From assembly GCA_020073085.1 (NCBI GenBank), contig JAIQFV010000002.1, positions 133,586 through 197,585 on the forward strand: a stretch of 64,000 nucleotides of DNA, written 5' to 3'. Under the pieces are notes generated by a model. The model ran no database searches and was not told where the DNA came from. It was given only the letters and a program-made list of their open reading frames with translations. A program made the position numbers and the translations under genes. This DNA is from Terriglobia bacterium (lineage in GTDB: Bacteria > Acidobacteriota > Terriglobia > JAIQFV01). This document shows positions 1-64,000 of this stretch, in pieces; the stretch's first letter is position 1; each line of letters starts with the position of its first letter.

Positions 1-681
1 GGTAAAGGCCCCCTCCTTGTATCCAAACAACTCGGATTCCAACAGGCTGTCGGGAAGTGCGCCACAGTTCAGGGTCACGAGCGGCCCTGTAGAGCGATGA
101 CTCAGATTGTGAAGGGCCTTCGCCAGGAGTTCTTTCCCTGTGCCGCTCTCACCCGTCAACAGGACGTTGCAGTCGCTTTGGGCAATTTGGGGGAGCAACT
201 CAAAAATCCCCTGCATCTTGGAATTCTTGGATAACATCTCATGAAAACTATACTTATGTTCGGCTTCCCGGCGAAGCTCCTCTTCGGCCGACAGGTCTCT
301 GAAAGTCTCCACTCCTCCAATGATGTTGCCACGTTCATTCTTCAATACCGCAGTGCTCACGCTAATGGGGACGCGCATGCCCTGGGCGGAAAGGATCTGC
401 ACGGGTTTATTCACCACAGGCCGGGCAAACCGCATGGTCTCCTTTAACGCGCATTCACCTTCACAAATCTCCGCCTTGAGTACCTCCCAGCAGGGTTTTC
501 CCAACGCCTCCCTCTGTTTGACGCCTGTGATAATCTCAGCGGCCCGGTTAAAGGACGTAATGAGAAATTCCTTATCGACCGTGAATACCCCGTCATTAAT
601 CGAATCGAGAATGATTTTGAACCTTGAGGGATGGAAAAATTCCGTATCGGCTTGGACCTTGCCTTCGACAGATGGACTCAT
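1..681 (-). CDS. Sigma-54-dependent transcriptional activator, PAS + AAA+ (3' part outside window)
   Basis: The frame is open to the left edge; 227 residues are visible. An N-terminal PAS-like sensor (about residues 17-130, with the phrase [20 protein letters not shown]) is followed by the start of a sigma-54 interaction AAA+ domain: Walker A GESGTGKE near residue 182, then [11 protein letters not shown], which is cut inside the GAFTGA loop that contacts sigma-54. Family knowledge: such proteins hydrolyse ATP to open sigma-54 promoter complexes, and PAS domains sense a small ligand or redox state. The signal and targets cannot be seen. The PAS at the N-terminus instead of a receiver domain suggests direct sensing rather than phosphorelay. 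The DNA-binding HTH should lie beyond the edge. Confidence 0.9.
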
Positions 682-892
682 TCTGCAGCCTCCAGCATTG
701 CAACATGCAACCCTTGTGAAAGAATACACGAATGGGATGAAATGCGCAAGCCAAAGGGTCGGTCATGTCGTTTCATGGCCTTAGCGGACCCTATCGAACC
801 CCTCGCAATTCCCGAGACGCAAGGGAACGAGGGTCGCACCGGAGTTCACGTCCCGAGACCGAAACTCTTCCCAATCAAAGATGGAAACACAG

Positions 893-1774
893 TCAAGGCC
901 GGTCCGGTTCTTTTTTATGCCCAGGTCTGACATATTCATCAAGGAACCGGAAGACATCGGACTCCCATTGGGGAACGGCGTTGTACACCAGATTGTGCCC
1001 CTCTTCCCGTGTTTGGCCGACAGGCGGGTAGATCTTCAGAGCGTAAGGTTTGTGCTGGCGTTCGAGGTCGGCGGCGAGGTCGCGGCCAGCAGCCGTGCTG
1101 TAATCGTTGGCGGCTTGAATGAGCAGGATGGGGGTGGCTGTCTTGCGGACGGCGGTCAGCAGGCGATCGCGCAGTTCGGGGGTGGCTTCCCAGGAACCCG
1201 CAGCGGCAGCGAAGGTCACCGCGGCGCGGACGGCGGGGTCGCGCTCGGCGGCGAGCAGGGTGAGTTGCCCGCCGAACGAATGCCCTGCGATGGCGATCCG
1301 GTGTGGGTCCACCGCGTGCACGGTTTTCAAGAAGGACAAAGCAGCAAGGACATCGTCGAGATGATCCGTCGTCAGTAGAATGTATTGCAGGTGCTTTCGA
1401 GCTTCGTCTCCATGCGCAGCCTTCTCACGCTGCAGCAGATCCTGAATGAAGGGTCCCTGTTCCGCAGAAAGGCCCTGCCCGCGTCGGAAGAGATAAAGGA
1501 AGGCGTACCCATGTCTGACGAAGAGGGGGCCGAGTCTTTCGGCGGCCTCCTTCATCGTGAGCCCGGCGGTATGCTCTGGGTCAGCCCCGCCAGAACCGTG
1601 ATTGAACAATACAGCAGGAAATGGGCCAGGACCCGCCGGCGTCCAGAGGAAGGCCTTGAGTTGAAGAGGTCCGCTGCGGATCTCAACCGTTTGTAAAGCG
1701 ATGGGCGGCGACGACTGGCCAGCCGCAACGCCCGAAAGCAGCAACGCGAACATGCAGAGCCGTAATCTTCTCAT
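893..1774 (-). CDS. Secreted alpha/beta hydrolase, dienelactone-hydrolase-like
   Basis: A 293-residue protein with an N-terminal signal peptide (basic start, hydrophobic segment, AGQ near residue 20). It has the alpha/beta-hydrolase layout: oxyanion region FNHGSGG near residue 58, nucleophile elbow GHSFGG with Ser166, acid in AANDYS (Asp224) and base in EEGHNL (His260). Family knowledge: these are esterases or related hydrolases. The substrate is not predictable; export suggests a periplasmic or extracellular ester. It lies downstream of a VWA gene on the same strand, but a gap of about 310 bases argues against tight operon coupling. Confidence 0.85.
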   Translation of the reverse strand: MRRLRLCMFALLLSGVAAGQSSPPIALQTVEIRSGPLQLKAFLWTPAGPGPFPAVLFNHGSGGADPEHTAGLTMKEAAERLGPLFVRHGYAFLYLFRRGQGLSAEQGPFIQDLLQREKAAHGDEARKHLQYILLTTDHLDDVLAALSFLKTVHAVDPHRIAIAGHSFGGQLTLLAAERDPAVRAAVTFAAAAGSWEATPELRDRLLTAVRKTATPILLIQAANDYSTAAGRDLAADLERQHKPYALKIYPPVGQTREEGHNLVYNAVPQWESDVFRFLDEYVRPGHKKEPDRP

Positions 1775-2083
1775 TGGCGCAGGGATCCCCCGTCGGCTTG
1801 ACTATAAAATGGACGTGGAGGCCTGACAAGACATTAAGAGAGCCCGGCTGCTAAATTCCTCATCAGTCTATTTTCAGTGGTGCCGCATATCATCAATTGG
1901 ACACAGATGGACGCCGATCGAAACGGAATAAACCGGGGCGGAACTTTCAAAGTACAAATTCCAGGCAAGAGTTCTTAGGCAAAGGGATTGTCCCAAGAAC
2001 CTCATTGAAGGCGCAGGCAACCCGCAGGGATTGCTCGCTCCGAGCGTGGCTGGCAACGAGAGGGGGGGTCTTCGAGTGAGGGG
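1775..2083. other. Intergenic, no gene seen
   Basis: About 310 bases between a VWA gene and the hydrolase, both on the minus strand. Short open frames here lack ribosome-binding sites and resemble no family. Around 1893-1920 a stretch resembles the GTCCATCTGTG-type low-complexity sequence, related in style to the one at 40646-40690. No clear promoter or hairpin was found. Confidence 0.5.
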
Positions 2084-3121
2084 CTAATCGCGCGAGGCGT
2101 AATAGCCCTTGCGGGCGACGATCTTCACATCACGGCGTTCGCACCGGACATTGATTTTTCGAAACGAACCGTCCCGTGAGGTGTTGGCCGGCGCGTAACC
2201 CAGCCGATATTGCTGGTGAAGCTCGGTCTTGATCTGCTCAAACGTCTTTCTCAAATCTTCCATGCTGCGCGGGTAATAGGCCTTTCCTCCGGTATCTTCC
2301 GCCAGTTTGTTCAGCACCCCCACGTTGCCGCTGAATTGTGGCTGGCCATAGCCGATGCTGAACCGCACAGAACGCGCCGGCTGAAAGTAGATGGGATAAA
2401 TAATGGTGTTCGCCTTTTGGGCGGCAGCCAGCGCGTCGTTCAATTTATACCTGCTTCCCTCATCCTCCCCATCGGTCACCAGCACCATCACCTTCCGGCC
2501 GGCCTCGCTGCGAAGCTTATCATCGCCCGCCAGCACGATCGCGTCGTAGAGGTGGGTCCCTCCGACATTCGTATGGAACGGGCCGGGATAACCGCCCGAT
2601 CGTATGCGCGTGCTCTTGATCGCCTTTTCCAGGACGGGCAGATTGTCCGTCAGATCCTCATCCAGGTCGACGCTCAAATCAAAATTGATGACCAGGCTTA
2701 AGTCCCCTTTGCGCATCACGGCATGAAGGAACTCGATGGCGCCCTCCTGCTCGAATGAAAGGATATTCTGGGCGTCGATGCTGCCGCTGGTGTCGATCAT
2801 CATGGCTATGGTCAAAGGGACAGTGGTCTCCTTGTCGAAGAAGGTAATCTCCTGCGCCTTGCCGTCCTCCTCGACCTTGATTTCATTGCGGTTCAGATCG
2901 CTGATGAGTCCCCCATGTTTGTCCTTGGCAACAAAAAACACATTCACCACGTCCACAGGAACCTTAATGACGGGCCCCTGCATCTGATTAGGTGTGGATT
3001 TCTCCTGAGCGGTGGAGAGGTGCGCGACCGCGGCCAGGGATCCCAAAGTGAGAAGGGCAACGGCCATGGCCCCGGATGCGGTCACACGGCCTAACGTGCC
3101 TGGGGTGGGGCGAGTATTCAA
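2084..3121 (-). CDS. VWFA-related acidobacterial-domain protein, exported
   Basis: A 345-residue protein with a long signal-type N-terminus (hydrophobic residues about 17-36), a beta-rich region (IKVPVDVVNVFFVAKDKHGG) and a von Willebrand A domain. The metal-ion-dependent adhesion motif is intact: DTSGS at residues 110-114. A C-terminal QYRLGYAP...GYYASRD segment is typical of the TIGR03436 family. Family knowledge: this domain is strongly expanded in Acidobacteriota and its function is not established; an intact metal site suggests ligand or protein binding outside the cytoplasm. It is divergent from the related gene at 3423, and the two probably arose by duplication. Confidence 0.9.
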   Translation of the reverse strand: MNTRPTPGTLGRVTASGAMAVALLTLGSLAAVAHLSTAQEKSTPNQMQGPVIKVPVDVVNVFFVAKDKHGGLISDLNRNEIKVEEDGKAQEITFFDKETTVPLTIAMMIDTSGSIDAQNILSFEQEGAIEFLHAVMRKGDLSLVINFDLSVDLDEDLTDNLPVLEKAIKSTRIRSGGYPGPFHTNVGGTHLYDAIVLAGDDKLRSEAGRKVMVLVTDGEDEGSRYKLNDALAAAQKANTIIYPIYFQPARSVRFSIGYGQPQFSGNVGVLNKLAEDTGGKAYYPRSMEDLRKTFEQIKTELHQQYRLGYAPANTSRDGSFRKINVRCERRDVKIVARKGYYASRD

Positions 3122-3422
3122 AGGCAGATCCCTTCTTCCGCGGAACCTTTTTTGTTCTGCGAGCCATTAGATGGAGGTGGCGCGCAATTGGTTTGCTTAT
3201 AATCTTATGCTAGCACGACCATTTGCCATTCCACACCATAAAAGTTATACTAAGAGCCAAGGCCAACGCCACCCACGCCATTGGAAATGCCACTGGCCCC
3301 TCGCTCAAAGCCCGTCGTTGCCGCGAAGACCAGGGCTCCAGTGGAAGGGCTCCGAGAACGGTGAGGTCGATATGGTGATGCGTTCTCACAGGAGTTTAAA
3401 ACCCCAAACCAATCATATTTTT
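3122..3422. promoter_or_regulatory. Divergent intergenic region between two VWA genes
   Basis: About 300 bases separate the divergent starts of the two VWA-like genes and must hold their promoters. No -10/-35 pair stood out enough to call. The plus-strand frame stays open upstream of 3423, so a longer product starting at 3372 (ATG after a GAGG) is formally possible. Confidence 0.4.
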
Positions 3423-4490
3423 ATGAGAAGACTAATCGGAATCCTGGCCGCCGTCCTGTTGAGTGGGATGCTGACATTTGCCCAGAGCAAGGCGCCTCCG
3501 GCCCCTGAAACGAAACCGGAGCAATTGAAGATTCCCTCGATCGTGGTCAACGTGGAGAAAGTGGTCGTCCCAGTCACGGTCAAGGACAGCAAGGGTCATT
3601 TGATCAACGACCTGAAAAAAACAGATTTTGAGGTCCTGGAGGACGGCGTGCCGCAGGAGATCTCGGATTTCACCACCGATCCCCGGGCCCTCAGCGCGGT
3701 CATCCTGGTGGACACCGCCATGACCGGACGCGCCGAACGACTCCTCGGGGAGACCCTGCGTTCGCTCACCGAATCGTTTAGCGAGTTTGATGCTCTCGCC
3801 GTGTACACCTTCGAAGACCGGGTGGACAAGCTGGTGGGATTCGGAAACAACCGAGACATCGCGTACACCAAATTGAAGAGGATCGTGGACGTGAGCGGCT
3901 CCAACCCCTCGGTTCCAGGCGGTCCCATTTTCAGCGGCGGGCCGCCCTCCATTAATGGACGCCCTATGGATGTGGGTCCCCCGCCCAACTATGGCTCCCT
4001 GAAACCCGCCCTGAAACGAATCACGGACGCCATCTTCGCTGCGGCGATGGCGCTGAAGGATCAGCCCAAAGACCGGAGAAAAATCATTCTCGTGATTTCA
4101 GACGGCAACGACACGGGAAAGAATGAGTCAAGTTATCAGGATACACTTCATCTCCTGCTGGATCGCGAGATCGCCGTCTACGGGATCAGCAACGACGAGT
4201 TTCCCCTTCTGCGTCATGCCGAAGTGACCAATGTGTTGCCGAGGTTTACCGCCGATACCGGGGGAAGCATGTTCTATTCTTTCAAACGCGAGACCCTCGA
4301 AAACATTTATCCCGCCCTTACTGAGGAGGTCCGCAACCAGTACGAGCTGACTTACTCACCCAAGCGGCACACCGATGATTCCGTCTTTAAATCAATTGAG
4401 GTCAAAGTGGATCGCCCCGGCGTCCGCGTCATCGCGAGGCAGGGTTACTACGCGGTGTCCGTCGTGCCCCTGACCCCGGAGGCCAAATAA
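3423..4490 (+). CDS. VWFA-related acidobacterial-domain protein, exported; altered metal site
   Basis: The 355-residue product begins at the ATG that directly precedes a clean signal peptide (MRRLIGILAAVLLSG, cleavage after FAQ). Earlier in-frame starts, e.g. 3372, would add a long polar stretch. The order of parts matches the divergent neighbour: PVTVKDSKG beta strands, VWA domain, and a C-terminal QYELTYSP...RQGYYAVS segment. The MIDAS DxSxS is replaced by DTAMT (VDTAMTG), so metal-dependent ligand binding may be lost. A Gly/Pro-rich insertion (about residues 160-195, GGPIFSGGPPSINGRP) follows. Function is unknown. Confidence 0.88.
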   Translation: MRRLIGILAAVLLSGMLTFAQSKAPPAPETKPEQLKIPSIVVNVEKVVVPVTVKDSKGHLINDLKKTDFEVLEDGVPQEISDFTTDPRALSAVILVDTAMTGRAERLLGETLRSLTESFSEFDALAVYTFEDRVDKLVGFGNNRDIAYTKLKRIVDVSGSNPSVPGGPIFSGGPPSINGRPMDVGPPPNYGSLKPALKRITDAIFAAAMALKDQPKDRRKIILVISDGNDTGKNESSYQDTLHLLLDREIAVYGISNDEFPLLRHAEVTNVLPRFTADTGGSMFYSFKRETLENIYPALTEEVRNQYELTYSPKRHTDDSVFKSIEVKVDRPGVRVIARQGYYAVSVVPLTPEAK

Positions 4491-4701
4491 GATTCCCTCC
4501 GACGTCACTCATGCATTTTTTAATCGCCCCATACAACGTCGTGAAGACTTGTGATTCTGTTGCACGCGAGGCATGAACCGGCAACGACGCTCGCCCTTCC
4601 CAGAGCAGTTCGAGCATGCACTTCTCAATTGAAATCGCGATAAAAAAAATTTATTTGAGTTCCGCTGCGTCCGATTTTTTTCGCGACACTCTATTTTTTT
4701 C

Positions 4702-4732
4702 TTGACATTGAATTGCCTAGACACTATACAAT
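4702..4732 (+). promoter_or_regulatory. Sigma-70-type promoter for the lysine-rich peptide gene
   Basis: TTGACA (4702-4707), 17 bases, then TATACA (4725-4730), overlapping the alternative -10 TACAAT (4727-4732). A T-rich tract precedes the -35. It is followed by a ribosome-binding site, a 20-codon frame and a terminator, so it forms a complete small transcription unit. Confidence 0.7.
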
Positions 4733-4806
4733 GAAGCAATTCCTGTATTTGCCGCAAGATCTAGTAAGCGGCAAGCAGGACGAATCCTAGAATTGGAGGG
4801 AATCGC

Positions 4807-4869
4807 ATGAAGAAAAGCGCAACCAAGAAAGCACCGAAGAAAAAGGCAGCAAAAAAGAAGAAGAGATAA
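4807..4869 (+). CDS. 20-residue lysine-rich basic peptide
   Basis: ATG at 4807 is preceded by GGAGGG at 4795-4800 with a six-base spacer, an excellent ribosome-binding site. The product has 20 residues, 11 of them lysine plus a C-terminal arginine, with Ala, Thr, Ser and Pro between (starts MKKSATKKAPKKK). A sigma-70-type promoter lies about 75 bases upstream and a perfect terminator about 32 bases downstream. The composition recalls histone-H1 tails and lysine-rich nucleoid peptides, so nucleic-acid binding is the obvious guess, but no family can be named. An sRNA that happens to carry a short frame is the main alternative. Confidence 0.7.
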   Translation: MKKSATKKAPKKKAAKKKKR

Positions 4870-4901
4870 GCTTCTTCTCGGAAGAGTTATTGATTTGAAT
4901 G

Positions 4902-4938
4902 TGGGGAATATCGAATGATATTCCCCATTTTTGTTTTT
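4902..4938 (+). terminator. Intrinsic terminator of the lysine-rich peptide gene
   Basis: A perfect 11-bp stem (TGGGGAATATC, loop GAAT, GATATTCCCCA) is followed directly by TTTTTGTTTTT. This is a textbook Rho-independent terminator on the plus strand. Confidence 0.92.
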
Positions 4939-5014
4939 AGAAACGGCACGCGATCGCTCTGTGGCACGGCGGCCGGGCCTCCTCCGGCTTCCCTCTCGTT
5001 TAATGAGGGGTGAA

Positions 5015-7996
5015 TTACCCTCCTTCAAAAGCAGGACAGACCGGCAGGAAATCACATTGAGGACAGAAAAAATTCCGACGAGGCGGAAATGAACGGCGCC
5101 GGATTTCGCGGGCGATTTCGAGGATCGCGTCTCGATCCAACTCCAACTGCGCGGCGGTGCGCTCGGTGGTGACCATCTCTCCGTTCTCGAGATTGTAGAA
5201 CGACAGGCTTGCCGGCCACAGGTGAAAGGATTCGCGGCATGCCAGCGCGTACACGGAAAGCTGCAGACTTCGATCCGCTTCCTTCTGGTCTTTTGGCCGG
5301 CCTGTTTTGTAATCGACGAGCTCCAGCCGTCCTACGGCGTCTTGGTTCATCTGGTCGATCCGGCCCATGAGGATGACGTCGTCCATCGGAAACTGGAATT
5401 GCTTCTCCTGTCCCCACACGGAGACGTTCAGGTGAATGTTCTTTTCGTAAAACCGGCGTAGCTGTTCCAGTGCGCTCGATCGATACCGGCCCTCCTGGTA
5501 CTCATCTTCAAAACCCACGTGTCGCCAGCGGTCGTCGAGATACTCCTCCAGCCTCTCCACCGGGAACTCCCCCTCTTCCTGTTTCCAATCGAAGAATTTC
5601 CGCACACACTCATGCAGGATGGAACCCACGGTCAACGCGGCGCTGGGTCCCCCGGAGAGCTTGTAGACGTGCCCGAACTTGTATTGCATCGGACACGTCT
5701 TATAGGTTTCCATCGAAGAGGCGCTCAGCTTCAATTCATCTCCAGAGACGCCGGGCGCGACAGCAGGAGCAGGCGCATTGCGGAGGGCCCAGAACGGAAG
5801 CCGGGAATTCGCCACCGACGCTTCCTCGGCCAGCGGGTCCAGTGAGAGTTCATTGGCCAGATCTTCCCCTGAAGGATTCACCGAGCGGACTTTCAAATCG
5901 GCGCCGGCTCCCACGCCATCGCGCTGAATGTCGCTCACGAACTCAGAGAGCTTCCACCGGGGCTTGGTGACCGCCGTTAAGATCAGGTTCTCCTGCGCGC
6001 GTGTCATGGCAACATAGCCCAGCCGACGCTCCTCGTGGATATGGGCCCCGGCTGGGAGCAGGCCTTCCTTTCTCAGAACCTCGGGGAAAGGCAGCAACGT
6101 GGACCGCTGCCTTGCCGGAAAGTAATTCTGAGTCAGGCGAAGCACGAACACGACAGGAAATTCCATTCCCTTGGCAGCATGAACGGTCATCAGGCGGACG
6201 GCGTCGGTCTCCAGGGACTTGTCTGTTTCCTCCGAAATGCCGCCGCCGGCTTCGAGGTAATAGTCGAAGTACTCCAGGAATTCCTTGAGTCGATCGCCGG
6301 GATATTTCTTCTGCCATTCTTCCACAAACTTCAGGACGCGCCGCACCGGCTTTTCCACTTCTTCCTCGCGAAAGGACTTCACATCACCCAGATCGGATTG
6401 CCGGGGCGCATCGCCTCCCTGAAGTTCCGCGGCACAGACTCTCACGGCGGACAGTGCCGTTCGCCTCAACAGGGATTTCCGCATGGATTCCACCCACGCG
6501 ACAAAGGGGTCGAGTTTTGCCCTCAATCCGCCTGACGCTTCATCGTGCACGCTCGCTTGGATCGCTTCATACAGGGTCGGATGTCCGGCCCCCTCACGCC
6601 CGTTAGAGCGGGTCGTCCGGTCCGCCACCAGCATGAACTCCTCTTCCGTTAAATTCCACCTTGGCAATGCGAGCGTGCGGCCGCAGCAGATGTTGTCGCC
6701 CGGTTTTGCAAGGAAACGCATCGTCGCCAGGAGATCGCGAACTGCGGGATGCAGAAGCACCGATAAACCGACCACCCGGAAGGGGAGGCCGCGACGCCGC
6801 AATGCCTTGACCAGCAGTTCCCGATGGGCATGCGCACGATAGAGCACGGCCATGTCGTGAAATGCCCTTCCCGCGCCGTGCAACCGCTCGATTTCAGCTG
6901 CTACCGTGAGCGCCTCATCGTCCGGCTCCGGCGCAATGAGCAGCGACACCGGTTCTCCTTCCTCTTTTTCCGTCCACAGATTCTTCTCCGGGTCGAAGCG
7001 ATCGGGATTGACCGCGATCAGTTGGTTGGCCCGGCGTAGAATTCGCCGCGTCGAGCGGTAATTCCGAGTCAGCTTCAACTGGCGGAATCCCGGAAATTTT
7101 CGGGCAAACAGAGTGAAGCTTTCCGAAGAGGCGCCCCGGAATCGATAAATCCCTTGATCGTCGTCGCCCACCACGGTGATGTTCTGATGCGATCGTGCGA
7201 GCAGGTGGAGCAGCTCAATCTGGGCGACGTTCGTATCCTGAAATTCATCCACCAGGATGGCGCGGTATCGATCCTCGTAGACCTGTCGGATCTCCGGAAA
7301 CTCCTGCAACATCCGTACTGCCGACGCGATGACATCTCCGAACGTTTGCGCCCCGGCATCCGCAAGCAGTTGGGAAGCGACCTGGTATACCCGCGCGATT
7401 TCTCGCTCCCGTTTCAACTGGGCGTCCGCTTCAGCAGATGACACCCGGCCAGCCTCTACCTCGCCATGGAGTTGGGCCTCGAGGCGCTCCACATAAGCCT
7501 CGTAGTCCGCGACGCTCACTAGTTCATCGTGGGCCCTGGACATGAACTCAATGAGATTGTTCAGAAACTTTCCCGGCTCGGCGTTCTTCCAGAACACTTC
7601 AAGCTGAAGGCTTTCCAGGTGACGCCGCAACAGAATCCAGAAATCAATATTGTCGAGCAGTTGAGCTCTTTGGCTTTGCCGGAGTCGCACCGACTGCTCT
7701 TCAATCAACTTCAACGCAAAGGCGTGAAAGGTAAGCACCTCGACTTCCCCGCTTGACCCGTTCCCCAGGCGTTGCCGGATCCGGCTGGCCATGACCTCGG
7801 TTGCCCGTTCAGTAAAGGTGAGCGCCAACACGTTCTCAGGATGCAGCCCTGCCACGGCATGGAGCAAAAACGCGATCCGTTCGGTGATCACCCGCGTCTT
7901 TCCAGTGCCGGCGCCCGCGATGATCAGTAACGGGCCGCCCGGGTGGGTGACCGCCGCTTCTTGCTCGGAATTGAGTCGAATCTCTGGAGATGACAT
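5015..7996 (-). CDS. UvrD/PcrA-type helicase fused to a RecB-like, probably Fe-S, nuclease domain
   Basis: A 993-residue protein; ATG preceded by AAGGAG. Superfamily 1 helicase motifs are in order: Walker A AGAGTGKT (about 27-34), VDEFQDTN, GDDDQGIYRFRGA, LTRNYRS, TVHAAKGMEF and YVAMTRAQENL. From about residue 740 a PD-(D/E)XK nuclease of the AddB/RecB type follows (SASSMETYKTCPMQYKF, GSILHE, LVDYKTGRPK with the catalytic D...DYK, LQLSVYA). One Cys in TCPMQ plus C-x2-C-x5-C in FCPQCDFLPVCP fits the four-cysteine iron-sulfur staple seen in AddB and AdnA/B nucleases. Role inferred: double-strand-break end resection or repair. It is encoded singly here with no AddB partner beside it. Confidence 0.92.
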   Translation of the reverse strand: MSSPEIRLNSEQEAAVTHPGGPLLIIAGAGTGKTRVITERIAFLLHAVAGLHPENVLALTFTERATEVMASRIRQRLGNGSSGEVEVLTFHAFALKLIEEQSVRLRQSQRAQLLDNIDFWILLRRHLESLQLEVFWKNAEPGKFLNNLIEFMSRAHDELVSVADYEAYVERLEAQLHGEVEAGRVSSAEADAQLKREREIARVYQVASQLLADAGAQTFGDVIASAVRMLQEFPEIRQVYEDRYRAILVDEFQDTNVAQIELLHLLARSHQNITVVGDDDQGIYRFRGASSESFTLFARKFPGFRQLKLTRNYRSTRRILRRANQLIAVNPDRFDPEKNLWTEKEEGEPVSLLIAPEPDDEALTVAAEIERLHGAGRAFHDMAVLYRAHAHRELLVKALRRRGLPFRVVGLSVLLHPAVRDLLATMRFLAKPGDNICCGRTLALPRWNLTEEEFMLVADRTTRSNGREGAGHPTLYEAIQASVHDEASGGLRAKLDPFVAWVESMRKSLLRRTALSAVRVCAAELQGGDAPRQSDLGDVKSFREEEVEKPVRRVLKFVEEWQKKYPGDRLKEFLEYFDYYLEAGGGISEETDKSLETDAVRLMTVHAAKGMEFPVVFVLRLTQNYFPARQRSTLLPFPEVLRKEGLLPAGAHIHEERRLGYVAMTRAQENLILTAVTKPRWKLSEFVSDIQRDGVGAGADLKVRSVNPSGEDLANELSLDPLAEEASVANSRLPFWALRNAPAPAVAPGVSGDELKLSASSMETYKTCPMQYKFGHVYKLSGGPSAALTVGSILHECVRKFFDWKQEEGEFPVERLEEYLDDRWRHVGFEDEYQEGRYRSSALEQLRRFYEKNIHLNVSVWGQEKQFQFPMDDVILMGRIDQMNQDAVGRLELVDYKTGRPKDQKEADRSLQLSVYALACRESFHLWPASLSFYNLENGEMVTTERTAAQLELDRDAILEIAREIRRRSFPPRRNFFCPQCDFLPVCPAFEGG

Positions 7997-8453
7997 GTTC
8001 TCCTTGTGCCCTTCTCTTGCGGGCGTACCGGAGGACCCGGTCCTCCTGCTTCGTTCTCAAAGGAATCGAAGGTAAAATATAATCGGTTGCGCCCCGACGC
8101 ACAATTCAAATATCCCTTCTGAACTCGACGCGCCGACCCCTCCACCGGGAATCTTCCCTCACGCAAGGGCTTACGGTTGCCCCTTCATTCGGCGCAGGCC
8201 GCGCTGTCTCTCCGTTTCTTTACAATGTTTCAGGGAACATGATAGAATTTCGTGTAATTTGAGCGTTGTTTTTGTTCTCATTTCCCGCATCCCGATGGAT
8301 CCGCACGGACTCTCCGGATCGGAATTGGCGGATCAACTCTGCGACGTTGACACCGGATCAGCGAGTCTGAGGCAAGGAACAGTCGATCTCGCTTTCATCA
8401 TCAGCACGATCAATTCGCGAAACAACCGAGAGCAGAATTAAGGAGTTTCTGTC
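7997..8453. promoter_or_regulatory. Divergent intergenic region between the helicase and yebC
   Basis: About 457 bases with no convincing gene. TTTACA (8219-8224), 18 bases, TAGAAT (8243-8248) is a possible sigma-70 promoter reading towards yebC, which would leave a leader of about 200 bases. The 60-codon frame inside it starts with TTG and lacks a ribosome-binding site, so I do not call it. Confidence 0.4.
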
Positions 8454-9203
8454 ATGTCAGGGCATTCAAAGTGGCATTCGATCAAGCATAAGAAGGGCGC
8501 CGCAGATGCCAAGCGCGGACGCATCTTTACAAAGCTCATCAAGGAAATCACTGTCGCTGCCCGTGTTGGGGGAGGCGACCCGGATGGGAACCCGCGGTTG
8601 CGCACGGCCATTCTCGCGGGAAAGGCCGAAAACATGCCCGCCGACAACATCAAGCGGGCCATCCAGAAGGGCACCGGCGAGCTGCCCGGCGCCCAGTATG
8701 AAGAAATCACTTACGAAGGATACGGCCCGGGTGGGGTTGCCATCATCGTAGACGCCATGAGTGACAATAAGAACCGGACCGTGTCGGAGATGAGACACCT
8801 CTTCAGCAAACACGGGGGAAATCTCGGTGAAGCTAATTCGGTGGCGTGGATGTTCCACAAGAAAGGCTATTTGATTGTGGAGAAGGCGAAGGCCAGCGAA
8901 GACCGCCTGATGGAGGTGGGGCTGGACGCGGGGATCGAAGATATCCGGGATGACGGTGACAACCTGGAAGTCCTGACCGCCCCCGAGAGTTTTGACGCGG
9001 TGTTGAAGGCCATCAAATCCGCGGGCATCGAGCCGGCGACGGCCGAAGTGTCAAAGGTCCCACAGAACTACATCAAGCTCGACAGCAAACACGCGGCCCA
9101 GATGCTGCGGCTCATGGAAGAGCTGGAAGACCATGAAGACGTCCAGAAGGTCTACGCGAATTTTGACATTGAAGAAAAAGACCTGGAGGCGGTGGCCGGA
9201 TAG
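8454..9203 (+). CDS. yebC: YebC/PmpR (TACO1) family protein
   Basis: A 249-residue protein; ATG after AAGGAG with an eight-base spacer. The N-terminus [19 protein letters not shown] is the family signature, followed by [28 protein letters not shown] and the later TEVSKVPQN-like block. Length is normal. Family knowledge: some members act as transcriptional regulators, and recent work ties the family to translation of proline-rich stretches. The gene sits just before ruvC, a common bacterial arrangement. Confidence 0.97.
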
Positions 9204-9392
9204 TCTCCGGAACTGAGCCCATCGGGCGGTGTATCCGGAAGGGTCGCGCTGGGGAACCTGGATCTTGAGGACCTTTCCCCTGGGCAAGTGCCGGGTGGCA
9301 ACTCCCGGGAATGCCCCCGCAGAATTCCGGGGCCTCCAGCAAGGATCGGATGGATCTGCACAAAAATCCGGCGGGACGATCAGCCTGATCAC

Positions 9393-9914
9393 ATGCGAAT
9401 TCTCGGCATCGATTGCGGCAGCGAACGAACCGGTTTCGGCGTTATTGATTCTGACGGGGACCTCCACCAGGTTGTTACCTTTGGTGCAGTCGAGACCTCT
9501 TCCAAACAGTCTTTTCCCAGACGCCTTCAGAAAATCCATGCGGGGCTCGCCTCGCTCATCCATCAATTTTCTCCCGATGAAGTTGCGGTCGAAGAGGTGT
9601 TCTATGCCTCCAATGTGAAGAGTGCCTTGAAGCTGGGGCACGTGCGCGGCGTTGCGCTTCTCGCCGCCACTGAGGCCGGCATTCCCATCAGCGAATACTC
9701 CGCGTTGGAAGTCAAGTCCAGCGTCGTGGGGTATGGGCGTGCGGAGAAAAGGCAAGTTCAAGAAATGGTGAAGGTCCTGCTGCGGCTCCGCGAAATCCCT
9801 CAACCGGATGATGCTGCCGACGCGCTGGCCCTCAGCATTTGCCACGTCCATCACCGTGCCACTCAAATCCGAATAGAGGAGAGTCTCGCCGCCGAGACCA
9901 AGCGGCATGGCTGA
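9393..9914 (+). CDS. ruvC: Crossover junction endodeoxyribonuclease RuvC
   Basis: A 173-residue product from the ATG that yields [14 protein letters not shown]; the open frame continues further upstream but only with atypical residues. Catalytic acids are visible: Asp7 in GIDCGS, Glu in VEEVFYASN, and the C-terminal pair in [12 protein letters not shown]. It resolves Holliday junctions with RuvAB during recombinational repair. It follows yebC, as in many bacteria, but ruvA and ruvB do not follow in this window. Confidence 0.96.
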
Positions 9915-9995
9915 GAGGGATTGACACCAGCCAGCCTGATGGAGAAGGGACCTGCACGCTCCGGACGCATTTTGACGACCACTCTAAAACGAACC

Positions 9996-10706
9996 ATGAC
10001 CAGGATCCGGAAATATCCCCGGTTGCCATGGGTGGGGCTCCTGTTGGCTCTGGCCCTTGCGCCTGCCCTCAGGGGACGTGCCGCCGAAAAGTCCTCTCCC
10101 GACGGGCCGGAGACCTCCCCCACGTCGATTCTTTTCTCCAAAGAGCTTCAGCAAGGGCAGTATGAACGCTTCAAGATATCGATTGATCAACAGGGACGGG
10201 GAAAGTTTGAGGCCAAACCCCGCGACGGCGAGTTAATGGCGCGGGATCTGCAAGTGAGCCCGGACACGATGCGACGGCTCCTCGCCTCCTTCGAGGCCGC
10301 CCAATTCCTTTCATCGACTCGTGAGTACGAGAGCCCTGCCAAGGTGGCTGACATGGGGATGAAGACCATCGCGTTGGAGCAGAATGGACGCTCCCGGGAG
10401 GTCCGCTTCAATTATACCTTCGACAAGAACATGGCCACGATTGCGGACCTTTTTGGTGGCCTGGTGACCACGCAACTTCGCCTCGCGTCGTTGGAAAACG
10501 CCAAGAAATACGACAAGCTCGGGCTGCCCGACGAGCTCAATGCCCTGCAGGCTGAATTGAACAACCACTGGTTGGTTGACGCCGAACTGCTGATTCCTGT
10601 CCTCACCGAAATTGCAAACAACCGCGCCTTTTTCAATGTCGTACAACGCAAGGCCCACCAATTGATCCTGCAGATCGAGTCCGCCACCCCCTCGGCGAGG
10701 AAATGA
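9996..10706 (+). CDS. Exported protein of unknown function
   Basis: Starting at the internal ATG (MTRIRKYPRLPWVGLLLALALAP) gives a 236-residue protein with a good signal peptide and ARGRAAE-like cleavage region near residue 30. The mature part is mixed alpha/beta (LFSKELQQGQYERFKISIDQQG, then MRRLLASFEAAQF and a helical C-terminus). I recognise no family. It follows ruvC closely (82 bases) on the same strand, so it may be co-transcribed, but nothing links the functions. A start at 9921 is possible but would bury the signal peptide. Confidence 0.75.
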   Translation: MTRIRKYPRLPWVGLLLALALAPALRGRAAEKSSPDGPETSPTSILFSKELQQGQYERFKISIDQQGRGKFEAKPRDGELMARDLQVSPDTMRRLLASFEAAQFLSSTREYESPAKVADMGMKTIALEQNGRSREVRFNYTFDKNMATIADLFGGLVTTQLRLASLENAKKYDKLGLPDELNALQAELNNHWLVDAELLIPVLTEIANNRAFFNVVQRKAHQLILQIESATPSARK

Positions 10707-10712
10707 CCCTGC

Positions 10713-10736
10713 CCTCTCGTAAGAGAGCTTTCCCAT
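10713..10736 (+). terminator. Weak hairpin between convergent genes
   Basis: CTCTC-GTAA-GAGAG followed by CTTTCCC, just after the stop at 10706. The stem is short and the T-tract poor, so terminator activity is uncertain. Confidence 0.35.
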
Positions 10737-10750
10737 GCCGTTCCAAGGCG

Positions 10751-11200
10751 CTACTGAAGAACGGGTTTTGTCACGCGTGGAGAGAACCGCCACAGATAGG
10801 ACTTCCCCAAGGGGAAGTCCACCAGCACGGCATACTGCACCTCTATGGTGACCTGGGCCGCGGTCCTCGTAAAGTGGATGTTCGCTTCCTTCATCGGCAG
10901 TTTCAGTTCCTTGGCTTTAATCATGAGTGCCCGCCGGATCTTTCCTTCATCCCGGTTCCCGGCCCCAGCTTCCTTGGCTTCGTAATCCATGGCGTCGATA
11001 AATTCATTGGAGGAGATGTAAGGCGGAAGAAATTTCACTCCCAGATAAATGATTGCGCCTAGGACGACAACCCAAAAAATGAACGCCCCAGTTCCGCCTC
11101 GTTGGCTGCCCCTTCGTCCCATCGATGCCGTTTCCCCTTCAAATTGAAGATCGCCGGTCCGGGTTTCTGATTTCATCTCATCGGCCCTTCTTCGACCCAT
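10751..11200 (-). CDS. Small membrane-anchored protein, DUF4845-like
   Basis: A 149-residue protein with a polar, charged N-terminus, one transmembrane segment (about residues 38-56, FIFWVVVLGAIIYLGVKF) and a periplasmic tail starting LPPYISSNEFIDAM, which resembles the DUF4845 layout. Its ATG lies three bases after the proS stop, with GAAGGG inside the end of proS as ribosome-binding site, so translation is likely coupled to proS. A later in-frame ATG (residue 27) would give a shorter form. Function unknown. Confidence 0.72.
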   Translation of the reverse strand: MGRRRADEMKSETRTGDLQFEGETASMGRRGSQRGGTGAFIFWVVVLGAIIYLGVKFLPPYISSNEFIDAMDYEAKEAGAGNRDEGKIRRALMIKAKELKLPMKEANIHFTRTAAQVTIEVQYAVLVDFPLGKSYLWRFSPRVTKPVLQ

Positions 11201-11203
11201 GGG

Positions 11204-12931
11204 TCATCCCTTCGTGGGGGGCATACTCGCCTCCAGCGAAGCCCGTACCGCTGTTATAACCGCATCCAACGCCACGTCGACCGATTCGCGCGTTGCCCGG
11301 GTATAGATCTCGGCTTTGCCCTCTTTGAGTTTCTTGGGCCCCAGGGTCACCCGCAAGGGGATCCCGATCAAGTCGTTGTCCTTGAATTTTACCCCGGGCC
11401 GCTCCTCCCGGTCATCAAACAGGACGTCGACTCCCGCTGCCTCCAAGGCGGCGGAAATCCGCTCCCCCGCCCGGACGGACTCCGGATCGCTCATGTTGAC
11501 GACATTCACTATCACGGAGAACGGGGCGATAGAGGCGGGCAGGATCATCCCGTTCTCATCATGATTCTGTTCGATGGCCGCGGCGAGGATTCGTTCGACC
11601 CCAATGCCGTAACAGCCCATGATCATGGGGACGGCCTCCCCTTTCTCGTTCAACACGGTGGCTTTCATGGTCCGGGAGTACCGGACTCCGAGCTTGAAGA
11701 TCTGGCCGACCTCGAGCCCCTTCCACATCTTGATGGGATGTCCGCAGTTGAAGCACAGATCGCCCTCCTCGACCAACCGCACCTGCTGATATTCGCCCTT
11801 GAAGTCCCGGTCCACGACGACCCCGCGAATGTGAAAATCATCGTCGTTGGCGCCCGTCGTCATATTCTTCCGGCCGCGCAGGGCCTCATCGACAATGATG
11901 CGATTCCGGCTTACCCCCACGGGACCCAGCGAGCCGGCGTTGGCGCCCATGGCCGCCAGAATTTGGCCGGGATGGGCCGGATAGAATCTCGCCTCCGGTC
12001 CAAACAACCGCGCCAGGGCAGCTTCGTTGACGGAATGGTCGCCGCGAACGCAGACCAGAACGGGTTGTTCGTCCACCATGTAAATCAGCGTCTTAATCTG
12101 CCTCCGGGCCTCGGCCCCGCCGGGATAGGCCTCTAGAGCCGCGATCGTTCGAATGCCCGGCGTCGGAAACTTCTCGGGGTGGGCGGGCGCCGCCAGATCC
12201 TCAACGACAGGAGCCTTGCTGATCGCCATTTCACGGTTGGCCCCATAATCGCAGTGCTCACAATGGACTATCAGATCTTCGCCGGCGTCGATAAGCGCCG
12301 AGAACTCGTGGGAGTCTTTGCCTCCCATCGCCCCCGTGTCGGCCTTCACCGCAATGTAGCGGAGGCCGCAGCGATCATAGATCCGGCTGTAGGCCTGGTA
12401 TTGATGCTGGTAGGTCTCATCGAGAGACTCCCACGAGGTGTGGAAGGAGTAGGCGTCCTTCATGGTGAATTGCCGCACGCGCAACAGTCCGCCCTTCGGA
12501 CGCGCCTCATCGCGGAACTTGGTTTGAATTTGATACCAGGTCTGCGGCAGTTGCTTGTAGCTCCGGAGCTCATGACGGGCAATATCGGTGATGACCTCCT
12601 CATGGGTCATGCCGAGACACAGGTCCCTCCCCGCGCGGTCCTTCAGGCGGAACATGTTGTCTCCCATGATCTCCCAGCGCCCGGATTCCTCCCATAGTTC
12701 ACGGGGATGAAGGACCGGCAGGAAAAACTCCTGACCGCCCACGCGATTCATCTCTTCCCGGATGATTTGGGAGATTTTGAGGACCGACCGTTGCGCCAGC
12801 GGGAGGTAGGAATAAATGCCCGCAGCCAGTTGACGGATATAACCCGCCCGCAGCAGGAGTTGGTGGCTGATGCTTTCTGCTTCAGCCGGCATCTCTCTCA
12901 GTGTCGGTATAAAGGTCTCACTCCAGCGCAA
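11204..12931 (-). CDS. proS: Prolyl-tRNA synthetase
   Basis: A 575-residue class II synthetase of the bacterial type, whose length implies the insertion (editing) domain between motifs 2 and 3. The N-terminus reads [18 protein letters not shown] and motif 1/2 blocks [56 protein letters not shown] are clear; the ATP-binding end [23 protein letters not shown] is present. Start is TTG, preceded by GAGAGGAGA at a suitable distance. It charges tRNA-Pro. A small DUF4845-like membrane gene follows in the same transcript. Confidence 0.97.
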
Positions 12932-13197
12932 GGCAGGTTTCTCCTCTCAGGCAAGAAGGATGGGCAACGGTGGAATCCGGATTCAACTTCCTCACGAAAC
13001 GTCTCCACAAAAACAGGCGTCAAATGTTCAGTGAAAGGACGCCCTTTGTCAAGGCGAATTGCGGGCGGGAAATTCATCTCTGCCGTGTTACCTCAACAAA
13101 TCCTCAAACTGCCTGAACAGAAGACAGTCGGGATTTGCCTGCCTCAAGACGAGTCTCTTCTTTCGCGCCTCCCCCGGCAGTCGTCCAATTGCCCCTT

Positions 13198-14007
13198 CTA
13201 ACCGGTTTTCACTTTCATCGAAGAATAATCCAAGTGCGAGCCAAGAACACTGTGGGGGATGGAGTAGACGACCAGAAGGAGCATGGCGGCGGCTATGATC
13301 GCTCCCGTCCGCTGTTTCTTCCGATTCGCAAGCAGGGCCAGCAGCCAGCCTGCCAGGGCCAGCAAAGTTTTGTTATCGGTCAGGTCGTATCCGAATGGAA
13401 CTCCCGTCCAGTACTCCCCGAAGGCGTAATGCTGTACGATAGGCCCGAGGATCATGCCCCCCAGAACAAGGAATGCCACCGTGAGCCAGGCGATCATTTT
13501 GTACCCCGCCGTCCTGTAAACGGCCTTCAATCCAGCCGCCGTCGACGTCCACATCGCCAGGAACATACAGGTCACATGTGGGATCAAGACCGTGAGTGGC
13601 ACGCTCCCACGGAAACGAATCTTGATGGGGGAGTCGCTTCCGATCGTCTCCTGCCCCGTCGGTGACAACAGGGTAATGGTGTACTCCAGCCATCCCGCCG
13701 GAGGCTGGTGAGGAAGGGTGCCGATGAGATCATCCTTTTCACGCCCCATGGAAACCGTCTGCCACTTCTCGCCCGTCCCCAGCCGGCGGAAGGAAAGGCT
13801 CCCTTCGATGGAAGGATCCAATTGTTTGAGGCGAATTTCGCAGTCACCGGGTCCGCCATAACTCCTCGGCAAACGATAGGAAAAACTCTGATTTTTGAAG
13901 GTCACCTTGCCTCGCGCGGGATAGCTCGGGCCGGTCACGCGCTGGTAGTACGCGGATGCCAAGGTGATTAGCAGTGCCAGGAGGTATGGGACAGATGATC
14001 GATTCAT
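13198..14007 (-). CDS. Membrane protein of unknown function
   Basis: A 269-residue protein with an N-terminal hydrophobic segment, a soluble beta-rich region (about residues 25-130), then three to four transmembrane segments (about 140-165, 172-200, 215-230, 237-255). I recognise no family. The layout, an extracytoplasmic domain then a membrane bundle, is seen in many uncharacterised acidobacterial proteins. It is upstream of proS on the same strand with a 266-base gap, so probably separately transcribed. Confidence 0.75.
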   Translation of the reverse strand: MNRSSVPYLLALLITLASAYYQRVTGPSYPARGKVTFKNQSFSYRLPRSYGGPGDCEIRLKQLDPSIEGSLSFRRLGTGEKWQTVSMGREKDDLIGTLPHQPPAGWLEYTITLLSPTGQETIGSDSPIKIRFRGSVPLTVLIPHVTCMFLAMWTSTAAGLKAVYRTAGYKMIAWLTVAFLVLGGMILGPIVQHYAFGEYWTGVPFGYDLTDNKTLLALAGWLLALLANRKKQRTGAIIAAAMLLLVVYSIPHSVLGSHLDYSSMKVKTG

Positions 14008-14312
14008 AAAACGGAGGTGCGCATATGAGTCATAAAATCAGCAGAACATCCCCCATTCCCAGGGGATATTCCCGCCGATCCTTGAAAAAGAACACCGTGC
14101 GAGCGACTATATACGACCCTTCCTAATTCTTTAAGTTATTTTACTCTCACATTTTTCCAACGACTTGACTACCTGCTCCGTCTAAGCAATGGAAAGCAAG
14201 CAAGGCAAAGGCGAGCCGATTTGCCGGATCGAACGAACAGCAAGGCCGTGAGGAGGCTGGCTTGCTCCTGGAAAATGTGCTAAGAGTTCAGCCCTCGACA
14301 AAGGAGAGCGCC

Positions 14313-14897
14313 TTGCCAGGTTCTTACAACTCGGCCCTTCGAGCCGATGCCGAGCCGGATCTCGTGGAGGGTTGCAAGGACGGCAGCCTGCCAGCCTACG
14401 AGCGCCTGTACTTGTCTCACGGACCTCGCATGAAGAGCATTGCGCTAAACCTGCTTGGAAATACTTCGGATGCGGAGGATGCGGTGCAGGAGGCCTTTTT
14501 GAAGATTTATCGCAGCGTGGCGGAATTTCGTGGAAAATCCGCCTTTACCACCTGGATTTACCGCATCCTCGTCAACACCTGCCACGACATGCGGCGCTCA
14601 AGCCATTTCAAACAGGAAATGCGCAGACTGGATCCTGATACCCAGGAACCGGGGGAAGCCCTGATGCAGACCGTCGATCATCCCATGCGGCTGGCGCTGG
14701 AAAAATGCCTGGATGATCTAAGCCCGCGAAACCGCACCGTGTTTCTGCTGTTCGAAGTGGAGGGGTTCAAGCATTCGGAGATCGCTGAAATCATGGGAAT
14801 CCCGGAGGGCACCTCCAAGAATTCATTGTTTGACGCCAAGCGGGAGCTCCGGCGAATGTTGAAGGATTCCCCGCGACCCTTGAGGTCCACTCTATGA
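14313..14897 (+). CDS. ECF-type RNA polymerase sigma factor
   Basis: The product (194 residues) starts at TTG 14313, chosen because AAGGAG lies seven bases upstream; an earlier TTG at 14262 has no such site. Region 2 is clear (YERLYLSHGPRMKSIALNLLGNTSDAEDAVQEAFLKIYRSVAEFRGKSAF), followed by the linker and region 4 (LSPRNRTVFLLFEVEGFKHSEIAEIMGIPEGTSKNSLFDAKREL). It overlaps the anti-sigma gene by four bases (ATGA), the classic arrangement for a sigma/anti-sigma pair. Its regulon probably includes the DUF4097 gene downstream. Confidence 0.95.
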   Translation: MPGSYNSALRADAEPDLVEGCKDGSLPAYERLYLSHGPRMKSIALNLLGNTSDAEDAVQEAFLKIYRSVAEFRGKSAFTTWIYRILVNTCHDMRRSSHFKQEMRRLDPDTQEPGEALMQTVDHPMRLALEKCLDDLSPRNRTVFLLFEVEGFKHSEIAEIMGIPEGTSKNSLFDAKRELRRMLKDSPRPLRSTL

Positions 14898-15646
14898 TTC
14901 CGATGGAATGCAGCGATTTGGAATATGTTCTGCGCCAGCAGGATCCTGAACGGATGGAAGCGTTGGTCGAACATGCCCGGCTCTGTGTTTCCTGCCGCGA
15001 AGAGCTGAACCGATGGAATGAGATTTCAGCGGCGGCAGCTTCTCTTCGAAAGAGCTGGGATTCTCCCCACTTGTGGCTGAAGATTCAGGACAGCCTGGTC
15101 GCGGAATCACAGAACGCCCCAAGCGGGTCAAAATGGCATTTCCAGGCGATTCTTCAAAGCCTCGCTGAAAACTGGCAAGCCGCCGCTGCAGTGGCAGCCC
15201 TGGTGCTGATTTCCAGCTTCAGCGTGGGTCTGCTGTGGCGACATCCACAGACCCCCGCTCCAACCTTGCTGCAACGGTCCGGGAACGTCGCGCCCCAGCC
15301 CTCTTCCGAGGAGACGCCTCCATCGGAAGGGAGTTCCACCCCGCAGAAGCGGTTGTTGACGGAACAAGCACTCATCGAGATTGAGAGCACCGAGGCCGCT
15401 TACGTCCGCTCGCTCGACAGGCTGGCGCAGCAAGTCCAACCCGAACTGCAAAGCCCGACCTCCCCGCTGATGATGAACTACCGGGAGAAGCTGCTTCTGA
15501 TTGACAGCGCCATCGCTGAATGTCGCGGTCAGATTGAGATGAACCCTTACAACGGTCACTTGCGCAGGGAATTGCTCGCCATGTACCAGGAAAAACATCG
15601 CACACTTCAGGACTTGCTTACCGGGGGAACCCATGAACAGCAATAA
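14894..15646 (+). CDS. Membrane anti-sigma factor with zinc-binding ZAS-type motif
   Basis: A 250-residue protein starting inside the sigma gene stop (ATGA overlap). Residues about 26-34 carry HARLCVSC, the H-x3-C-x2-C core of the zf-HC2 anti-sigma domain. One transmembrane segment (about residues 95-112, AAAVAALVLISSFSVGLLW) separates the cytoplasmic zinc finger from an extracytoplasmic helical domain. It should hold the ECF factor inactive until an envelope signal arrives. Confidence 0.9.
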   Translation: MIPMECSDLEYVLRQQDPERMEALVEHARLCVSCREELNRWNEISAAAASLRKSWDSPHLWLKIQDSLVAESQNAPSGSKWHFQAILQSLAENWQAAAAVAALVLISSFSVGLLWRHPQTPAPTLLQRSGNVAPQPSSEETPPSEGSSTPQKRLLTEQALIEIESTEAAYVRSLDRLAQQVQPELQSPTSPLMMNYREKLLLIDSAIAECRGQIEMNPYNGHLRRELLAMYQEKHRTLQDLLTGGTHEQQ

Positions 15647-17429
15647 GGTCGCACATGCAAAGACGTGTTTGAGCTCGCTCGTTCCGCACCTGGTATCCGC
15701 AGGGAAGATTTTTTTCCTGGCCGTTCTAGGAGTTCTTCTCTTCGCGCCACTCGCTCTGGCGGCCAGCCGTGAGCCCCGGGAAGAATTTTCAAGGGACTTC
15801 CAGAAGACGGTGCCGCTGCCCCCCGGACAAACCCTTCGGGTGGATCACAAGCTGGGTGATGTCCTGATCCGCACCCATCACCAGAGCGATGTGGTTATTT
15901 ATGCCAGCATCCGTGTCTCGGCCAACGACCTGTCAGAAGCCACCCGCTTCGGGAATCAGATCCAGATTGACGTCGAACAGGCGCCCTCCGGTGTTTCCAT
16001 CATGACCCGGTATCCCAACGAACAAGGCGGCCTTCTCTTTGGTCAACACAACGTCTCTTATTCCGTGAACTTCGATATCCTGATGCCGGATACCGCGCCA
16101 CTGACCATCAAGAATCGCTTTGGAAGCGTCACGGTGTCGAACCTCAATGCCAATGCCGATATCAGCAATGCCAACGGAAAACTGCTGTTCAGTGATGGGC
16201 GAGGCACCCAGCGCCTGGAAAACTCCTTTGGAGGGGTCGAGGTGACCGGGAACAACGGAGAGGTGACCATTAACAATTCGAACGGCTATGTCACGGTGAC
16301 CCGGGTGGATGGCGTGTTGACCTTGCACAACCGTTTCGGGAAGGTGACCGTCAGCGGCATCACACGCCAGTCAACCATCAGCAACAGCAATGGCAGCATT
16401 GATCTCACTGATGCGGCCGCCGCCGTGAGGATTTCCAATTCATTTGGGCGGGTCACCGTGACCCGGGCCGGCGGGGATCTGTTTGTGAGAAACCAGAATG
16501 GTGCAGTGGAAGCCCGCACGGTAGCCGGTGCAGCCGATCTCGGCACAACCTTTGGATCCATTACGGCCGACGCTGTCCGCAAGAAGCTGATCTCGAATTC
16601 GACAAACAGCAAAGTGACCGCAACGAGGATTGGTGAAACGGCCACGGTGCAGAACACCTTCGGCCTGGTTTCGCTGCAGCATATCGGCGGGCGCGCTGAC
16701 GTCGAGAATTCGAATGGCGCTGTCGAGGTCAGCGACATCGGCGGTGATGCAAAGATCAAAACCAGTTTCGGTGCGCTCGGGGGCTCCTTGATTCGGGGCA
16801 ATGCCACCGTCAGGAACAACAACGGATCCATCACCCTGAACGAAATCACCGGCCTGGCCGATGTGCATGGCTCATTCGGAAAAGTCACGTTGACGCACAT
16901 CCACAAGGGCACCCGGCTTGTGAGCGGCAACGGCAGTGTCCTGCTGACGGATGTCGGAGGTGAAGCGTATGTCAAAACGAGCTTCGGACTAGTGAAAGCC
17001 AGTGACATCAACGGGCCGATCACCGTCGAGAATTCCAACGGCGGGGTGGAGGCCGCAACGATTAAAGGCAATGCCAGCGTGCGGTCATCCTTCTCTCCGA
17101 TCATTCTCAAAGGGATCATGGGAAGCATTGAGGTTGACAATCAGAATGGTTCCGTCGAAGTGACGGCCGGTGGGCCCGGGGCCCCACATTGCAGCAACAT
17201 TTCGCTCTCCACCACCTTCTCTCCGCTCCGGATAACGCTTCCCGGAACTGCCAGTTTCAAGGTTGAAGCCCGCACTTCTTTTGGAAAGGTCTCAAGCGAG
17301 CTGCCCTTGAGTGTGACCGGGAGCCTCGGCGAGAGTTCCGTGTCCGGGAAGCTGGGCAATGGAGACTGTGAGCTGAAATTGACCAACAGCAACGGAAACA
17401 TTCAAATTCTGAAGTCTGCCGGAAAGTAG
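15633..17429 (+). CDS. Exported DUF4097-type beta-repeat protein
   Basis: A 598-residue protein whose start overlaps the anti-sigma gene by 14 bases, with GGGGGA upstream. A signal segment (about residues 22-45) precedes a very regular repeat: about 20-residue units alternating N-S-N-G and S-F-G turns (e.g. ISNSFGRVTVTRAGGDLFVRNQNG), repeated more than 15 times. This matches the DUF4097/DUF4098 beta-helix-like family, often adjoining ECF sigma and anti-sigma genes. Inferred role: envelope or surface beta-helix, either part of the stress output or the sensor. It completes a three-gene operon. Confidence 0.9.
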   Translation: MNSNKVAHAKTCLSSLVPHLVSAGKIFFLAVLGVLLFAPLALAASREPREEFSRDFQKTVPLPPGQTLRVDHKLGDVLIRTHHQSDVVIYASIRVSANDLSEATRFGNQIQIDVEQAPSGVSIMTRYPNEQGGLLFGQHNVSYSVNFDILMPDTAPLTIKNRFGSVTVSNLNANADISNANGKLLFSDGRGTQRLENSFGGVEVTGNNGEVTINNSNGYVTVTRVDGVLTLHNRFGKVTVSGITRQSTISNSNGSIDLTDAAAAVRISNSFGRVTVTRAGGDLFVRNQNGAVEARTVAGAADLGTTFGSITADAVRKKLISNSTNSKVTATRIGETATVQNTFGLVSLQHIGGRADVENSNGAVEVSDIGGDAKIKTSFGALGGSLIRGNATVRNNNGSITLNEITGLADVHGSFGKVTLTHIHKGTRLVSGNGSVLLTDVGGEAYVKTSFGLVKASDINGPITVENSNGGVEAATIKGNASVRSSFSPIILKGIMGSIEVDNQNGSVEVTAGGPGAPHCSNISLSTTFSPLRITLPGTASFKVEARTSFGKVSSELPLSVTGSLGESSVSGKLGNGDCELKLTNSNGNIQILKSAGK

Positions 17430-17660
17430 TGTGGGTTGTGCTGAATGAGCGCCGTTCCGGTCTTTCGGGCGCCAGGCCCGGGACCGTATGTGTCAGTCTT
17501 GGATTGAGGATCCTCCACTCCTGAGACCCCTCCTGTGACCGCCAAAGTGCTTCCGCTGTTGTGGCGCCCGAATCCCCCCTTCGGTTTCATCCTCGACCCC
17601 CGACCCGTTATCATTTGACTTTGATTTTTACACCTGTGTATATTGGCGGCGAGCGTTCCC

Positions 17661-17715
17661 CAGGAGGCCCCTGCCGATGGCGCTGAACGCAGCGATCCGG
17701 GTCAATCTCAAATGA
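17661..17715 (+). promoter_or_regulatory. Ribosome-binding site plus 12-codon upstream ORF coupled to the phosphatidyltransferase
   Basis: CAGGAGG at 17661-17667 lies nine bases before ATG 17677. This short frame encodes MALNAAIRVNLK and its TGA (17713-17715) overlaps the ATG (17712-17714) of the next gene. The best ribosome-binding site in the region therefore serves the 12-codon leader, and the downstream gene would be reached by termination-reinitiation. Confidence 0.6.
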
Positions 17716-18365
17716 CAAACCGCATGAAAGCAAGACTGATCGCGTCGGAGACGGATCAGCTCTTCACGCTCTCGAATCAACTCACCGTGGCTCGGATGGC
17801 CATGGTTCCGATCTTCGTGCTGCTGGTGATGTACGGGATGATCGGGTGGGGTCTGCTCGTCTTTCTCCTTGCCGGAGTGACCGATATGTTGGACGGCTGG
17901 CTGGCGCGGTGGCTGCACCAGCGGACGGTGCTGGGCACCTATCTCGATCCCATCGCGGACAAGATGCTGCTGACCGCCTCCTTTGTCACGCTCTCAATTC
18001 AATCCGTCCCCATCAAGAATCACATCCCTTTTTGGGCCACGGCGCTCTTTATCAGCCGCGACATCATCATCGTTGTCAGCGCCCTGATCATTTACATCGC
18101 CACCGGATTCCGCAATTTTCGCCCGTCGGTATATGGAAAAATCACGACGCTCCTGCAGTTGGCCGCGGTTCTGACAACGATCGGGTTCAGTTATCTGGGC
18201 TATCGTTCTTTCATCGCCCGGGGCACGGTGTACGCGGCAGTCGCGGCCACGGCATTTTCCGGCTTTCACTACGTCATCCTCATGCGCCAGCGCCTGAGAG
18301 AAGAGAGCGCTGCAGCGGTCGCCCAGCAGCCTGAGGATGTGGAGTTGCATCGCCGTGTGAGCTAG
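17712..18365 (+). CDS. CDP-alcohol phosphatidyltransferase, PgsA-like
   Basis: A 217-residue membrane protein. The full CDP-alcohol phosphotransferase motif is present: DMLDGWLAR, then eight residues and GTYLDPIADK (D-x2-D-G-x2-A-R-x8-G-x3-D-x3-D). Several transmembrane segments surround it. Family knowledge: it transfers a phosphatidyl group from CDP-diacylglycerol to an alcohol, usually glycerol-3-phosphate, making phosphatidylglycerophosphate. I start it at ATG 17712 because this overlaps the stop of an upstream 12-codon frame with a strong ribosome-binding site; TTG 17643 would extend it by 23 residues with no such site. Substrate is not certain. Confidence 0.88.
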   Translation: MTNRMKARLIASETDQLFTLSNQLTVARMAMVPIFVLLVMYGMIGWGLLVFLLAGVTDMLDGWLARWLHQRTVLGTYLDPIADKMLLTASFVTLSIQSVPIKNHIPFWATALFISRDIIIVVSALIIYIATGFRNFRPSVYGKITTLLQLAAVLTTIGFSYLGYRSFIARGTVYAAVAATAFSGFHYVILMRQRLREESAAAVAQQPEDVELHRRVS

Positions 18366-18386
18366 CCCGGGAAGGATGAGCCAGAC

Positions 18387-19481
18387 TTGACACCCTTGAC
18401 GCCCCCCTCAGAAGCGCTCACCCTCACGCAGCGCGTCCTCATCGTTTTGTTGCTGATCCTGGGTTTCGGCCTGACGATCTGGCTGGTCCGTCCGGTCATT
18501 TCCCCGCTGGTGATCTCTCTGCTCCTCGCCTATGTCCTGAACCCCGTCGTGGAAAAACTGGAGGGTGTGCTGGCCTCGCGGCTCTTTGCCCTGATCTTAA
18601 TGAGCTTGTTCATCATCGGGTTCGTGGCCGTGTTCGCCATTTTCCTCGTCCCGCTCTTTGCCGATCAACTCACTCTCACGGTTCAGCGGATCCCCGTCGC
18701 CCTGAACAAACTGGTGGCGCAGATCGACCCTCTCCTCAACCGGCTGCGGGCCAATTATCCTCTTTTCTTCCGGCAGTTCTTCGGCCCGTCGGTGGCTAGC
18801 GTCAAGAGTTCGATCCCCCTGCTCTCGACTCCGACTGTCAAGATTTTTTCCTCGGGCGCGACCGACCTCTTTTCGGTCTTCCTGAATGCCTTGAAACTCT
18901 TGTTTGTTCCTGTCTTCACCTTTTATCTGCTCTATGATTTCCCGAATATCGGTCACAAGATTTATCAGGCCATACCGCATCGTCGAAAGCTCTTTTTCAC
19001 GGAGCGGTTCTATGAGATTGACCAGGCACTGAGGCGGTTCGTTCACGGACAACTGCTGATTGCAGTCATCTATGCCGCGATCTACTCAGTGGGCCTGACC
19101 CTGCTCAACATTCAGGTGGGGCTCTTTCTTGGCGTCCTGGCCGGTCTGGCAAACCTGGTCCCTTATCTCGGCACTGTGGTGGGGCTCTTCTTCGCCATTA
19201 TTCTCTCTACCTTTGATGGTTTCAGCTGGTTGCGGATCGCCGGGATCCTGGGGGTGTTCGGTTTTGCGCAGGCCCTGGATGGCTCCGTGCTGACTCCGAA
19301 GATTCTTGGCAACAAGGTGGGACTTCATCCCCTCGTCATGTTGGTCGGCATCATCGCGTTTGGAAAACTCTTCGGCCTATTGGGGATTGCCGTCGCCGTG
19401 CCCGCCATGGCGACCTTCGCCGTGTTCCTCCGCGCTTTTTACCATGAATATCTGACCTCTGACTTCTATCATAGAACGTGA
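18387..19481 (+). CDS. AI-2E family transporter (PerM/YdiK-like permease)
   Basis: A 364-residue protein starting at TTG with GGAAGGA upstream. Eight hydrophobic segments in the AI-2E pattern: an N-terminal pair (LIVLLLILGFGLTIWLV, PLVISLLLAYVLNPVVEKL), the family signature near NLVPYLGTVVGLFFAII and PKILGNKVGLHPLVMLVGIIAFGKLFG. Members export or exchange small molecules, in some cases Na+/H+ or autoinducer-2; the substrate here cannot be told. It lies 21 bases after the phosphatidyltransferase, likely in the same transcript. Confidence 0.93.
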   Translation: MTPLTPPSEALTLTQRVLIVLLLILGFGLTIWLVRPVISPLVISLLLAYVLNPVVEKLEGVLASRLFALILMSLFIIGFVAVFAIFLVPLFADQLTLTVQRIPVALNKLVAQIDPLLNRLRANYPLFFRQFFGPSVASVKSSIPLLSTPTVKIFSSGATDLFSVFLNALKLLFVPVFTFYLLYDFPNIGHKIYQAIPHRRKLFFTERFYEIDQALRRFVHGQLLIAVIYAAIYSVGLTLLNIQVGLFLGVLAGLANLVPYLGTVVGLFFAIILSTFDGFSWLRIAGILGVFGFAQALDGSVLTPKILGNKVGLHPLVMLVGIIAFGKLFGLLGIAVAVPAMATFAVFLRAFYHEYLTSDFYHRT

Positions 19482-19497
19482 ATGGTGGAAAATAGTT

Positions 19498-19700
19498 GTC
19501 AGTTCTCAGTTGCCCGAGGAGACAATTGGAAGTACGAAGCCAGAGGCAAGAAGCTGGAGGATACAGGAAGATCCTTAACTTTGAACCTTGAACTTTGAAC
19601 CTTGGACTTTGGACCTTGGACTTTGGACCTTGGACTTGGGACCTTGGACTTGGGACCTTGGACTTGGGACCTTGGACTTTGGACCTTGGACTTGGGACTT
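19498..19700. repeat. Period-7 (heptamer) repeat array, several cores
   Basis: Nearly the whole gap between the convergent AI-2E and methyltransferase genes consists of seven-base units: TCAGTTC/TCAGTTG (about 19498-19514), AAGCCAG-AGGCAAG-AAGCTGG (about 19537-19565), and a long run of GGACYTT-like units (GGACTTT, GGACCTT, GGACTTG; about 19577-19700). The repeat begins within a few bases of both stop codons. The style recalls the short tandemly repeated heptamers of cyanobacteria. Repeat-derived frames here are not genes. Confidence 0.88.
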
Positions 19701-19710
19701 TGAACTGCCC

Positions 19711-20475
19711 TTACAAATCCTTCCTCCATGCTTCGGTTTCCGAAAGGTATTCACGTCTGGCTTTGTGGGCAGCGAGAGCGGCGAAGAGCGCCTCGCGGGC
19801 CGGACGCTCAATGCCCATGTGAGAAAGGCCGCGCACGAAGATCCGTGCCGAGCCGCGTAAATCAGACTCCCGGAAAAGCTTCTGCCATTCGGAATAAGAA
19901 TAGGCCGCACGGACGCTGGCGTGGAAAGTCTCCCGCATTTTTCCCGGATATTTCCTGCCAAACCAACGGCTATGCCACCAAGCCGACAGCACGGACGGTC
20001 GGCGCAGATCGCGCACCAGCAGGGCTCCATCGCTTTTCACAACACGAGCCACCTCGTTGAGCAGGGCAAGAGGATCCTCCATCCGATGCAGGACCTCATT
20101 ACAGAGGACCCCATCAAAGTATTCCGATTTGAATTTGGTGTGGCGCAGGTCCGTGGCCTGAAAGAAGACACGACCCTGAAGTCCTGCTCGCTCTGCCGCC
20201 TCGGTCGCGGATGCAATCTTCTCTGCAGAACGATCGATGCTGAGAATGGTCACTTCCGGACACCGGCTTGCCAGCTCGATGGCCAGGTGCCCCTCTCCGG
20301 TCCCGATATCGAGCAGCACACCCTGATGCATTCCCAATCGGATCGCATGGTCAACGCACGGGGTATCGCGTTGGGCGAGCAATTCCTCTCCCCCCGGATC
20401 CGTGGAATCCGTGGCTTCCTCGGCCGCAATCCCGATCTCAGGCATGGGAACCCGTTGTGAATCCAGCCATGACAT
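19711..20475 (-). CDS. Class I SAM-dependent methyltransferase
   Basis: A 254-residue protein with a Rossmann methyltransferase core: motif I LLDIGTGEGHLAIELA (about residues 55-70), the acidic ribose-binding residue in ILSIDRS, motif IV FDGVLCNEVLHRMEDPLALLNEVARVVKSDGALLVRDLRRP. This resembles the UbiE/type 11 group, which methylate small molecules or cofactors. Substrate unknown. The stop codon directly abuts the heptamer repeat array, so repeats seem to have filled the space between two convergent genes without extending this one. Confidence 0.88.
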   Translation of the reverse strand: MSWLDSQRVPMPEIGIAAEEATDSTDPGGEELLAQRDTPCVDHAIRLGMHQGVLLDIGTGEGHLAIELASRCPEVTILSIDRSAEKIASATEAAERAGLQGRVFFQATDLRHTKFKSEYFDGVLCNEVLHRMEDPLALLNEVARVVKSDGALLVRDLRRPSVLSAWWHSRWFGRKYPGKMRETFHASVRAAYSYSEWQKLFRESDLRGSARIFVRGLSHMGIERPAREALFAALAAHKARREYLSETEAWRKDL

Positions 20476-20595
20476 GTTTGGATTCTAGTTCATCGCCGAA
20501 AAAAACAGAAGGAGGCATGTGTCGCCAAGACGTTCCAACAGCACCTTCCAACGGCGCGCGTTGACGCCCGTGCTTCGGCAAGTTAAAATCACGTG

Positions 20596-21351
20596 ATGAT
20601 CTCTGTCAGGACTCCAATTGACTTTCCCCGGATCGGTCTTCTTATTTTTGATCTCGATGGCACGCTGATTGATTCCAAGGAGGACCTTGCGAACAGCGCC
20701 AACCACATGCGGGTGGCGGTGGGACTGCCTCCTTTGGATCCCGGAACCATTTTTTCCTATGTCGGGGATGGCGCGCGGTTGCTGGTCCAGCGGCTGCTGG
20801 ATCACTCTGCAGACGATGCCGTTGTCGATCGCGGTTTGCAGATCTTCCTCAATTTCTATCGGGATCACATGCTCGACCATACGGTGCTCTATCCCGGAGT
20901 CCGGGAAGGACTCAAAGCCTTATCCCTCTTCTCGGACGGGGCACGACGCACTTTCGTGGTGCTCACCAATAAACCCGTCCGGTTTTCACGCCTGATTCTT
21001 GAAGGCCTGGGGGTGTCTGATTTTTTCCGGTCTATTTACGGAGGGAACAGCTTTGAGCAGAAAAAACCCGATCCGATGGGCGTCCACACGATCCTGGATG
21101 AAACCGCCCTGCCCCCGCGCGCCGCACTGATGGTGGGAGATTCGGATGTGGACGTTATGACGGGACGAAATGCCGGGGTTGCAACATGTGGTGTGACTTA
21201 CGGCCTCGGTTCGGAAAAAATGATGCAGACGCCTCCCGATTTTTACGTTGACGACCTGCGTGAACTGGCCGCCTTGCTGAACGGGCAGGCCCTGCCCGCA
21301 GATCAGCACCGTGCCGGCACGTATACTCCAACCACGAATCTCGGCTTTTGA
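20596..21351 (+). CDS. HAD-family phosphatase, phosphoglycolate-phosphatase-like
   Basis: A 251-residue protein; ATG 20596 is preferred to the adjacent GTG at 20593. HAD motif I is FDLDGTLIDS (both catalytic Asp present), motif II VLTNKP, motif III Lys in EQKKPDP, motif IV VGDSDVDV. The helical cap between motifs I and II is type C1, as in Gph. Reaction: hydrolysis of a small phosphate ester, probably 2-phosphoglycolate, though many paralogues differ. Confidence 0.88.
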   Translation: MISVRTPIDFPRIGLLIFDLDGTLIDSKEDLANSANHMRVAVGLPPLDPGTIFSYVGDGARLLVQRLLDHSADDAVVDRGLQIFLNFYRDHMLDHTVLYPGVREGLKALSLFSDGARRTFVVLTNKPVRFSRLILEGLGVSDFFRSIYGGNSFEQKKPDPMGVHTILDETALPPRAALMVGDSDVDVMTGRNAGVATCGVTYGLGSEKMMQTPPDFYVDDLRELAALLNGQALPADQHRAGTYTPTTNLGF

Positions 21352-21370
21352 TTCGAGAAAAGGCATTCTC

Positions 21371-21637
21371 ATGGAAGAAAGGGATTTTTTCACCGAAAAG
21401 GACGAAGTCAAGCAGGCGCAGTTGAATTGTCCTTCATGCCACACGATGGAAACCTATGACATCCGCTGGAGGCGGCGCACCAAAAAGAAATCCCTCCCTC
21501 CTTATGCCAACGAAGAAGACCGGATGCGCTTCGCTAAAGCGCGGGATTACCTCGTCCGAGTGGACGACGTCCTCTCCTGCAAACGGTGCCGAAAGCGCCT
21601 GGAAATCACCAGCCTTCAGTCCGTTATTTTGCTGTAG
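21371..21637 (+). CDS. Small four-cysteine zinc-ribbon protein
   Basis: The product has 88 residues from ATG 21371; the frame is open further upstream, through the end of the HAD gene, but without a good start. Two CxxC pairs, CPSC near residue 20 and CKRC near residue 75, would form one zinc ribbon around a strongly basic centre (RWRRRTKKKS). No family recognised. Its TAG stop ends at 21637, the first base of a 20-base palindrome, so the 3' end abuts a repeat array. Confidence 0.7.
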   Translation: MEERDFFTEKDEVKQAQLNCPSCHTMETYDIRWRRRTKKKSLPPYANEEDRMRFAKARDYLVRVDDVLSCKRCRKRLEITSLQSVILL

Positions 21638-21782
21638 TAACGACTTCAGTCGTTACCTCGGAGCTCGAACGAACACGTAGTAACGACTTCAGTCGTTACC
21701 TCGGAGCTTGAACGAGCACGTAGTAACGACTTCAGTCGTTACCTCGGAGCTTGAACGAGCACGTAACGACTAAAGTCGTTAC
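21637..21782. repeat. Array of four palindromic units, about 43-bp spacing (REP-like)
   Basis: Four copies of an inverted repeat GTAACGACT-NN-AGTCGTTAC start at 21637, 21680, 21723 and 21763. The first three are embedded in a 43-bp direct repeat with spacer CTCGGAGCTTGAACGAGCACG-like sequence; the fourth has AA instead of TC at its centre. It fills the gap between the convergent zinc-ribbon gene and gltX. Four units with self-complementary repeats and short spacers rule against CRISPR; a REP-type element or tandem hairpin terminator fits better. Confidence 0.92.
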
Positions 21783-21794
21783 TACCCCTATCTT

Positions 21795-23258
21795 CTAATG
21801 ATGGAAGGTCAGCGTGGAGATTCTCTCGAGACGCGTAGTGGTGCGTTCTCTCCCCAGCTGGACCATGATGTGGAAAAGCGGCGGCCCCACGGCCCGGCCG
21901 GTCAGCAACACCCTGGCGGCGTTGATGAGCAATCCGGCCTTCACCTGCTTTTCTTCCGCCAGCGCCCGCAGGGCCTGTTCGCTGGTTTCCAACGTGAAGG
22001 GATCCAGGGTCTTGAGCCGGGAGGCCAGCAGCGGCATCAATTCTTTTAAGTCAGGGTCCTTCAGATTCTTCTTGGCGGCAGCCTCATCAATCTCGTATAC
22101 ATCCGTAAAGAACGCCTGCCCGCTCTCCGCAAAATCATTGATCGAATGCATGCGCGACTTCAGCATGTCGAGGGTGGAGAGGAAATACTGTTTTTGCACC
22201 CCGCTGAACTCCTCGCGCCAGAGATGTTTGGCTTCGAGCGCTTTTTGCGCCAGCGGGGCCAGCCGTTCGGCCGAGGACGCCCCGATGTATTGCCGGTTCA
22301 GCCAATCCAGTTTCTGGATATCGAACACGGCATTGGACTGGTTGATCTTGTCGAGCGAAAAACGCTCGATCAATTCATCGGTCGACATGACCTCGGTGTT
22401 GTCGCCGGGCGACCAGCCCAGAAGCGCCAGAAAGTTACGGAACGCTTCCGGAAGATACCCCATGTCGCGATACGCGGTCACCGAAGTGGTTCCGTGACGC
22501 TTGCTCAGCTTCGCCTTGTCCGGGCCCAGGATCAGCGGCAGGTGCGCAAATTCGGGTACCTCGGCGCCGAAAGCCCGGTAGAGGAGGATTTGCTTGGGGG
22601 TGTTTGAGACGTGGTCGGCGCCCCGCACCACATGCGTGATGCGCATCTCCATGTCGTCGACGACAACCGAAAGATGATAGGTGGGATGATTCTTTGAGTT
22701 CAGCAACACAAAATCTTCAATCTGCTCATGGGCCACTTCGATCCTTCCAAAGACGTGGTCCGGAAACTCGATACTCCCTGATTCCGGGACCTTGAATCGA
22801 AGGGCGCGGGGGACGCCCGCCGCCTCATTCGCTTCGATCTGTGCTAGCGACAGCCGGCGGCAAATTCCTTCATACTTGTAATTTCTTTTTTCCTTCATCG
22901 CCAGGTCACGGCGCTCTTTCAAACTCTCTGGCGTGCAATAGCAATAATAAGCATGGCCGCTTTCGAGAAGCTCCTGGGCCGCCTTCCGGTAGCGTTCCGT
23001 GCGCTCGGACTGAAAGAAGGGCCCTTCATCCCAATCGAGTCCCAACCACCGCATGCCCTCCAGGATGCCTTCGACCATCTCCGGAGAGCTTCGTTCAACA
23101 TCCGTATCCTCGATGCGCAGGATGAACTTTCCTCCCTGGTGCCGCGCAAACAGCCAGTCGAACAGCGCGGTGCGTGCTCCCCCCACGTGCAGATAGCCGG
23201 TGGGAGATGGAGCGAATCGGACGCGCACTTCCACACCCTTCGCTGAATGTGAACTCAA
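21795..23258 (-). CDS. gltX: Glutamyl-tRNA synthetase
   Basis: Start chosen at TTG 23258 because AGAGGGAG lies just upstream; the frame extends to TTG 23300 without one. The product is 487 residues. HIGH-like motif PSPTGYLHVGGAR, LRIEDTDVERS, VRGADHVSNTPKQ and the KMSKS-like AKLSKRHG are all present, with an alpha-helical anticodon-binding C-terminus. It charges tRNA-Glu (or also tRNA-Gln if the cell uses the amidotransferase route). The 3' end faces a REP-like palindrome array. Confidence 0.97.
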   Translation of the reverse strand: MSSHSAKGVEVRVRFAPSPTGYLHVGGARTALFDWLFARHQGGKFILRIEDTDVERSSPEMVEGILEGMRWLGLDWDEGPFFQSERTERYRKAAQELLESGHAYYCYCTPESLKERRDLAMKEKRNYKYEGICRRLSLAQIEANEAAGVPRALRFKVPESGSIEFPDHVFGRIEVAHEQIEDFVLLNSKNHPTYHLSVVVDDMEMRITHVVRGADHVSNTPKQILLYRAFGAEVPEFAHLPLILGPDKAKLSKRHGTTSVTAYRDMGYLPEAFRNFLALLGWSPGDNTEVMSTDELIERFSLDKINQSNAVFDIQKLDWLNRQYIGASSAERLAPLAQKALEAKHLWREEFSGVQKQYFLSTLDMLKSRMHSINDFAESGQAFFTDVYEIDEAAAKKNLKDPDLKELMPLLASRLKTLDPFTLETSEQALRALAEEKQVKAGLLINAARVLLTGRAVGPPLFHIMVQLGRERTTTRLERISTLTFHH

Positions 23259-23450
23259 AGGACTTTCTCCCTCTTGCCCGAGTGAAAACAAAAGCTCCAA
23301 ATTCTACTGGAAGTTGCCCGGGAAGGCAAAATGAAAGCGCACCTCCCACCGCCGAGACGCGGGGTCGCGGAGTTGTAAGAAGGCCGAAATAAGAACCAAC
23401 GCTTCAGAATTCACAAGACATATGCGCTTGGGATGTCTCCCTATTCTCAA

Positions 23451-25805
23451 TCAAAATGAAAACAGGTATGAAAGCTTGAGGAAGATCTCTTTACCCCGGC
23501 GCGTGGGGTCGTTGGGTGTGAATCGATCGCTGTTGTATCCGATAAACAGCGCGGAGCGCGCATTGAAATCGTAGGCCAGCAGTGAATTGATCGCAAGCCG
23601 TTTCTGGCCGAACGCCAACGAAAAATCTGAAATATGGGGATCGAAGACAAAGCGTTTGGGATCAATCTCTGAGGAGTATTGCGCCAGGAGGCGCGCCCGC
23701 CACTTCCGCGTAAGATTTCCTGAAACATGCCAGATGAGGGAAGCCCGGTTCTGGAACGGCGCGCCATTCAGAAACCGCTCCTGGTACACATTGGTGCTCA
23801 GACTGGTACGGAATCGATCGCCTATCTTCCAATTGACTGTCACATACCAGTTCCGTGTTCTTCCTTGAAAGTTAAAGGGGAAGTTGACAAAGCGAAATCG
23901 ATTTTCGAGCTCAAAGCTGAAGGAGAACTGACGATTCTCGTTTGAAGAGAGCTCGACGACATACTTGGGATTGACATAGATGCGCGTTGAACCGTCCGGC
24001 AAAGGGAGATGGTCCGGGGTAAATCTATTGAACCGTACCCGGTCGTAGGACCAATCGAGCCCCGCACTCCAGAAGTTCTTGAACTGGGCGCTGATACTGA
24101 AGTCTGCGCCGGAATCATCCACGCGTCCATCCTGCAGATGGGTGAAATCGTAGTTGGGCTCGATAAAGAGCTGCCGGATACCGTAGCGATTGATGAACGG
24201 CTTGTACACGATCCAGGCTGAGCCCCCCCAGCGGTTCGTTTCCGGCTCAAATCCGATCTGTTCGACGTCGAACTTCTCTCCCAGTGATTTCAGGTGCAGA
24301 TGATATTCCCACTGCTTGGAGTTATAGGCGAACTGGGAGTCCTCGGCGATCCGTTTGCCCAGCGAGCCGCGAAATCGGGGAGAGGAGCTCACGGCAAGTT
24401 GTGTGCTCCAGGTGATGTGGTCTCCAAACAGAAAATTGGCGTCGACCCCGGTGGCACGCTCGGAAAACGACGCCGTGGTGTTCTGCTGGTCCCGATTGAC
24501 CGTGATAAATCCAATGGATGACTTCTTGAGGATATCCCGGGCCACGCGCAAGACAAAAAAATTCGCCGCGGGGGCATCGAAATTGTTGGGAGAGGCCGGA
24601 TTCGATGGATTGACATTGTCTGGGTCGAAGAAGTTCCGCTCCACCGTCCCCGCGTCAAGAAAGCCGATCTTGTAGGCTCCCATCTTCCCGGTGATCTTGG
24701 CTCCAGCCAGGATTCTCTGGGGTTCGCCATCGGGCAAAGCGGCGCCAATGCGGCGGGTAAAGAACAGGTTCAGCGGGGTTTTGAAATTGTCCATCCCCTC
24801 GTTAAAGAACTGCCGTTTCTCCGGGAAGAACAATTCGAAGCGCGAGACGGTGAGGTTGAACTCATCGGCCTCCGCCTGCGAGAAATCGGGGTTCACCGTG
24901 GCATCAAGCACCAGGTTTGAAGTCAGCCCGTATTTCACGTCGAGCCCGGCACTGCCCAACTTGGCGTAATGTCCGTCGGCCCGTCCGAAGTTGGTGAAGC
25001 GAGACGTGATCGAGGGGAGCACATCCAGGGCATGTCCTGGCTCGATATCGTGCAAGCCTTCCACAACGCCTGATTTGGAAGGTCGCATCGCTTCGTCGAA
25101 TCGTGCCACGAAGACCCATCGGGAGTCCTCGTTTCTCCGGACGATGGAGCGACCGAGATTGATCCCCCACTCCTGCGTTGAAGTGCGCGGAAAACGAAGA
25201 ATCTTGAAGGGAATGGCAACCTCCGCGGTCCACCCCTCCCCGTCAATCGTGGTCGCGTCCTCCCACACCGCATTCCATGTCGAATCGTACATCTCGAAAC
25301 CCTTCAAACCGCTTTGTTCGAGCACGGTGGCGTCATATTGGACGCCGCGCGCGTTGATGCTGAAAAAATAACCGCTCTTGAGATCATGAAAGGTGTCCAG
25401 GAGGATATCCACGCTGTCGGAATTCGTCCGCGCATCATGGGCATCAAAGCGGGCGACGATCTTCCCCGCGTCACGATCAAAGCAACGAAAACCGAAATAG
25501 ATTTTCTTGTCATCGTAGAAAATCCGGACTTCGGTGCGTTCACTCGCGGGCTTCCCTTCATCCGGATCGGTCTGCGTGAAGGAGGTGATCGGGGCGATCT
25601 GCTGCCACACCGGCTCGTCGAGCCGGCCATCGATCACCACTCTTTCATTCAGTTTTTCGATATGGATGACCGGGACCGAGGCCCGCGTTTCCTTAAGATT
25701 CTGCGGTTGAGCCAGAAACTGGGGGGAAAAGGGGACTGTACCCAGGAGGAGCAGCAAGGGGCAGAACTTCTTCACTTTCGAGTACGGGGCGATCTTGTTC
25801 AGCAT
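23451..25805 (-). CDS. Outer-membrane DUF5916 protein with N-terminal CBM9-like domain
   Basis: A 784-residue protein with a signal peptide (about residues 10-33). Residues about 45-230 form a CBM9-like carbohydrate-binding sandwich (VVIDGRLDEPVWQQIAPITSFTQTDPDEG, IYFGFRCFD, DSVDILLDTF). From about 260 a DUF5916 region begins (NPDFSQAEADEFNLTVSRFELFFPEKRQFFNEG is its hallmark) and runs into alternating beta strands ending in KLSYLFSF, an outer-membrane-barrel type C-terminus with terminal Phe. Function unknown; probably glycan-linked at the cell surface. No strong ribosome-binding site seen at the ATG. Confidence 0.9.
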   Translation of the reverse strand: MLNKIAPYSKVKKFCPLLLLLGTVPFSPQFLAQPQNLKETRASVPVIHIEKLNERVVIDGRLDEPVWQQIAPITSFTQTDPDEGKPASERTEVRIFYDDKKIYFGFRCFDRDAGKIVARFDAHDARTNSDSVDILLDTFHDLKSGYFFSINARGVQYDATVLEQSGLKGFEMYDSTWNAVWEDATTIDGEGWTAEVAIPFKILRFPRTSTQEWGINLGRSIVRRNEDSRWVFVARFDEAMRPSKSGVVEGLHDIEPGHALDVLPSITSRFTNFGRADGHYAKLGSAGLDVKYGLTSNLVLDATVNPDFSQAEADEFNLTVSRFELFFPEKRQFFNEGMDNFKTPLNLFFTRRIGAALPDGEPQRILAGAKITGKMGAYKIGFLDAGTVERNFFDPDNVNPSNPASPNNFDAPAANFFVLRVARDILKKSSIGFITVNRDQQNTTASFSERATGVDANFLFGDHITWSTQLAVSSSPRFRGSLGKRIAEDSQFAYNSKQWEYHLHLKSLGEKFDVEQIGFEPETNRWGGSAWIVYKPFINRYGIRQLFIEPNYDFTHLQDGRVDDSGADFSISAQFKNFWSAGLDWSYDRVRFNRFTPDHLPLPDGSTRIYVNPKYVVELSSNENRQFSFSFELENRFRFVNFPFNFQGRTRNWYVTVNWKIGDRFRTSLSTNVYQERFLNGAPFQNRASLIWHVSGNLTRKWRARLLAQYSSEIDPKRFVFDPHISDFSLAFGQKRLAINSLLAYDFNARSALFIGYNSDRFTPNDPTRRGKEIFLKLSYLFSF

Positions 25806-26341
25806 GGATCGAGTGGTTTGGGTTCCGTTCTTTGCCGGAAAAGGATGACCCGCGAACTTGAACCGGCGCCATCAGGCAGAGGGGTGAAGATCAATCGTGG
25901 ATACAAAAGACCAGGATTGGCGCGCGGCGATGATTTACCCCAGCGAGAACCTGAGCGGATAACCCATGGGCAGAATCGACCTCTTCCCGGGGTCTGCCTC
26001 TTGTGGTTACGCTGCGCAAGGCGGCCTCTTCAACCCGGAAGACCCCCGCAGACCGCCCATTCTACCGAAGAACTTTCGTTCTGAAAACCTTGGAGAGATT
26101 TCTTCCTGGTCGGGTTTCTCGACGCTGCAATGAAGGATTCCTGGGCAGAGTTTCCAGACGGGCGCAGATTGGAGATCCAGGATGATTGGCAGTCGCCTAT
26201 GACTGGTCCTACCTATGATTGAGAATTCGTCACCGTCCCTGATGACATTGCAAGGGCGAAAGGTGGACCAGCCAAAGGCGGTCTTCGATCCAGTCCTCGA
26301 CCCAAGCAACTCCCGGGTTGGGTCGACGGAGTTCATTGCCT
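25806..26341. other. Intergenic, no gene seen
   Basis: About 536 bases between two minus-strand genes. Frames here are short, lack ribosome-binding sites and resemble nothing. No clear promoter, hairpin or repeat was found; it probably contains the promoter of the DUF5916 gene. Confidence 0.5.
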
Positions 26342-29300
26342 CTAAAAGTCGATGACGATCGTGCCATCGAAGCCGCACGTGTCCACGTTGAACCAAATGA
26401 CCTTGCGTTCCTCTTTACCGGCGATGGTCGCCTCGACTTTGAGCTGGTAAACGCCCGGCACCAACTGAGTCGGGTTGGACACCGCTCCCCACTCGCGATG
26501 GAACTGGAACGAGGCGCACGCCGTACCCGGCGTCGCAGTCACCGTCTGGAGGGGTACGTTCCTTGTCTCGTCCACTTCGTTGGCAAATCCAAACGCGCCT
26601 CCGAATCGCTTCAGTTCAATCTCGTGGACCTGGGGCATGGGCACGCCTCCCTGGGTCACCAGGACACGGGCTCCGGTCCGGACGCCTTCACCGCAAAGGT
26701 CGCGCGTCTGGCTGCTCGTCGCGCCGGTGGCCGGATTGGACACAAAGGTGACGGTGATGTTGGCAGTACGTTCCCGCGCTGAGGCGGTCGGTGCAAAGAC
26801 CCCGTTCAGGTCACCCGAGCCGGCCTCATGTCCGGGCTCCAGCGTGATGGGAAAGGCGGGCAGTCCAGACAACGAGAAGTCGCCGGCGTTCGTGCCGCCA
26901 ATGGCAATGTTGGTGATCGTAAGATTACACGTGCCCGTATTGGATATGACAAACGGCCGGGTGGAATGACAGGTTCCCAGGCTCTGGACAACGGTTGGCA
27001 AGAACCTTAGATTCGGCGACAGGCCCAAGGCGCCGGATCCACCCTGCCCCGTTGCTGGCACGGAAACCGAGGGAGTCGACGGGTCATCGCTTGGAACTGT
27101 CAGCATTGCCGTTTGAGGTCCGACACCCGTTGGGGTGAAGGTCACCTCAAAAGGAAAGCAGAAATCAGGGCTGATCACGACCGGATACCCGCCGGACGGC
27201 GTCGTGACAGCGAACTGGGGGTTCGAAGAGGTCACGGGCCCCGCCGAGAGGCTGGCATTGCCGGTATTGCAGACCTTAAGCGTCGAGCGGCCGGCACTCC
27301 CGTCACAGATGCTCCCGAAGGCCACTCCCGAAGGGATCTGGATTTGGGGGACATCGCCCACAAGAAATTTGCTGAAGAAAACATCGATCGCGGCCGACGG
27401 GGGTGTGATCTCGGGAGGGGACTTCGCAGAAGCAAATGAAGTGAAGAATCGTCCTGCGGCACATGCGTTGCCGTTGTAGTCACCATACTTCGGGGAACCT
27501 CCGCCGGTGTTGCAGGTCTCCCCTGCTGGGCACACGGTCGAAGAGAAATCACAGCGGGTTTGTGACCCCGGGCAGTTGGGCTGCGTATTGTCACAACAGA
27601 CGCCGGCGAGCTGCGGCTGAGTGGAACACGACTCCGAATCACCGGTGCTCCGTGGAGCCGCGCCCCAGCCCGAGGCACACTCGGGGTCGAGGACCTTCGA
27701 GATCTTGAACTCGGGGCCGGCAACAAGGTTGCCGAGCGCGTCCAGGCGCGCCCTGCCTCCGAAGTATTCCGTCAGGTCGTTGGCCGCGGGGGTTGCGGCA
27801 CGCCGGTCATACCACGACACGAATGCCTCGCCGCCAGTCGTGCTTACCCATGGCATGAACCGCCGCCCGACGGCCGTGGCATTAATGGTGACGACTCGAG
27901 CGGGCAACCACGTCCGGCCGCCATCGAGTGAATCGCGCACAAGGATGTTCTCGTTTCCGGCCACCGTGTTTTGCGCGTAAGCGACGTAGACGTGGTTCGC
28001 GTTGGTGTCATCCACTGCCACCATGTGACTGGAGAGCACATTGCCGTTATTGCATCGGTCCAGACCCGAGACCGGACACGTGACGTCAGTGACGGCAGTC
28101 ACGGTCACCGGAAAGCCCAACTGGGGAGCAAGGCCGGCGCCGCAGGAACTGAATTTATGCAGGCGGATGTTGCCACCCTGACGGTAGATCACGTAGACAA
28201 ACCCGTCCTGCCCGACACCAACCCGCGGCACGAAGGCGCCGATCTCGACGTCGAAAGGGGCAGTCCAGTTGGCCCCGCTGTCCTGGGAACAGATGATAGA
28301 GGGGTCCTGCCCTGTAGAGTTGAAGTTTCGCCACACCGAGTAGACCTGATCTCCTCCGCCCGGTGCGGCGTTGACGCGATCGGCAGCAATGTGCTCCTGG
28401 TCGGGAAAGCACGAGTTGACGCCGGTATTGGGGCAGCTCAGCGCGTTGGTCAGAAATGGGAAGGTCTGGCCGTTATTGGTGGACCGGTCCATTCCCGTAC
28501 AGGTGGTGGTGGCGGTGCAGCCCGTGTTGATCCCGGCCAAATAGAAGTTGCCGCTCTGTCCCCAGGCGAGCGATGGATCGCCATCGCCGAACCCTGCGGC
28601 CCCGTTAAAAGCAAACGTCTGACCGCCGTCGTTTGAAGTTCTGAACAGGCGTTGTCGGGCGACCACGATGTTCCGGCCATTGGGCGAGACAGCGATTTCA
28701 AGCTCGCCATTTCCTCCCTGGAACAGGCGGGTGAGCGGCGGATCCTGGAGCGGCCACTGCGGCGCAAGGGTTGGAGTCTCCTTCGCGGCTGACTGCCGAA
28801 TCCCCCCTGACGCTGCTCCCGCTGTGGAGTTGTGCGACGAGGTGAAGTCTTGCGCGTCATGGGGCGTGAGGAGCGCCGATCCGGGGGGCACGTTTGCACC
28901 CCGCCGGAGTTCTTCGAGCTCCTGCCCAGTGCGTTGGGGTGTCCCCTCGGTCTTGAACTTGAGAGACTGCCCCATGGCTTCCACTTCGCTGATGAGCGTC
29001 GCGCTGGCGGCTGAGGGCAGGAACGCCTCTGCGCGGACCACGAGATTGCCCACCGCGACGGCCGTGGTGATCCGCAGCACCACCTTGTCGGCGAACAGAG
29101 GACCTCCACTAGGCTGTTGGCGAGGCTCGGTGTGGCGTCGCTGGAGCCCTGGCCAGCCGCCGATGTCCAGGAATGTCGGCTTAGAGTTGTTTTCCGTCGC
29201 GATGTCCCGGAGCTCACGGAGCGCCTCCGCATGGTCCGTCCGAGGCACCGCAGTGATCTGGACACGGGCCGTGGGCCGGCCACGGGCATGCTCGCCGGCC

Positions 29301-29545
29301 GGCACATTCACCAGTTCATCCACATTCGCATATCGCTTGGGAGGGATTGACCAGCCCGCCGGGTAGCGGATGGAGATGCCCTGCGCTTTGATCTCCAATT
29401 GATTCGGGAGCGCCGGCTGGGCAAGGACGCCAGAACTCCAACCCGCCAGCATGAATCCCGCGAGGGCTGTGTACCCTAAAAATGGAACCGCGGCGCGCAC
29501 CGCATGTGCCCGCCAAAGAGCACTGAATCTTTGCATCGTAGCCAT
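26342..29545 (-). CDS. Large secreted protein: PsbP-like region, sialidase-type repeats, choice-of-anchor D domains
   Basis: A 1067-residue product beginning at ATG 29545, chosen because GGAGG lies six bases upstream; an upstream TTG in frame is not favoured. Order: signal peptide (about 15-43), a PsbP/MOG1-like segment around ISIRYPAGWSIP, then a beta-propeller region with Asp-box repeats (TSNDGGQTF, SQDSGANW, SLDGGRTW) as in BNR/sialidase folds, a cysteine-rich insert (QLAGVCCDNTQPNCPG) and two ASPM/SPD-2/Hydin-like choice-of-anchor D domains (SGVAFGSICDG, GLSPNLRFLPTVV). No sialidase catalytic set was verified, so enzyme activity is not claimed. Confidence 0.85.
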   Translation of the reverse strand: MATMQRFSALWRAHAVRAAVPFLGYTALAGFMLAGWSSGVLAQPALPNQLEIKAQGISIRYPAGWSIPPKRYANVDELVNVPAGEHARGRPTARVQITAVPRTDHAEALRELRDIATENNSKPTFLDIGGWPGLQRRHTEPRQQPSGGPLFADKVVLRITTAVAVGNLVVRAEAFLPSAASATLISEVEAMGQSLKFKTEGTPQRTGQELEELRRGANVPPGSALLTPHDAQDFTSSHNSTAGAASGGIRQSAAKETPTLAPQWPLQDPPLTRLFQGGNGELEIAVSPNGRNIVVARQRLFRTSNDGGQTFAFNGAAGFGDGDPSLAWGQSGNFYLAGINTGCTATTTCTGMDRSTNNGQTFPFLTNALSCPNTGVNSCFPDQEHIAADRVNAAPGGGDQVYSVWRNFNSTGQDPSIICSQDSGANWTAPFDVEIGAFVPRVGVGQDGFVYVIYRQGGNIRLHKFSSCGAGLAPQLGFPVTVTAVTDVTCPVSGLDRCNNGNVLSSHMVAVDDTNANHVYVAYAQNTVAGNENILVRDSLDGGRTWLPARVVTINATAVGRRFMPWVSTTGGEAFVSWYDRRAATPAANDLTEYFGGRARLDALGNLVAGPEFKISKVLDPECASGWGAAPRSTGDSESCSTQPQLAGVCCDNTQPNCPGSQTRCDFSSTVCPAGETCNTGGGSPKYGDYNGNACAAGRFFTSFASAKSPPEITPPSAAIDVFFSKFLVGDVPQIQIPSGVAFGSICDGSAGRSTLKVCNTGNASLSAGPVTSSNPQFAVTTPSGGYPVVISPDFCFPFEVTFTPTGVGPQTAMLTVPSDDPSTPSVSVPATGQGGSGALGLSPNLRFLPTVVQSLGTCHSTRPFVISNTGTCNLTITNIAIGGTNAGDFSLSGLPAFPITLEPGHEAGSGDLNGVFAPTASARERTANITVTFVSNPATGATSSQTRDLCGEGVRTGARVLVTQGGVPMPQVHEIELKRFGGAFGFANEVDETRNVPLQTVTATPGTACASFQFHREWGAVSNPTQLVPGVYQLKVEATIAGKEERKVIWFNVDTCGFDGTIVIDF

Positions 29546-30340
29546 TGCACACCTCCACAAGGGAATGTTTTGGTTGGGTAATTACTCAACGCGAATTTCA
29601 ATTTTGGATTCTCTGCCAGGCGTCATTGTATCCACAACACAGCCTACCTCCGAACGCGGTTGCTCGGTCTTCAGCGGCTGAGCTTTCCTCCCGTGGCAGG
29701 CATCACTTAAATGCCCTGCAGGGGGTTTGCTCAATGCCGGACGTTTGTCCAACTCTCGCAACCGTAGAAGTCGACCGACAGGAGTGACCAGTGATTCTTG
29801 GAAATCGCCGTTCAAATAGGCAACGCAGGAGAGCGGGTTGGGCAATTCTCATTAATTGCCCACTGAGTCGCGCCCTCGAAGTGCCTCTATCATGTTTCGC
29901 CACGCATGGATAAAGGCGTTCGAGACCCTTTTGGGCCTCGAAAGTCAGGTTCAATTCAGTGATGCGGGTTAAGTAATCTCCCTCATGAGAAAAGTCAACA
30001 CAATTTCGCTTCTTACGGTGTTTTCACAAGCTCCTGCGATATGTTTCACGATCACTTTTCGATGAACCTGCCCAAAGTTGGATCCAACGAAAGACCAAGG
30101 CTAGGCGCTGGGTGGTGGGTGGCTGGGAAAGGGAAGTCTTGTCGAGGCCTGTCTAATATCCTGACAATGAAAGCAGATAGAGATGCAGTTCGCTTGGATG
30201 GTATGATCGGTCTGCCTTTAAGCAGATGAGCGCTCGTGCGGGCTTCCTATGAAAGCCCTCGTTGTTGAGGGTTTGGAACCCGGAGTGGCAAATCGGTCGC
30301 ACCCAAGGGCGCCGGGCTCACCCTTGAGGGCCACTGGACT
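29546..30340. other. Intergenic, no gene seen
   Basis: About 795 bases between two minus-strand genes. The longest frame (62 codons at 30041, plus strand) has no ribosome-binding site and no family resemblance. It should hold the promoter of the 1067-residue protein gene. I see no hairpin terminator after the 3' end of the gene at 30341. Confidence 0.5.
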
Positions 30341-32362
30341 TCATCTCCGGGCGACCTCCATGTTCAATTGCCACTGAAAGGTCTCTTCTTCAGTGGTCTT
30401 AGAGCACTTGCCCTCCCGGGTGACGGTGTGCTTCCCGTGCCCGGAGGCCGACCGTATCCCATCGCCAGAAGAATTCTCGGAATCTTTATGCCAGCCCGAA
30501 CCGCCGGAAGGCGTGGTGACGCTGTCCTCGACCGGGTGAGGGGAGAAGCTGCGTTTCAAAGTGTCGCTCGTTTCTGTCGGCCCGGTGGACCGGATCTGCC
30601 TGCCAGTGGCGGTTTCGACCCCCCTTCTGGACTTGGCTGTCTTGGTCTCCTCCCAGGTCAGATCGATTCGTGGGAAGTTGAAATAGACTCGCTTGATCTT
30701 CTTCGTTTGGGCATCGAAGTAGATGACAACTTCATGCTTCTGATTGGCCTCATCGGGGTTGGGCTGTGCGCTGGTCACTGTTCTCTTCAATTCGACTTCA
30801 CCTTCGGTGAGGAGGGGTGGTTTTCCTAAGTCTCCGGCGTAGTTATATGAGGTATGGTTCTCGGCCCCGGAATAGGAACCGACGCTGGTGTCTTTCACGG
30901 TGACTCGCCAGCGCAATTCCCCAGTGCTGCGGACGTAGTTCGACACAATGCTGTCTTTGTCGAGGGCGAGGTTGACCTGGACCCGGAGATCCTTCGTCCG
31001 GTTCTCTTTGGAGATCTTGGTATAACCGGGCGGAGCCTCGCGGCAGTCCTCGGTGTGCTCTTCGTGCAAAGTTCCGGTCAGCATTGCAGAAAAAGTGGGA
31101 GGCGTGACCTTCACTACCCCCTTGCCGGTGACGCCCTCGTTGTAGCCCATGGGCTGGTAGTTGGCAATGAACGTCACCGACTTGTCCTTGTTCCCGGCGT
31201 GATACGTTGTGGTGGCCTGCCCCTGCTCGTTGGTCGCGATCTCGCCCAGCGGGGTGACCTTGCCATCATTCAGCCCCTGGATGCTTAAGTGAATCTTGCG
31301 GCCGGAGAACGGTTCCTGGCCCCCGTCCGGGTCCGTCTTGAAAAGCGTGAAGCGTACCTTCGTCTCCGCTCCCGGCAGGAGCGTGGTCTGGTCGGGCTTC
31401 ACCTCGAGCTTCAGACCCTTGATCTTGATGATGAGAATCTGTTCGATCCGCTTCTCGCCTCGTCCGAGCACGTGTACCGTGATCCTCTCAGAGCCCGGAT
31501 CGGTTCCCTTTTCGAGTGTGTACTCGGCCTCAATTGTGCCGTCTTTCGTCGTCCTGATCTGGTCAAAACTCCCCCCGTCGATCGGCAAGTCTGCGATCCA
31601 TTCGCTGGCCTTCAAGTGCCGGATCGTGCCTCGGTCTTTTGGGGACGTTTTGGCCTGGATATAGACATTTGTTCCCTCCCCACTTCGACCCCGGCAATCG
31701 GTCACCTTCGCCCAGATCTTGGCCTTGCGCTCGCCGGGCTCCGGCGATACCCATGATGGATCCACACTTGACTCGAGTTTCGGCTCCCGAAGCGTGCGAA
31801 AGTGGGTGCTCTCGTACTTCTCTATGAGTTTTGCCAGATTCCCGTACTGAAGCACGTTGATCTGGAGGGCGCTGGTGATGTTGGGCATCTCGGTGTTGTA
31901 CAGGGCTGCGATCGTGCCCCCGCGGTCCGCTGCCCCGAGGTGGGAGCCGACCCAGTAGTTGGGGTGGAGGGAGGAGTCCCTCACCCCGTCGGGACCACGG
32001 GCCGTTATCACACTGACGACGATCCGGAGGCTGTACTCGCCGGGCTCATCGTAGTTGAAGCTGTTTTCTACCTTTTCCGTTTGGGGATTGTCGTCATAGA
32101 ACACTGTCTTTTCATCCAGGATCAAGTCTACATCGCCGGCGAATTTACTCAGCTGATCCATGACGATCTTCGACAGTTCATCCGTCCACTGTTCGTCCGT
32201 TTGAAAATGTCCTTTGTCCTGGTTCAGCTGTTCCTCGGTGCCTTTGACAAAGGCGAACTTTATGTACACCTTCGGCTTCGAGCAGGGCTCTGCTTCAGCT
32301 GCCGTAGCAGCGCCAAGTAGAAAAAACACCATTGCCGCAAGGGCAAGCACTCGCCTCACCAT
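30341..32362 (-). CDS. Exported protein of unknown function with an Ig-like (Big_1-type) segment
   Basis: A 673-residue protein; GGGGGAGG six bases before ATG is a strong ribosome-binding site. Signal peptide about residues 1-22 (LALAAMVFFLLGAATAAEAEP). After an N-terminal domain, residues about 310-410 (KLEVKPDQTTLLPGAETKVRFTLFKTDPDGG ... ATTTYHAGNKDKSVTFIANYQ) look like a bacterial Ig-like fold. The C-terminus is long and polar. It is the last gene of a minus-strand group with two OmpA-like genes and a broken TPR gene, with gaps of about 45 bases, so it is probably in the same operon. Confidence 0.85.
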   Translation of the reverse strand: MVRRVLALAAMVFFLLGAATAAEAEPCSKPKVYIKFAFVKGTEEQLNQDKGHFQTDEQWTDELSKIVMDQLSKFAGDVDLILDEKTVFYDDNPQTEKVENSFNYDEPGEYSLRIVVSVITARGPDGVRDSSLHPNYWVGSHLGAADRGGTIAALYNTEMPNITSALQINVLQYGNLAKLIEKYESTHFRTLREPKLESSVDPSWVSPEPGERKAKIWAKVTDCRGRSGEGTNVYIQAKTSPKDRGTIRHLKASEWIADLPIDGGSFDQIRTTKDGTIEAEYTLEKGTDPGSERITVHVLGRGEKRIEQILIIKIKGLKLEVKPDQTTLLPGAETKVRFTLFKTDPDGGQEPFSGRKIHLSIQGLNDGKVTPLGEIATNEQGQATTTYHAGNKDKSVTFIANYQPMGYNEGVTGKGVVKVTPPTFSAMLTGTLHEEHTEDCREAPPGYTKISKENRTKDLRVQVNLALDKDSIVSNYVRSTGELRWRVTVKDTSVGSYSGAENHTSYNYAGDLGKPPLLTEGEVELKRTVTSAQPNPDEANQKHEVVIYFDAQTKKIKRVYFNFPRIDLTWEETKTAKSRRGVETATGRQIRSTGPTETSDTLKRSFSPHPVEDSVTTPSGGSGWHKDSENSSGDGIRSASGHGKHTVTREGKCSKTTEEETFQWQLNMEVARR

Positions 32363-32407
32363 ACGGACCTCCCCCTTTGCACACGTCCTCTTGTGCGCCT
32401 GCTTCGT

Positions 32408-33244
32408 TCACCGCTCCACCAGTTCCACCCTCCGGTTTTTTGCCTTGCCTTCCTCGGTCTTGTTCGATGCCACCGGGGTAAGCGAAGCGACGCCCATCGG
32501 CTTGAGGCGCGTCCCCGCGATCCCGTGCTTGCCCACCAGCGCATTGACCACCGAGGCCGCGCGGTCCTGCGACAGCTTCATGTTGTGCTCGAAGGTGCCG
32601 GTATTGTCGGTGTGGCCGACGATGAAGACGTTGAGCGTGGTGTTGTTCTTCAGCAGCTTCGCCATCTCGCTGAGCGCCGGCTCGGACTCGGGCTTGATCT
32701 CCGACTTGTCGACGTCGAAATAGATTCCATACACGGCGGCGTGTCCGGTGGCGGTAATGTCAGTCAGCCAGGAGGCTGCATTGGCCTGGATGGTCTGATC
32801 CATGGCCTGGCGTTCGGTGATGTGTAGCGTGTAGCAGTTGCCACCATTCCAGGGCTGTGCGCGGACCCAGATTTCCTTCCCTTCCTTGATGATCTTCCCG
32901 ATCGTCGAAGACTTACCGGAGGTATACAGCACTGTGCCGCCCGCCTTGCGAATGGCGTTCTCAAAGTTGCGGATGATCTCGATCTCGCTGGCACCTTCGA
33001 CGCCCTTCTTATTGCAGTAACTGAGATAGTAGTACTCTCCCTCGACCATTTCCTTCTTGTCTTTCAGCTCATACGTGTAGGCGTCGAACTTCTTGTGCTC
33101 GTAGTTATCCATGTAGTACCCCGGCCAACGTGAGAACAATGGGTAATCCTTGCTCCCCTTCTTGTCCTCCTGGGCCCACATGGCCGCCGCCGCGAAAAGC
33201 AATAGCACGGTGACGGCTGCTGCAGTAAAGATGCTCCTTTTCAT
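32408..33244 (-). CDS. OmpA-family envelope protein (copy 2)
   Basis: A 278-residue product from ATG 33244, after GGGAGG; the frame also opens at 33268. Signal peptide, then a unique N-terminal domain (FSRWPGYYMDNYEHKKFDAYTYEL) and a C-terminal OmpA domain (about 160-278) with IYFDVDKSEIKPES and GHTDNTGTFEHNMKLSQDRA, the peptidoglycan-binding signature. Its C-terminal half is nearly identical to the next gene upstream (33291-34133); the N-terminal halves are clearly related but diverged. A peptidoglycan-tethered outer-membrane or periplasmic protein is inferred. Confidence 0.92.
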   Translation of the reverse strand: MKRSIFTAAAVTVLLLFAAAAMWAQEDKKGSKDYPLFSRWPGYYMDNYEHKKFDAYTYELKDKKEMVEGEYYYLSYCNKKGVEGASEIEIIRNFENAIRKAGGTVLYTSGKSSTIGKIIKEGKEIWVRAQPWNGGNCYTLHITERQAMDQTIQANAASWLTDITATGHAAVYGIYFDVDKSEIKPESEPALSEMAKLLKNNTTLNVFIVGHTDNTGTFEHNMKLSQDRAASVVNALVGKHGIAGTRLKPMGVASLTPVASNKTEEGKAKNRRVELVER

Positions 33245-33290
33245 GACGTGGCCTCCCTTCGGCTTCATGGTTTAACCTGCCTTCAACCTC

Positions 33291-34133
33291 TTACCGCTTC
33301 ACCAATTCCACGCGACGGTTCTTGGCCTTGCCGTCCTCGGTGTCGTTGGAAGCCACCGGGGCCAGCGAAGCAACGCCCGTCGACTTGAGGCGTGCCGCCG
33401 CGATCCCGTGCTTGGTGACCAGTGCGCTGACCACCGACGCCGCGCGATCCTGCGAGAGCTTCATGTTGTGTTCGAAGGTGCCAGTATTATCGGTGTGCCC
33501 GACGATGAATACGTTGAGCGCCGCGTTGTTCTTCAGCAGCTTCGCCATCTCGGTGAGCGCCGGCTCAGACTCGGGCTTGATCTCCGCCTTGTCCGTGTCG
33601 AAACAAATCCCATAGACCGCGGCATGCCCGGTGGCGGTAATGTCGCTGGCCAGCACCTCGGCCGTGGCCTTCATCTCCTGAGCCATTTCCTTGGCCTTAA
33701 CGGTGGTGACCCAGTAACGGTCGGTGCCGGTGGTCACGAAAATCCACTGCGACCCCTTGCGCGCCGTGACCGCAGGGTCGCCGTCGTACGTCCCGGAAAA
33801 CTCGATGGTGTAGCCCGCCGGCCGTAAGGCCGATTCAGCATTGCGAACCACCTTCAGGCGGCTGTACGATTCCGCGGCACACTCGTAGTAATTGTGGAGC
33901 TTCTCCCCTTCGATCATTTGAGTCTTGTTCCCGGGGCCGATCGCAATCTTTACCGCGTCCCATTCGTTCCGCTCACAGCTATAGATGTAGCAACCGGACA
34001 CCCTGCTCAGAAGCGGAGAGTCGCTGCAGCCTTTTTTGTCCGGCTTCGCCGCCTGGCCCAAGAGGAGCGCTGGAGCAAGCAGCGAAATGAACACCATCAC
34101 CCAACCGAGTGTGAAGCGCTTAGCCGTTTTCAT
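33291..34133 (-). CDS. OmpA-family envelope protein (copy 1)
   Basis: A 280-residue protein; AGGAGG precedes ATG. Signal peptide with AAKPDKKGC, where a lipobox-like cysteine (LGQAAKPDKKGC) does not fit the classic lipobox, so a lipoprotein is doubtful. The N-terminal domain has SGCYIYSCERNEWDAVKI, matching the layout of its neighbour; the OmpA C-terminus carries GHTDNTGTFEHNMKLSQDRA. Tandem duplication with its downstream neighbour is clear. Cys residues in the N-terminal domain, absent from copy 2, may form a disulfide. Confidence 0.92.
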   Translation of the reverse strand: MKTAKRFTLGWVMVFISLLAPALLLGQAAKPDKKGCSDSPLLSRVSGCYIYSCERNEWDAVKIAIGPGNKTQMIEGEKLHNYYECAAESYSRLKVVRNAESALRPAGYTIEFSGTYDGDPAVTARKGSQWIFVTTGTDRYWVTTVKAKEMAQEMKATAEVLASDITATGHAAVYGICFDTDKAEIKPESEPALTEMAKLLKNNAALNVFIVGHTDNTGTFEHNMKLSQDRAASVVSALVTKHGIAAARLKSTGVASLAPVASNDTEDGKAKNRRVELVKR

Positions 34134-34152
34134 GGATCCTCCTTTTCATCGT

Positions 34153-34665
34153 CTAACGAGTTCGAGGCGCCCACAATGAGTCGCCTAGATTCAGGTGGTT
34201 GACGGCCCTGTTCGGATCGATGGTTTTCACTTCCTCGAACGCGGTCACTGCGTCCTGATGATTCCCCGCTTGCTGCAGGAAAAACCCGTAATCGTCCAGA
34301 GCCGTGATGAAATCTTTTTTCTCCAACTCCTTGGACTTCCAGGCCCTGACCCAGATTCCGGGGCGATTGAGCTTGTGTTCTTCCCAATCTTCATAGCGAT
34401 CAGCCCCCTACGATTTCCAGACAACCTGCCCGGCTTTGAGCCCGACCAACACGGGATAACCGAAGGAACCGTTCTCTTCTTTCACGCGTACGGCCAGTGT
34501 GTCTGCCCCCGCCCGCGGGAATCCAGGGCAGTCAAAGACTTTTTCATATTCGGAGTCTTCAGATTGACCCCAGGCGATTAAAGGGAGATAAAAAGCCGCC
34601 CCTGCGACGCCTGCCGTGGCGAGGACGCGGCTGCAGATCGAGAATGTGGGCCTTGGGATTGGCAT
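34153..34665 (-). pseudogene. Exported TPR-type gene interrupted by one in-frame amber codon
   Basis: From ATG 34665 a signal peptide (MPIPRPTFSICSRVLATAG) and a short domain end at TAG (34408-34410, codon 86). The same frame continues with no frameshift: ADRYEDWEEHKLNRPGIWVR and a TPR-like helix pair (DYGFFLQQAGNHQDAVTAFEEV, TIDPNRAVNHLNLGDS), stopping at TAG 34153. The two halves together make a sensible 170-codon product, so a recent nonsense change, an assembly error or recoding of TAG are all possible. The second half has no good start codon of its own. It is the first gene of the OmpA group, 19 bases before copy 1. Confidence 0.75.
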
Positions 34666-35031
34666 CTTCGTTTGCCTGGAGTAGGCTTAAAGAAACCCCT
34701 GAGGCCTGTGAGTTGGCAACAGGGAAATCTGGCGAGTTTCAGACTCGGGGAAAATTTGGAGAGATAAAAGTCAGAATGCCCAGGATGAAATGTTTCTTGT
34801 GTTCCTGCAAAACGAGGCACACCCCGAAAGGGCATTTTGAAAACATGTGAATTATGTCACAATCAGATGATGACGGCAAGATAAAACAAACGGCTTCTGG
34901 TTCCATGAGGTATCACGACGACTCGAAAGGGGGATCGTTCCGCCAGGGCGAACGCGGCCGCTCTGGTGAGATTCTTGCATTACTTCTAATGTTTCAATAA
35001 GGTGGAGAAATCCTTCTTGCCGAGAGCTGTG

Positions 35032-35053
35032 AGGCAGACGTCCTCGTCTGCCT
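35032..35053. repeat. Inverted repeat AGGCAGACG-TCCT-CGTCTGCCT
   Basis: A perfect 9-bp stem with a four-base loop. A close relative with GGGCAGACG arms occurs at 55403-55423, so it is a dispersed palindrome family, perhaps REP-like. Confidence 0.8.
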
Positions 35054-35089
35054 TCATGGATTTTTGGCTCGAGCAGAATTATTGGGGGT

Positions 35090-35119
35090 AAAAAAAGGGC
35101 AGCCCAGGGCGGGCTGCCC
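35090..35119 (-). terminator. Intrinsic terminator of the radical SAM gene pair
   Basis: Read on the minus strand, a GGGCAGCCC / GGGCTGCCC stem of nine pairs with a five-base loop is followed by seven T. It lies about 20 bases after the stop at 35141, so it ends the two-gene transcript. Confidence 0.9.
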
Positions 35120-35140
35120 ATTCACCTGCAAACGCCGTTT

Positions 35141-36436
35141 TCAGGCTTGAGCCACGGCGGTCGTCGCGCCGTTCAGGCTGAAGCCGTGCAAGGCCTGCTT
35201 GATGATCCACCGCAGGACGGTCTGGTTGTTGTAGTAATGCCCCAGGACGTACTGGCAGGTCGACAGGCAATGCTTGCCGCAGTCCTTTTTCATCTCATCG
35301 AGCTGTTTGACGTCGAACTTCTGATTTTCGACGGTTCCCCAATCGTACTGTGCAGAGTACATCGGGAAGCAGGGCGCCAGCGTGCCATCCGTCCGAATCA
35401 CGCAGGAGTTGTGCCCCGCGCGACAATTCCAGGACTCAACCTTGCCCCGCATGAAATCTTTCATCCGCCCCAGGTGCGCCTTGGAATTCACCATGATGTA
35501 ACCCTGCTTGTTCTTCTCGATCAAATGGTCCAGCAGGGCGTCGACCTTGGGAAAATCCTCGGGCCGCAGGTATGTTTCGTTCTCCTGCATATGCTTGAAA
35601 TGCGACTGCTCCAGCATCGGGGTCTCGTTGATGTGATAATCGGTGGAGATCCCATGGTCGTGCGCAATTTCGGTCAATTCCTTGATGTCGTCCATGTTGT
35701 TCCGGCAGATGTTCATGTTGAAGACGACCATGTAGCCGTACCGCCGCTGCATCTTCACCATGTAATCGAAATTGGCTCGGATGGGCTTGAGCGCCTTGGG
35801 CAATCCCGGCTTCTCGTCGACACAATCGACCGCGAAATTGATGGCCGCGACGCCCGAATCGCCAATCCAATCGCATACCTCCGGCCTCAACAATCGACCG
35901 TTGGTGGGGAGGTAGACGAAGAATCCGCGTTTCGTTCCGTAGTACACCACCTTGTGGATGAATTGCGGACGCAGCAGCGGCTCGCCTCCCATGATGGCAA
36001 TGACGCGGCAACCCACGGAATGCAGCCAATCGATGGAGCGCTTGGCGGTGTCTTCGGTCATTCCCTTGACGCTGTTGTCGAACGCCCAGCAGTAGTGGCA
36101 GTCGAGGTTGCATTTCCACTCAGTGAACAGGTACGACAATAAGGGGCGAAACTCGTCCGCCATCACGCGCGATTGAACATAGGGGACAAACCACCGGCGA
36201 AAGGCCCGGGTCCCGTTGTTGGCGTGATACACGAATCCCGACCGCTTCATGTCGGTGGTCCCTTTGGTCATGGGAAAGACCGGCTCCGGCAGGGCCTGTG
36301 GCTCCGGAGAAGGCGGCAGGAGAGTGGTCCGCACGGATGCCTTTTGCAGGAACTCCTGCAATGGCACATCAACACGAAACGCGCGTGTGGATTCGGTAAA
36401 TTCGGGTGTGGATTCGATTGGGGCCGGTTGTGACAT
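35141..36436 (-). CDS. Radical SAM protein with SPASM-like C-terminus
   Basis: Start at ATG 36436, preceded by AAGGAGA; product 431 residues. After an 80-residue N-terminal extension, the radical SAM cluster motif is CNLDCHYC (Cys109, 113, 116), then GGEPLLRP and the barrel (VYLPTNGRLLRPEV, AINFAVDCVDEKPGLPKAL). A cysteine-rich C-terminus (WNCRAGHNSCVIRTDGTLAPC, then CGKHCLSTC) matches an auxiliary [4Fe-4S]-cluster SPASM/Twitch domain. Substrate unknown. It lies 105 bases after a Tes-like radical SAM gene and shares its terminator, so they likely act together. Confidence 0.9.
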   Translation of the reverse strand: MSQPAPIESTPEFTESTRAFRVDVPLQEFLQKASVRTTLLPPSPEPQALPEPVFPMTKGTTDMKRSGFVYHANNGTRAFRRWFVPYVQSRVMADEFRPLLSYLFTEWKCNLDCHYCWAFDNSVKGMTEDTAKRSIDWLHSVGCRVIAIMGGEPLLRPQFIHKVVYYGTKRGFFVYLPTNGRLLRPEVCDWIGDSGVAAINFAVDCVDEKPGLPKALKPIRANFDYMVKMQRRYGYMVVFNMNICRNNMDDIKELTEIAHDHGISTDYHINETPMLEQSHFKHMQENETYLRPEDFPKVDALLDHLIEKNKQGYIMVNSKAHLGRMKDFMRGKVESWNCRAGHNSCVIRTDGTLAPCFPMYSAQYDWGTVENQKFDVKQLDEMKKDCGKHCLSTCQYVLGHYYNNQTVLRWIIKQALHGFSLNGATTAVAQA

Positions 36437-36541
36437 TCTGCAATCTCCTTTCCTCATTCAAAAACGAGGTTACGGGGAATCTTTAAGGATCCCGGAAAAT
36501 GAAATACTGCCCGCCGTTATTGCCGTCTTTGCGGAACACGC

Positions 36542-38626
36542 CTACTGCGGAGGCGCGTCCTTCTGCGGCTCAATGCCATATTTGTTCAGTAACTGGACGA
36601 TCTTCGGTACCTCGGGGACGGGTTCATTCAAAATGTGCTGTCGGTAGAGCTTCGCCATCCGCTCGTTTTCCTGCTGCTGTTTCAATCGCTCTCGCGCCGC
36701 CCGCAGTTTTTCTTCGCGCGCGGTCTTGGCAATTCCCCTTTCCTCGAGATCGTGCTGGACCTCGGTGGTGATGAGACCCTCTTTGAGGACAAGGGAATGG
36801 TCACTGCTGTCGAGGCTAACGCTCTTACCGCCGGCAAAGATCTCGTGGCGTCCATGTTCTTCGTACCACTTCGTCAACGTGGCCGTCATGTGCATCTTCT
36901 CCACGATATTGCGCCAGCCGACGCCGGTGTTGTAAGCACAGAACGAAATCTCGCCTTCCTGCGTCGCGTACGGAATGATGCACCGCTCCGTGCGGCGGAA
37001 GTCGTAATTGAACAGGTCCTGGAACCACATTCCGGCAATGAACAGGATGTTCCAGCGGTCCCGGCGGCGTCTTTCGATATCTTCCATGGTCCGGTCGGCT
37101 CCCACTTTGCCGTAGTCCCTTCCGCTCGCTCCAAAGCCTTTGTCGAATTTCTTCAACAGATCGAACACCGAGAAATGCGTCGTCGCTTTGAAAGGGTCGT
37201 AGTTCCGCATCACGGCGAGTGCCATTCCCAGGATTGAAACGAATTTGCTCCGCGCTCCATCGTTGACCCTGGCGACATCGCGGGCCAGGCGGTCGGTATT
37301 GAGAAACGAAGTGAGCGGGGCGGCCTCTTTTGTTTCCTTGTCAATCATCACCGCCATCCCGACGCCGCAATTGGGGTGGCAACCACAGCTCAACTGACCC
37401 CAGTCCGCCCCGGGACCGTGAACCAGATCAGCCCAATCCGCAAACGTGCTGATAAAGGAGAGCGGGAACCAGTCGCGGGTGGGCTCGCCCAGGCCCGTTT
37501 GCTTCTTCACATCGTGGGCCAGGTGCGAAAGCGTGTAACGTTGCGCCTGGCGCCGTTCATCGGAGATGTCCTCATCGCGGCCGGTGAAGGAAACCGGCTG
37601 GAAGGAGCAGAAGGAGACCCGCTTGGGGTTGTCCAGCGCGAATTGGATGATGCGTCCCACCTGTTCGTTGTTAATGCCATTGACAATGGTGGTCACGGGC
37701 ACAATTTCGATACCCGCTTTGTGGAGGTTTTCAATGGCACGGAGTTTAACGTCAAATAAGTTCCCCACCTTGCGATGTTCATTGGCCGCGTTTCCAATCC
37801 CGTCAAACTGGAGGTAAGCATATCGAAGGCCCGCTTCCGCGGCCTGGCGGCAAAATTCCTCACTCTTGGCGAACTCGATCCCGTTCGTCGCTGCCTGGAC
37901 ACTGTTGTACCCCACCTTGCGCGCATACCGGACGGCATCGATGAAATACGGCGACAGGGTCGGCTCACCTCCCGAAAACTGGACGCTCATTTGGCGCCGC
38001 GGCTTGAGGGAGATGGCGTTATCGAGCAGCCGTTGGATCTCCTCCCAACTCAGTTCATGTACGAAACCCACCTGATTGGCGTCCATGAAGCAGGGATCAC
38101 ACATCATGTTGCAGCGGTTGGTCAGATCAATCGTGAGGACCGCACCCCGGCCATAACGGATCGTGCTGGTCCCGTGATTGTGCAACTTCTCATCATTGTG
38201 GGAGACGATATCGCTGCCGGGATAAGCCTGTTCCAGGTGCTTGAAGAACTCGGCGTCAATCGACATCACGTCTTCAAAATGTCCGTGTTTGGGGCAGTCC
38301 TTGATCATCAGGATCTGACCGTCACGCTCCACAATCTGCGCCTTGATTTCACCCACCCTTTCATTCAGCAGAATATCTTTGGGGATCTTGCCATCCACGA
38401 TCTGCTTGCGAACCTCGGGCACACACTTGGGGCAGAGCGAATCGGTGGTTCGCGGCCATCCCAGGGGCGGTTTGACTTTTTGATAGGACTTCAGGAGGGG
38501 GCGATCCGACCACTTCGGTGTGAACGCCGGGTTCGGCTTAATGCGGTTCAGCCTATCGAATACACTCCACGCCCCACCGGCTAAATAAGTCAAGCCTTTC
38601 TCCACATACTTTATTGGCTTGTGCAT
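36542..38626 (-). CDS. Radical SAM protein of the Tes (tetraether synthase)-like family
   Basis: A 694-residue protein. N-terminal zinc-type cysteines: LCPKC (65, 68) and a later DCPKHGHFED (111). Radical SAM motif CNMMCDPC (Cys172, 176, 179) sits within DLTNRCNMMCDPCFMDANQ, followed by QFSGGEPTLSPYF (about 216) and YLQFDGIG, VNGINNEQVGRIIQFALDN and FQPVSFTGRDEDIS. These are the landmarks of the family containing archaeal Tes and bacterial membrane-spanning-lipid synthases, which couple lipid tails across the membrane by C-C bond formation. A long C-terminal part with more Cys (SCGCHPNCGVG; RCIIPYATQEGEISFC) follows. Inferred role: membrane-spanning lipid biosynthesis; a different lipid or substrate is possible. 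SD is AAGGAG with a rather long 13-base spacer. Confidence 0.85.
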   Translation of the reverse strand: MHKPIKYVEKGLTYLAGGAWSVFDRLNRIKPNPAFTPKWSDRPLLKSYQKVKPPLGWPRTTDSLCPKCVPEVRKQIVDGKIPKDILLNERVGEIKAQIVERDGQILMIKDCPKHGHFEDVMSIDAEFFKHLEQAYPGSDIVSHNDEKLHNHGTSTIRYGRGAVLTIDLTNRCNMMCDPCFMDANQVGFVHELSWEEIQRLLDNAISLKPRRQMSVQFSGGEPTLSPYFIDAVRYARKVGYNSVQAATNGIEFAKSEEFCRQAAEAGLRYAYLQFDGIGNAANEHRKVGNLFDVKLRAIENLHKAGIEIVPVTTIVNGINNEQVGRIIQFALDNPKRVSFCSFQPVSFTGRDEDISDERRQAQRYTLSHLAHDVKKQTGLGEPTRDWFPLSFISTFADWADLVHGPGADWGQLSCGCHPNCGVGMAVMIDKETKEAAPLTSFLNTDRLARDVARVNDGARSKFVSILGMALAVMRNYDPFKATTHFSVFDLLKKFDKGFGASGRDYGKVGADRTMEDIERRRRDRWNILFIAGMWFQDLFNYDFRRTERCIIPYATQEGEISFCAYNTGVGWRNIVEKMHMTATLTKWYEEHGRHEIFAGGKSVSLDSSDHSLVLKEGLITTEVQHDLEERGIAKTAREEKLRAARERLKQQQENERMAKLYRQHILNEPVPEVPKIVQLLNKYGIEPQKDAPPQ

Positions 38627-39208
38627 GTTTTTCTTAACACTCCTTTATCTATGGCGGACAAACCTAGGCGACATCTACCCACCTCGTGCTTGGTTGCCGC
38701 AATGAGAACTGGTTTCCGTCTCAACCAAACGGCACGAACCGCCAACGTCATGTTTGGGTTAGGCGTGATGAAATGGTCATCCCGCCCGCGCTTGGCCGAT
38801 CTCATGCCAAAAGGACAGCGAGTTTTGCCTTTATCAGGCCCGAATATCACAGGTAAATCGAATATATGTCAAGTTTTTTTCGCTGAATGGGCACTATTAA
38901 CCCCCCAATGTTTCACCGATGAAACGCCTGCTGATTACGCAATATATTGTGTTCATTCAATGAGATAGCCCAAGGTGGCCTAATCTTGCATAACTGAGGC
39001 CAGAAAAAGGGCACCATGAAAACCCCTTTCAGGTGCCTGAAATCGCTGTTGAATGGCAGGCAGATCTTCCCCTTGACGAATCAATCCGTTGGAGGCGATT
39101 TGTGCCTTCAGAGGCAATCGTGACGCATAGGAAAGGAGTTCGTTCGGATTGGCTTCGGAGTTGCCAATGTAATGAAAATGAAATTGACCTTTGTCCGCTC
39201 AAAGGGGG

Positions 39209-39236
39209 TTGACGGTATCAGTGAGTGGGTTATACT
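39209..39236 (+). promoter_or_regulatory. Sigma-70-type promoter for the rsgA transcript
   Basis: TTGACG (39209-39214), 16 bases, TATACT (39231-39236). The start of transcription would fall at about 39243, exactly where a 22-base perfect palindrome begins. Confidence 0.6.
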
Positions 39237-39243
39237 AACCTCC

Positions 39244-39265
39244 GCACCGGGCAATTGCCCGGTGC
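39244..39265. repeat. 22-base perfect palindrome at the predicted transcript 5' end
   Basis: Half-sites GCACCGGGCAA and TTGCCCGGTGC. If the promoter at 39209 is used, the mRNA begins with this hairpin, which could protect the 5' end or be an operator. Confidence 0.85.
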
Positions 39266-39287
39266 TACTTTCCTCAAGGAGGAGCCT

Positions 39288-39341
39288 ATGTCTGCAGTCT
39301 CTGTCGTCAGGGGTAGGTCTGCCTCCGTCTCGCTGATTTAA
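39288..39341 (+). CDS. 17-residue leader peptide ahead of rsgA (putative)
   Basis: AAGGAGGAG (about 39276-39284) lies directly before ATG 39288; the frame encodes MSAVSVVRGRSASVSLI and stops at 39339-39341. The ribosome-binding site is stronger than that of most genes here. The peptide has no known family and its coding use is inferred only from the ribosome-binding site and position. Confidence 0.5.
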   Translation: MSAVSVVRGRSASVSLI

Positions 39342-39529
39342 GGCAAGGAGTTTTGCGCCTGGATGCCCAGCATCCATCGAGACTTTCGGCGCCCGTTCTT
39401 CTTCCGCAGACCTTCCCCTTCTACCAATATCAACCTCGATTCGTGGCGATTGATTCGCTGCGCAAGAACTTCATTCCCGTGCCTTTCGGTCAAGAAAGGC
39501 CGGAGCCAACAAGAAGAGGAGAGACTTGC

Positions 39530-40594
39530 ATGCAATTGGCGGAACTGGGATGGAATCCCTATTTTCAGGGTCATTTTATGGAAGAACAATCGAACGGCTG
39601 TGTACCCGCACGCGTGTCGGAGGAGAGCAAGGGGCTATACCGGGTGATGGTCGAAGAGGGTGAACTCCTCGCGCAAATTACGGGGAGGGTCCGTTATCGC
39701 GCCGAAGAGCGGAGCGATTTTCCAGCGGTGGGTGACTGGGTCGTCATCGCGCCGCGCCCGTCAGAAGGGCGCGCCCTCATTACCGCGATTCTGCCGCGGC
39801 GCACCCTGCTTTCGCGGAAGGTGGCCGGGCAAGCGATCGACGAGCAGATCCTGGCGACGAATCTCGACATCGTGTTCATCGTCACCTCGCTCAACCAGGA
39901 GTTCAAACTCCGGCGCATCGAGCGATATCTGACGCTGGTGTGGCAGAGCGGGGCCCAACCCGTCGTGCTCCTGAACAAGGCCGACCTTTGTCCGGATGCC
40001 GGCGATCTTTGCCCGGGGGCGGAGCGGGTCGCGCCGGGAGCACCGGTGCATGCGATGAGCGCCGCGACCGGGGAAGGGCTTTCATCGGTGCGGCAGTATC
40101 TGGGAGCAGGACGGACGGCCGCGTTTATCGGCTCCTCGGGAGTCGGGAAGAGCACCATCATCAACGCGCTCCTGGGCGACCCACTCCAACACGTCCAGTC
40201 CGTCCGGCCTTCAGATGATCGCGGGCGGCACACGACCACGTCACGTCAAATGCTCGTGCTGCCGGACGGTGGCATCGTGGTGGACACTCCGGGAATGCGT
40301 GAGTTGCAGCTGTGGGAGAGCGCCGTTGGAATTTCACAAGCTTTCGAGGATCTCGAAGCCTTGGCGCAACAATGCCGGTTTCGCGACTGCCAGCACCGTG
40401 GTGAACCCGGTTGCGCCATCCCGCATGCCCTCGCGGACGGCACCCTCGATCGCGCGCGCCTGGAGAATTATCGGAAGATGCAGGCGGAGCTGCGGTTTCT
40501 CGATACCAAGACCGATCCCGAGGCGCGACGGGCGGTCAAGGAGCGCTGGAAGAAACTCTGCAAGGCACAGAAGAGGGGCCCCAAGAAATACTAG
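39530..40594 (+). CDS. rsgA: Ribosome-assembly GTPase RsgA
   Basis: Start ATG 39530, preceded by GAGGAGAG; product 354 residues, though the frame opens much earlier at 39353. N-terminal OB fold, then a circularly permuted GTPase: NKAD (G4) precedes G1 GSSGVGKSTIINALL, then TTTSRQML and DTPGMREL (G3). A C-terminal zinc knuckle, C-x4-C-x6-H, follows (CRFRDCQHRGEPGCAI). It helps mature the 30S subunit. The transcript appears to carry a 5' palindrome and a 17-codon leader. Confidence 0.96.
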   Translation: MQLAELGWNPYFQGHFMEEQSNGCVPARVSEESKGLYRVMVEEGELLAQITGRVRYRAEERSDFPAVGDWVVIAPRPSEGRALITAILPRRTLLSRKVAGQAIDEQILATNLDIVFIVTSLNQEFKLRRIERYLTLVWQSGAQPVVLLNKADLCPDAGDLCPGAERVAPGAPVHAMSAATGEGLSSVRQYLGAGRTAAFIGSSGVGKSTIINALLGDPLQHVQSVRPSDDRGRHTTTSRQMLVLPDGGIVVDTPGMRELQLWESAVGISQAFEDLEALAQQCRFRDCQHRGEPGCAIPHALADGTLDRARLENYRKMQAELRFLDTKTDPEARRAVKERWKKLCKAQKRGPKKY

Positions 40595-40612
40595 GGGTGC
40601 GGGCCCCCTTTT
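40575..40612 (+). terminator. Hairpin terminator overlapping the rsgA stop
   Basis: GGGGCCC (40575-40581) and GGGCCCC (40601-40607), with the stop codon in the loop, then CTTTT. It should end the rsgA transcript. Confidence 0.6.
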
Positions 40613-40882
40613 CATGGTTCCTGTTTAGGATACCTTGATCTGCCGTTTCGTCCGCGTTCATCGGTGTTCGTCCGCGCCCAACTGGATTCTTCAGTATCTT
40701 TGCGTTGACGGGATCCGGAAACTCGTCTTAAAATCCCGTTCACCCTGATACTTTAGTACCAACACAACCCCGGCGCACCGCCAGCTCCAGTTGGGAATCT
40801 CATTGCTCCGGGGATTGTGGTCGTTTCTGATTTCGACTCAAAAAACGTTTGAACAACTCTACCAGAGGACAGGAGGAACTCT

Positions 40883-41512
40883 ATGAAGTTTGCAAGAGTA
40901 TTCTTGACTTTGATTCTCGTCGTGATTTTTGCCGGCTTGGTTTTCGGCACGGACCAGGAAAAGAAGCCGGCGGCCAAGACCGCCGCGAAACCGGCGATGG
41001 ACGAAAAGGCCGCGATGGCGATGATGGAAAAGCTGGCCACCCCCTCGGAGGGACACAAGAAGCTTGATATGCTGGTCGGCACCTGGCATGTGAAGAACAC
41101 CATGTGGATGGATCCTTCCAAGCCGCCGATGGTTTCCGAAGGAACCTCGGAGCACAAATGGGTCCTGGGAGGCCGGTTTCTCGAGCAGCGCTTCGAAGGG
41201 ACTTTTATGAACATGCCCTTCTCGGGGCTTGGGTACACCGGTTACGACAACTACAAGAAGAAGTATGTGAGCGTGTGGATGGATTCGGCAGGCACGTCAA
41301 TACTGAACACGACCGGTTCTTTCGATGCCGCAGGCAAAGTTCTCACGACGACCGGCAAGATGGATGATTTCACGACCGGAAAGGTGATGACTGTCCGCGA
41401 GAAGATGACCCTTGCCGGCAAGGACGAGGTCCTTTTCGAAATGTATGGCCCCAATCCCACGGGCAAAGAGTACCGGATGATGGAGATCCAGTACACCCGC
41501 AAGGGGCAATAG
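40883..41512 (+). CDS. Exported DUF1579-family protein
   Basis: A 209-residue protein after GGACAGGAGG. Signal peptide (MKFARVFLTLILVVIFAGLVFG), then a Lys/Ala-rich linker (KKPAAKTAAKPAMDEKAAM) and the DUF1579 core, HKKLDMLVGTWHVKNTMWMD ... LGGRFLEQRFEGTFMNMPFSGLGYTGYDN. Family function unknown; a lipocalin-like small-molecule-binding fold is expected from the sequence style. Probably periplasmic. Confidence 0.92.
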   Translation: MKFARVFLTLILVVIFAGLVFGTDQEKKPAAKTAAKPAMDEKAAMAMMEKLATPSEGHKKLDMLVGTWHVKNTMWMDPSKPPMVSEGTSEHKWVLGGRFLEQRFEGTFMNMPFSGLGYTGYDNYKKKYVSVWMDSAGTSILNTTGSFDAAGKVLTTTGKMDDFTTGKVMTVREKMTLAGKDEVLFEMYGPNPTGKEYRMMEIQYTRKGQ

Positions 41513-41626
41513 AGGGCCCGGAAATTAGGGGACCGTCGCCGTGAGATCAGGGGACGACCCACCTCCTATTCCGAGGACTGAATTTGGATGAGCGGCGAAG
41601 CCCAGGGACAGGCCTTATCCTTGTCC

Positions 41627-44143
41627 CTATTCCCCGTTCCCATTCCCTTCCTCGGCGTTCTTTTCAATCAGCGAGCAGGCGGCGACGCGGTCTTCGGCCT
41701 CGAGGTCGATCAAGCGGACCCCCTGGGTGGAGCGCCCGGCTTCGCGGATCTGCGACGAGTCGGTGCGGATGATTTTTCCCTGCGCCGTGATCAACATGAC
41801 CTCGGAATCTTCTTCGACACACAGCGCGCCGACCACCTTGCCATTGCGCTCGGTCGTCTTGACGTTGATGACTCCCTTGCCGCCACGGGCCGTGAGGCGA
41901 TACTCCTCAATCCCCGTTCGCTTTCCGTAACCGCGCTCGGTGACTGAGAGCACCAGTCCCTTCTCGCCAAACGTCGCCATCGAGACCACAAAGTCGCCCT
42001 TGCCGAGTCTCATGGCGCGGACGCCATGCGCCTGGCGCCCCATGTCGCGCACCTCAGCTTCAGGGAAGCGGATGGCCTTGCCGTCGTGCGTCGCGAGGAA
42101 CACAACCTGTTTCCCGTCCGTCAGCTTGCACCCGATCAACTCGTCGTTGGAATCGAGGTTGATGGCGATAATGCCGCGCGCCATCGGGTTCGCAAAGGCC
42201 GACAGCGGCGTCTTCTTGATGACGCCGAGCTGCGTCGCCATGACGATGAACTGCTTGTCGTTGTCCTCCGCGTCCAGCTTCAGCACCGGCAGCACGGCCG
42301 ACACTTTTTCCCCGGCGGTGAGGTTGACGAGGTTGACGATCGACTTTCCCTTCCCGGCCGTGCCGACATCCGGGATCTCGTACACCTTCAGCCAATACAC
42401 CCTGCCTTTGTTCGTGAAGATGAGCAGGTAGGAGTGCGTGGAGGCAATGAAAAGGTGCTCGACGAAGTCCTCCTCGCGCGTCCGCATCCCGATGCGCCCC
42501 TTGCCGCCGCGGGTCTGGGTCCGATAGATCGCGGTCGGCGTGCGCTTCAGGTAGCCGGTATGGGTGAGCGTGATGGCGACATCCTCCTGCGCAATCAGAT
42601 CTTCCAGCGTGATTTCGGCCTGCTCGTCGATGATCAGGGTCCGGCGGACGTCGCCGTAGATCCTTTTAATCTCCTGAAGCTCATCGACCACCACGCCGCG
42701 CAGCTTTTTCTCGCTTGCCAGGATGCTTTGAAGCTTCTCGATCAGCTTGATCAACTCTTCGTATTCCGCCTGGATCTTCCCGCGCTCAAGGCCGGTCAAC
42801 CGCTGCAAGGTCATTTCCAGGATGGCCTGGGCCTGGCGCTCGCTCAGCTTGAAGCGGGCCATCAACCCCTCGCGCGCCTCCTTGGGGGTGGCGCTGGCGC
42901 GGATCAGTTTGATGACGGCATCGATATTATCGAGCGCAATCTTCAGCCCTTCGAGGATATGGGCGCGCTCCTCGGCTTTCCGAAGCTCAAACTGCGTCCG
43001 CCGGCGGACCACCATGACCCGGTGGTCGATGAAGTACTGAATCATGTCCTTCAGATTCAGCACGCGCGGCCGGCCATTGACGATCGACAGCATGATCACG
43101 CCGAAGGAGCTCTGCATCGGCGTCTGCTTGTAAAGATTGTTGAGGATCACCTCCGCCGGCTCGCCCCGGCGCAACTCCACCACGATCCGCATCCCTTCGC
43201 GGTCGGATTCGTCGCGCAAATCGCTGATGCCATCGATTTTCTTTTCCTGCACCAGTTCGGCGATCTTCTCAATGAGCTTGGCCTTGTTGACCTGGTACGG
43301 GATCTCGGTGATGACGATGGCGTCTTTGTCCTTGGTCAGATGTTCAATGGCAGCGCGCGCGCGCATGATCAGTGATCCGCGGCCGGTCGCGTAAGCGTTC
43401 TTGATGCCTTCCTTGCCGTAGATGAAGCCGCCCGTCGGAAAATCAGGTCCCGGGATTTTTTTCATTAATTGGGGGACGGTGGTTTCAGGATCTTCGATGA
43501 GCGCCACGGTCGCATCCACAATTTCCACCAGGTTGTGCGGGGGGATGTTGGTTGCCATGCCGACGGCAATGCCGGAGCTTCCATTCACCAGGAGGTTCGG
43601 CAGCCGGGCGGGCAAGCACAGCGGCTCTTGGAGCGACTCGTCATAATTGGGCGTGAAATCGACGGTTTCCTTGTCGATATCCTCGAGCATCACCTGGGCG
43701 ATGCGCGGCAGGCGCGCCTCGGTATACCGCATCGCCGCCGGGGGATCCCCGTCGATGGAACCGAAGTTCCCCTGCCCGTCGACCAGGGGATAGCGCATGG
43801 AGAACTCCTGGGCCATGCGCACCAGGGTGTCGTAAATGGCGGCGTCGCCATGGGGGTGGTAGTTGCCCATCACCTCGCCCACAATCTTGGCGCACTTGCG
43901 GTAAGGCTTGTTCGAGGCCAACCCCATTTCGTTCATCCCATAGAGGATGCGCCGATGCACGGGTTTCAGCCCGTCGCGCACATCGGGAAGGGCGCGCCCG
44001 ATGATGACCGACATGGCGTAATCCAGGTAGCTGCGCCGCATCTCGTCTTCGATGTTGACGGGGATGCGGTTACCCAGATGGAGCGGTTGCTGGACGGGAG
44101 GTTGAGGCTTGCCTTGATCCTTGGGTGGTTGTTCCGTGGACAT
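41627..44143 (-). CDS. gyrA: DNA gyrase subunit A
   Basis: An 838-residue protein. Catalytic Tyr lies in [47 protein letters not shown] is typical. The GyrA-box region reads [10 protein letters not shown], a slight variant of the canonical QRRGGKG, so gyrase rather than topoisomerase IV is likely. Together with GyrB it supercoils DNA. It is next to gyrB in the dnaA-dnaN-gyrB-gyrA order. Confidence 0.97.
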
Positions 44144-44220
44144 GAAAGATTAATGGTTCCCCTGGATTTGAATTCACCGCAAAGACCGCCGAGATCTCGG
44201 CGCTTCCGCGGTGGCTTTTC
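44144..44220. repeat. Nested palindrome between gyrB and gyrA
   Basis: GCCGAGATCTCGGC, a 14-base perfect palindrome at about 44188-44201, sits within outer arms CACCGC / GCGGTG. It lies in the gap between gyrB and gyrA and may attenuate or stabilise the message. Confidence 0.7.
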
Positions 44221-46836
<2,616 letters not shown>

Positions 46837-46871
46837 TCACCCGCTTGATTCCTCCCGCCGCCACCCTGCTT

Positions 46872-47987
46872 TCAAATCCGCATCGGCATCACAATGTAGC
46901 GGTAGTTGACGCCATCCTCGCTGAGCGGCCGAAGAAGCCCGGCGCTCTGCTCATCCTTGAACTCAAAGCTCACCTTGTCCTCGCTGATGACCGACAGAAA
47001 GTCCAAGAGGTATTGTCCATTGAACCCCAGCTCGAGCGGCGCACCGGAATAGTCGACTTCCAGTTCGTCATGTGCCTCGCCGTAGTCGGCGTGGCTGGAG
47101 GAGATCTCCAGTTTCTGTTCTCCGATATTCAGCTTGACGGCATGCGACCGTTCATCCGAGAGGAGGGACACGCGGCGCAAGGCCGCCAGAAACTCCTCCC
47201 GGCCCATGGAAATACTCTTCTCATTCTCTCGCGGCAGGACCGCTTCGTAATTGGGAAACTGTCCCGACAACATGCGGGAAACAAGCAGCCGGTTCCCCAA
47301 TTTGAAGAAGAGATGATTCTCGTCCTTCCCCATCTCCACTGCCGATTTCTCGTCGGCTTCCCCCAACAACCGGGTCAACTCGGCCATCGCCTTCTTCGGG
47401 ATGAGGGCGCGCAACTCGGTGTTCAGCCCCGTGAACTCGTGGTTTTGTTCGATATGCGCAAGGCGATGCCCATCGGTCGACACCATGGTCATGCTGTTGG
47501 GCTTCAGCAACAAGAGCGCCCCGTTGAGGGTATAGCGGGATTCCTCCGCACTGATGGCAAAAATAGTGCAGTCAATCATCCGGGCCAGCATCCGCGCCGG
47601 GATGGTGACCAGGGGATGCTTGAACTCCGCCATCGCCGGAAAATTATCCGTCGCCGTCCCAACCAGCTTGAAGGAGGACTTCTGACAGGTCACGGTGGCC
47701 CAGTTGTTCTCCTGCCCCTTGAATTTGATGTCGGCGTCGGGCATCGCCCGCACGATGTCAAAAAAGCGCTTGGCCGGGACCGTGATCGCCCCCGGAGATT
47801 TCAACTTGGTGTCACAGCCGGTCTTGATTCCAATCTCAAGGTCCGTGGCGACGATCGACAGCCGATCCCCCTCCGCTTCCAGCATCACATTCTGCAGGAT
47901 CGGAATGGTCGCCTTTTTCTCCACCACCCCTTGAGTAAAGGTCAACTCTTTGAGCAGATCAAATTTCTTAACCGTGAATTCGATCAT
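46872..47987 (-). CDS. dnaN: DNA polymerase III beta sliding clamp
   Basis: Start ATG 47987, with GAGGAAAC upstream, gives 371 residues beginning MIEFTVKKFDLLKELTFTQGVVEKK; the frame is open 14 codons earlier. Three repeated clamp domains, with KATIPILQNVML, VATDLEIGI and the C-terminal YIVMPMRI typical of the family. It forms the ring that tethers DNA polymerase III. It follows dnaA as usual near an origin. Confidence 0.97.
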   Translation of the reverse strand: MIEFTVKKFDLLKELTFTQGVVEKKATIPILQNVMLEAEGDRLSIVATDLEIGIKTGCDTKLKSPGAITVPAKRFFDIVRAMPDADIKFKGQENNWATVTCQKSSFKLVGTATDNFPAMAEFKHPLVTIPARMLARMIDCTIFAISAEESRYTLNGALLLLKPNSMTMVSTDGHRLAHIEQNHEFTGLNTELRALIPKKAMAELTRLLGEADEKSAVEMGKDENHLFFKLGNRLLVSRMLSGQFPNYEAVLPRENEKSISMGREEFLAALRRVSLLSDERSHAVKLNIGEQKLEISSSHADYGEAHDELEVDYSGAPLELGFNGQYLLDFLSVISEDKVSFEFKDEQSAGLLRPLSEDGVNYRYIVMPMRI

Positions 47988-48249
47988 GAAGGTTTCCTCG
48001 GTGACTGAGACGGTTTCGACTTCTGCCAAAGTAAATCAATTAATCAGGGTATAAAGTAATGATGATGATAACGCCTGTTGAAATCTGAATAACCCCGCTT
48101 CACCCGATTCCGCTTGCCCCTTCCCTGCTTCGGCAGAATAGAAATCTGTGGCTTCGCTGTGTTCCCCTGTGACAAACGGTCCTTCTTTTCTCCTTCCCGA
48201 GTTTTCTACAGGGTTTCTCTATCACCTCCTGTGAGAAAGACCGACCACC
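47988..48249. other. dnaA-dnaN intergenic region
   Basis: A 262-base gap between dnaA and dnaN. It holds DnaA-box-like sequences with one mismatch (TTTTCTACA near 48201; TTTCTCACA read on the minus strand near 48230). A recF gene is not found here. Confidence 0.5.
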
Positions 48250-49584
48250 CTATTGGAAAGAAGCGGTTAGCTTGTTGATCAATCTGTTTAAATCCTTGTC
48301 GCTCTTCCGCAGTTCCTCGATTTTGTGAATGGAGTGAAGCACCGTGGTGTGGTGCTTCCCATTAAATTCGCGGCCGATTTCCGGCAGGGAGGCGCTGGTC
48401 AACTGTTTGGCCAGGAACATGGCAATCTGGCGCGGATAAGAGATGCTCTTCGAATTGTTCTTCGACTTCAGGTCCGAAACCTTCAAGCCGAACTGCTCGG
48501 AGACGGCCTTCTGAATCATCTCGATCGTGATGCGCTTTTCCTGCGAGTCGAGAATGCTCCTCAAGACCTGCTGCGCCACCTCAACATTGATTTCCAAGTC
48601 CTTGAGTTGACAGTAGGCAACGAGACGAATCAGCGATCCTTCCAGCTCGCGAATGTTCGACTTGATCTTGCTGGCAATAAACAGCGCGACGTTATCGGGG
48701 ATCTTCACCTTCTCCGACTCGGCCTTCTTCTGGAGGATGGCGATCTTGGTCTCGAGGTCCGGGGGCTGGATGTCGGCGATCAACCCCCACTCAAAACGCG
48801 ACTTCAGCCGCTCTTCAATGGTCGGAATATCCTTGGGCGGGCAGTCACTCGAGATCACGATCTGCTTCTGGTTGTCGTAGAGCGCATTGAAGAGGTGAAA
48901 GAATTCCTCCTGGGTGCGCTCCTTCCCGGCAATGAACTGGACGTCGTCAATCAGCAAAGCGTCCACGTTCCGGTATTTTTCGCGGAAGGACACCATCTTG
49001 TCATAGCGCAACGAGGAGATGACGTCGTTAGTGAATTTCTCCGTGGAGGCATAAGTGAGACGAGACTTGCTGTTATGCCGTTTGATCATATGACCGATGG
49101 CATGCATCAGGTGGGTCTTGCCCAATCCGACGCCGCCATAGATGAACAGGGGGTTGTATGCCTTGGAGGGTGATTCGGCCACCGCCCGGGCCGCCGCATG
49201 GGCGAATTGGTTGCTGGAACCCACCACGAAGGTGTCGAAGGTGTATTTCGGGTTGAGTTGGTGATCAATCGAATCAAAATCGAGGGCGGCTTGCTGGGGA
49301 AAACGAGCCAGGCGAGTCGCCTTACCCGCCGCTTCTCCCCCGGACGACGCTGGTTGAACCAAGAATTCGAAACGGGCAATCTGTGCCCCAATCTCAACCA
49401 CGGAGCGGTTGATTTCGTCCATCAGATTTTCGAGGATCCACTCCCTGAAGATCTCGTTCGGAACATCCACAAAAGCGACAGAGTCTTTTACCTGGCTCAA
49501 GCGCGTCGGTTTAAGCCAGGTATCAAAATTTTGGGGATCAACGCGATTTTCAAGGGATGAAAGGATCTTTTGCCATACATTCAT
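48250..49584 (-). CDS. dnaA: Chromosomal replication initiator DnaA
   Basis: I start at ATG 49584, giving a 444-residue DnaA of normal length (MNVWQKILSSLENRVDPQNFDTWLKP aligns with the N-terminal domain of other DnaA). A GTG at 49626 is possible but lies inside a DnaA box. AAA+ motifs GGVGLGKTHL and LLIDDVQF; the C-terminal DNA-binding signature (FNGKHHTTVLHSIHKIEEL) is present. It binds DnaA boxes, opens oriC and regulates its own transcription. Confidence 0.98.
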   Translation of the reverse strand: MNVWQKILSSLENRVDPQNFDTWLKPTRLSQVKDSVAFVDVPNEIFREWILENLMDEINRSVVEIGAQIARFEFLVQPASSGGEAAGKATRLARFPQQAALDFDSIDHQLNPKYTFDTFVVGSSNQFAHAAARAVAESPSKAYNPLFIYGGVGLGKTHLMHAIGHMIKRHNSKSRLTYASTEKFTNDVISSLRYDKMVSFREKYRNVDALLIDDVQFIAGKERTQEEFFHLFNALYDNQKQIVISSDCPPKDIPTIEERLKSRFEWGLIADIQPPDLETKIAILQKKAESEKVKIPDNVALFIASKIKSNIRELEGSLIRLVAYCQLKDLEINVEVAQQVLRSILDSQEKRITIEMIQKAVSEQFGLKVSDLKSKNNSKSISYPRQIAMFLAKQLTSASLPEIGREFNGKHHTTVLHSIHKIEELRKSDKDLNRLINKLTASFQ

Positions 49585-49599
49585 ATATAAGGATTTAGC

Positions 49600-49712
49600 T
49601 GATTTATTTTTCACAAAGTTTTCCACAGCCTGTGGAAAACTACTGTTCGTGGTTACTCACGGTATGGCTTGAGTAGGGCCTTTAAAATTTCAAAAAATTA
49701 TAGCATATTGGA
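49600..49712. other. Candidate origin of replication (oriC): three DnaA boxes plus AT-rich element
   Basis: Three sites match the consensus TTWTNCACA exactly: TTTTTCACA (49607-49615), TTTTCCACA (49619-49627) and, on the other strand, TTTTCCACA (49631-49639), the last two forming a symmetric pair around CAGCCTG. An AT-rich run (49681-49710, AAATTTCAAAAAATTATAGC) follows, a plausible unwinding element. The boxes also sit directly upstream of dnaA, fitting autoregulation. Gene orientation diverges here: dnaA-dnaN-gyrB-gyrA leave leftwards and the hem genes rightwards. Confidence 0.75.
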
Positions 49713-49945
49713 TGCCCTGCCGCAATGAATCTTTCGGCAAAAAACGAGGGATTTTGATGTGAAAAACAGCGTTCGGAAGAGCCGCCCTGGGGGACGGGCG
49801 GAAGGGTTCAAGTTCACGAGGGGGATCGGCAAATCAGCTTTTCGAGACCTGCTGAATCTGATATCATTCGCAATTCTCTGTGGGTCGATTCAGTCGCCAG
49901 TGGGCGACAACAACTCGAGCGGGACGCCAGGGGGACAACGCTGTG

Positions 49946-50998
49946 ATGGGGAATGATCGTTTTCTTCGCGCCTGCCGGCGGGAGCCCGTGGATCGGGTGC
50001 CGGTTTGGCTGATGCGGCAGGCGGGGCGCTATATGCGCGAGTATCGTGAAATCCGCCGCAACATCCCCTTCATGGAGCTGGTCAAGGATGTTGAGCTGGC
50101 CACCAGGATCTCCCTCCAGCCGTACCGGCGGTTTCAAATGGATGCTGTCATCCTGTTCTCGGACATCCTGGTGCCGGTCCAAGCCATGGGCTTGGATGTC
50201 TCCATTCCGGAGGGCGGGCCTAAGATCGCCAACCCGGTGCGCACTTCCCAGGATGTCAAAGAACTCAGGGTCCCGGACCCCACAAGTTCGACGAAATTCG
50301 TCCTGGAAATCCTGGAAAGGCTGCGCAAGGAGCTCCGAGACGAAGCCCCGCTCATTGGTTTTGCCGGCGCACCGTTCACCTTGGCGAGCTATATGATCGA
50401 AGGTGGCGGGTCGCGCAACTTCGCCGTGATCAAGGCGATGCTTTACAGCCAGCCAGCGACGTTGCATGCTTTGCTCGATAAAATTGCCGCGACCGTTTCG
50501 CTTTATGTGCGGGCCCAGATCAATGCGGGCGCGCAGGCGATTCAACTTTTCGATACCTGGGCCGGAGAATTGTCGGCGGCGCAGTACCGGGAATTTGCCC
50601 TCCCTTATACGCAGAGGATCTTCGAGTCCATCGGAAATCTGGGCGTGCCGCGCCTCCTTTTTGTGAATGGTTGTGGAGCCTTACTGGAGGCCATGGCGGA
50701 GTCCGGAGCCGATGTCCTGAGCGTGGACTGGCGCGTGGATCTCGGTGAGGTTCGCGCGCGGCTCGACTCCACCATCGCCTTGCAGGGCAACGTTGATCCC
50801 TGCGTTCTCTTGTCCACACCCGGGGCCGTCGAGCACGAAGCCAAGCAGGCGATCTTCAAGGGGGGTGGACGAGGGCACATTCTCAACCTGGGCCATGGCA
50901 TCCTGCCGACCACCCCGGAGGAAAACGTAGCGACCTTCGTGGAGACAGCGAAAAAGATCTTTATGGTGCAGCCGAGTCAGGTCGTAAAGCAGCCGTGA
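49946..50998 (+). CDS. hemE: Uroporphyrinogen decarboxylase
   Basis: A 350-residue protein from ATG 49946 (adjacent GTG at 49943 is equally possible). The N-terminal signature PVWLMRQAGRYMREYR is present, with FSDILVPVQAMGLDV, FAGAPFTLASYMIEGGGSR and the C-terminal HILNLGHGILPTTPEENV. It converts uroporphyrinogen III to coproporphyrinogen III. First of the heme cluster; its stop overlaps the hemN start by four bases (GTGA). Confidence 0.97.
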   Translation: MGNDRFLRACRREPVDRVPVWLMRQAGRYMREYREIRRNIPFMELVKDVELATRISLQPYRRFQMDAVILFSDILVPVQAMGLDVSIPEGGPKIANPVRTSQDVKELRVPDPTSSTKFVLEILERLRKELRDEAPLIGFAGAPFTLASYMIEGGGSRNFAVIKAMLYSQPATLHALLDKIAATVSLYVRAQINAGAQAIQLFDTWAGELSAAQYREFALPYTQRIFESIGNLGVPRLLFVNGCGALLEAMAESGADVLSVDWRVDLGEVRARLDSTIALQGNVDPCVLLSTPGAVEHEAKQAIFKGGGRGHILNLGHGILPTTPEENVATFVETAKKIFMVQPSQVVKQP

Positions 50999-52494
50999 AC
51001 GGCGTGGAACCGGCCCCTGTAGAGACGTCTCTACAGGACGCCGCAACAAAAGAACTAGAAAGAGCGAGGAACAGGTTTTTGGACGAGAAATTGGAAATAC
51101 GATTTAGAGATCAGCAGGTCGCTTTTCCACTGCAGCTGCTGGAAAAGTACAACGTCCCCGGGCCGCGCTACACCAGTTATCCGACGGCGCCGGAATGGAA
51201 GGACGATTTCGGGCCCAGTGACATGGAGAAGACGCTGGAGGCCTCCAACGCCGGCGCCCATCCGCGGCCGATCTCTTTGTACATGCATCTGCCCTTTTGC
51301 GACTCGTTGTGCCTTTTTTGCGGATGCAACGTGGTGATCCAAAAAAATCATGACGGGGCGACGCCCTATCTCGACCGCTTGAAGCGGGAGATCAATGCCT
51401 TTGCCCGGCACGTCAGTTCCCAGCGGGAGGTGATCCAGTTCCACTGGGGCGGGGGGACGCCGACCTACATGTCACCCGCGCAGCTGGAGGATCTGTTTCT
51501 GTTCACCCGGGAGCGGTTTCGATTTGCGTCCCACGCCGAGATCGGGGTCGAAGTGGATCCGCGGGTCACAACGGAAGAACATGTGCGGACTTTGCGCCGG
51601 CTGGGATTCAATCGCATTTCGATGGGGGTCCAGGATTTCACTCCGCTCGTCCAGAAGACGATCCATCGAATCCAGTCCTACGAGCTCACCCGCCAGCTCG
51701 TGGAACAATGCCGGGCTGCCGGTTACGAGTCGATCAATATCGACTTGATTTACGGCCTGCCACACCAGACCGGCGATTCATTCGCTGAATCGGTCGACAA
51801 GGTGATTGAAATCAACCCCGACCGCATTGCGATGTTCAGTTATGCGCATGTCCCGTGGTTGAAGAAGCAGCAGGGCTCCTTTGCTCAATTCATCCCGGAT
51901 GGGCGCGACAAATTCAAGATCTTTCGCAGCGGGGTCGAGCGCTTCACGGCCGCCGGATACGATTATATCGGCTTCGATCATTTTGCCCGGCCCAACGACG
52001 AACTGTGCATCGCCCAGCGGGACCGGACCCTGCATCGGAATTTTCAGGGATACACCACCAAGGCGGGCGCCGACCTGTTTGGCCTGGGGGTCAGCTCCAT
52101 CAGCGGCATCGATCGGACCTATGCGCAAAACTACCGCGATCTCGAGTCCTATTCCGGAGCCATCGACCAGGACCGCCTGGCCATCATGCGGGGAATGCGG
52201 TTGACGGAGGACGACGTCGTCCGCCGCACGGTGATCAACAGGATTCTGTGCCATTGCGTACTTCACAAATCTGAAATCGAGTCTGAATTCAACCTGGACT
52301 TCGACACCTACTTCGCCGGAGAGCAGCCCCGACTCCGGGAACTGGCGGACGACGGCCTGCTGGAATTGAACGGGGACACGATCGCGGTGACGCTGACCGG
52401 CAGGATCTTCATTCGGATCGTAGGTATGGCGTTCGACAAATACCTGCGCGAGAAAAAAGATTCGGCCAAGCCGCTGTTCTCAAAGACCCTGTAG
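50995..52494 (+). CDS. hemN: Oxygen-independent coproporphyrinogen III oxidase (HemN)
   Basis: If GTG 50995 is used, 499 residues. Radical SAM motif MHLPFCDSLCLFCGC (C102, C106, C109, plus the HemN-specific C111) and WGGGTPTYMSPAQL are intact. It oxidatively decarboxylates coproporphyrinogen III without oxygen. The start is uncertain: GTG overlaps the hemE stop, but a TTG at 51079 with GCGAGGAAC upstream would skip a 22-base palindrome lying in the first 15 codons. Confidence 0.93.
   Translation: MNGVEPAPVETSLQDAATKELERARNRFLDEKLEIRFRDQQVAFPLQLLEKYNVPGPRYTSYPTAPEWKDDFGPSDMEKTLEASNAGAHPRPISLYMHLPFCDSLCLFCGCNVVIQKNHDGATPYLDRLKREINAFARHVSSQREVIQFHWGGGTPTYMSPAQLEDLFLFTRERFRFASHAEIGVEVDPRVTTEEHVRTLRRLGFNRISMGVQDFTPLVQKTIHRIQSYELTRQLVEQCRAAGYESINIDLIYGLPHQTGDSFAESVDKVIEINPDRIAMFSYAHVPWLKKQQGSFAQFIPDGRDKFKIFRSGVERFTAAGYDYIGFDHFARPNDELCIAQRDRTLHRNFQGYTTKAGADLFGLGVSSISGIDRTYAQNYRDLESYSGAIDQDRLAIMRGMRLTEDDVVRRTVINRILCHCVLHKSEIESEFNLDFDTYFAGEQPRLRELADDGLLELNGDTIAVTLTGRIFIRIVGMAFDKYLREKKDSAKPLFSKTL
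51016..51037. repeat. 22-base perfect palindrome at the hemE-hemN junction
   Basis: CCTGTAGAGAC and GTCTCTACAGG form a perfect 11+11 inverted repeat. It lies inside the annotated hemN frame if GTG 50995 is the start, or between the genes if translation begins at TTG 51079. It resembles dispersed bacterial REP palindromes. Confidence 0.85.
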
Positions 52495-52553
52495 ATCGAG
52501 CCGGCTGCCCGCGCCTGGGCCAGTCTGCTCCGCAGTATCCGGCCATCTCATTC

Positions 52554-53549
52554 ATGAAACCACCCCGCATCGGCGTCCTCCTCTTCAATCTCGGCGGTCC
52601 GGAATCCCTCGAGGACGTCAAGCCGTTTCTGTATAACCTCTTCTCCGATCCCGATATCATTCGAATCAAGAGTGATTGGTTGCGCAAATCGGTGGCCTGG
52701 TTTATTGCGACCACACGCCGGAAGAAGTCGTCCGGGTATTACGCCCAAATCGGCGGCGGTTCCCCCTTGCGCCGGATTACCGAGGACCAGGCCGCGGCGC
52801 TGGAGAGGAAGCTGGCAAATGAGGGGCTCAACGTGAGGGCCTTCGTCGGCATGCGCTGCTGGCGACCCACCATCGACGAGGCACTGGAAACCATCCAGCG
52901 CGATGAAATCACGCATCTCGTCGTTTTGCCGCTTTTTCCTCAATTCTCAGTGACCACCAGCGGTTCCTGCATCAACTATTTCAACGCCCGGCTCCGGCAG
53001 AACGACCCCGGTGAAAGCCTTCGGGCGAGTTACGTGACACGCTGGTACAACGAGCCTCTTTATATTGAAGCGATGGCGGAACTGGTTCGCGCGGAGATCG
53101 AACAGTTCCCCGAGGCCGACCCGAAGGCCACCTACGTGATTTATAGCGCCCACTCGATTCCCCAGCGGTACGTTGAAGAAGGGGACCCGTATCTCGACCA
53201 GACCCGGCATACGGTGGACCTGATCAACGAGAGGCTGGGCCTCAAGGGCCCCTGGACGTTGTCTTTTCAATCGAAGGTGGGCCCGGTGAAGTGGCTCGAG
53301 CCCAGCACTGAGGAAGTGATCCAAACCTTGGGGCGCCGCGGCACACAACAGGTCCTGGTCGTTCCCGTCAGTTTTGTTTCTGACCACATCGAGACGCTTT
53401 ACGAAATCGACATTCAGTACCGCGAGACGGCGCGCCAGGCGGGCATTCCCCATTTTCGTCGCGCCGCCGCCCTCAACCTGAATTCAAATTTTATCGCCGC
53501 TCTGGCGGCGATTGTGAAAGAACAGGTTGCCCACTTGAAAGTGGCGTGA
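52554..53549 (+). CDS. hemH: Ferrochelatase
   Basis: A 331-residue protein. Conserved FNLGGPESLEDVKPFLYNLFSDPDII, the PLFPQFSVTTSGS block and the metal-binding His in YSAHSIPQRYVEEGDPY are visible, plus FVSDHIETLYEIDIQY. It inserts Fe2+ into a porphyrin. It is 59 bases after hemN and 16 before hemY. The hemN-hemH-hemY order suggests the protoporphyrin-dependent route; nothing in this window (no hemQ seen) tests the coproporphyrin-dependent alternative. Confidence 0.96.
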   Translation: MKPPRIGVLLFNLGGPESLEDVKPFLYNLFSDPDIIRIKSDWLRKSVAWFIATTRRKKSSGYYAQIGGGSPLRRITEDQAAALERKLANEGLNVRAFVGMRCWRPTIDEALETIQRDEITHLVVLPLFPQFSVTTSGSCINYFNARLRQNDPGESLRASYVTRWYNEPLYIEAMAELVRAEIEQFPEADPKATYVIYSAHSIPQRYVEEGDPYLDQTRHTVDLINERLGLKGPWTLSFQSKVGPVKWLEPSTEEVIQTLGRRGTQQVLVVPVSFVSDHIETLYEIDIQYRETARQAGIPHFRRAAALNLNSNFIAALAAIVKEQVAHLKVA

Positions 53550-53565
53550 TTCTCCATTATCCATT

Positions 53566-55029
53566 ATGACAACGTCCTCCTCATCGACCGCAGCCCGATC
53601 CCCGAAAATCATCATCCTCGGCGCAGGCATCTCCGGGCTGACGTGCGCCTACCGGCTCCACCAAGCCGGGTTCGACGTCGAAGTGTTAGACCGGGAGACC
53701 GCGCCCGGTGGGGTCATGCAAACCCGGGTGATCGATGGTTTCCTCACCGAAGGCGGGCCGAACAGTTTTCAGTCCAGCGAGGAGGTGCTGTCGTTGATTC
53801 ACGATGTCGGACTGGACGGGGAGCTGCTGGAAGCGGATGCACAGATGCCGCGATACATTTTCTTTTGCGGCCGGCTGCACCGGGCGCCCATGGGACCCGG
53901 CGCGCTCGTATTCACGAAGCTGCTCTCGGCCGGCGCCAAGGTGAAGTTGGTTCGTGAACCCTGGGCCCCCCGCAATCCGGATGGACATGAAGAATCCATC
54001 CGGGAATTTGTCACGCGGCGGCTGGGCCGGGAGCTGCACGACGTCATGCTGGCCCCGTTGGTCTCCGGCATCTACGCCGGGGATACGGCGAAACTGAGCA
54101 TGCAAAGCGTGTTTCCGCTTCTGGTCGAGCTGGAGGCGAAGTATGGCGGGTTGCTCAAGGGGTTCATGAAGCACATGAAGGCGGAGCGCAAGAAGCGTGA
54201 GGCAGCGGGTAAACCCAAAATCCGGCGGACCTTGTGCTCATTCAAGAACGGCTTGAAAACATTTCCCGCGAGAATTGCCGATCAACTGGGCGCTCGCGTG
54301 CATTTGAACTGCGAGGTCCGATCCGTCCGCGCGAGCGCCGGGGGCGGGTTCACCCTCGAAGTCCGCGAAAACGGCGGCGCGCAGCAATACAGGAGTGACC
54401 GCCTGGTTCTTGCCACTCCGGTATTCGAGACAGCTGAACACTTGAAGAATCTCGCGGCAGGCCTCTCTGCAGACCCCTGGCCAAAAACGCTGAGTGCGGA
54501 GTTCACTCAGGCGTCCATGGGGCTGGCTTCCATTGAACTGCCGCCACTGGCGGGAGTGTGTCTGGCGTGGAAGAAATCCGATGTTCCGCACAACCTCAAC
54601 GGATTTGGGTTTCTGATCCCGCGCACGGAGGGGATTCGTTTACTCGGATGTATCTGGAGCTCGTCGCTCTATCCTCGCCGCGCACCCGAGGGTTGGGTCC
54701 TGTTAACTAATTTCATCGGGGGCGCCACAGATCCCGGCATCCTTTCCCTCAGCGAAGGACAGCTCGTCGATGCCGTCCGCAATGACCTCCGGACCATTCT
54801 GGGAATTTCCGCCGCTCCCCGCGTGGTGACGGTCAACCGGTACGATCATGCCATCCCCCAGTACAATCTGGGGCATAAGGCCCGCATCGATGCGGCACGC
54901 CGCGCCATCGCTCAAATCCCGGGCGTCTACCTTGCCGGAAATTACCTCAGCGGAGTCTCGGTCGGCGATTGCATCAAGCAGGCACATGAAACGGTCAAAC
55001 AAATCTTGTCTGCAGACAAACGCCAATGA
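53566..55029 (+). CDS. hemY: Protoporphyrinogen (or coproporphyrinogen) oxidase, HemY/HemG type
   Basis: A 487-residue FAD protein with dinucleotide motif IILGAGISGLTCAYRL and the amine-oxidase-like fold; FLTEGGPNSFQSS and the C-terminal GVYLAGNYLSGVSVGDCIKQAHETV are typical of HemY. It removes six electrons to make the aromatic porphyrin, using oxygen in characterised members. Which porphyrin substrate is used cannot be told from sequence alone. It closes the heme operon. Confidence 0.95.
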   Translation: MTTSSSSTAARSPKIIILGAGISGLTCAYRLHQAGFDVEVLDRETAPGGVMQTRVIDGFLTEGGPNSFQSSEEVLSLIHDVGLDGELLEADAQMPRYIFFCGRLHRAPMGPGALVFTKLLSAGAKVKLVREPWAPRNPDGHEESIREFVTRRLGRELHDVMLAPLVSGIYAGDTAKLSMQSVFPLLVELEAKYGGLLKGFMKHMKAERKKREAAGKPKIRRTLCSFKNGLKTFPARIADQLGARVHLNCEVRSVRASAGGGFTLEVRENGGAQQYRSDRLVLATPVFETAEHLKNLAAGLSADPWPKTLSAEFTQASMGLASIELPPLAGVCLAWKKSDVPHNLNGFGFLIPRTEGIRLLGCIWSSSLYPRRAPEGWVLLTNFIGGATDPGILSLSEGQLVDAVRNDLRTILGISAAPRVVTVNRYDHAIPQYNLGHKARIDAARRAIAQIPGVYLAGNYLSGVSVGDCIKQAHETVKQILSADKRQ

Positions 55030-55071
55030 ACGGGGACATCGCCGTGTGGACACAAAAATACAAATCGATCA

Positions 55072-55101
55072 TTGACATCCCCCTCGTGTTTGTCGTAAAA
55101 A
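55072..55101 (+). promoter_or_regulatory. Possible promoter for the structured RNA / sulfite reductase leader
   Basis: TTGACA (55072-55077) and TAAAAA (55096-55101) with 18 bases between. The -10 is weak (four of six), so the call is tentative; it would start transcription near 55108. Confidence 0.4.
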
Positions 55102-55107
55102 GCTAAT

Positions 55108-55340
55108 TCTCAATTTGCTGACGATTATGCATCCACTCTTTCAGCGTTGTTCTTGCCCTGCGACCCCTTGCTGTTGGGGCCACGAAGCCATGGCGATGTG
55201 TTGTTGGTCGCCACTTCAAAGGGCGGATGCGGTCGGGCATTGTGGAGGGGAGAGATAAGAGCAGGCCCCTCACAAGGAAATCGAATCAGCAAGAAGGATT
55301 TCAAAGAGAAACGCTGAATTAGATTCGGACCCCAAGATCA
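55108..55340 (+). ncRNA. Putative structured RNA, unassigned
   Basis: No protein frame fits this gap. Long-range pairings are visible: TTCAGCGTT (55140-55148) with AACGCTGAA (55310-55318), TTCTTGC (55150-55156) with GCAAGAA (55289-55295) and CCTGC (55157-55161) with GCAGG (55261-55265). Local hairpins CCCC...GGGG (55163-55179), TGGCGA...TCGCCA (about 55190-55213) and GTGGAGGGG...CCCCTCAC fill the centre. About 180 bases closed by terminal pairing recalls 6S RNA in outline, but I cannot find its conserved bubble sequence. Alternatively it is a riboswitch leader controlling the sulfite reductase. Confidence 0.5.
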
Positions 55341-55383
55341 AGCCCTTCGAAGACAGATAAACTTCGAAGGGCTTTTTATTTTC
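55341..55383 (+). terminator. Intrinsic terminator before the sulfite reductase gene
   Basis: A perfect 12-bp stem (AGCCCTTCGAAG, nine-base loop, CTTCGAAGGGCT) is followed by TTTTATTTTC. It ends the upstream transcript or RNA and may act as an attenuator for the gene at 55481. Confidence 0.92.
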
Positions 55384-55402
55384 TGCTGTGGTTTGTGCTG
55401 TG

Positions 55403-55465
55403 GGGCAGACGTCTCGTCTGCCCATTTCAAGTAGCCAAGTAGGGCGACCAATCTGGCCGCCCTAC
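55403..55465. repeat. Two inverted repeats in the leader of the sulfite reductase gene
   Basis: GGGCAGACG-TCT-CGTCTGCCC (55403-55423), related to the palindrome at 35032, and a 27-base near-palindrome with arms GTAGGGCG and CGCCCTAC (55439-55465, one A-C mismatch in the inner stem). They lie just before the start codon at 55481 and could also influence its translation. Confidence 0.8.
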
Positions 55466-55480
55466 AAGAGGAAATCATTT

Positions 55481-57451
55481 ATGAGCAACGCACAAAAACA
55501 AGCACGGACACGGAACGCAGTAACTCCCGAGCAAGAGGCCGAAATCGCCCGGCTCGTCGGCGAAATCGACCGCCTGGAAAGAGCTCACAGCGATCCCGAT
55601 GACTTCAAACGCTTTCGCCTGGAAAACGGCATTTATGGGATTCGCGGGGTTTCGGACCAGCACATGGTCCGCGTGAAGGTCCGGTTTGGGAAGCTCGATG
55701 CGGCGCAGCTTGAAACCCTGGCTGAGATCGCGGAGCGTTTTACGCCGAGCCACAAGGTCCATCTCACCACGCGGCAGGATGTTCAATTTCATTATATCCG
55801 GAGGCGGGATCTCCCGGCCGTCCTCACGCTCCTGGCGGAGAGCGGCCTGACCACGAGGGAGGCCTGCGGAAACACGGTCCGAAACGTCACCGCCTGCCCT
55901 TTTGCCGGCATCTCGGCGACGGAGGTGTTTGATGTGCGCCCGTATGCCGAGGCGGTTTCGCTGTATTTTTTGAGGAATCCCTTGAACCAGAATCTCCCGC
56001 GAAAATTCAAGATTGCCTTTGAGGGATGCACAGAAGATCACGCCCGGACCCCGATTCATGACTTCGGCGCAGTGGCGGCGACGCGAGGGGCGAATGGGTC
56101 GAGCGAACGGGGCTTTCGAATCTACCTCGGGGGCGGCTTGGGCGCGCAGCCGGCATCGGCACAGCGGCTCGAGGAGTTCACTCCGGGACACCTGTTGATT
56201 GCGACCGCGGAGGCCGTCCTGCGGGTATTCGATCGCTTTGGAGAACGGCGGGAGGACCGCTCGCACCGCATGCGCGCCCGGCTGAAATTTCTCATCCGGG
56301 AGTGGGGATGGGAGAAGTTTCGTGAAGCGGTCCTCAAAGAGCGGAGGGTTGTTTCGCTGACGCAATCGGGACGTGCGGCCATTCCGTTCAACCTGGAAGA
56401 GGAACAACCGCCCCTCGGAGAGATCGAATTCAAAAGGGTGATTGAGGACGGGGTCTCGGGTCGCCTCACTGCCGGCATTCAGGACAGGGGCAGACGGGAC
56501 GTCAGCGCCTCGGCCAGCCGGAGTTTGTTTGACCGTGAGCGCCGGTTCCTGAAGTGGCAAGGCTCGAATGTCATTCCCCAAAAGCAGAAAGGCTGGAGCG
56601 CCGTGATCGTGCGGTCGCCGCTCGGGGATCTAACCGTGACGAACCTGCGCCACATCGCCCGCACGGCTCAACGGTTTTGCGGAGGCCGGCTCCAGGTGGC
56701 CATCTCCCAGAACCTGATGTTGCGGTGGGTCCCGAATGCCGCAGTCCGGTTGGTGTACGACCAACTTGAAGCAGCCGGACTGGCGCACGGCGGAGCGCAC
56801 CAGTTGGCCGATATCACGCGCTGCCCCGGCGCCGATACATGCCAGATTGCGATCACGCATTCGCGCGGACTGGCGGAGGCCCTGGCGCCCCTGGTTGAAA
56901 GGGACCTGGGGGAATTTCCTGAACTCGAACAACTTTCAATCAAAATCTCCGGCTGCATGAATTCCTGCGGCCAACATCACATCGCCGACATCGGATTTTA
57001 TGGCGCCAGCGAAAACGTGAAGGGGCACGAACTGCCCAAATACGTCGTGATGCTGGGAGGCCGGACGCGCGAAGGGTTGGCGGAATTTGCCGTCCCTATC
57101 GCACAGATCCCGGCGAGACGGGTACCCGAGGCTACACGTGAGCTGTTGCTCTTCTACCGGGAAAACAAGCAAGAGAACGAGCTGTTTCGCGACTTTGTCG
57201 ACCGTCTCGGCAAAGCGAGTTTTCGCGCGCTGCTGGCCAAGTATCAGGAGGTTTCATCTTACGAAAAGGATACAGCGCTGTTTCGTGACCTTGGCGCAGA
57301 GGAGGAGTTCAAGGTGGTGATGGGTGTCGGAGAGTGCGCCGGGAATTCAGTTCCAAGTTCAAAGTCCAAAGTTCAAAGTCCGCCGCCGGGGGAGTTCGTT
57401 GGAAAACATGAAGGTGAGAGTTCTGGACAAAATTCTGCGGACATCCTCTGA
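55481..57451 (+). CDS. Ferredoxin-type nitrite/sulfite reductase
   Basis: Start ATG 55481, preceded by AGGAAA; 656 residues. Two homologous halves of ferredoxin-like plus siroheme-binding domains: HLTTRQDVQFHYI and CGNTVRNVTACPFAGI in the first, FCGGRLQVAISQNLMLRWV in the second. The [4Fe-4S]-siroheme ligands CPGADTC (448, 454) and SGCMNSC (492, 496) are intact. It does six-electron reduction of sulfite to sulfide or nitrite to ammonia; the siroheme genes downstream agree with either. The C-terminal tail of about 35 residues is encoded by a heptamer repeat. Confidence 0.92.
   Translation: MSNAQKQARTRNAVTPEQEAEIARLVGEIDRLERAHSDPDDFKRFRLENGIYGIRGVSDQHMVRVKVRFGKLDAAQLETLAEIAERFTPSHKVHLTTRQDVQFHYIRRRDLPAVLTLLAESGLTTREACGNTVRNVTACPFAGISATEVFDVRPYAEAVSLYFLRNPLNQNLPRKFKIAFEGCTEDHARTPIHDFGAVAATRGANGSSERGFRIYLGGGLGAQPASAQRLEEFTPGHLLIATAEAVLRVFDRFGERREDRSHRMRARLKFLIREWGWEKFREAVLKERRVVSLTQSGRAAIPFNLEEEQPPLGEIEFKRVIEDGVSGRLTAGIQDRGRRDVSASASRSLFDRERRFLKWQGSNVIPQKQKGWSAVIVRSPLGDLTVTNLRHIARTAQRFCGGRLQVAISQNLMLRWVPNAAVRLVYDQLEAAGLAHGGAHQLADITRCPGADTCQIAITHSRGLAEALAPLVERDLGEFPELEQLSIKISGCMNSCGQHHIADIGFYGASENVKGHELPKYVVMLGGRTREGLAEFAVPIAQIPARRVPEATRELLLFYRENKQENELFRDFVDRLGKASFRALLAKYQEVSSYEKDTALFRDLGAEEEFKVVMGVGECAGNSVPSSKSKVQSPPPGEFVGKHEGESSGQNSADIL
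57349..57381. repeat. Period-7 repeat inside the 3' end of the sulfite reductase gene
   Basis: Units AAGTTCA / AAGTCCA alternate with a period of seven, the same family as the GGACYTT array at 19498-19700, here read through as codons. The peptide it gives (SSKSKVQSPPPG) matches the antisense reading of that array, which suggests an insertion into an existing gene end. Confidence 0.85.
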
Positions 57452-57481
57452 AACGATGCAGACAGCATGGGAGAGATCATC

Positions 57482-58060
57482 ATGAGCGATCTATATCCTG
57501 TTTTTCTCCGACTTCAGAACCGCCGGGCCCTGGTGGTGGGTGGGGGCACGATGGCGGCCCTGCGCACCAGGCAACTGCTGGCGGCGGGCGCCGCCGTGAC
57601 CGTGATCTCCCCCACGGTCAATGCCAGTCTGGATGAACTCGCCGAAGCCGGCCGCATTGAACTCATCGATCGGCCCTTTGCGCGAAGCGATGTCAGCAAG
57701 GGCTATTTCATCGTGATTGGCGCCACAGGTGATCCTGCGACGGAGGTTGCTTTGGCCAAAGAAGCGGAACGGCTCGGCCTTTTGTACAACGTGGTGGACG
57801 ACGTCGAACATTCCAACTTCTATACGCCGGCTTTGGTGGAGCGGGGGGATCTTAAAATCGCCATCTCCACCAACGGGCTGAGTCCGGTGCTCGCCCGGCA
57901 GCTGCGACAGGAAATCGAGGCAGCCATTCCGTCCGTGACCGGGGAATGGATCAAGCAATTGGGGCAACTGCGGCAGAGGTTGAAGTTCGAGATCCCGGTG
58001 GATTTCGAGACCCGGAAGCAAATCATTCAAGAAGTGATCGAGAAGACGATTCAAAGATGA
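57482..58060 (+). CDS. Precorrin-2 dehydrogenase (siroheme synthase N-terminal type)
   Basis: A 192-residue protein; ATG 57482 preceded by GGGAGAG. NAD motif VVGGGTMAALRTRQLLAAGAAVTVISP, then the region for precorrin-2 oxidation (YNVVDDVEHSNFYTPALVERGDLKIAISTNG), which marks the CysG-N/Met8p/SirC group. It makes sirohydrochlorin from precorrin-2; no separate ferrochelatase for siroheme (CbiX/SirB) is seen here, though Met8p-type enzymes can also insert iron. Its stop overlaps the next gene (ATGA). Confidence 0.92.
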   Translation: MSDLYPVFLRLQNRRALVVGGGTMAALRTRQLLAAGAAVTVISPTVNASLDELAEAGRIELIDRPFARSDVSKGYFIVIGATGDPATEVALAKEAERLGLLYNVVDDVEHSNFYTPALVERGDLKIAISTNGLSPVLARQLRQEIEAAIPSVTGEWIKQLGQLRQRLKFEIPVDFETRKQIIQEVIEKTIQR

Positions 58061-58881
58061 GCACGGTTGAAGACAATTCAGGAAGGGTACTCATCGTGGG
58101 CGCCGGACCGGGCGCCAGCGATCTGATCACCTTGAGAGGCCTGCGCGCCCTGCGGCAAGCAGACGTCGTCTTCTATGACGCACTGGTCAGCCCTCAATTG
58201 CTTTTGGAAGCAGACGAGAGAGCAGAAAGAATTTTTGTCGGAAAAAGGTGCGGGCGTCATGCCATGGACCAAAGAGAAATCAGCCGGTGGATGGTCTCCG
58301 AGGCTCGTGCGGGAAAGACGGTGGTGCGGCTCAAGGGAGGAGATCCACTGGTTTTTGGGCGCGGGGGCGAAGAGGCGCTGGCGTGTGAAGAAGCAGCTGT
58401 CGAGTTCGAACTGATCCCGGGTGTGTCATCGGCCCTCGGCGCGGCAAGCTACGCGGGCATTCCGCTGACTCATCGCGGCATCGCATCCTCGGTAGCGTTC
58501 ATTACCGCCCGTGAGGGTCGGGAAGAGGATACCGGCGAGAACAAACTGGCCAGCCTCGCCAAGGCCGCGGACACGCTGGTCATCTTCATGGGTGGCTCGC
58601 GATTGCGCTCGATCGTCGAGTCATTAATTGGCGCAGGGCTGTCGGCATCGACGCCCGTGGCCGTGATCAGCGAGGCCACACTTCAAAATCAACACACGAT
58701 TGTGGCGACGTTAAGCACGATCGCGGCGCAAGTTGCCGAGGCCTGCTTGACTACACCCATGCTGATCATCGTGGGCGAAGTGGCGCAACTCAGCACGGCG
58801 CTCAACTGGTTTGAACGGCAGCGGCGGGCTGTGCCCGCAATTGAGCCCGACGCCCCCGCTGAACTTATCCACCCGCAATAG
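58057..58881 (+). CDS. cobA: Uroporphyrinogen-III C-methyltransferase
   Basis: A 274-residue protein from ATG 58057, overlapping the upstream stop. Family blocks are clear: VGAGPGASDLITLRGLRALRQADVVFYDALV, RLKGGDPLVFGRGGEEA, GVSSALGAASYAGIPLTHRG. It methylates uroporphyrinogen III twice using SAM to give precorrin-2, the substrate of the preceding gene. Together they make siroheme for the reductase. Its 3' end overlaps the 3' end of the convergent ThiS-like gene by 17 bases. Confidence 0.96.
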   Translation: MSTVEDNSGRVLIVGAGPGASDLITLRGLRALRQADVVFYDALVSPQLLLEADERAERIFVGKRCGRHAMDQREISRWMVSEARAGKTVVRLKGGDPLVFGRGGEEALACEEAAVEFELIPGVSSALGAASYAGIPLTHRGIASSVAFITAREGREEDTGENKLASLAKAADTLVIFMGGSRLRSIVESLIGAGLSASTPVAVISEATLQNQHTIVATLSTIAAQVAEACLTTPMLIIVGEVAQLSTALNWFERQRRAVPAIEPDAPAELIHPQ

Positions 58882-59140
58882 CCGGAATGATGGAGACTTC
58901 TGCCCCTTCGGGGATTGACGTCGCAAGGTTATTCAGAAAGCGAACATCCTCACCGTTAATGTAAACGTTGATGAAGCGCCGCAGCTGGCCGCCTTCGTCG
59001 CAAAGCCGGCCGCGAAACCCGGGGTATCGTTCTTCAAGTCTGTCGATGATATCTTTGACCGTCGCAGCATCGACCTCCACGGCATCGGCATTCCCCGCAA
59101 AGCGCTTCAACGGCGTGGGGATGAGTATTCGGTGTGACAT
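58865..59140 (-). CDS. ThiS/MoaD-family sulfur-carrier protein
   Basis: A 91-residue beta-grasp protein; AAGGAG eight bases before ATG. The core reads LIPTPLKRFAGNADAVEVDAATVKDIIDRLEERYPGFRG, then RRFINVYINGEDVRFL and a C-terminal IAGG. The free Gly-Gly end is what an E1-like enzyme adenylates and converts to a thiocarboxylate. Members deliver sulfur for thiamine, molybdopterin, cysteine (CysO) or methionine (HcyS). No ThiF/MoeB partner is in the window. It is on the same strand as the threonine-synthase-like gene, about 316 bases downstream of it. Confidence 0.88.
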   Translation of the reverse strand: MSHRILIPTPLKRFAGNADAVEVDAATVKDIIDRLEERYPGFRGRLCDEGGQLRRFINVYINGEDVRFLNNLATSIPEGAEVSIIPAIAGG

Positions 59141-59157
59141 TGAGTAACTCCTTCCGG

Positions 59158-59455
59158 AGAGCTATCAGCCGTCAGCTCTCAGTCTTCAGCAATCATTCAT
59201 TCGAATTCCTCAGTCTACATTCTGAACTCCGAACTCCGCATTCCGCAATTCATAGAGCTGTCAGCTTTCAGCCGTCAACTATCAGCGAGCAAGGATTCTA
59301 GTTCTGCGATCCGAACTCTGCATTCCGAAATCCATGGGGCTTTCAGCTCTCAGCATTCAGCAAGCATCGATTCGAATTCCACGGTCGTATGCCGCAGTCC
59401 GAAATCCGCAATCCACAATGGGTACTCCGCAATTCGAAATCCGCATTCCCAAATT
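59158..59455. repeat. Period-7 repeat array between thrC-like and ThiS-like genes
   Basis: Nearly 300 bases are built of seven-base units in changing cores: CAGCTCT, CAGTCTT, CAGCAAT; CCGAACT, CCGCATT, CCGCAAT; CTTTCAG, CCGTCAA, CTATCAG. The blocks alternate CAG-type and CCG-type, interrupted by a few odd stretches. No frame is maintained over the array. Confidence 0.9.
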
Positions 59456-59456
59456 T

Positions 59457-60695
59457 TTAGGCGACTGCCCATAATTCAGAGATGGTCTGTTCAAACTGGC
59501 CAAAGCGGGGCTCAATGACGACGGGCGGTTCGAGTTGAACGGCTTCCTGTGTCTTCAGGCCATTACCGGTTATGGCGAGCACGGTGAGATCCTCCGGTCG
59601 AATGCGGCCTTGGTCGAAGAGCTTCCGGGTCACTGCAACCGTGACCCCGCCCGCCGTTTCCGTAAAAATACCTTCCGTTTCTGCCAGCAACCGAATCCCC
59701 GCCACGATTTCCTCGTCGGTCACATCCTCGGCCCAGCCGCCGCTGCGGGCGATCACGTCAGCGGCATGATATCCGTCAGCCGGATTTCCGATGGCCAGGG
59801 ACTTGGCGATGGTGTTGGGCTTGACGGGACGGATGTCGTTGGAGCCGCGCTTCACCGCATCGACAATGGGATTACATCCGCTGGCCTGGGCGCCGTAAAC
59901 CCTTGTCCGGGCCTCACCTTCGAGAAGGCCGAGCCGTTCGAATTCCTTCAAGGCCTTGTGGATTTTGGAAATGAGAGATCCCCCGGCCATGGGCACCACA
60001 ACTGCATCGGGGGCGCGCCAGCCCAACTGCTCGGCGATTTCGTGCCCAAAGGTCTTTGAGCCTTCGCCATAAAAGGGGCGCAGATTGACGTTCACAAATC
60101 CCCAGGGGAAGCGGTCGGCGATTTCGCTGCACAGGCGGTTCACGTCGTCATAGTTTCCCCGGATGCGGATGACACGCGAGCCATAGATGGATGTCGCGGT
60201 GACCTTGCTCTTTTCCAGGTTCTCGGGGATGAGGATATAAGCCGGCAAATTGGCCAGCGCCGCATTGGCGGCCACGGAGTTGGCGAGGTTTCCGGTTGAA
60301 GCGCAGCCCACAGCTTCCAGCCCGAATTCGCGGGCCTTGTTGATGGCCACGGCCGTGACGCGGTCCTTGAAAGAAAGCGTGGGCGCATTCACGCTGTCGT
60401 TCTTGATATAGAGATTCCTGGCGCCGAAGATCCGGCCCAGCCGGTCGGCGCGAATCAGCGGTGTTCCGCCGGTGGCCAGGCCCACCTGCGGGTCTTCTTC
60501 GATCGGCAACAGCTCGCGGAAGCGCCACATGTTCTTTTCACGCGACTGGATCGTTTCGCGTGTAAGCGAGCGGGATATCCCCTCGTAATCGTAAACCACC
60601 TCCAAGGGGGCAAAGCACTCCTCACATCCGGCGCGAAGCCCCTTGGGATACTGTTTTCCGCATTCGCGGCATTTCAATCCAATGACAAAACTCAT
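59457..60695 (-). CDS. thrC: Threonine-synthase-like PLP enzyme with zinc ribbon
   Basis: Start ATG 60695, after AAGGAG; 412 residues. An N-terminal zinc ribbon (Cys9, 12, 24, 27) precedes a fold-type-II PLP domain: the Schiff-base Lys in APTLSFKDR (K110), phosphate-binding ASTGNLANS and GGGS-like VVPMAGGSLISK. By sequence it is a threonine synthase (phosphohomoserine to threonine). Two SAM-II-type elements with terminators upstream and a ThiS-like gene downstream suggest instead, or also, sulfur transfer to phosphohomoserine or phosphoserine. The CysM/CysO system uses a similar pairing. Confidence 0.9.
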   Translation of the reverse strand: MSFVIGLKCRECGKQYPKGLRAGCEECFAPLEVVYDYEGISRSLTRETIQSREKNMWRFRELLPIEEDPQVGLATGGTPLIRADRLGRIFGARNLYIKNDSVNAPTLSFKDRVTAVAINKAREFGLEAVGCASTGNLANSVAANAALANLPAYILIPENLEKSKVTATSIYGSRVIRIRGNYDDVNRLCSEIADRFPWGFVNVNLRPFYGEGSKTFGHEIAEQLGWRAPDAVVVPMAGGSLISKIHKALKEFERLGLLEGEARTRVYGAQASGCNPIVDAVKRGSNDIRPVKPNTIAKSLAIGNPADGYHAADVIARSGGWAEDVTDEEIVAGIRLLAETEGIFTETAGGVTVAVTRKLFDQGRIRPEDLTVLAITGNGLKTQEAVQLEPPVVIEPRFGQFEQTISELWAVA

Positions 60696-60798
60696 GGCAG
60701 GTACTCCTTCCTTCTGACTGACTTCCGGGAGCACTCTCCCGGTCCTTCGAATGAACGGTGGGCCTCAGGGGGACCTGCGCGGGCTGGAGCCAATAAAA

Positions 60799-60831
60799 TA
60801 AATCCCGCGCTAAACTCGCGCGGGGTTTGAA
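60799..60831 (-). terminator. Terminator of the second riboswitch unit
   Basis: On the minus strand, a CCCCGCGCGA/TTTAGCGCGGG stem is followed by ATTTATTTT. It sits between the second aptamer and the thrC-like start, so it probably carries the expression platform. Confidence 0.85.
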
Positions 60832-60837
60832 ATCTGG

Positions 60838-60891
60838 TCCGGCTGTTTAGCAGTTTTTTACGTGGAGCAAGTCACCCTAAATCGCCACGTC
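60838..60891 (-). ncRNA. SAM-II-type riboswitch aptamer, proximal copy
   Basis: Minus-strand core: P1 ACGTGG / CCACGT, then GATTTA, TTGC and GCTAAA, which are the conserved parts of SAM-II. The loop has GGG where the reference sequence has CC, while the tail has CC where it has GG, an apparent compensatory swap that supports the pseudoknot. Followed by its own terminator. Family knowledge: SAM-II senses S-adenosylmethionine and reduces expression of methionine genes. Confidence 0.75.
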
Positions 60892-60910
60892 CGATCGGTT
60901 GCCGATAAAA

Positions 60911-60943
60911 CGAAAAGCCCCGCGCTAAATAGCACGGGGCTTT
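60911..60943 (-). terminator. Terminator of the first riboswitch unit
   Basis: On the minus strand, AAAGCCCCGTGCT pairs with AGCGCGGGGCTTTT, followed by CGTTTT. It separates the two aptamers. Confidence 0.88.
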
Positions 60944-60949
60944 CAGTAT

Positions 60950-61006
60950 CCCTTGACGATTTAGCACATGTTTAACGTGGAGCAATTGGCCTTAAATCAC
61001 CACGTC
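60950..61006 (-). ncRNA. SAM-II-type riboswitch aptamer, distal copy
   Basis: Minus-strand order: GACGTGG, TGATTTAAGG, CCAATTGCTC, CCACGT, then GTGCTAAA and AAGGG. This closely follows the SAM-II consensus (P1, GATTTAA, CC, TTGC, P1', GCTAAA, GGG). CC in the loop can pair with GG in the 3' tail to form the pseudoknot. Followed by a terminator. It is 255 bases or more upstream of the thrC-like start and is the first of two tandem units. Confidence 0.8.
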
Positions 61007-61076
61007 AAGCAATAACATAGCCAAATTACCGGAAACAGTTTCAGGTGTCAATGAGAAATCAAGCGTGTGAAGAAAT

Positions 61077-62645
61077 TCACCGGACGGATCGATGCGCTTG
61101 GGGCAACGCTTTCTCCAACTCCCCATACAGATGGAGTACGGGGTCGCTCGATGTGCGCAGGGCATCGACAAGCACCGCACGGTCTTCACCTTCGGAGGAG
61201 GTCATCGAGTTGATCAGATTATGCACGTGCAGAAACCATCCGACAGGGCTGGACCTTTGCACATCGGAATCGCCCAGGAACTCCACATAACTGCTTACGA
61301 CATGTTGCCGTGTGTGACCGCGCGGGAGGATCTCCAGCAACCCAAAGTACAAGACACACTTTTGATGAAAGTGGTCCACTTCATACTTACTCTCTTCCGT
61401 GTCCCAGTCGGCCAACGCATTCAGAAACTCGCCCAACTGCAATTGCCATTCCGATTCTTGTTTTTCAGCATCACCACGCAACTCGCCTTTCGACGTGAAG
61501 CGAAGCTTCTTATATTCGGAAAGAAGTTGTTTCGCCGGCGCTGTTTGCCAATAGCGATACTCCTGAGCTGCGCCCTCCGTCCTTTCGGGCCGCGTTTCCT
61601 CCACCAGAATGGGTAGAACGGTGCTCACCCCTGAAGCCCTGCTGCGAAGGTCCTGGTTGAAGTATTCTATCGATTGTAACTCTCTAGACTGTTGCTCCTT
61701 GGCCAAAGAGGTATCAGCACACCGTGGGCCGGTCAGATTCTTAACAAGGTAAGCCCGAAAGACCCGAAGCAATTCATCCACAAGGACACCTTGTTTCTTT
61801 GAAGTATCGATTAACCTGCCCACCTCCTTGACCACAGAGTTCCCCCGCATTGAGTAGGAAAAGGACCGATCATCCGGAGACACTCTGGCAACTCCGAGGG
61901 TAAACGCGCGCAACAGGACCTCAAGCTGAGGGGGGGACAAACTTAAAGAGGCGATCGCATCCGCGGCCGGCGCCACTTGAGTAGGAGAGAACAGATCCAT
62001 CAGGAAGGATTCTGCAAAGTGAATATGATCATTCAGGCTCTTCTCTTTTGCCGTAAACCCTGATTGCACTATTTCTCTGAGCGTTTCATGGAAATCGGAA
62101 AAATCATAAACGAGAGGTTCTTCACAATTGAGGGGAGGGAGTTGGTGGATTCTGATTTCGCCAAAGAGCTCGCGAGCCTTTCCCCGGTCTACCGACAACA
62201 TTGCCTTTACCGCCCTGCATTGGAGCGACAAAGCATCCAGGTTAAGATCAAGGGCCTTTGCAAGATATCCAGAACGTGTGTCGGTGAGGCTTCCCGCCAA
62301 AGCTCTTCGACGAATCGGGGACGAGGAATGCGCTCCCCATCGAAAAGCTTCCTCCAAGAGTTCGCGCTTCCATGCTGATTGTTTAATCCGGTCTGATTGG
62401 GCGATTCGAAGAAGTGCATCGGCAGCGAATTCAGGCGGAGCATTTCGCGCAGAATCCACCAGGGCTTCGATCTCGACTGGACGCCCGGGGCGGTCGCCGC
62501 CAATCCTTCCCTTGGCTTGTTGATCGCTGACTTGGGGGGATTTAGAAGCCTGCTGGTCCCCTGTCGGGGTTACCGCAGAGAAGTGGCGATGAGAACCCGC
62601 AAGGATTAAGACGAGGAGGAGAGGCCATCTAAGATTTGAGCGCAT
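61077..62645 (-). CDS. Exported protein of unknown function
   Basis: A 522-residue protein with signal peptide (MRSNLRWPLLLVLILAGS). The mature part is mostly helical with many charged residues, including a possible HEAT-like repeat stretch (about residues 60-150, ADALLRIAQSDR, SSPIRRRALAGSL). I recognise no family with confidence. It lies upstream of the riboswitch region and downstream of a methyltransferase, both on the same strand. Confidence 0.75.
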   Translation of the reverse strand: MRSNLRWPLLLVLILAGSHRHFSAVTPTGDQQASKSPQVSDQQAKGRIGGDRPGRPVEIEALVDSARNAPPEFAADALLRIAQSDRIKQSAWKRELLEEAFRWGAHSSSPIRRRALAGSLTDTRSGYLAKALDLNLDALSLQCRAVKAMLSVDRGKARELFGEIRIHQLPPLNCEEPLVYDFSDFHETLREIVQSGFTAKEKSLNDHIHFAESFLMDLFSPTQVAPAADAIASLSLSPPQLEVLLRAFTLGVARVSPDDRSFSYSMRGNSVVKEVGRLIDTSKKQGVLVDELLRVFRAYLVKNLTGPRCADTSLAKEQQSRELQSIEYFNQDLRSRASGVSTVLPILVEETRPERTEGAAQEYRYWQTAPAKQLLSEYKKLRFTSKGELRGDAEKQESEWQLQLGEFLNALADWDTEESKYEVDHFHQKCVLYFGLLEILPRGHTRQHVVSSYVEFLGDSDVQRSSPVGWFLHVHNLINSMTSSEGEDRAVLVDALRTSSDPVLHLYGELEKALPQAHRSVR

Positions 62646-62712
62646 ACGAGGTTGCCTTATTCTTCATGCACGGGTGAATAATTGAAACAATGCCCATGCA
62701 GAGGGTGACTGT

Positions 62713-63699
62713 TCAAAAGAGTGACCGGGTCTTATCTCGAATGCGCCGCTTCGCAAAATCAAAGTAATGCGGATCAATCTCTACTCCAATGCTGTTCCTA
62801 CCTGTCTTGGCCGCTGCCAGCGTGGTACTGCCGGTCCCGAGAAACGGGTCAAGCACTGTATCTCCGACAAAGCTGAACATCCGTATCAGGCGCTCGGCGA
62901 GCTCTAGCGGAAAGGGAGCGGGGTGGTCACGTGTGGAAGCCCCGGTGAGTCCCGACCAAATCTGCTGAAACCACCTCTTGTGATCTTCGACAGAGATGAG
63001 GCTTAAAATCCGAGTGGCCACGTCGGGGGTCCTGTAGCCGCCGGGTTTCCGTTCCATGAGAATAAACTCGATGTCGTTCTTAATGATTGCATTGGGCTCG
63101 TAAGGCTTACCAAGGAAACCCGATCCGTTCTCCACCTCGTAGGCTGCGTTTGATATCTTGTACCAGATGATTGGAGCGAGGTTGTCATAGCCAATCTTGC
63201 GGCAGTGTTCCTGAATGGAGGCGTGTAACGGTACCACGGTGTGCCGGCCGCTTTTCTTGCGCCTTGAGAGGCAGACGTCGCCAACCACGCAGATCAACCG
63301 CCCACCGGGAGCTAAGGCGCGGAAGCAGTGTTCCCATACCCGATCAAGCTCGGTCAAAAAATCCTCGTAGCCTTGAACGAACCCCAATTGTCCATCTGTG
63401 TTGCGGTACTCTTTGAGCGTCCAGTAGGGCGGCGAGGTAACGACCAGGTGGATGCTGTTGGGTTTTAGGATAGAAAGCCCGCGGGCATCGCCGAGCAAAA
63501 GCTGATGTGTGGATGGAACCTGCTGGACGGCGCTATCGATCAAACCAATCAAATTTGGGTCTTTTGCAATGCGAGGAATCTCCGTCTGTGGGTCATCGAG
63601 CTCTCCGATGTCTTTTGGCACGAAGCGGGAAAGATCTAGCGGTATTGCCTCATCAATTTCGAGCTCGATTTCTTTGCTTGCGATGACGTTTCGGGCCAT
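62713..63699 (-). CDS. Beta-class DNA methyltransferase (N4-cytosine or N6-adenine)
   Basis: A 328-residue protein. Motif IV TSPPYW (Ser89-Pro-Pro-Tyr92) comes before motif I DPFLGTGSTTLAAAKTGRNSIGVEID near residue 290, the circular order of the beta class. SPPY favours N4-cytosine, but N6-adenine members also occur. No restriction endonuclease is visible next to it, so it may be a solitary regulatory methylase or belong to a system at the right edge. Confidence 0.92.
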   Translation of the reverse strand: MARNVIASKEIELEIDEAIPLDLSRFVPKDIGELDDPQTEIPRIAKDPNLIGLIDSAVQQVPSTHQLLLGDARGLSILKPNSIHLVVTSPPYWTLKEYRNTDGQLGFVQGYEDFLTELDRVWEHCFRALAPGGRLICVVGDVCLSRRKKSGRHTVVPLHASIQEHCRKIGYDNLAPIIWYKISNAAYEVENGSGFLGKPYEPNAIIKNDIEFILMERKPGGYRTPDVATRILSLISVEDHKRWFQQIWSGLTGASTRDHPAPFPLELAERLIRMFSFVGDTVLDPFLGTGSTTLAAAKTGRNSIGVEIDPHYFDFAKRRIRDKTRSLF

Positions 63700-63750
63700 A
63701 TTTTATTATAACTACGAATTTCAGCTTTGAATACGCATTACGCTAGAGTC

Positions 63751-63862
63751 TTTCTCGCACACATCGCAAAAAACGCGATTTGTGCGCCACCCGGCGCAAC
63801 ACGCGAGGGACTTTCTCGCACACATCGTTCGCCGCGGCGAACGCGATGTATGCGCCACCCGG
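63751..63862. repeat. Two related hairpins in direct repeat
   Basis: The flanks TTTCTCGCACACATCG (63751-63766 and 63812-63827) and TGCGCCACCCGG (63783-63794 and 63851-63862) repeat. Both units fold: arms CGCACACATCGC and GCGATTTGTGCG in the first, CGCACACATCG and CGATGTATGCG in the second, with one mismatch each in different positions. The second has an inner palindrome TTCGCCGCGGCGAA. Confidence 0.8.
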
Positions 63863-63884
63863 AGACTTGAATTGCGGCGAGGAT

Positions 63885-64000
63885 TCAGTAGCGTTGAAAG
63901 AACAGGGAGAATCGTTCGAGCGAGTTGGCGAACCTCTCCCGCAGGGCACGAGTCAAAGGAAAATCATTGAAATCCTTCGAAAGCGGCTGGATTTGGCCGC
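63885..64000 (-). CDS. Possible 3' end of a gene running off the right edge
   Basis: A minus-strand frame ends at TGA (63885-63887) and is open to the edge; its 37 residues (ALRERFANSLERFSLFFQRY at the end) look protein-like. A plus-strand frame from ATG 63846 is also open to the edge. The minus reading has slightly more G/C in third positions, but I cannot decide. If real, it would be upstream of the methyltransferase in the same direction. Confidence 0.35.
   Translation of the reverse strand, partial: GQIQPLSKDFNDFPLTRALRERFANSLERFSLFFQRY

Follow-up and report, generated by a model that had tools for sequence, protein, structure and literature searches.

Why would a gene of the threonine synthase family lie behind two SAM-II-type elements, and what would the pair do there? 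The question is posed by the minus strand of the window, by which we mean the whole 64,000-nucleotide stretch of DNA analyzed here. An initial annotation had proposed two tandem SAM-II-type elements, each with its own terminator. Both copies do carry P1 (ACGTGG/CCACGT), GATTTA, TTGC and GCTAAA in that order where proposed, and a terminator follows each of them (Table 1). The aptamers are spaced 115 nt apart, distal to proximal, in one leader with two terminators and two matching antiterminators. Transcription is predicted to start a few nucleotides 5' of the distal aptamer, behind a promoter-like site; TTGACA or TTGACG also occurs about 45 nt upstream of the distal aptamer in the related loci L006, L009, L010 and L044. 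The window's promoter-like site was not flagged by our consensus scan, which demands four of six matches in the -10. Immediately 5' of the leader lies an unrelated 522-aa ORF (61077-62645, minus strand) with no Pfam or NCBIfam match.

Table 1. The leader and the genes behind it, in window positions
Feature	Position	Strand	Details	Basis
Promoter-like site	61023..61051	minus	TTGACA (61051-61046), 17 nt, TAATTT (61028-61023)	By eye from sequence
Distal SAM-II-type aptamer	60952..61006	minus	P1 61005-61000/60980-60975; GATTT 60998-60994; P2b 60991-60989/60957-60955; P2a 60983-60982/60965-60964; GCTAAA 60965-60960	RF00521 26.7 bits, alignment A1, pair counts
Distal antiterminator (predicted)	60922..60967	minus	9 bp: GTGCTAAAT (60967-60959) x ATTTAGCGC (60930-60922)	Truncated-transcript folding, covariation with relatives
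Distal intrinsic terminator	60904..60944	minus	14-bp stem 60944-60913, then T-rich tail	
Proximal SAM-II-type aptamer	60838..60891	minus	P1 60890-60885/60865-60860; GATTT 60883-60879; P2b 60876-60874/60843-60841; P2a 60868-60867/60851-60850; GCTAAA 60851-60846	RF00521 23.1 bits, alignment A1, pair counts
Proximal antiterminator (predicted)	60808..60852	minus	8 bp: TGCTAAAC (60852-60845) x GTTTAGCG (60815-60808)	Truncated-transcript folding, covariation
Proximal intrinsic terminator	60794..60824	minus	Stem 60824-60804 (7 GC bp), then T-rich tail	
Ribosome site	~60700	minus	Some 100 nt downstream of the proximal terminator; ATG of the PLP enzyme at 60695	
PLP fold-type II enzyme, threonine synthase family (probably a homocysteine synthase of MetM type)	59457..60695	minus	412 aa	PF00291, TIGR00260
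MoaD/ThiS-like small protein, putative sulfur carrier	58865..59140	minus	C-terminal GG	PF02597, SAMP1 64.8 bits

Class assignment of the two elements

At default cut-offs, Rfam gave no match anywhere in the window. Under permissive settings, the best Rfam explanation of each aptamer stretch is RF00521 (SAM_alpha), at 26.7 bits for the distal copy (61013-60940, E 4e-4) and 23.1 bits for the proximal copy (60898-60827, E 3.8e-3) in the 401 nt searched. The scan with this family suggested by the initial annotation thus returned alignments that span all 79 model positions, but at scores short of the gathering score of 36 bits, which is an annotation cut-off and no structural definition; default annotation therefore overlooks both copies. 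Matches in the region to F6, ar35, Leu_leader, Thr_leader and rnk_leader fell far under their own cut-offs, were due to the terminator hairpins and were discarded. A covariance model, R1, built from both window copies and 24 relatives gives the copies 73.3 and 68.9 bits, a match by construction because R1 includes them; its value lies in the distance to the next window match, at 12.4 bits, and in the absence of a third copy, none being found with R1 in the 5.8-Mb genome.

The GATTT, TTGC and GCTAAA elements, whose loss in related genomes would have counted against the initial annotation, are retained in the 26 sequences (23 distinct) of alignment A1, where GATTT, TTGCTCCAC and GCTAAA are invariant. 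The SAM-pocket nucleotides within GAUUU, UUGC and GCUAAA, taken from the binding positions listed for SAM-II in PMC11508383, are likewise invariant in both copies and in the relatives aligned. The cells of P1, P2a and P2b in A1 hold 95.7% standard pairs, compared with 19-46% when the partners are slid by 1-3 columns. Among the 23 distinct sequences, P1, which is 6 bp in both copies, is paired in 97.8% of cells with one double change from C-G to G-C, the GC/GC of P2a is invariant, and P2b is 88.4% paired with changes on both sides. RNAalifold favors a local L1 hairpin (GGC with GCU beside UUGC) because it cannot represent pseudoknots; we did not adopt this hairpin, as the slid-register controls favor the pseudoknot.

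The H-type pseudoknot is spaced as in the Rfam consensus, GCC-5nt-GC ... GC-6nt-GGC. In this register the distal copy forms P2b as GGC x GTC and the proximal copy as GGT x GCC; every pair is standard, and the middle one is flipped from the consensus C-G to G-U or G-C. An apparent swap from CC/GG to GG/CC between the copies had been described; a compensatory change was right in kind, given the flipped middle pair, but the pairing assigned to the distal copy, between the CC in GGCC and the GG in AAGGG, does not fit this register. P2b takes the compensatory states GGC/GCC, AGC/GCT, GGT/ACC and AAC/GTT among 54 distinct aptamers. Its covariation is modest (139 of 162 pairs versus 132.7 in shuffles, sd 2.3) because some copies retain just two pairs.

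The sub-threshold Rfam scores would also suit a SAM-II-like fold in which one or both copies sense a related ligand, for example S-adenosylhomocysteine, or in which one copy is a decayed duplicate, SAM binding here being predicted from sequence. We judge this very improbable: the SAM-II core positions show no change in either copy or in the 26 relatives, and the core is intact in both copies of tandem loci. Against another ligand, the targets in the phylum are mostly methionine-pathway genes, and before the same gene SAM-I takes the place of SAM-II, as described below.

Terminators and proposed antiterminators

Terminator-like sites in the region number three, versus 0.7 in shuffles. The terminator following each aptamer carries UUURGC, the complement of GCUAAA, in its loop and 3' arm. 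The full GCUAAA complement is present in 50 of 67 SAM-II terminators and in 12 of 304 control terminators, the controls being other hairpin-plus-T sites in the same DNA; part of the 12 are probably unmasked SAM-II elements. In 44 of the 50, the base 3' of GCUAAA is complementary to the base 5' of UUURGC, where shuffles reach a mean of 19 and a maximum of 33. Because these sequences share ancestry, the shuffle exaggerates their independence, and the stronger argument is that three states of this base pair occur across separate families. Written as the base after GCUAAA and the base before UUURGC, T/A is found in the distal copies of the window and of L044 and in L207, C/G in most of families f1 and f3, and G/C in family f6 and several others. 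Elements lacking a terminator or the complement are few (the proximal copy of L010, L188 and L222).

When the growing transcript is folded, the antiterminator is the best structure once UUUAGCG(C) emerges, with P1 intact. In both window copies it precedes terminator closure and yields 2-4 bases later. Once the transcript is full length, the terminator has the lower energy (-40.5 versus -28.3 and -30.5 versus -24.2 kcal/mol), so that control must be kinetic, a step that we infer. Because antiterminator and SAM pocket share GCUAAA, SAM binding should free the terminator. At low SAM, nascent GCUAAA would pair with the UUURGC of the terminator; the resulting antiterminator would exclude the terminator stem and transcription would go on (ON). 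With SAM bound, GCUAAA would be held in the pseudoknot, the terminator would fold and transcription would stop (OFF). On comparative sequence evidence, the leader very probably consists of two complete SAM-II-type OFF riboswitches in series, each with its own antiterminator and terminator. The copies would act independently, and full expression would require both to be empty, making the response steeper and tighter. Such "pseudo-cooperative" behavior has been described for tandem riboswitches (PMC9481103), and the window leader should fit this case.

The terminators might instead be constitutive attenuators or the ends of upstream transcripts, with SAM having either no effect or an effect on RNA stability exerted through the pseudoknot alone. 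They are far more stable than the antiterminators at full length, and the terminator behind the SAM-II aptamer of Sinorhizobium meliloti metA was not predicted to respond to SAM (PMC9373788). A constitutive terminator, however, would have no need of the observed covariation between its loop and the aptamer, seen in three base states in separate families. This makes such an account quite unlikely. It could also be that the copies divide the work in the manner of SAM-II/SAM-V tandems, the distal one acting on termination and the proximal one on translation or mRNA stability. Mixed expression platforms have been described for some tandem SAM-II elements (PMC9481103), and in genus g12 the proximal copy has no recognizable terminator (L010:1347-1405 and L012:2820-2878); these proximal copies may act on translation or be decaying. 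In the window, by contrast, a terminator and its matching antiterminator are found at both copies, and the ribosome site lies well beyond the proximal terminator. A division of work is unlikely for this leader, and we keep to two transcriptional OFF switches in series.

The gene under control

The downstream gene had been called threonine-synthase-like. Its product does belong to the thrC family, scoring 230 bits with PF00291 and 286 bits, above cut-off, with the NCBIfam model TIGR00260 (thrC), but it is probably the homocysteine synthase MetM. With the threonine synthase model PRK08197 it reaches 292.6, below the cut-off of 303, and a better threonine synthase candidate lies elsewhere in the window genome at 605 bits. 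MetA was not found in any of 16 genomes tested and was dropped as a supplier of acyl-homoserine, and MetX was undetected in G012, G040 and G026, all of which have the MetM-like gene under SAM-II. There is also a precedent: the MetM of Streptomyces is described as a homocysteine synthase that uses O-phosphohomoserine, and in S. albulus its gene lies behind a SAM riboswitch (Hasebe et al. 2024, as cited in PMC12172450). The PRK08197 miss, the 605-bit paralogue, the MoaD-like neighbor, the absences of MetA and MetX and the MetM precedent therefore lead us to read the gene as MetM-like, a reading that we consider fairly probable from its context and this secondary citation. SAM control of a "threonine-synthase-like" gene would then be explained by a product that makes homocysteine.

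A genuine threonine synthase, through which SAM would govern threonine supply at the homoserine branch point, is a rival for the target only and not for the riboswitches. The above-cut-off TIGR00260 score speaks for it, as do the nearest solved structures, which are threonine synthases. Set against these are the PRK08197 shortfall and the stronger paralogue, the MoaD-like neighbor, SAM-I at the same gene in several phyla, the three genomes that have the gene and in which neither MetX nor MetA was detected, and an Armatimonadota T-box whose specifier reads as AUG (below). We hold a threonine synthase to be doubtful, though with an appreciable chance of being correct. If the enzyme is MetM-like, SAM would shut down its own precursor pathway by way of homocysteine formation from O-phosphohomoserine. 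The adjacent MoaD-like protein is possibly a sulfur carrier, perhaps delivering sulfur to the MetM-like enzyme; such a neighbor is kept in 8 of the 13 SAM-II loci L005-L017.

The window genome (G000) also encodes a MetX-homoserine dehydrogenase fusion (L182:2-2149, minus strand; G000:C4) and three Cys/Met PLP enzymes (PF01053), so more than one route may be possible there. On the plus strand, adjoining the MetM-like genes, positions 55388-58881 of the window encode a NIR_SIR enzyme, a precorrin-2 dehydrogenase-like protein and a uroporphyrinogen-III methyltransferase, a siroheme and nitrite/sulfite reductase cluster whose place here is consistent with a sulfur assimilation island.

Distribution, exchange with SAM-I and known systems

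The same layout, which the initial annotation had proposed to look for upstream of thrC-like genes in other Acidobacteriota, recurs in about a dozen genomes. A SAM-II element precedes the gene of every one of the closest orthologues of the downstream protein (70-97% identity). Two copies are present in the window genome, G001, G002, G012 and G040, and one copy in G004, G019, G026, G033, G047, G060, G066 and G072. Named relatives are Chloracidobacterium sp. UBA7656, the Blastocatellia bacteria AA13, SSF51 and nzgw74, and an Acidobacteria groundwater genome; three are tandem. Scanning with R1 was positive in 45 of 299 genomes of the class and in 49 of 396 genomes sampled from the phylum, the latter sample adding tandems in G306, G345, G356, G508, G543, G557 and G599. 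Except for G508, all tandems read precede the same MetM-like gene. In Acidobacteriota loci scanned with Rfam, RF00521 scores range from 23 to 35 bits, all below cut-off; together with the phylum-wide matches, this points to a phylum-wide SAM-II lineage invisible to default annotation.

Other SAM-II targets in Acidobacteriota are mostly genes of the methionine and aspartate pathways: metX, PF01053 Cys/Met PLP enzymes, homocysteine methyltransferase, aspartate kinase and asd-lysC. In G002, of the same family as the window genome, a third copy (L159:1433-1490; G002:C48:3432-3489) lies ahead of an asd-lysC operon for aspartate semialdehyde dehydrogenase and aspartate kinase, and would extend the regulon to the aspartate pathway. 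The G508 tandem (L204; G508:C91), with terminators, precedes a short-chain dehydrogenase/reductase ORF, not an obvious methionine gene. A SAM-II element with a terminator lies ahead of a peroxiredoxin gene in L207 (G306:C26), and one above the RF01726 "long loop" cut-off (48.6 bits; L003:1513-1567, minus strand; G004:C280) lies before a TonB-dependent-receptor-like gene. An RF00521 match in G021 (L004) is a false positive inside an ftsH-like coding region.

Nearly all relatives of the class have a SAM riboswitch, SAM-I or SAM-II, upstream of the threonine-synthase-fold PLP gene. In class families without SAM-II, the orthologous gene is under an above-cut-off SAM-I riboswitch in 34 of 35 loci (16/16 and 18/19), which is the sole SAM-I in each genome tested. 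SAM-I also lies upstream of the MetM-like gene in Planctomycetota, Bacillota and others, and in an Armatimonadota genome the place is taken by a T-box leader (L092:2159-2428, 97 bits) whose specifier, read by eye, appears to be AUG (Met). In the protein tree, the SAM-II genes sit in two separate places: one group takes in several acidobacterial families in and outside the class, and the other is nested among SAM-I genes of f6 and f9. A single clade of SAM-II-bearing metM-like genes was rejected (AU test, p 4.6e-12, on a quick tree). At least in f6, it looks as if one riboswitch class was replaced by another at a resident gene; for the first group, joint transfer of gene and leader is possible. 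We lean toward the view that the unrelated classes SAM-I and SAM-II have been swapped at one gene at least twice within the phylum, with the gene staying in place and SAM-II coming in as a mobile or newly captured leader, and that in one lineage SAM-II was duplicated and then retained as a tandem across Acidobacteriota. If true, metM is a natural experiment in which single SAM-I, single SAM-II and tandem SAM-II, each on an orthologous gene, are open to direct comparison.

These observations add a phylum to the SAM-II class, one in which present Rfam models overlook it. They also propose, resting on covariation, a base-level antitermination mechanism for SAM-II, whose mechanisms were called experimentally unestablished in a 2007 survey (PMC2258182). 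The O-phosphohomoserine route to methionine, a recent discovery, would be linked to SAM control in uncultured Acidobacteriota, which argues that "threonine synthase" names are wrong there. The initial annotation had regarded the layout as unusual. SAM-II and tandem SAM-II with terminators are already known, the tandems from 44 examples, some with a terminator each (PMC9481103). Our literature search for SAM-II with threonine synthase or Acidobacteria returned nothing on point; as far as the literature searched goes, what is new is the Acidobacteriota lineage, its target, the covariation-backed antiterminator and the SAM-I/SAM-II exchange at one gene, and some of the 44 published tandems may already be Acidobacteriota.

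Compared with RF00521, the window elements share a nearly identical P1, the L1 GAUUU, the P2a/P2b register (spacers of 5 and 6 nt next to the GC pairs) and the UUGC and GCUAAA core. They differ in their sub-gathering scores, a short 3-bp P2b with altered pairs, and a phylum unnamed for the class in the literature searched. The published tandems likewise have two SAM-II aptamers per leader, sometimes with a terminator each, but differ in host phylum and target gene (PMC9481103). Pelagibacter SAM-II/SAM-V leaders also string together two SAM aptamers, the first of them followed by a terminator (PMC11508383, PMC9481103); there, however, the second element is SAM-V acting on translation, whereas the window has SAM-II twice, each with a terminator. 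S. meliloti metZ, a methionine biosynthesis gene preceded by a terminator under the predicted control of a SAM-II aptamer (PMC9373788), has a single copy and belongs to a different gene family. In target, the leader resembles that of S. albulus metM, where a SAM riboswitch precedes the gene for a homocysteine synthase that looks like threonine synthase (Hasebe et al. 2024, as cited in PMC12172450). This likeness is drawn at the level of "SAM riboswitch" and not of class; in the window, a tandem SAM-II stands before the metM-like gene.
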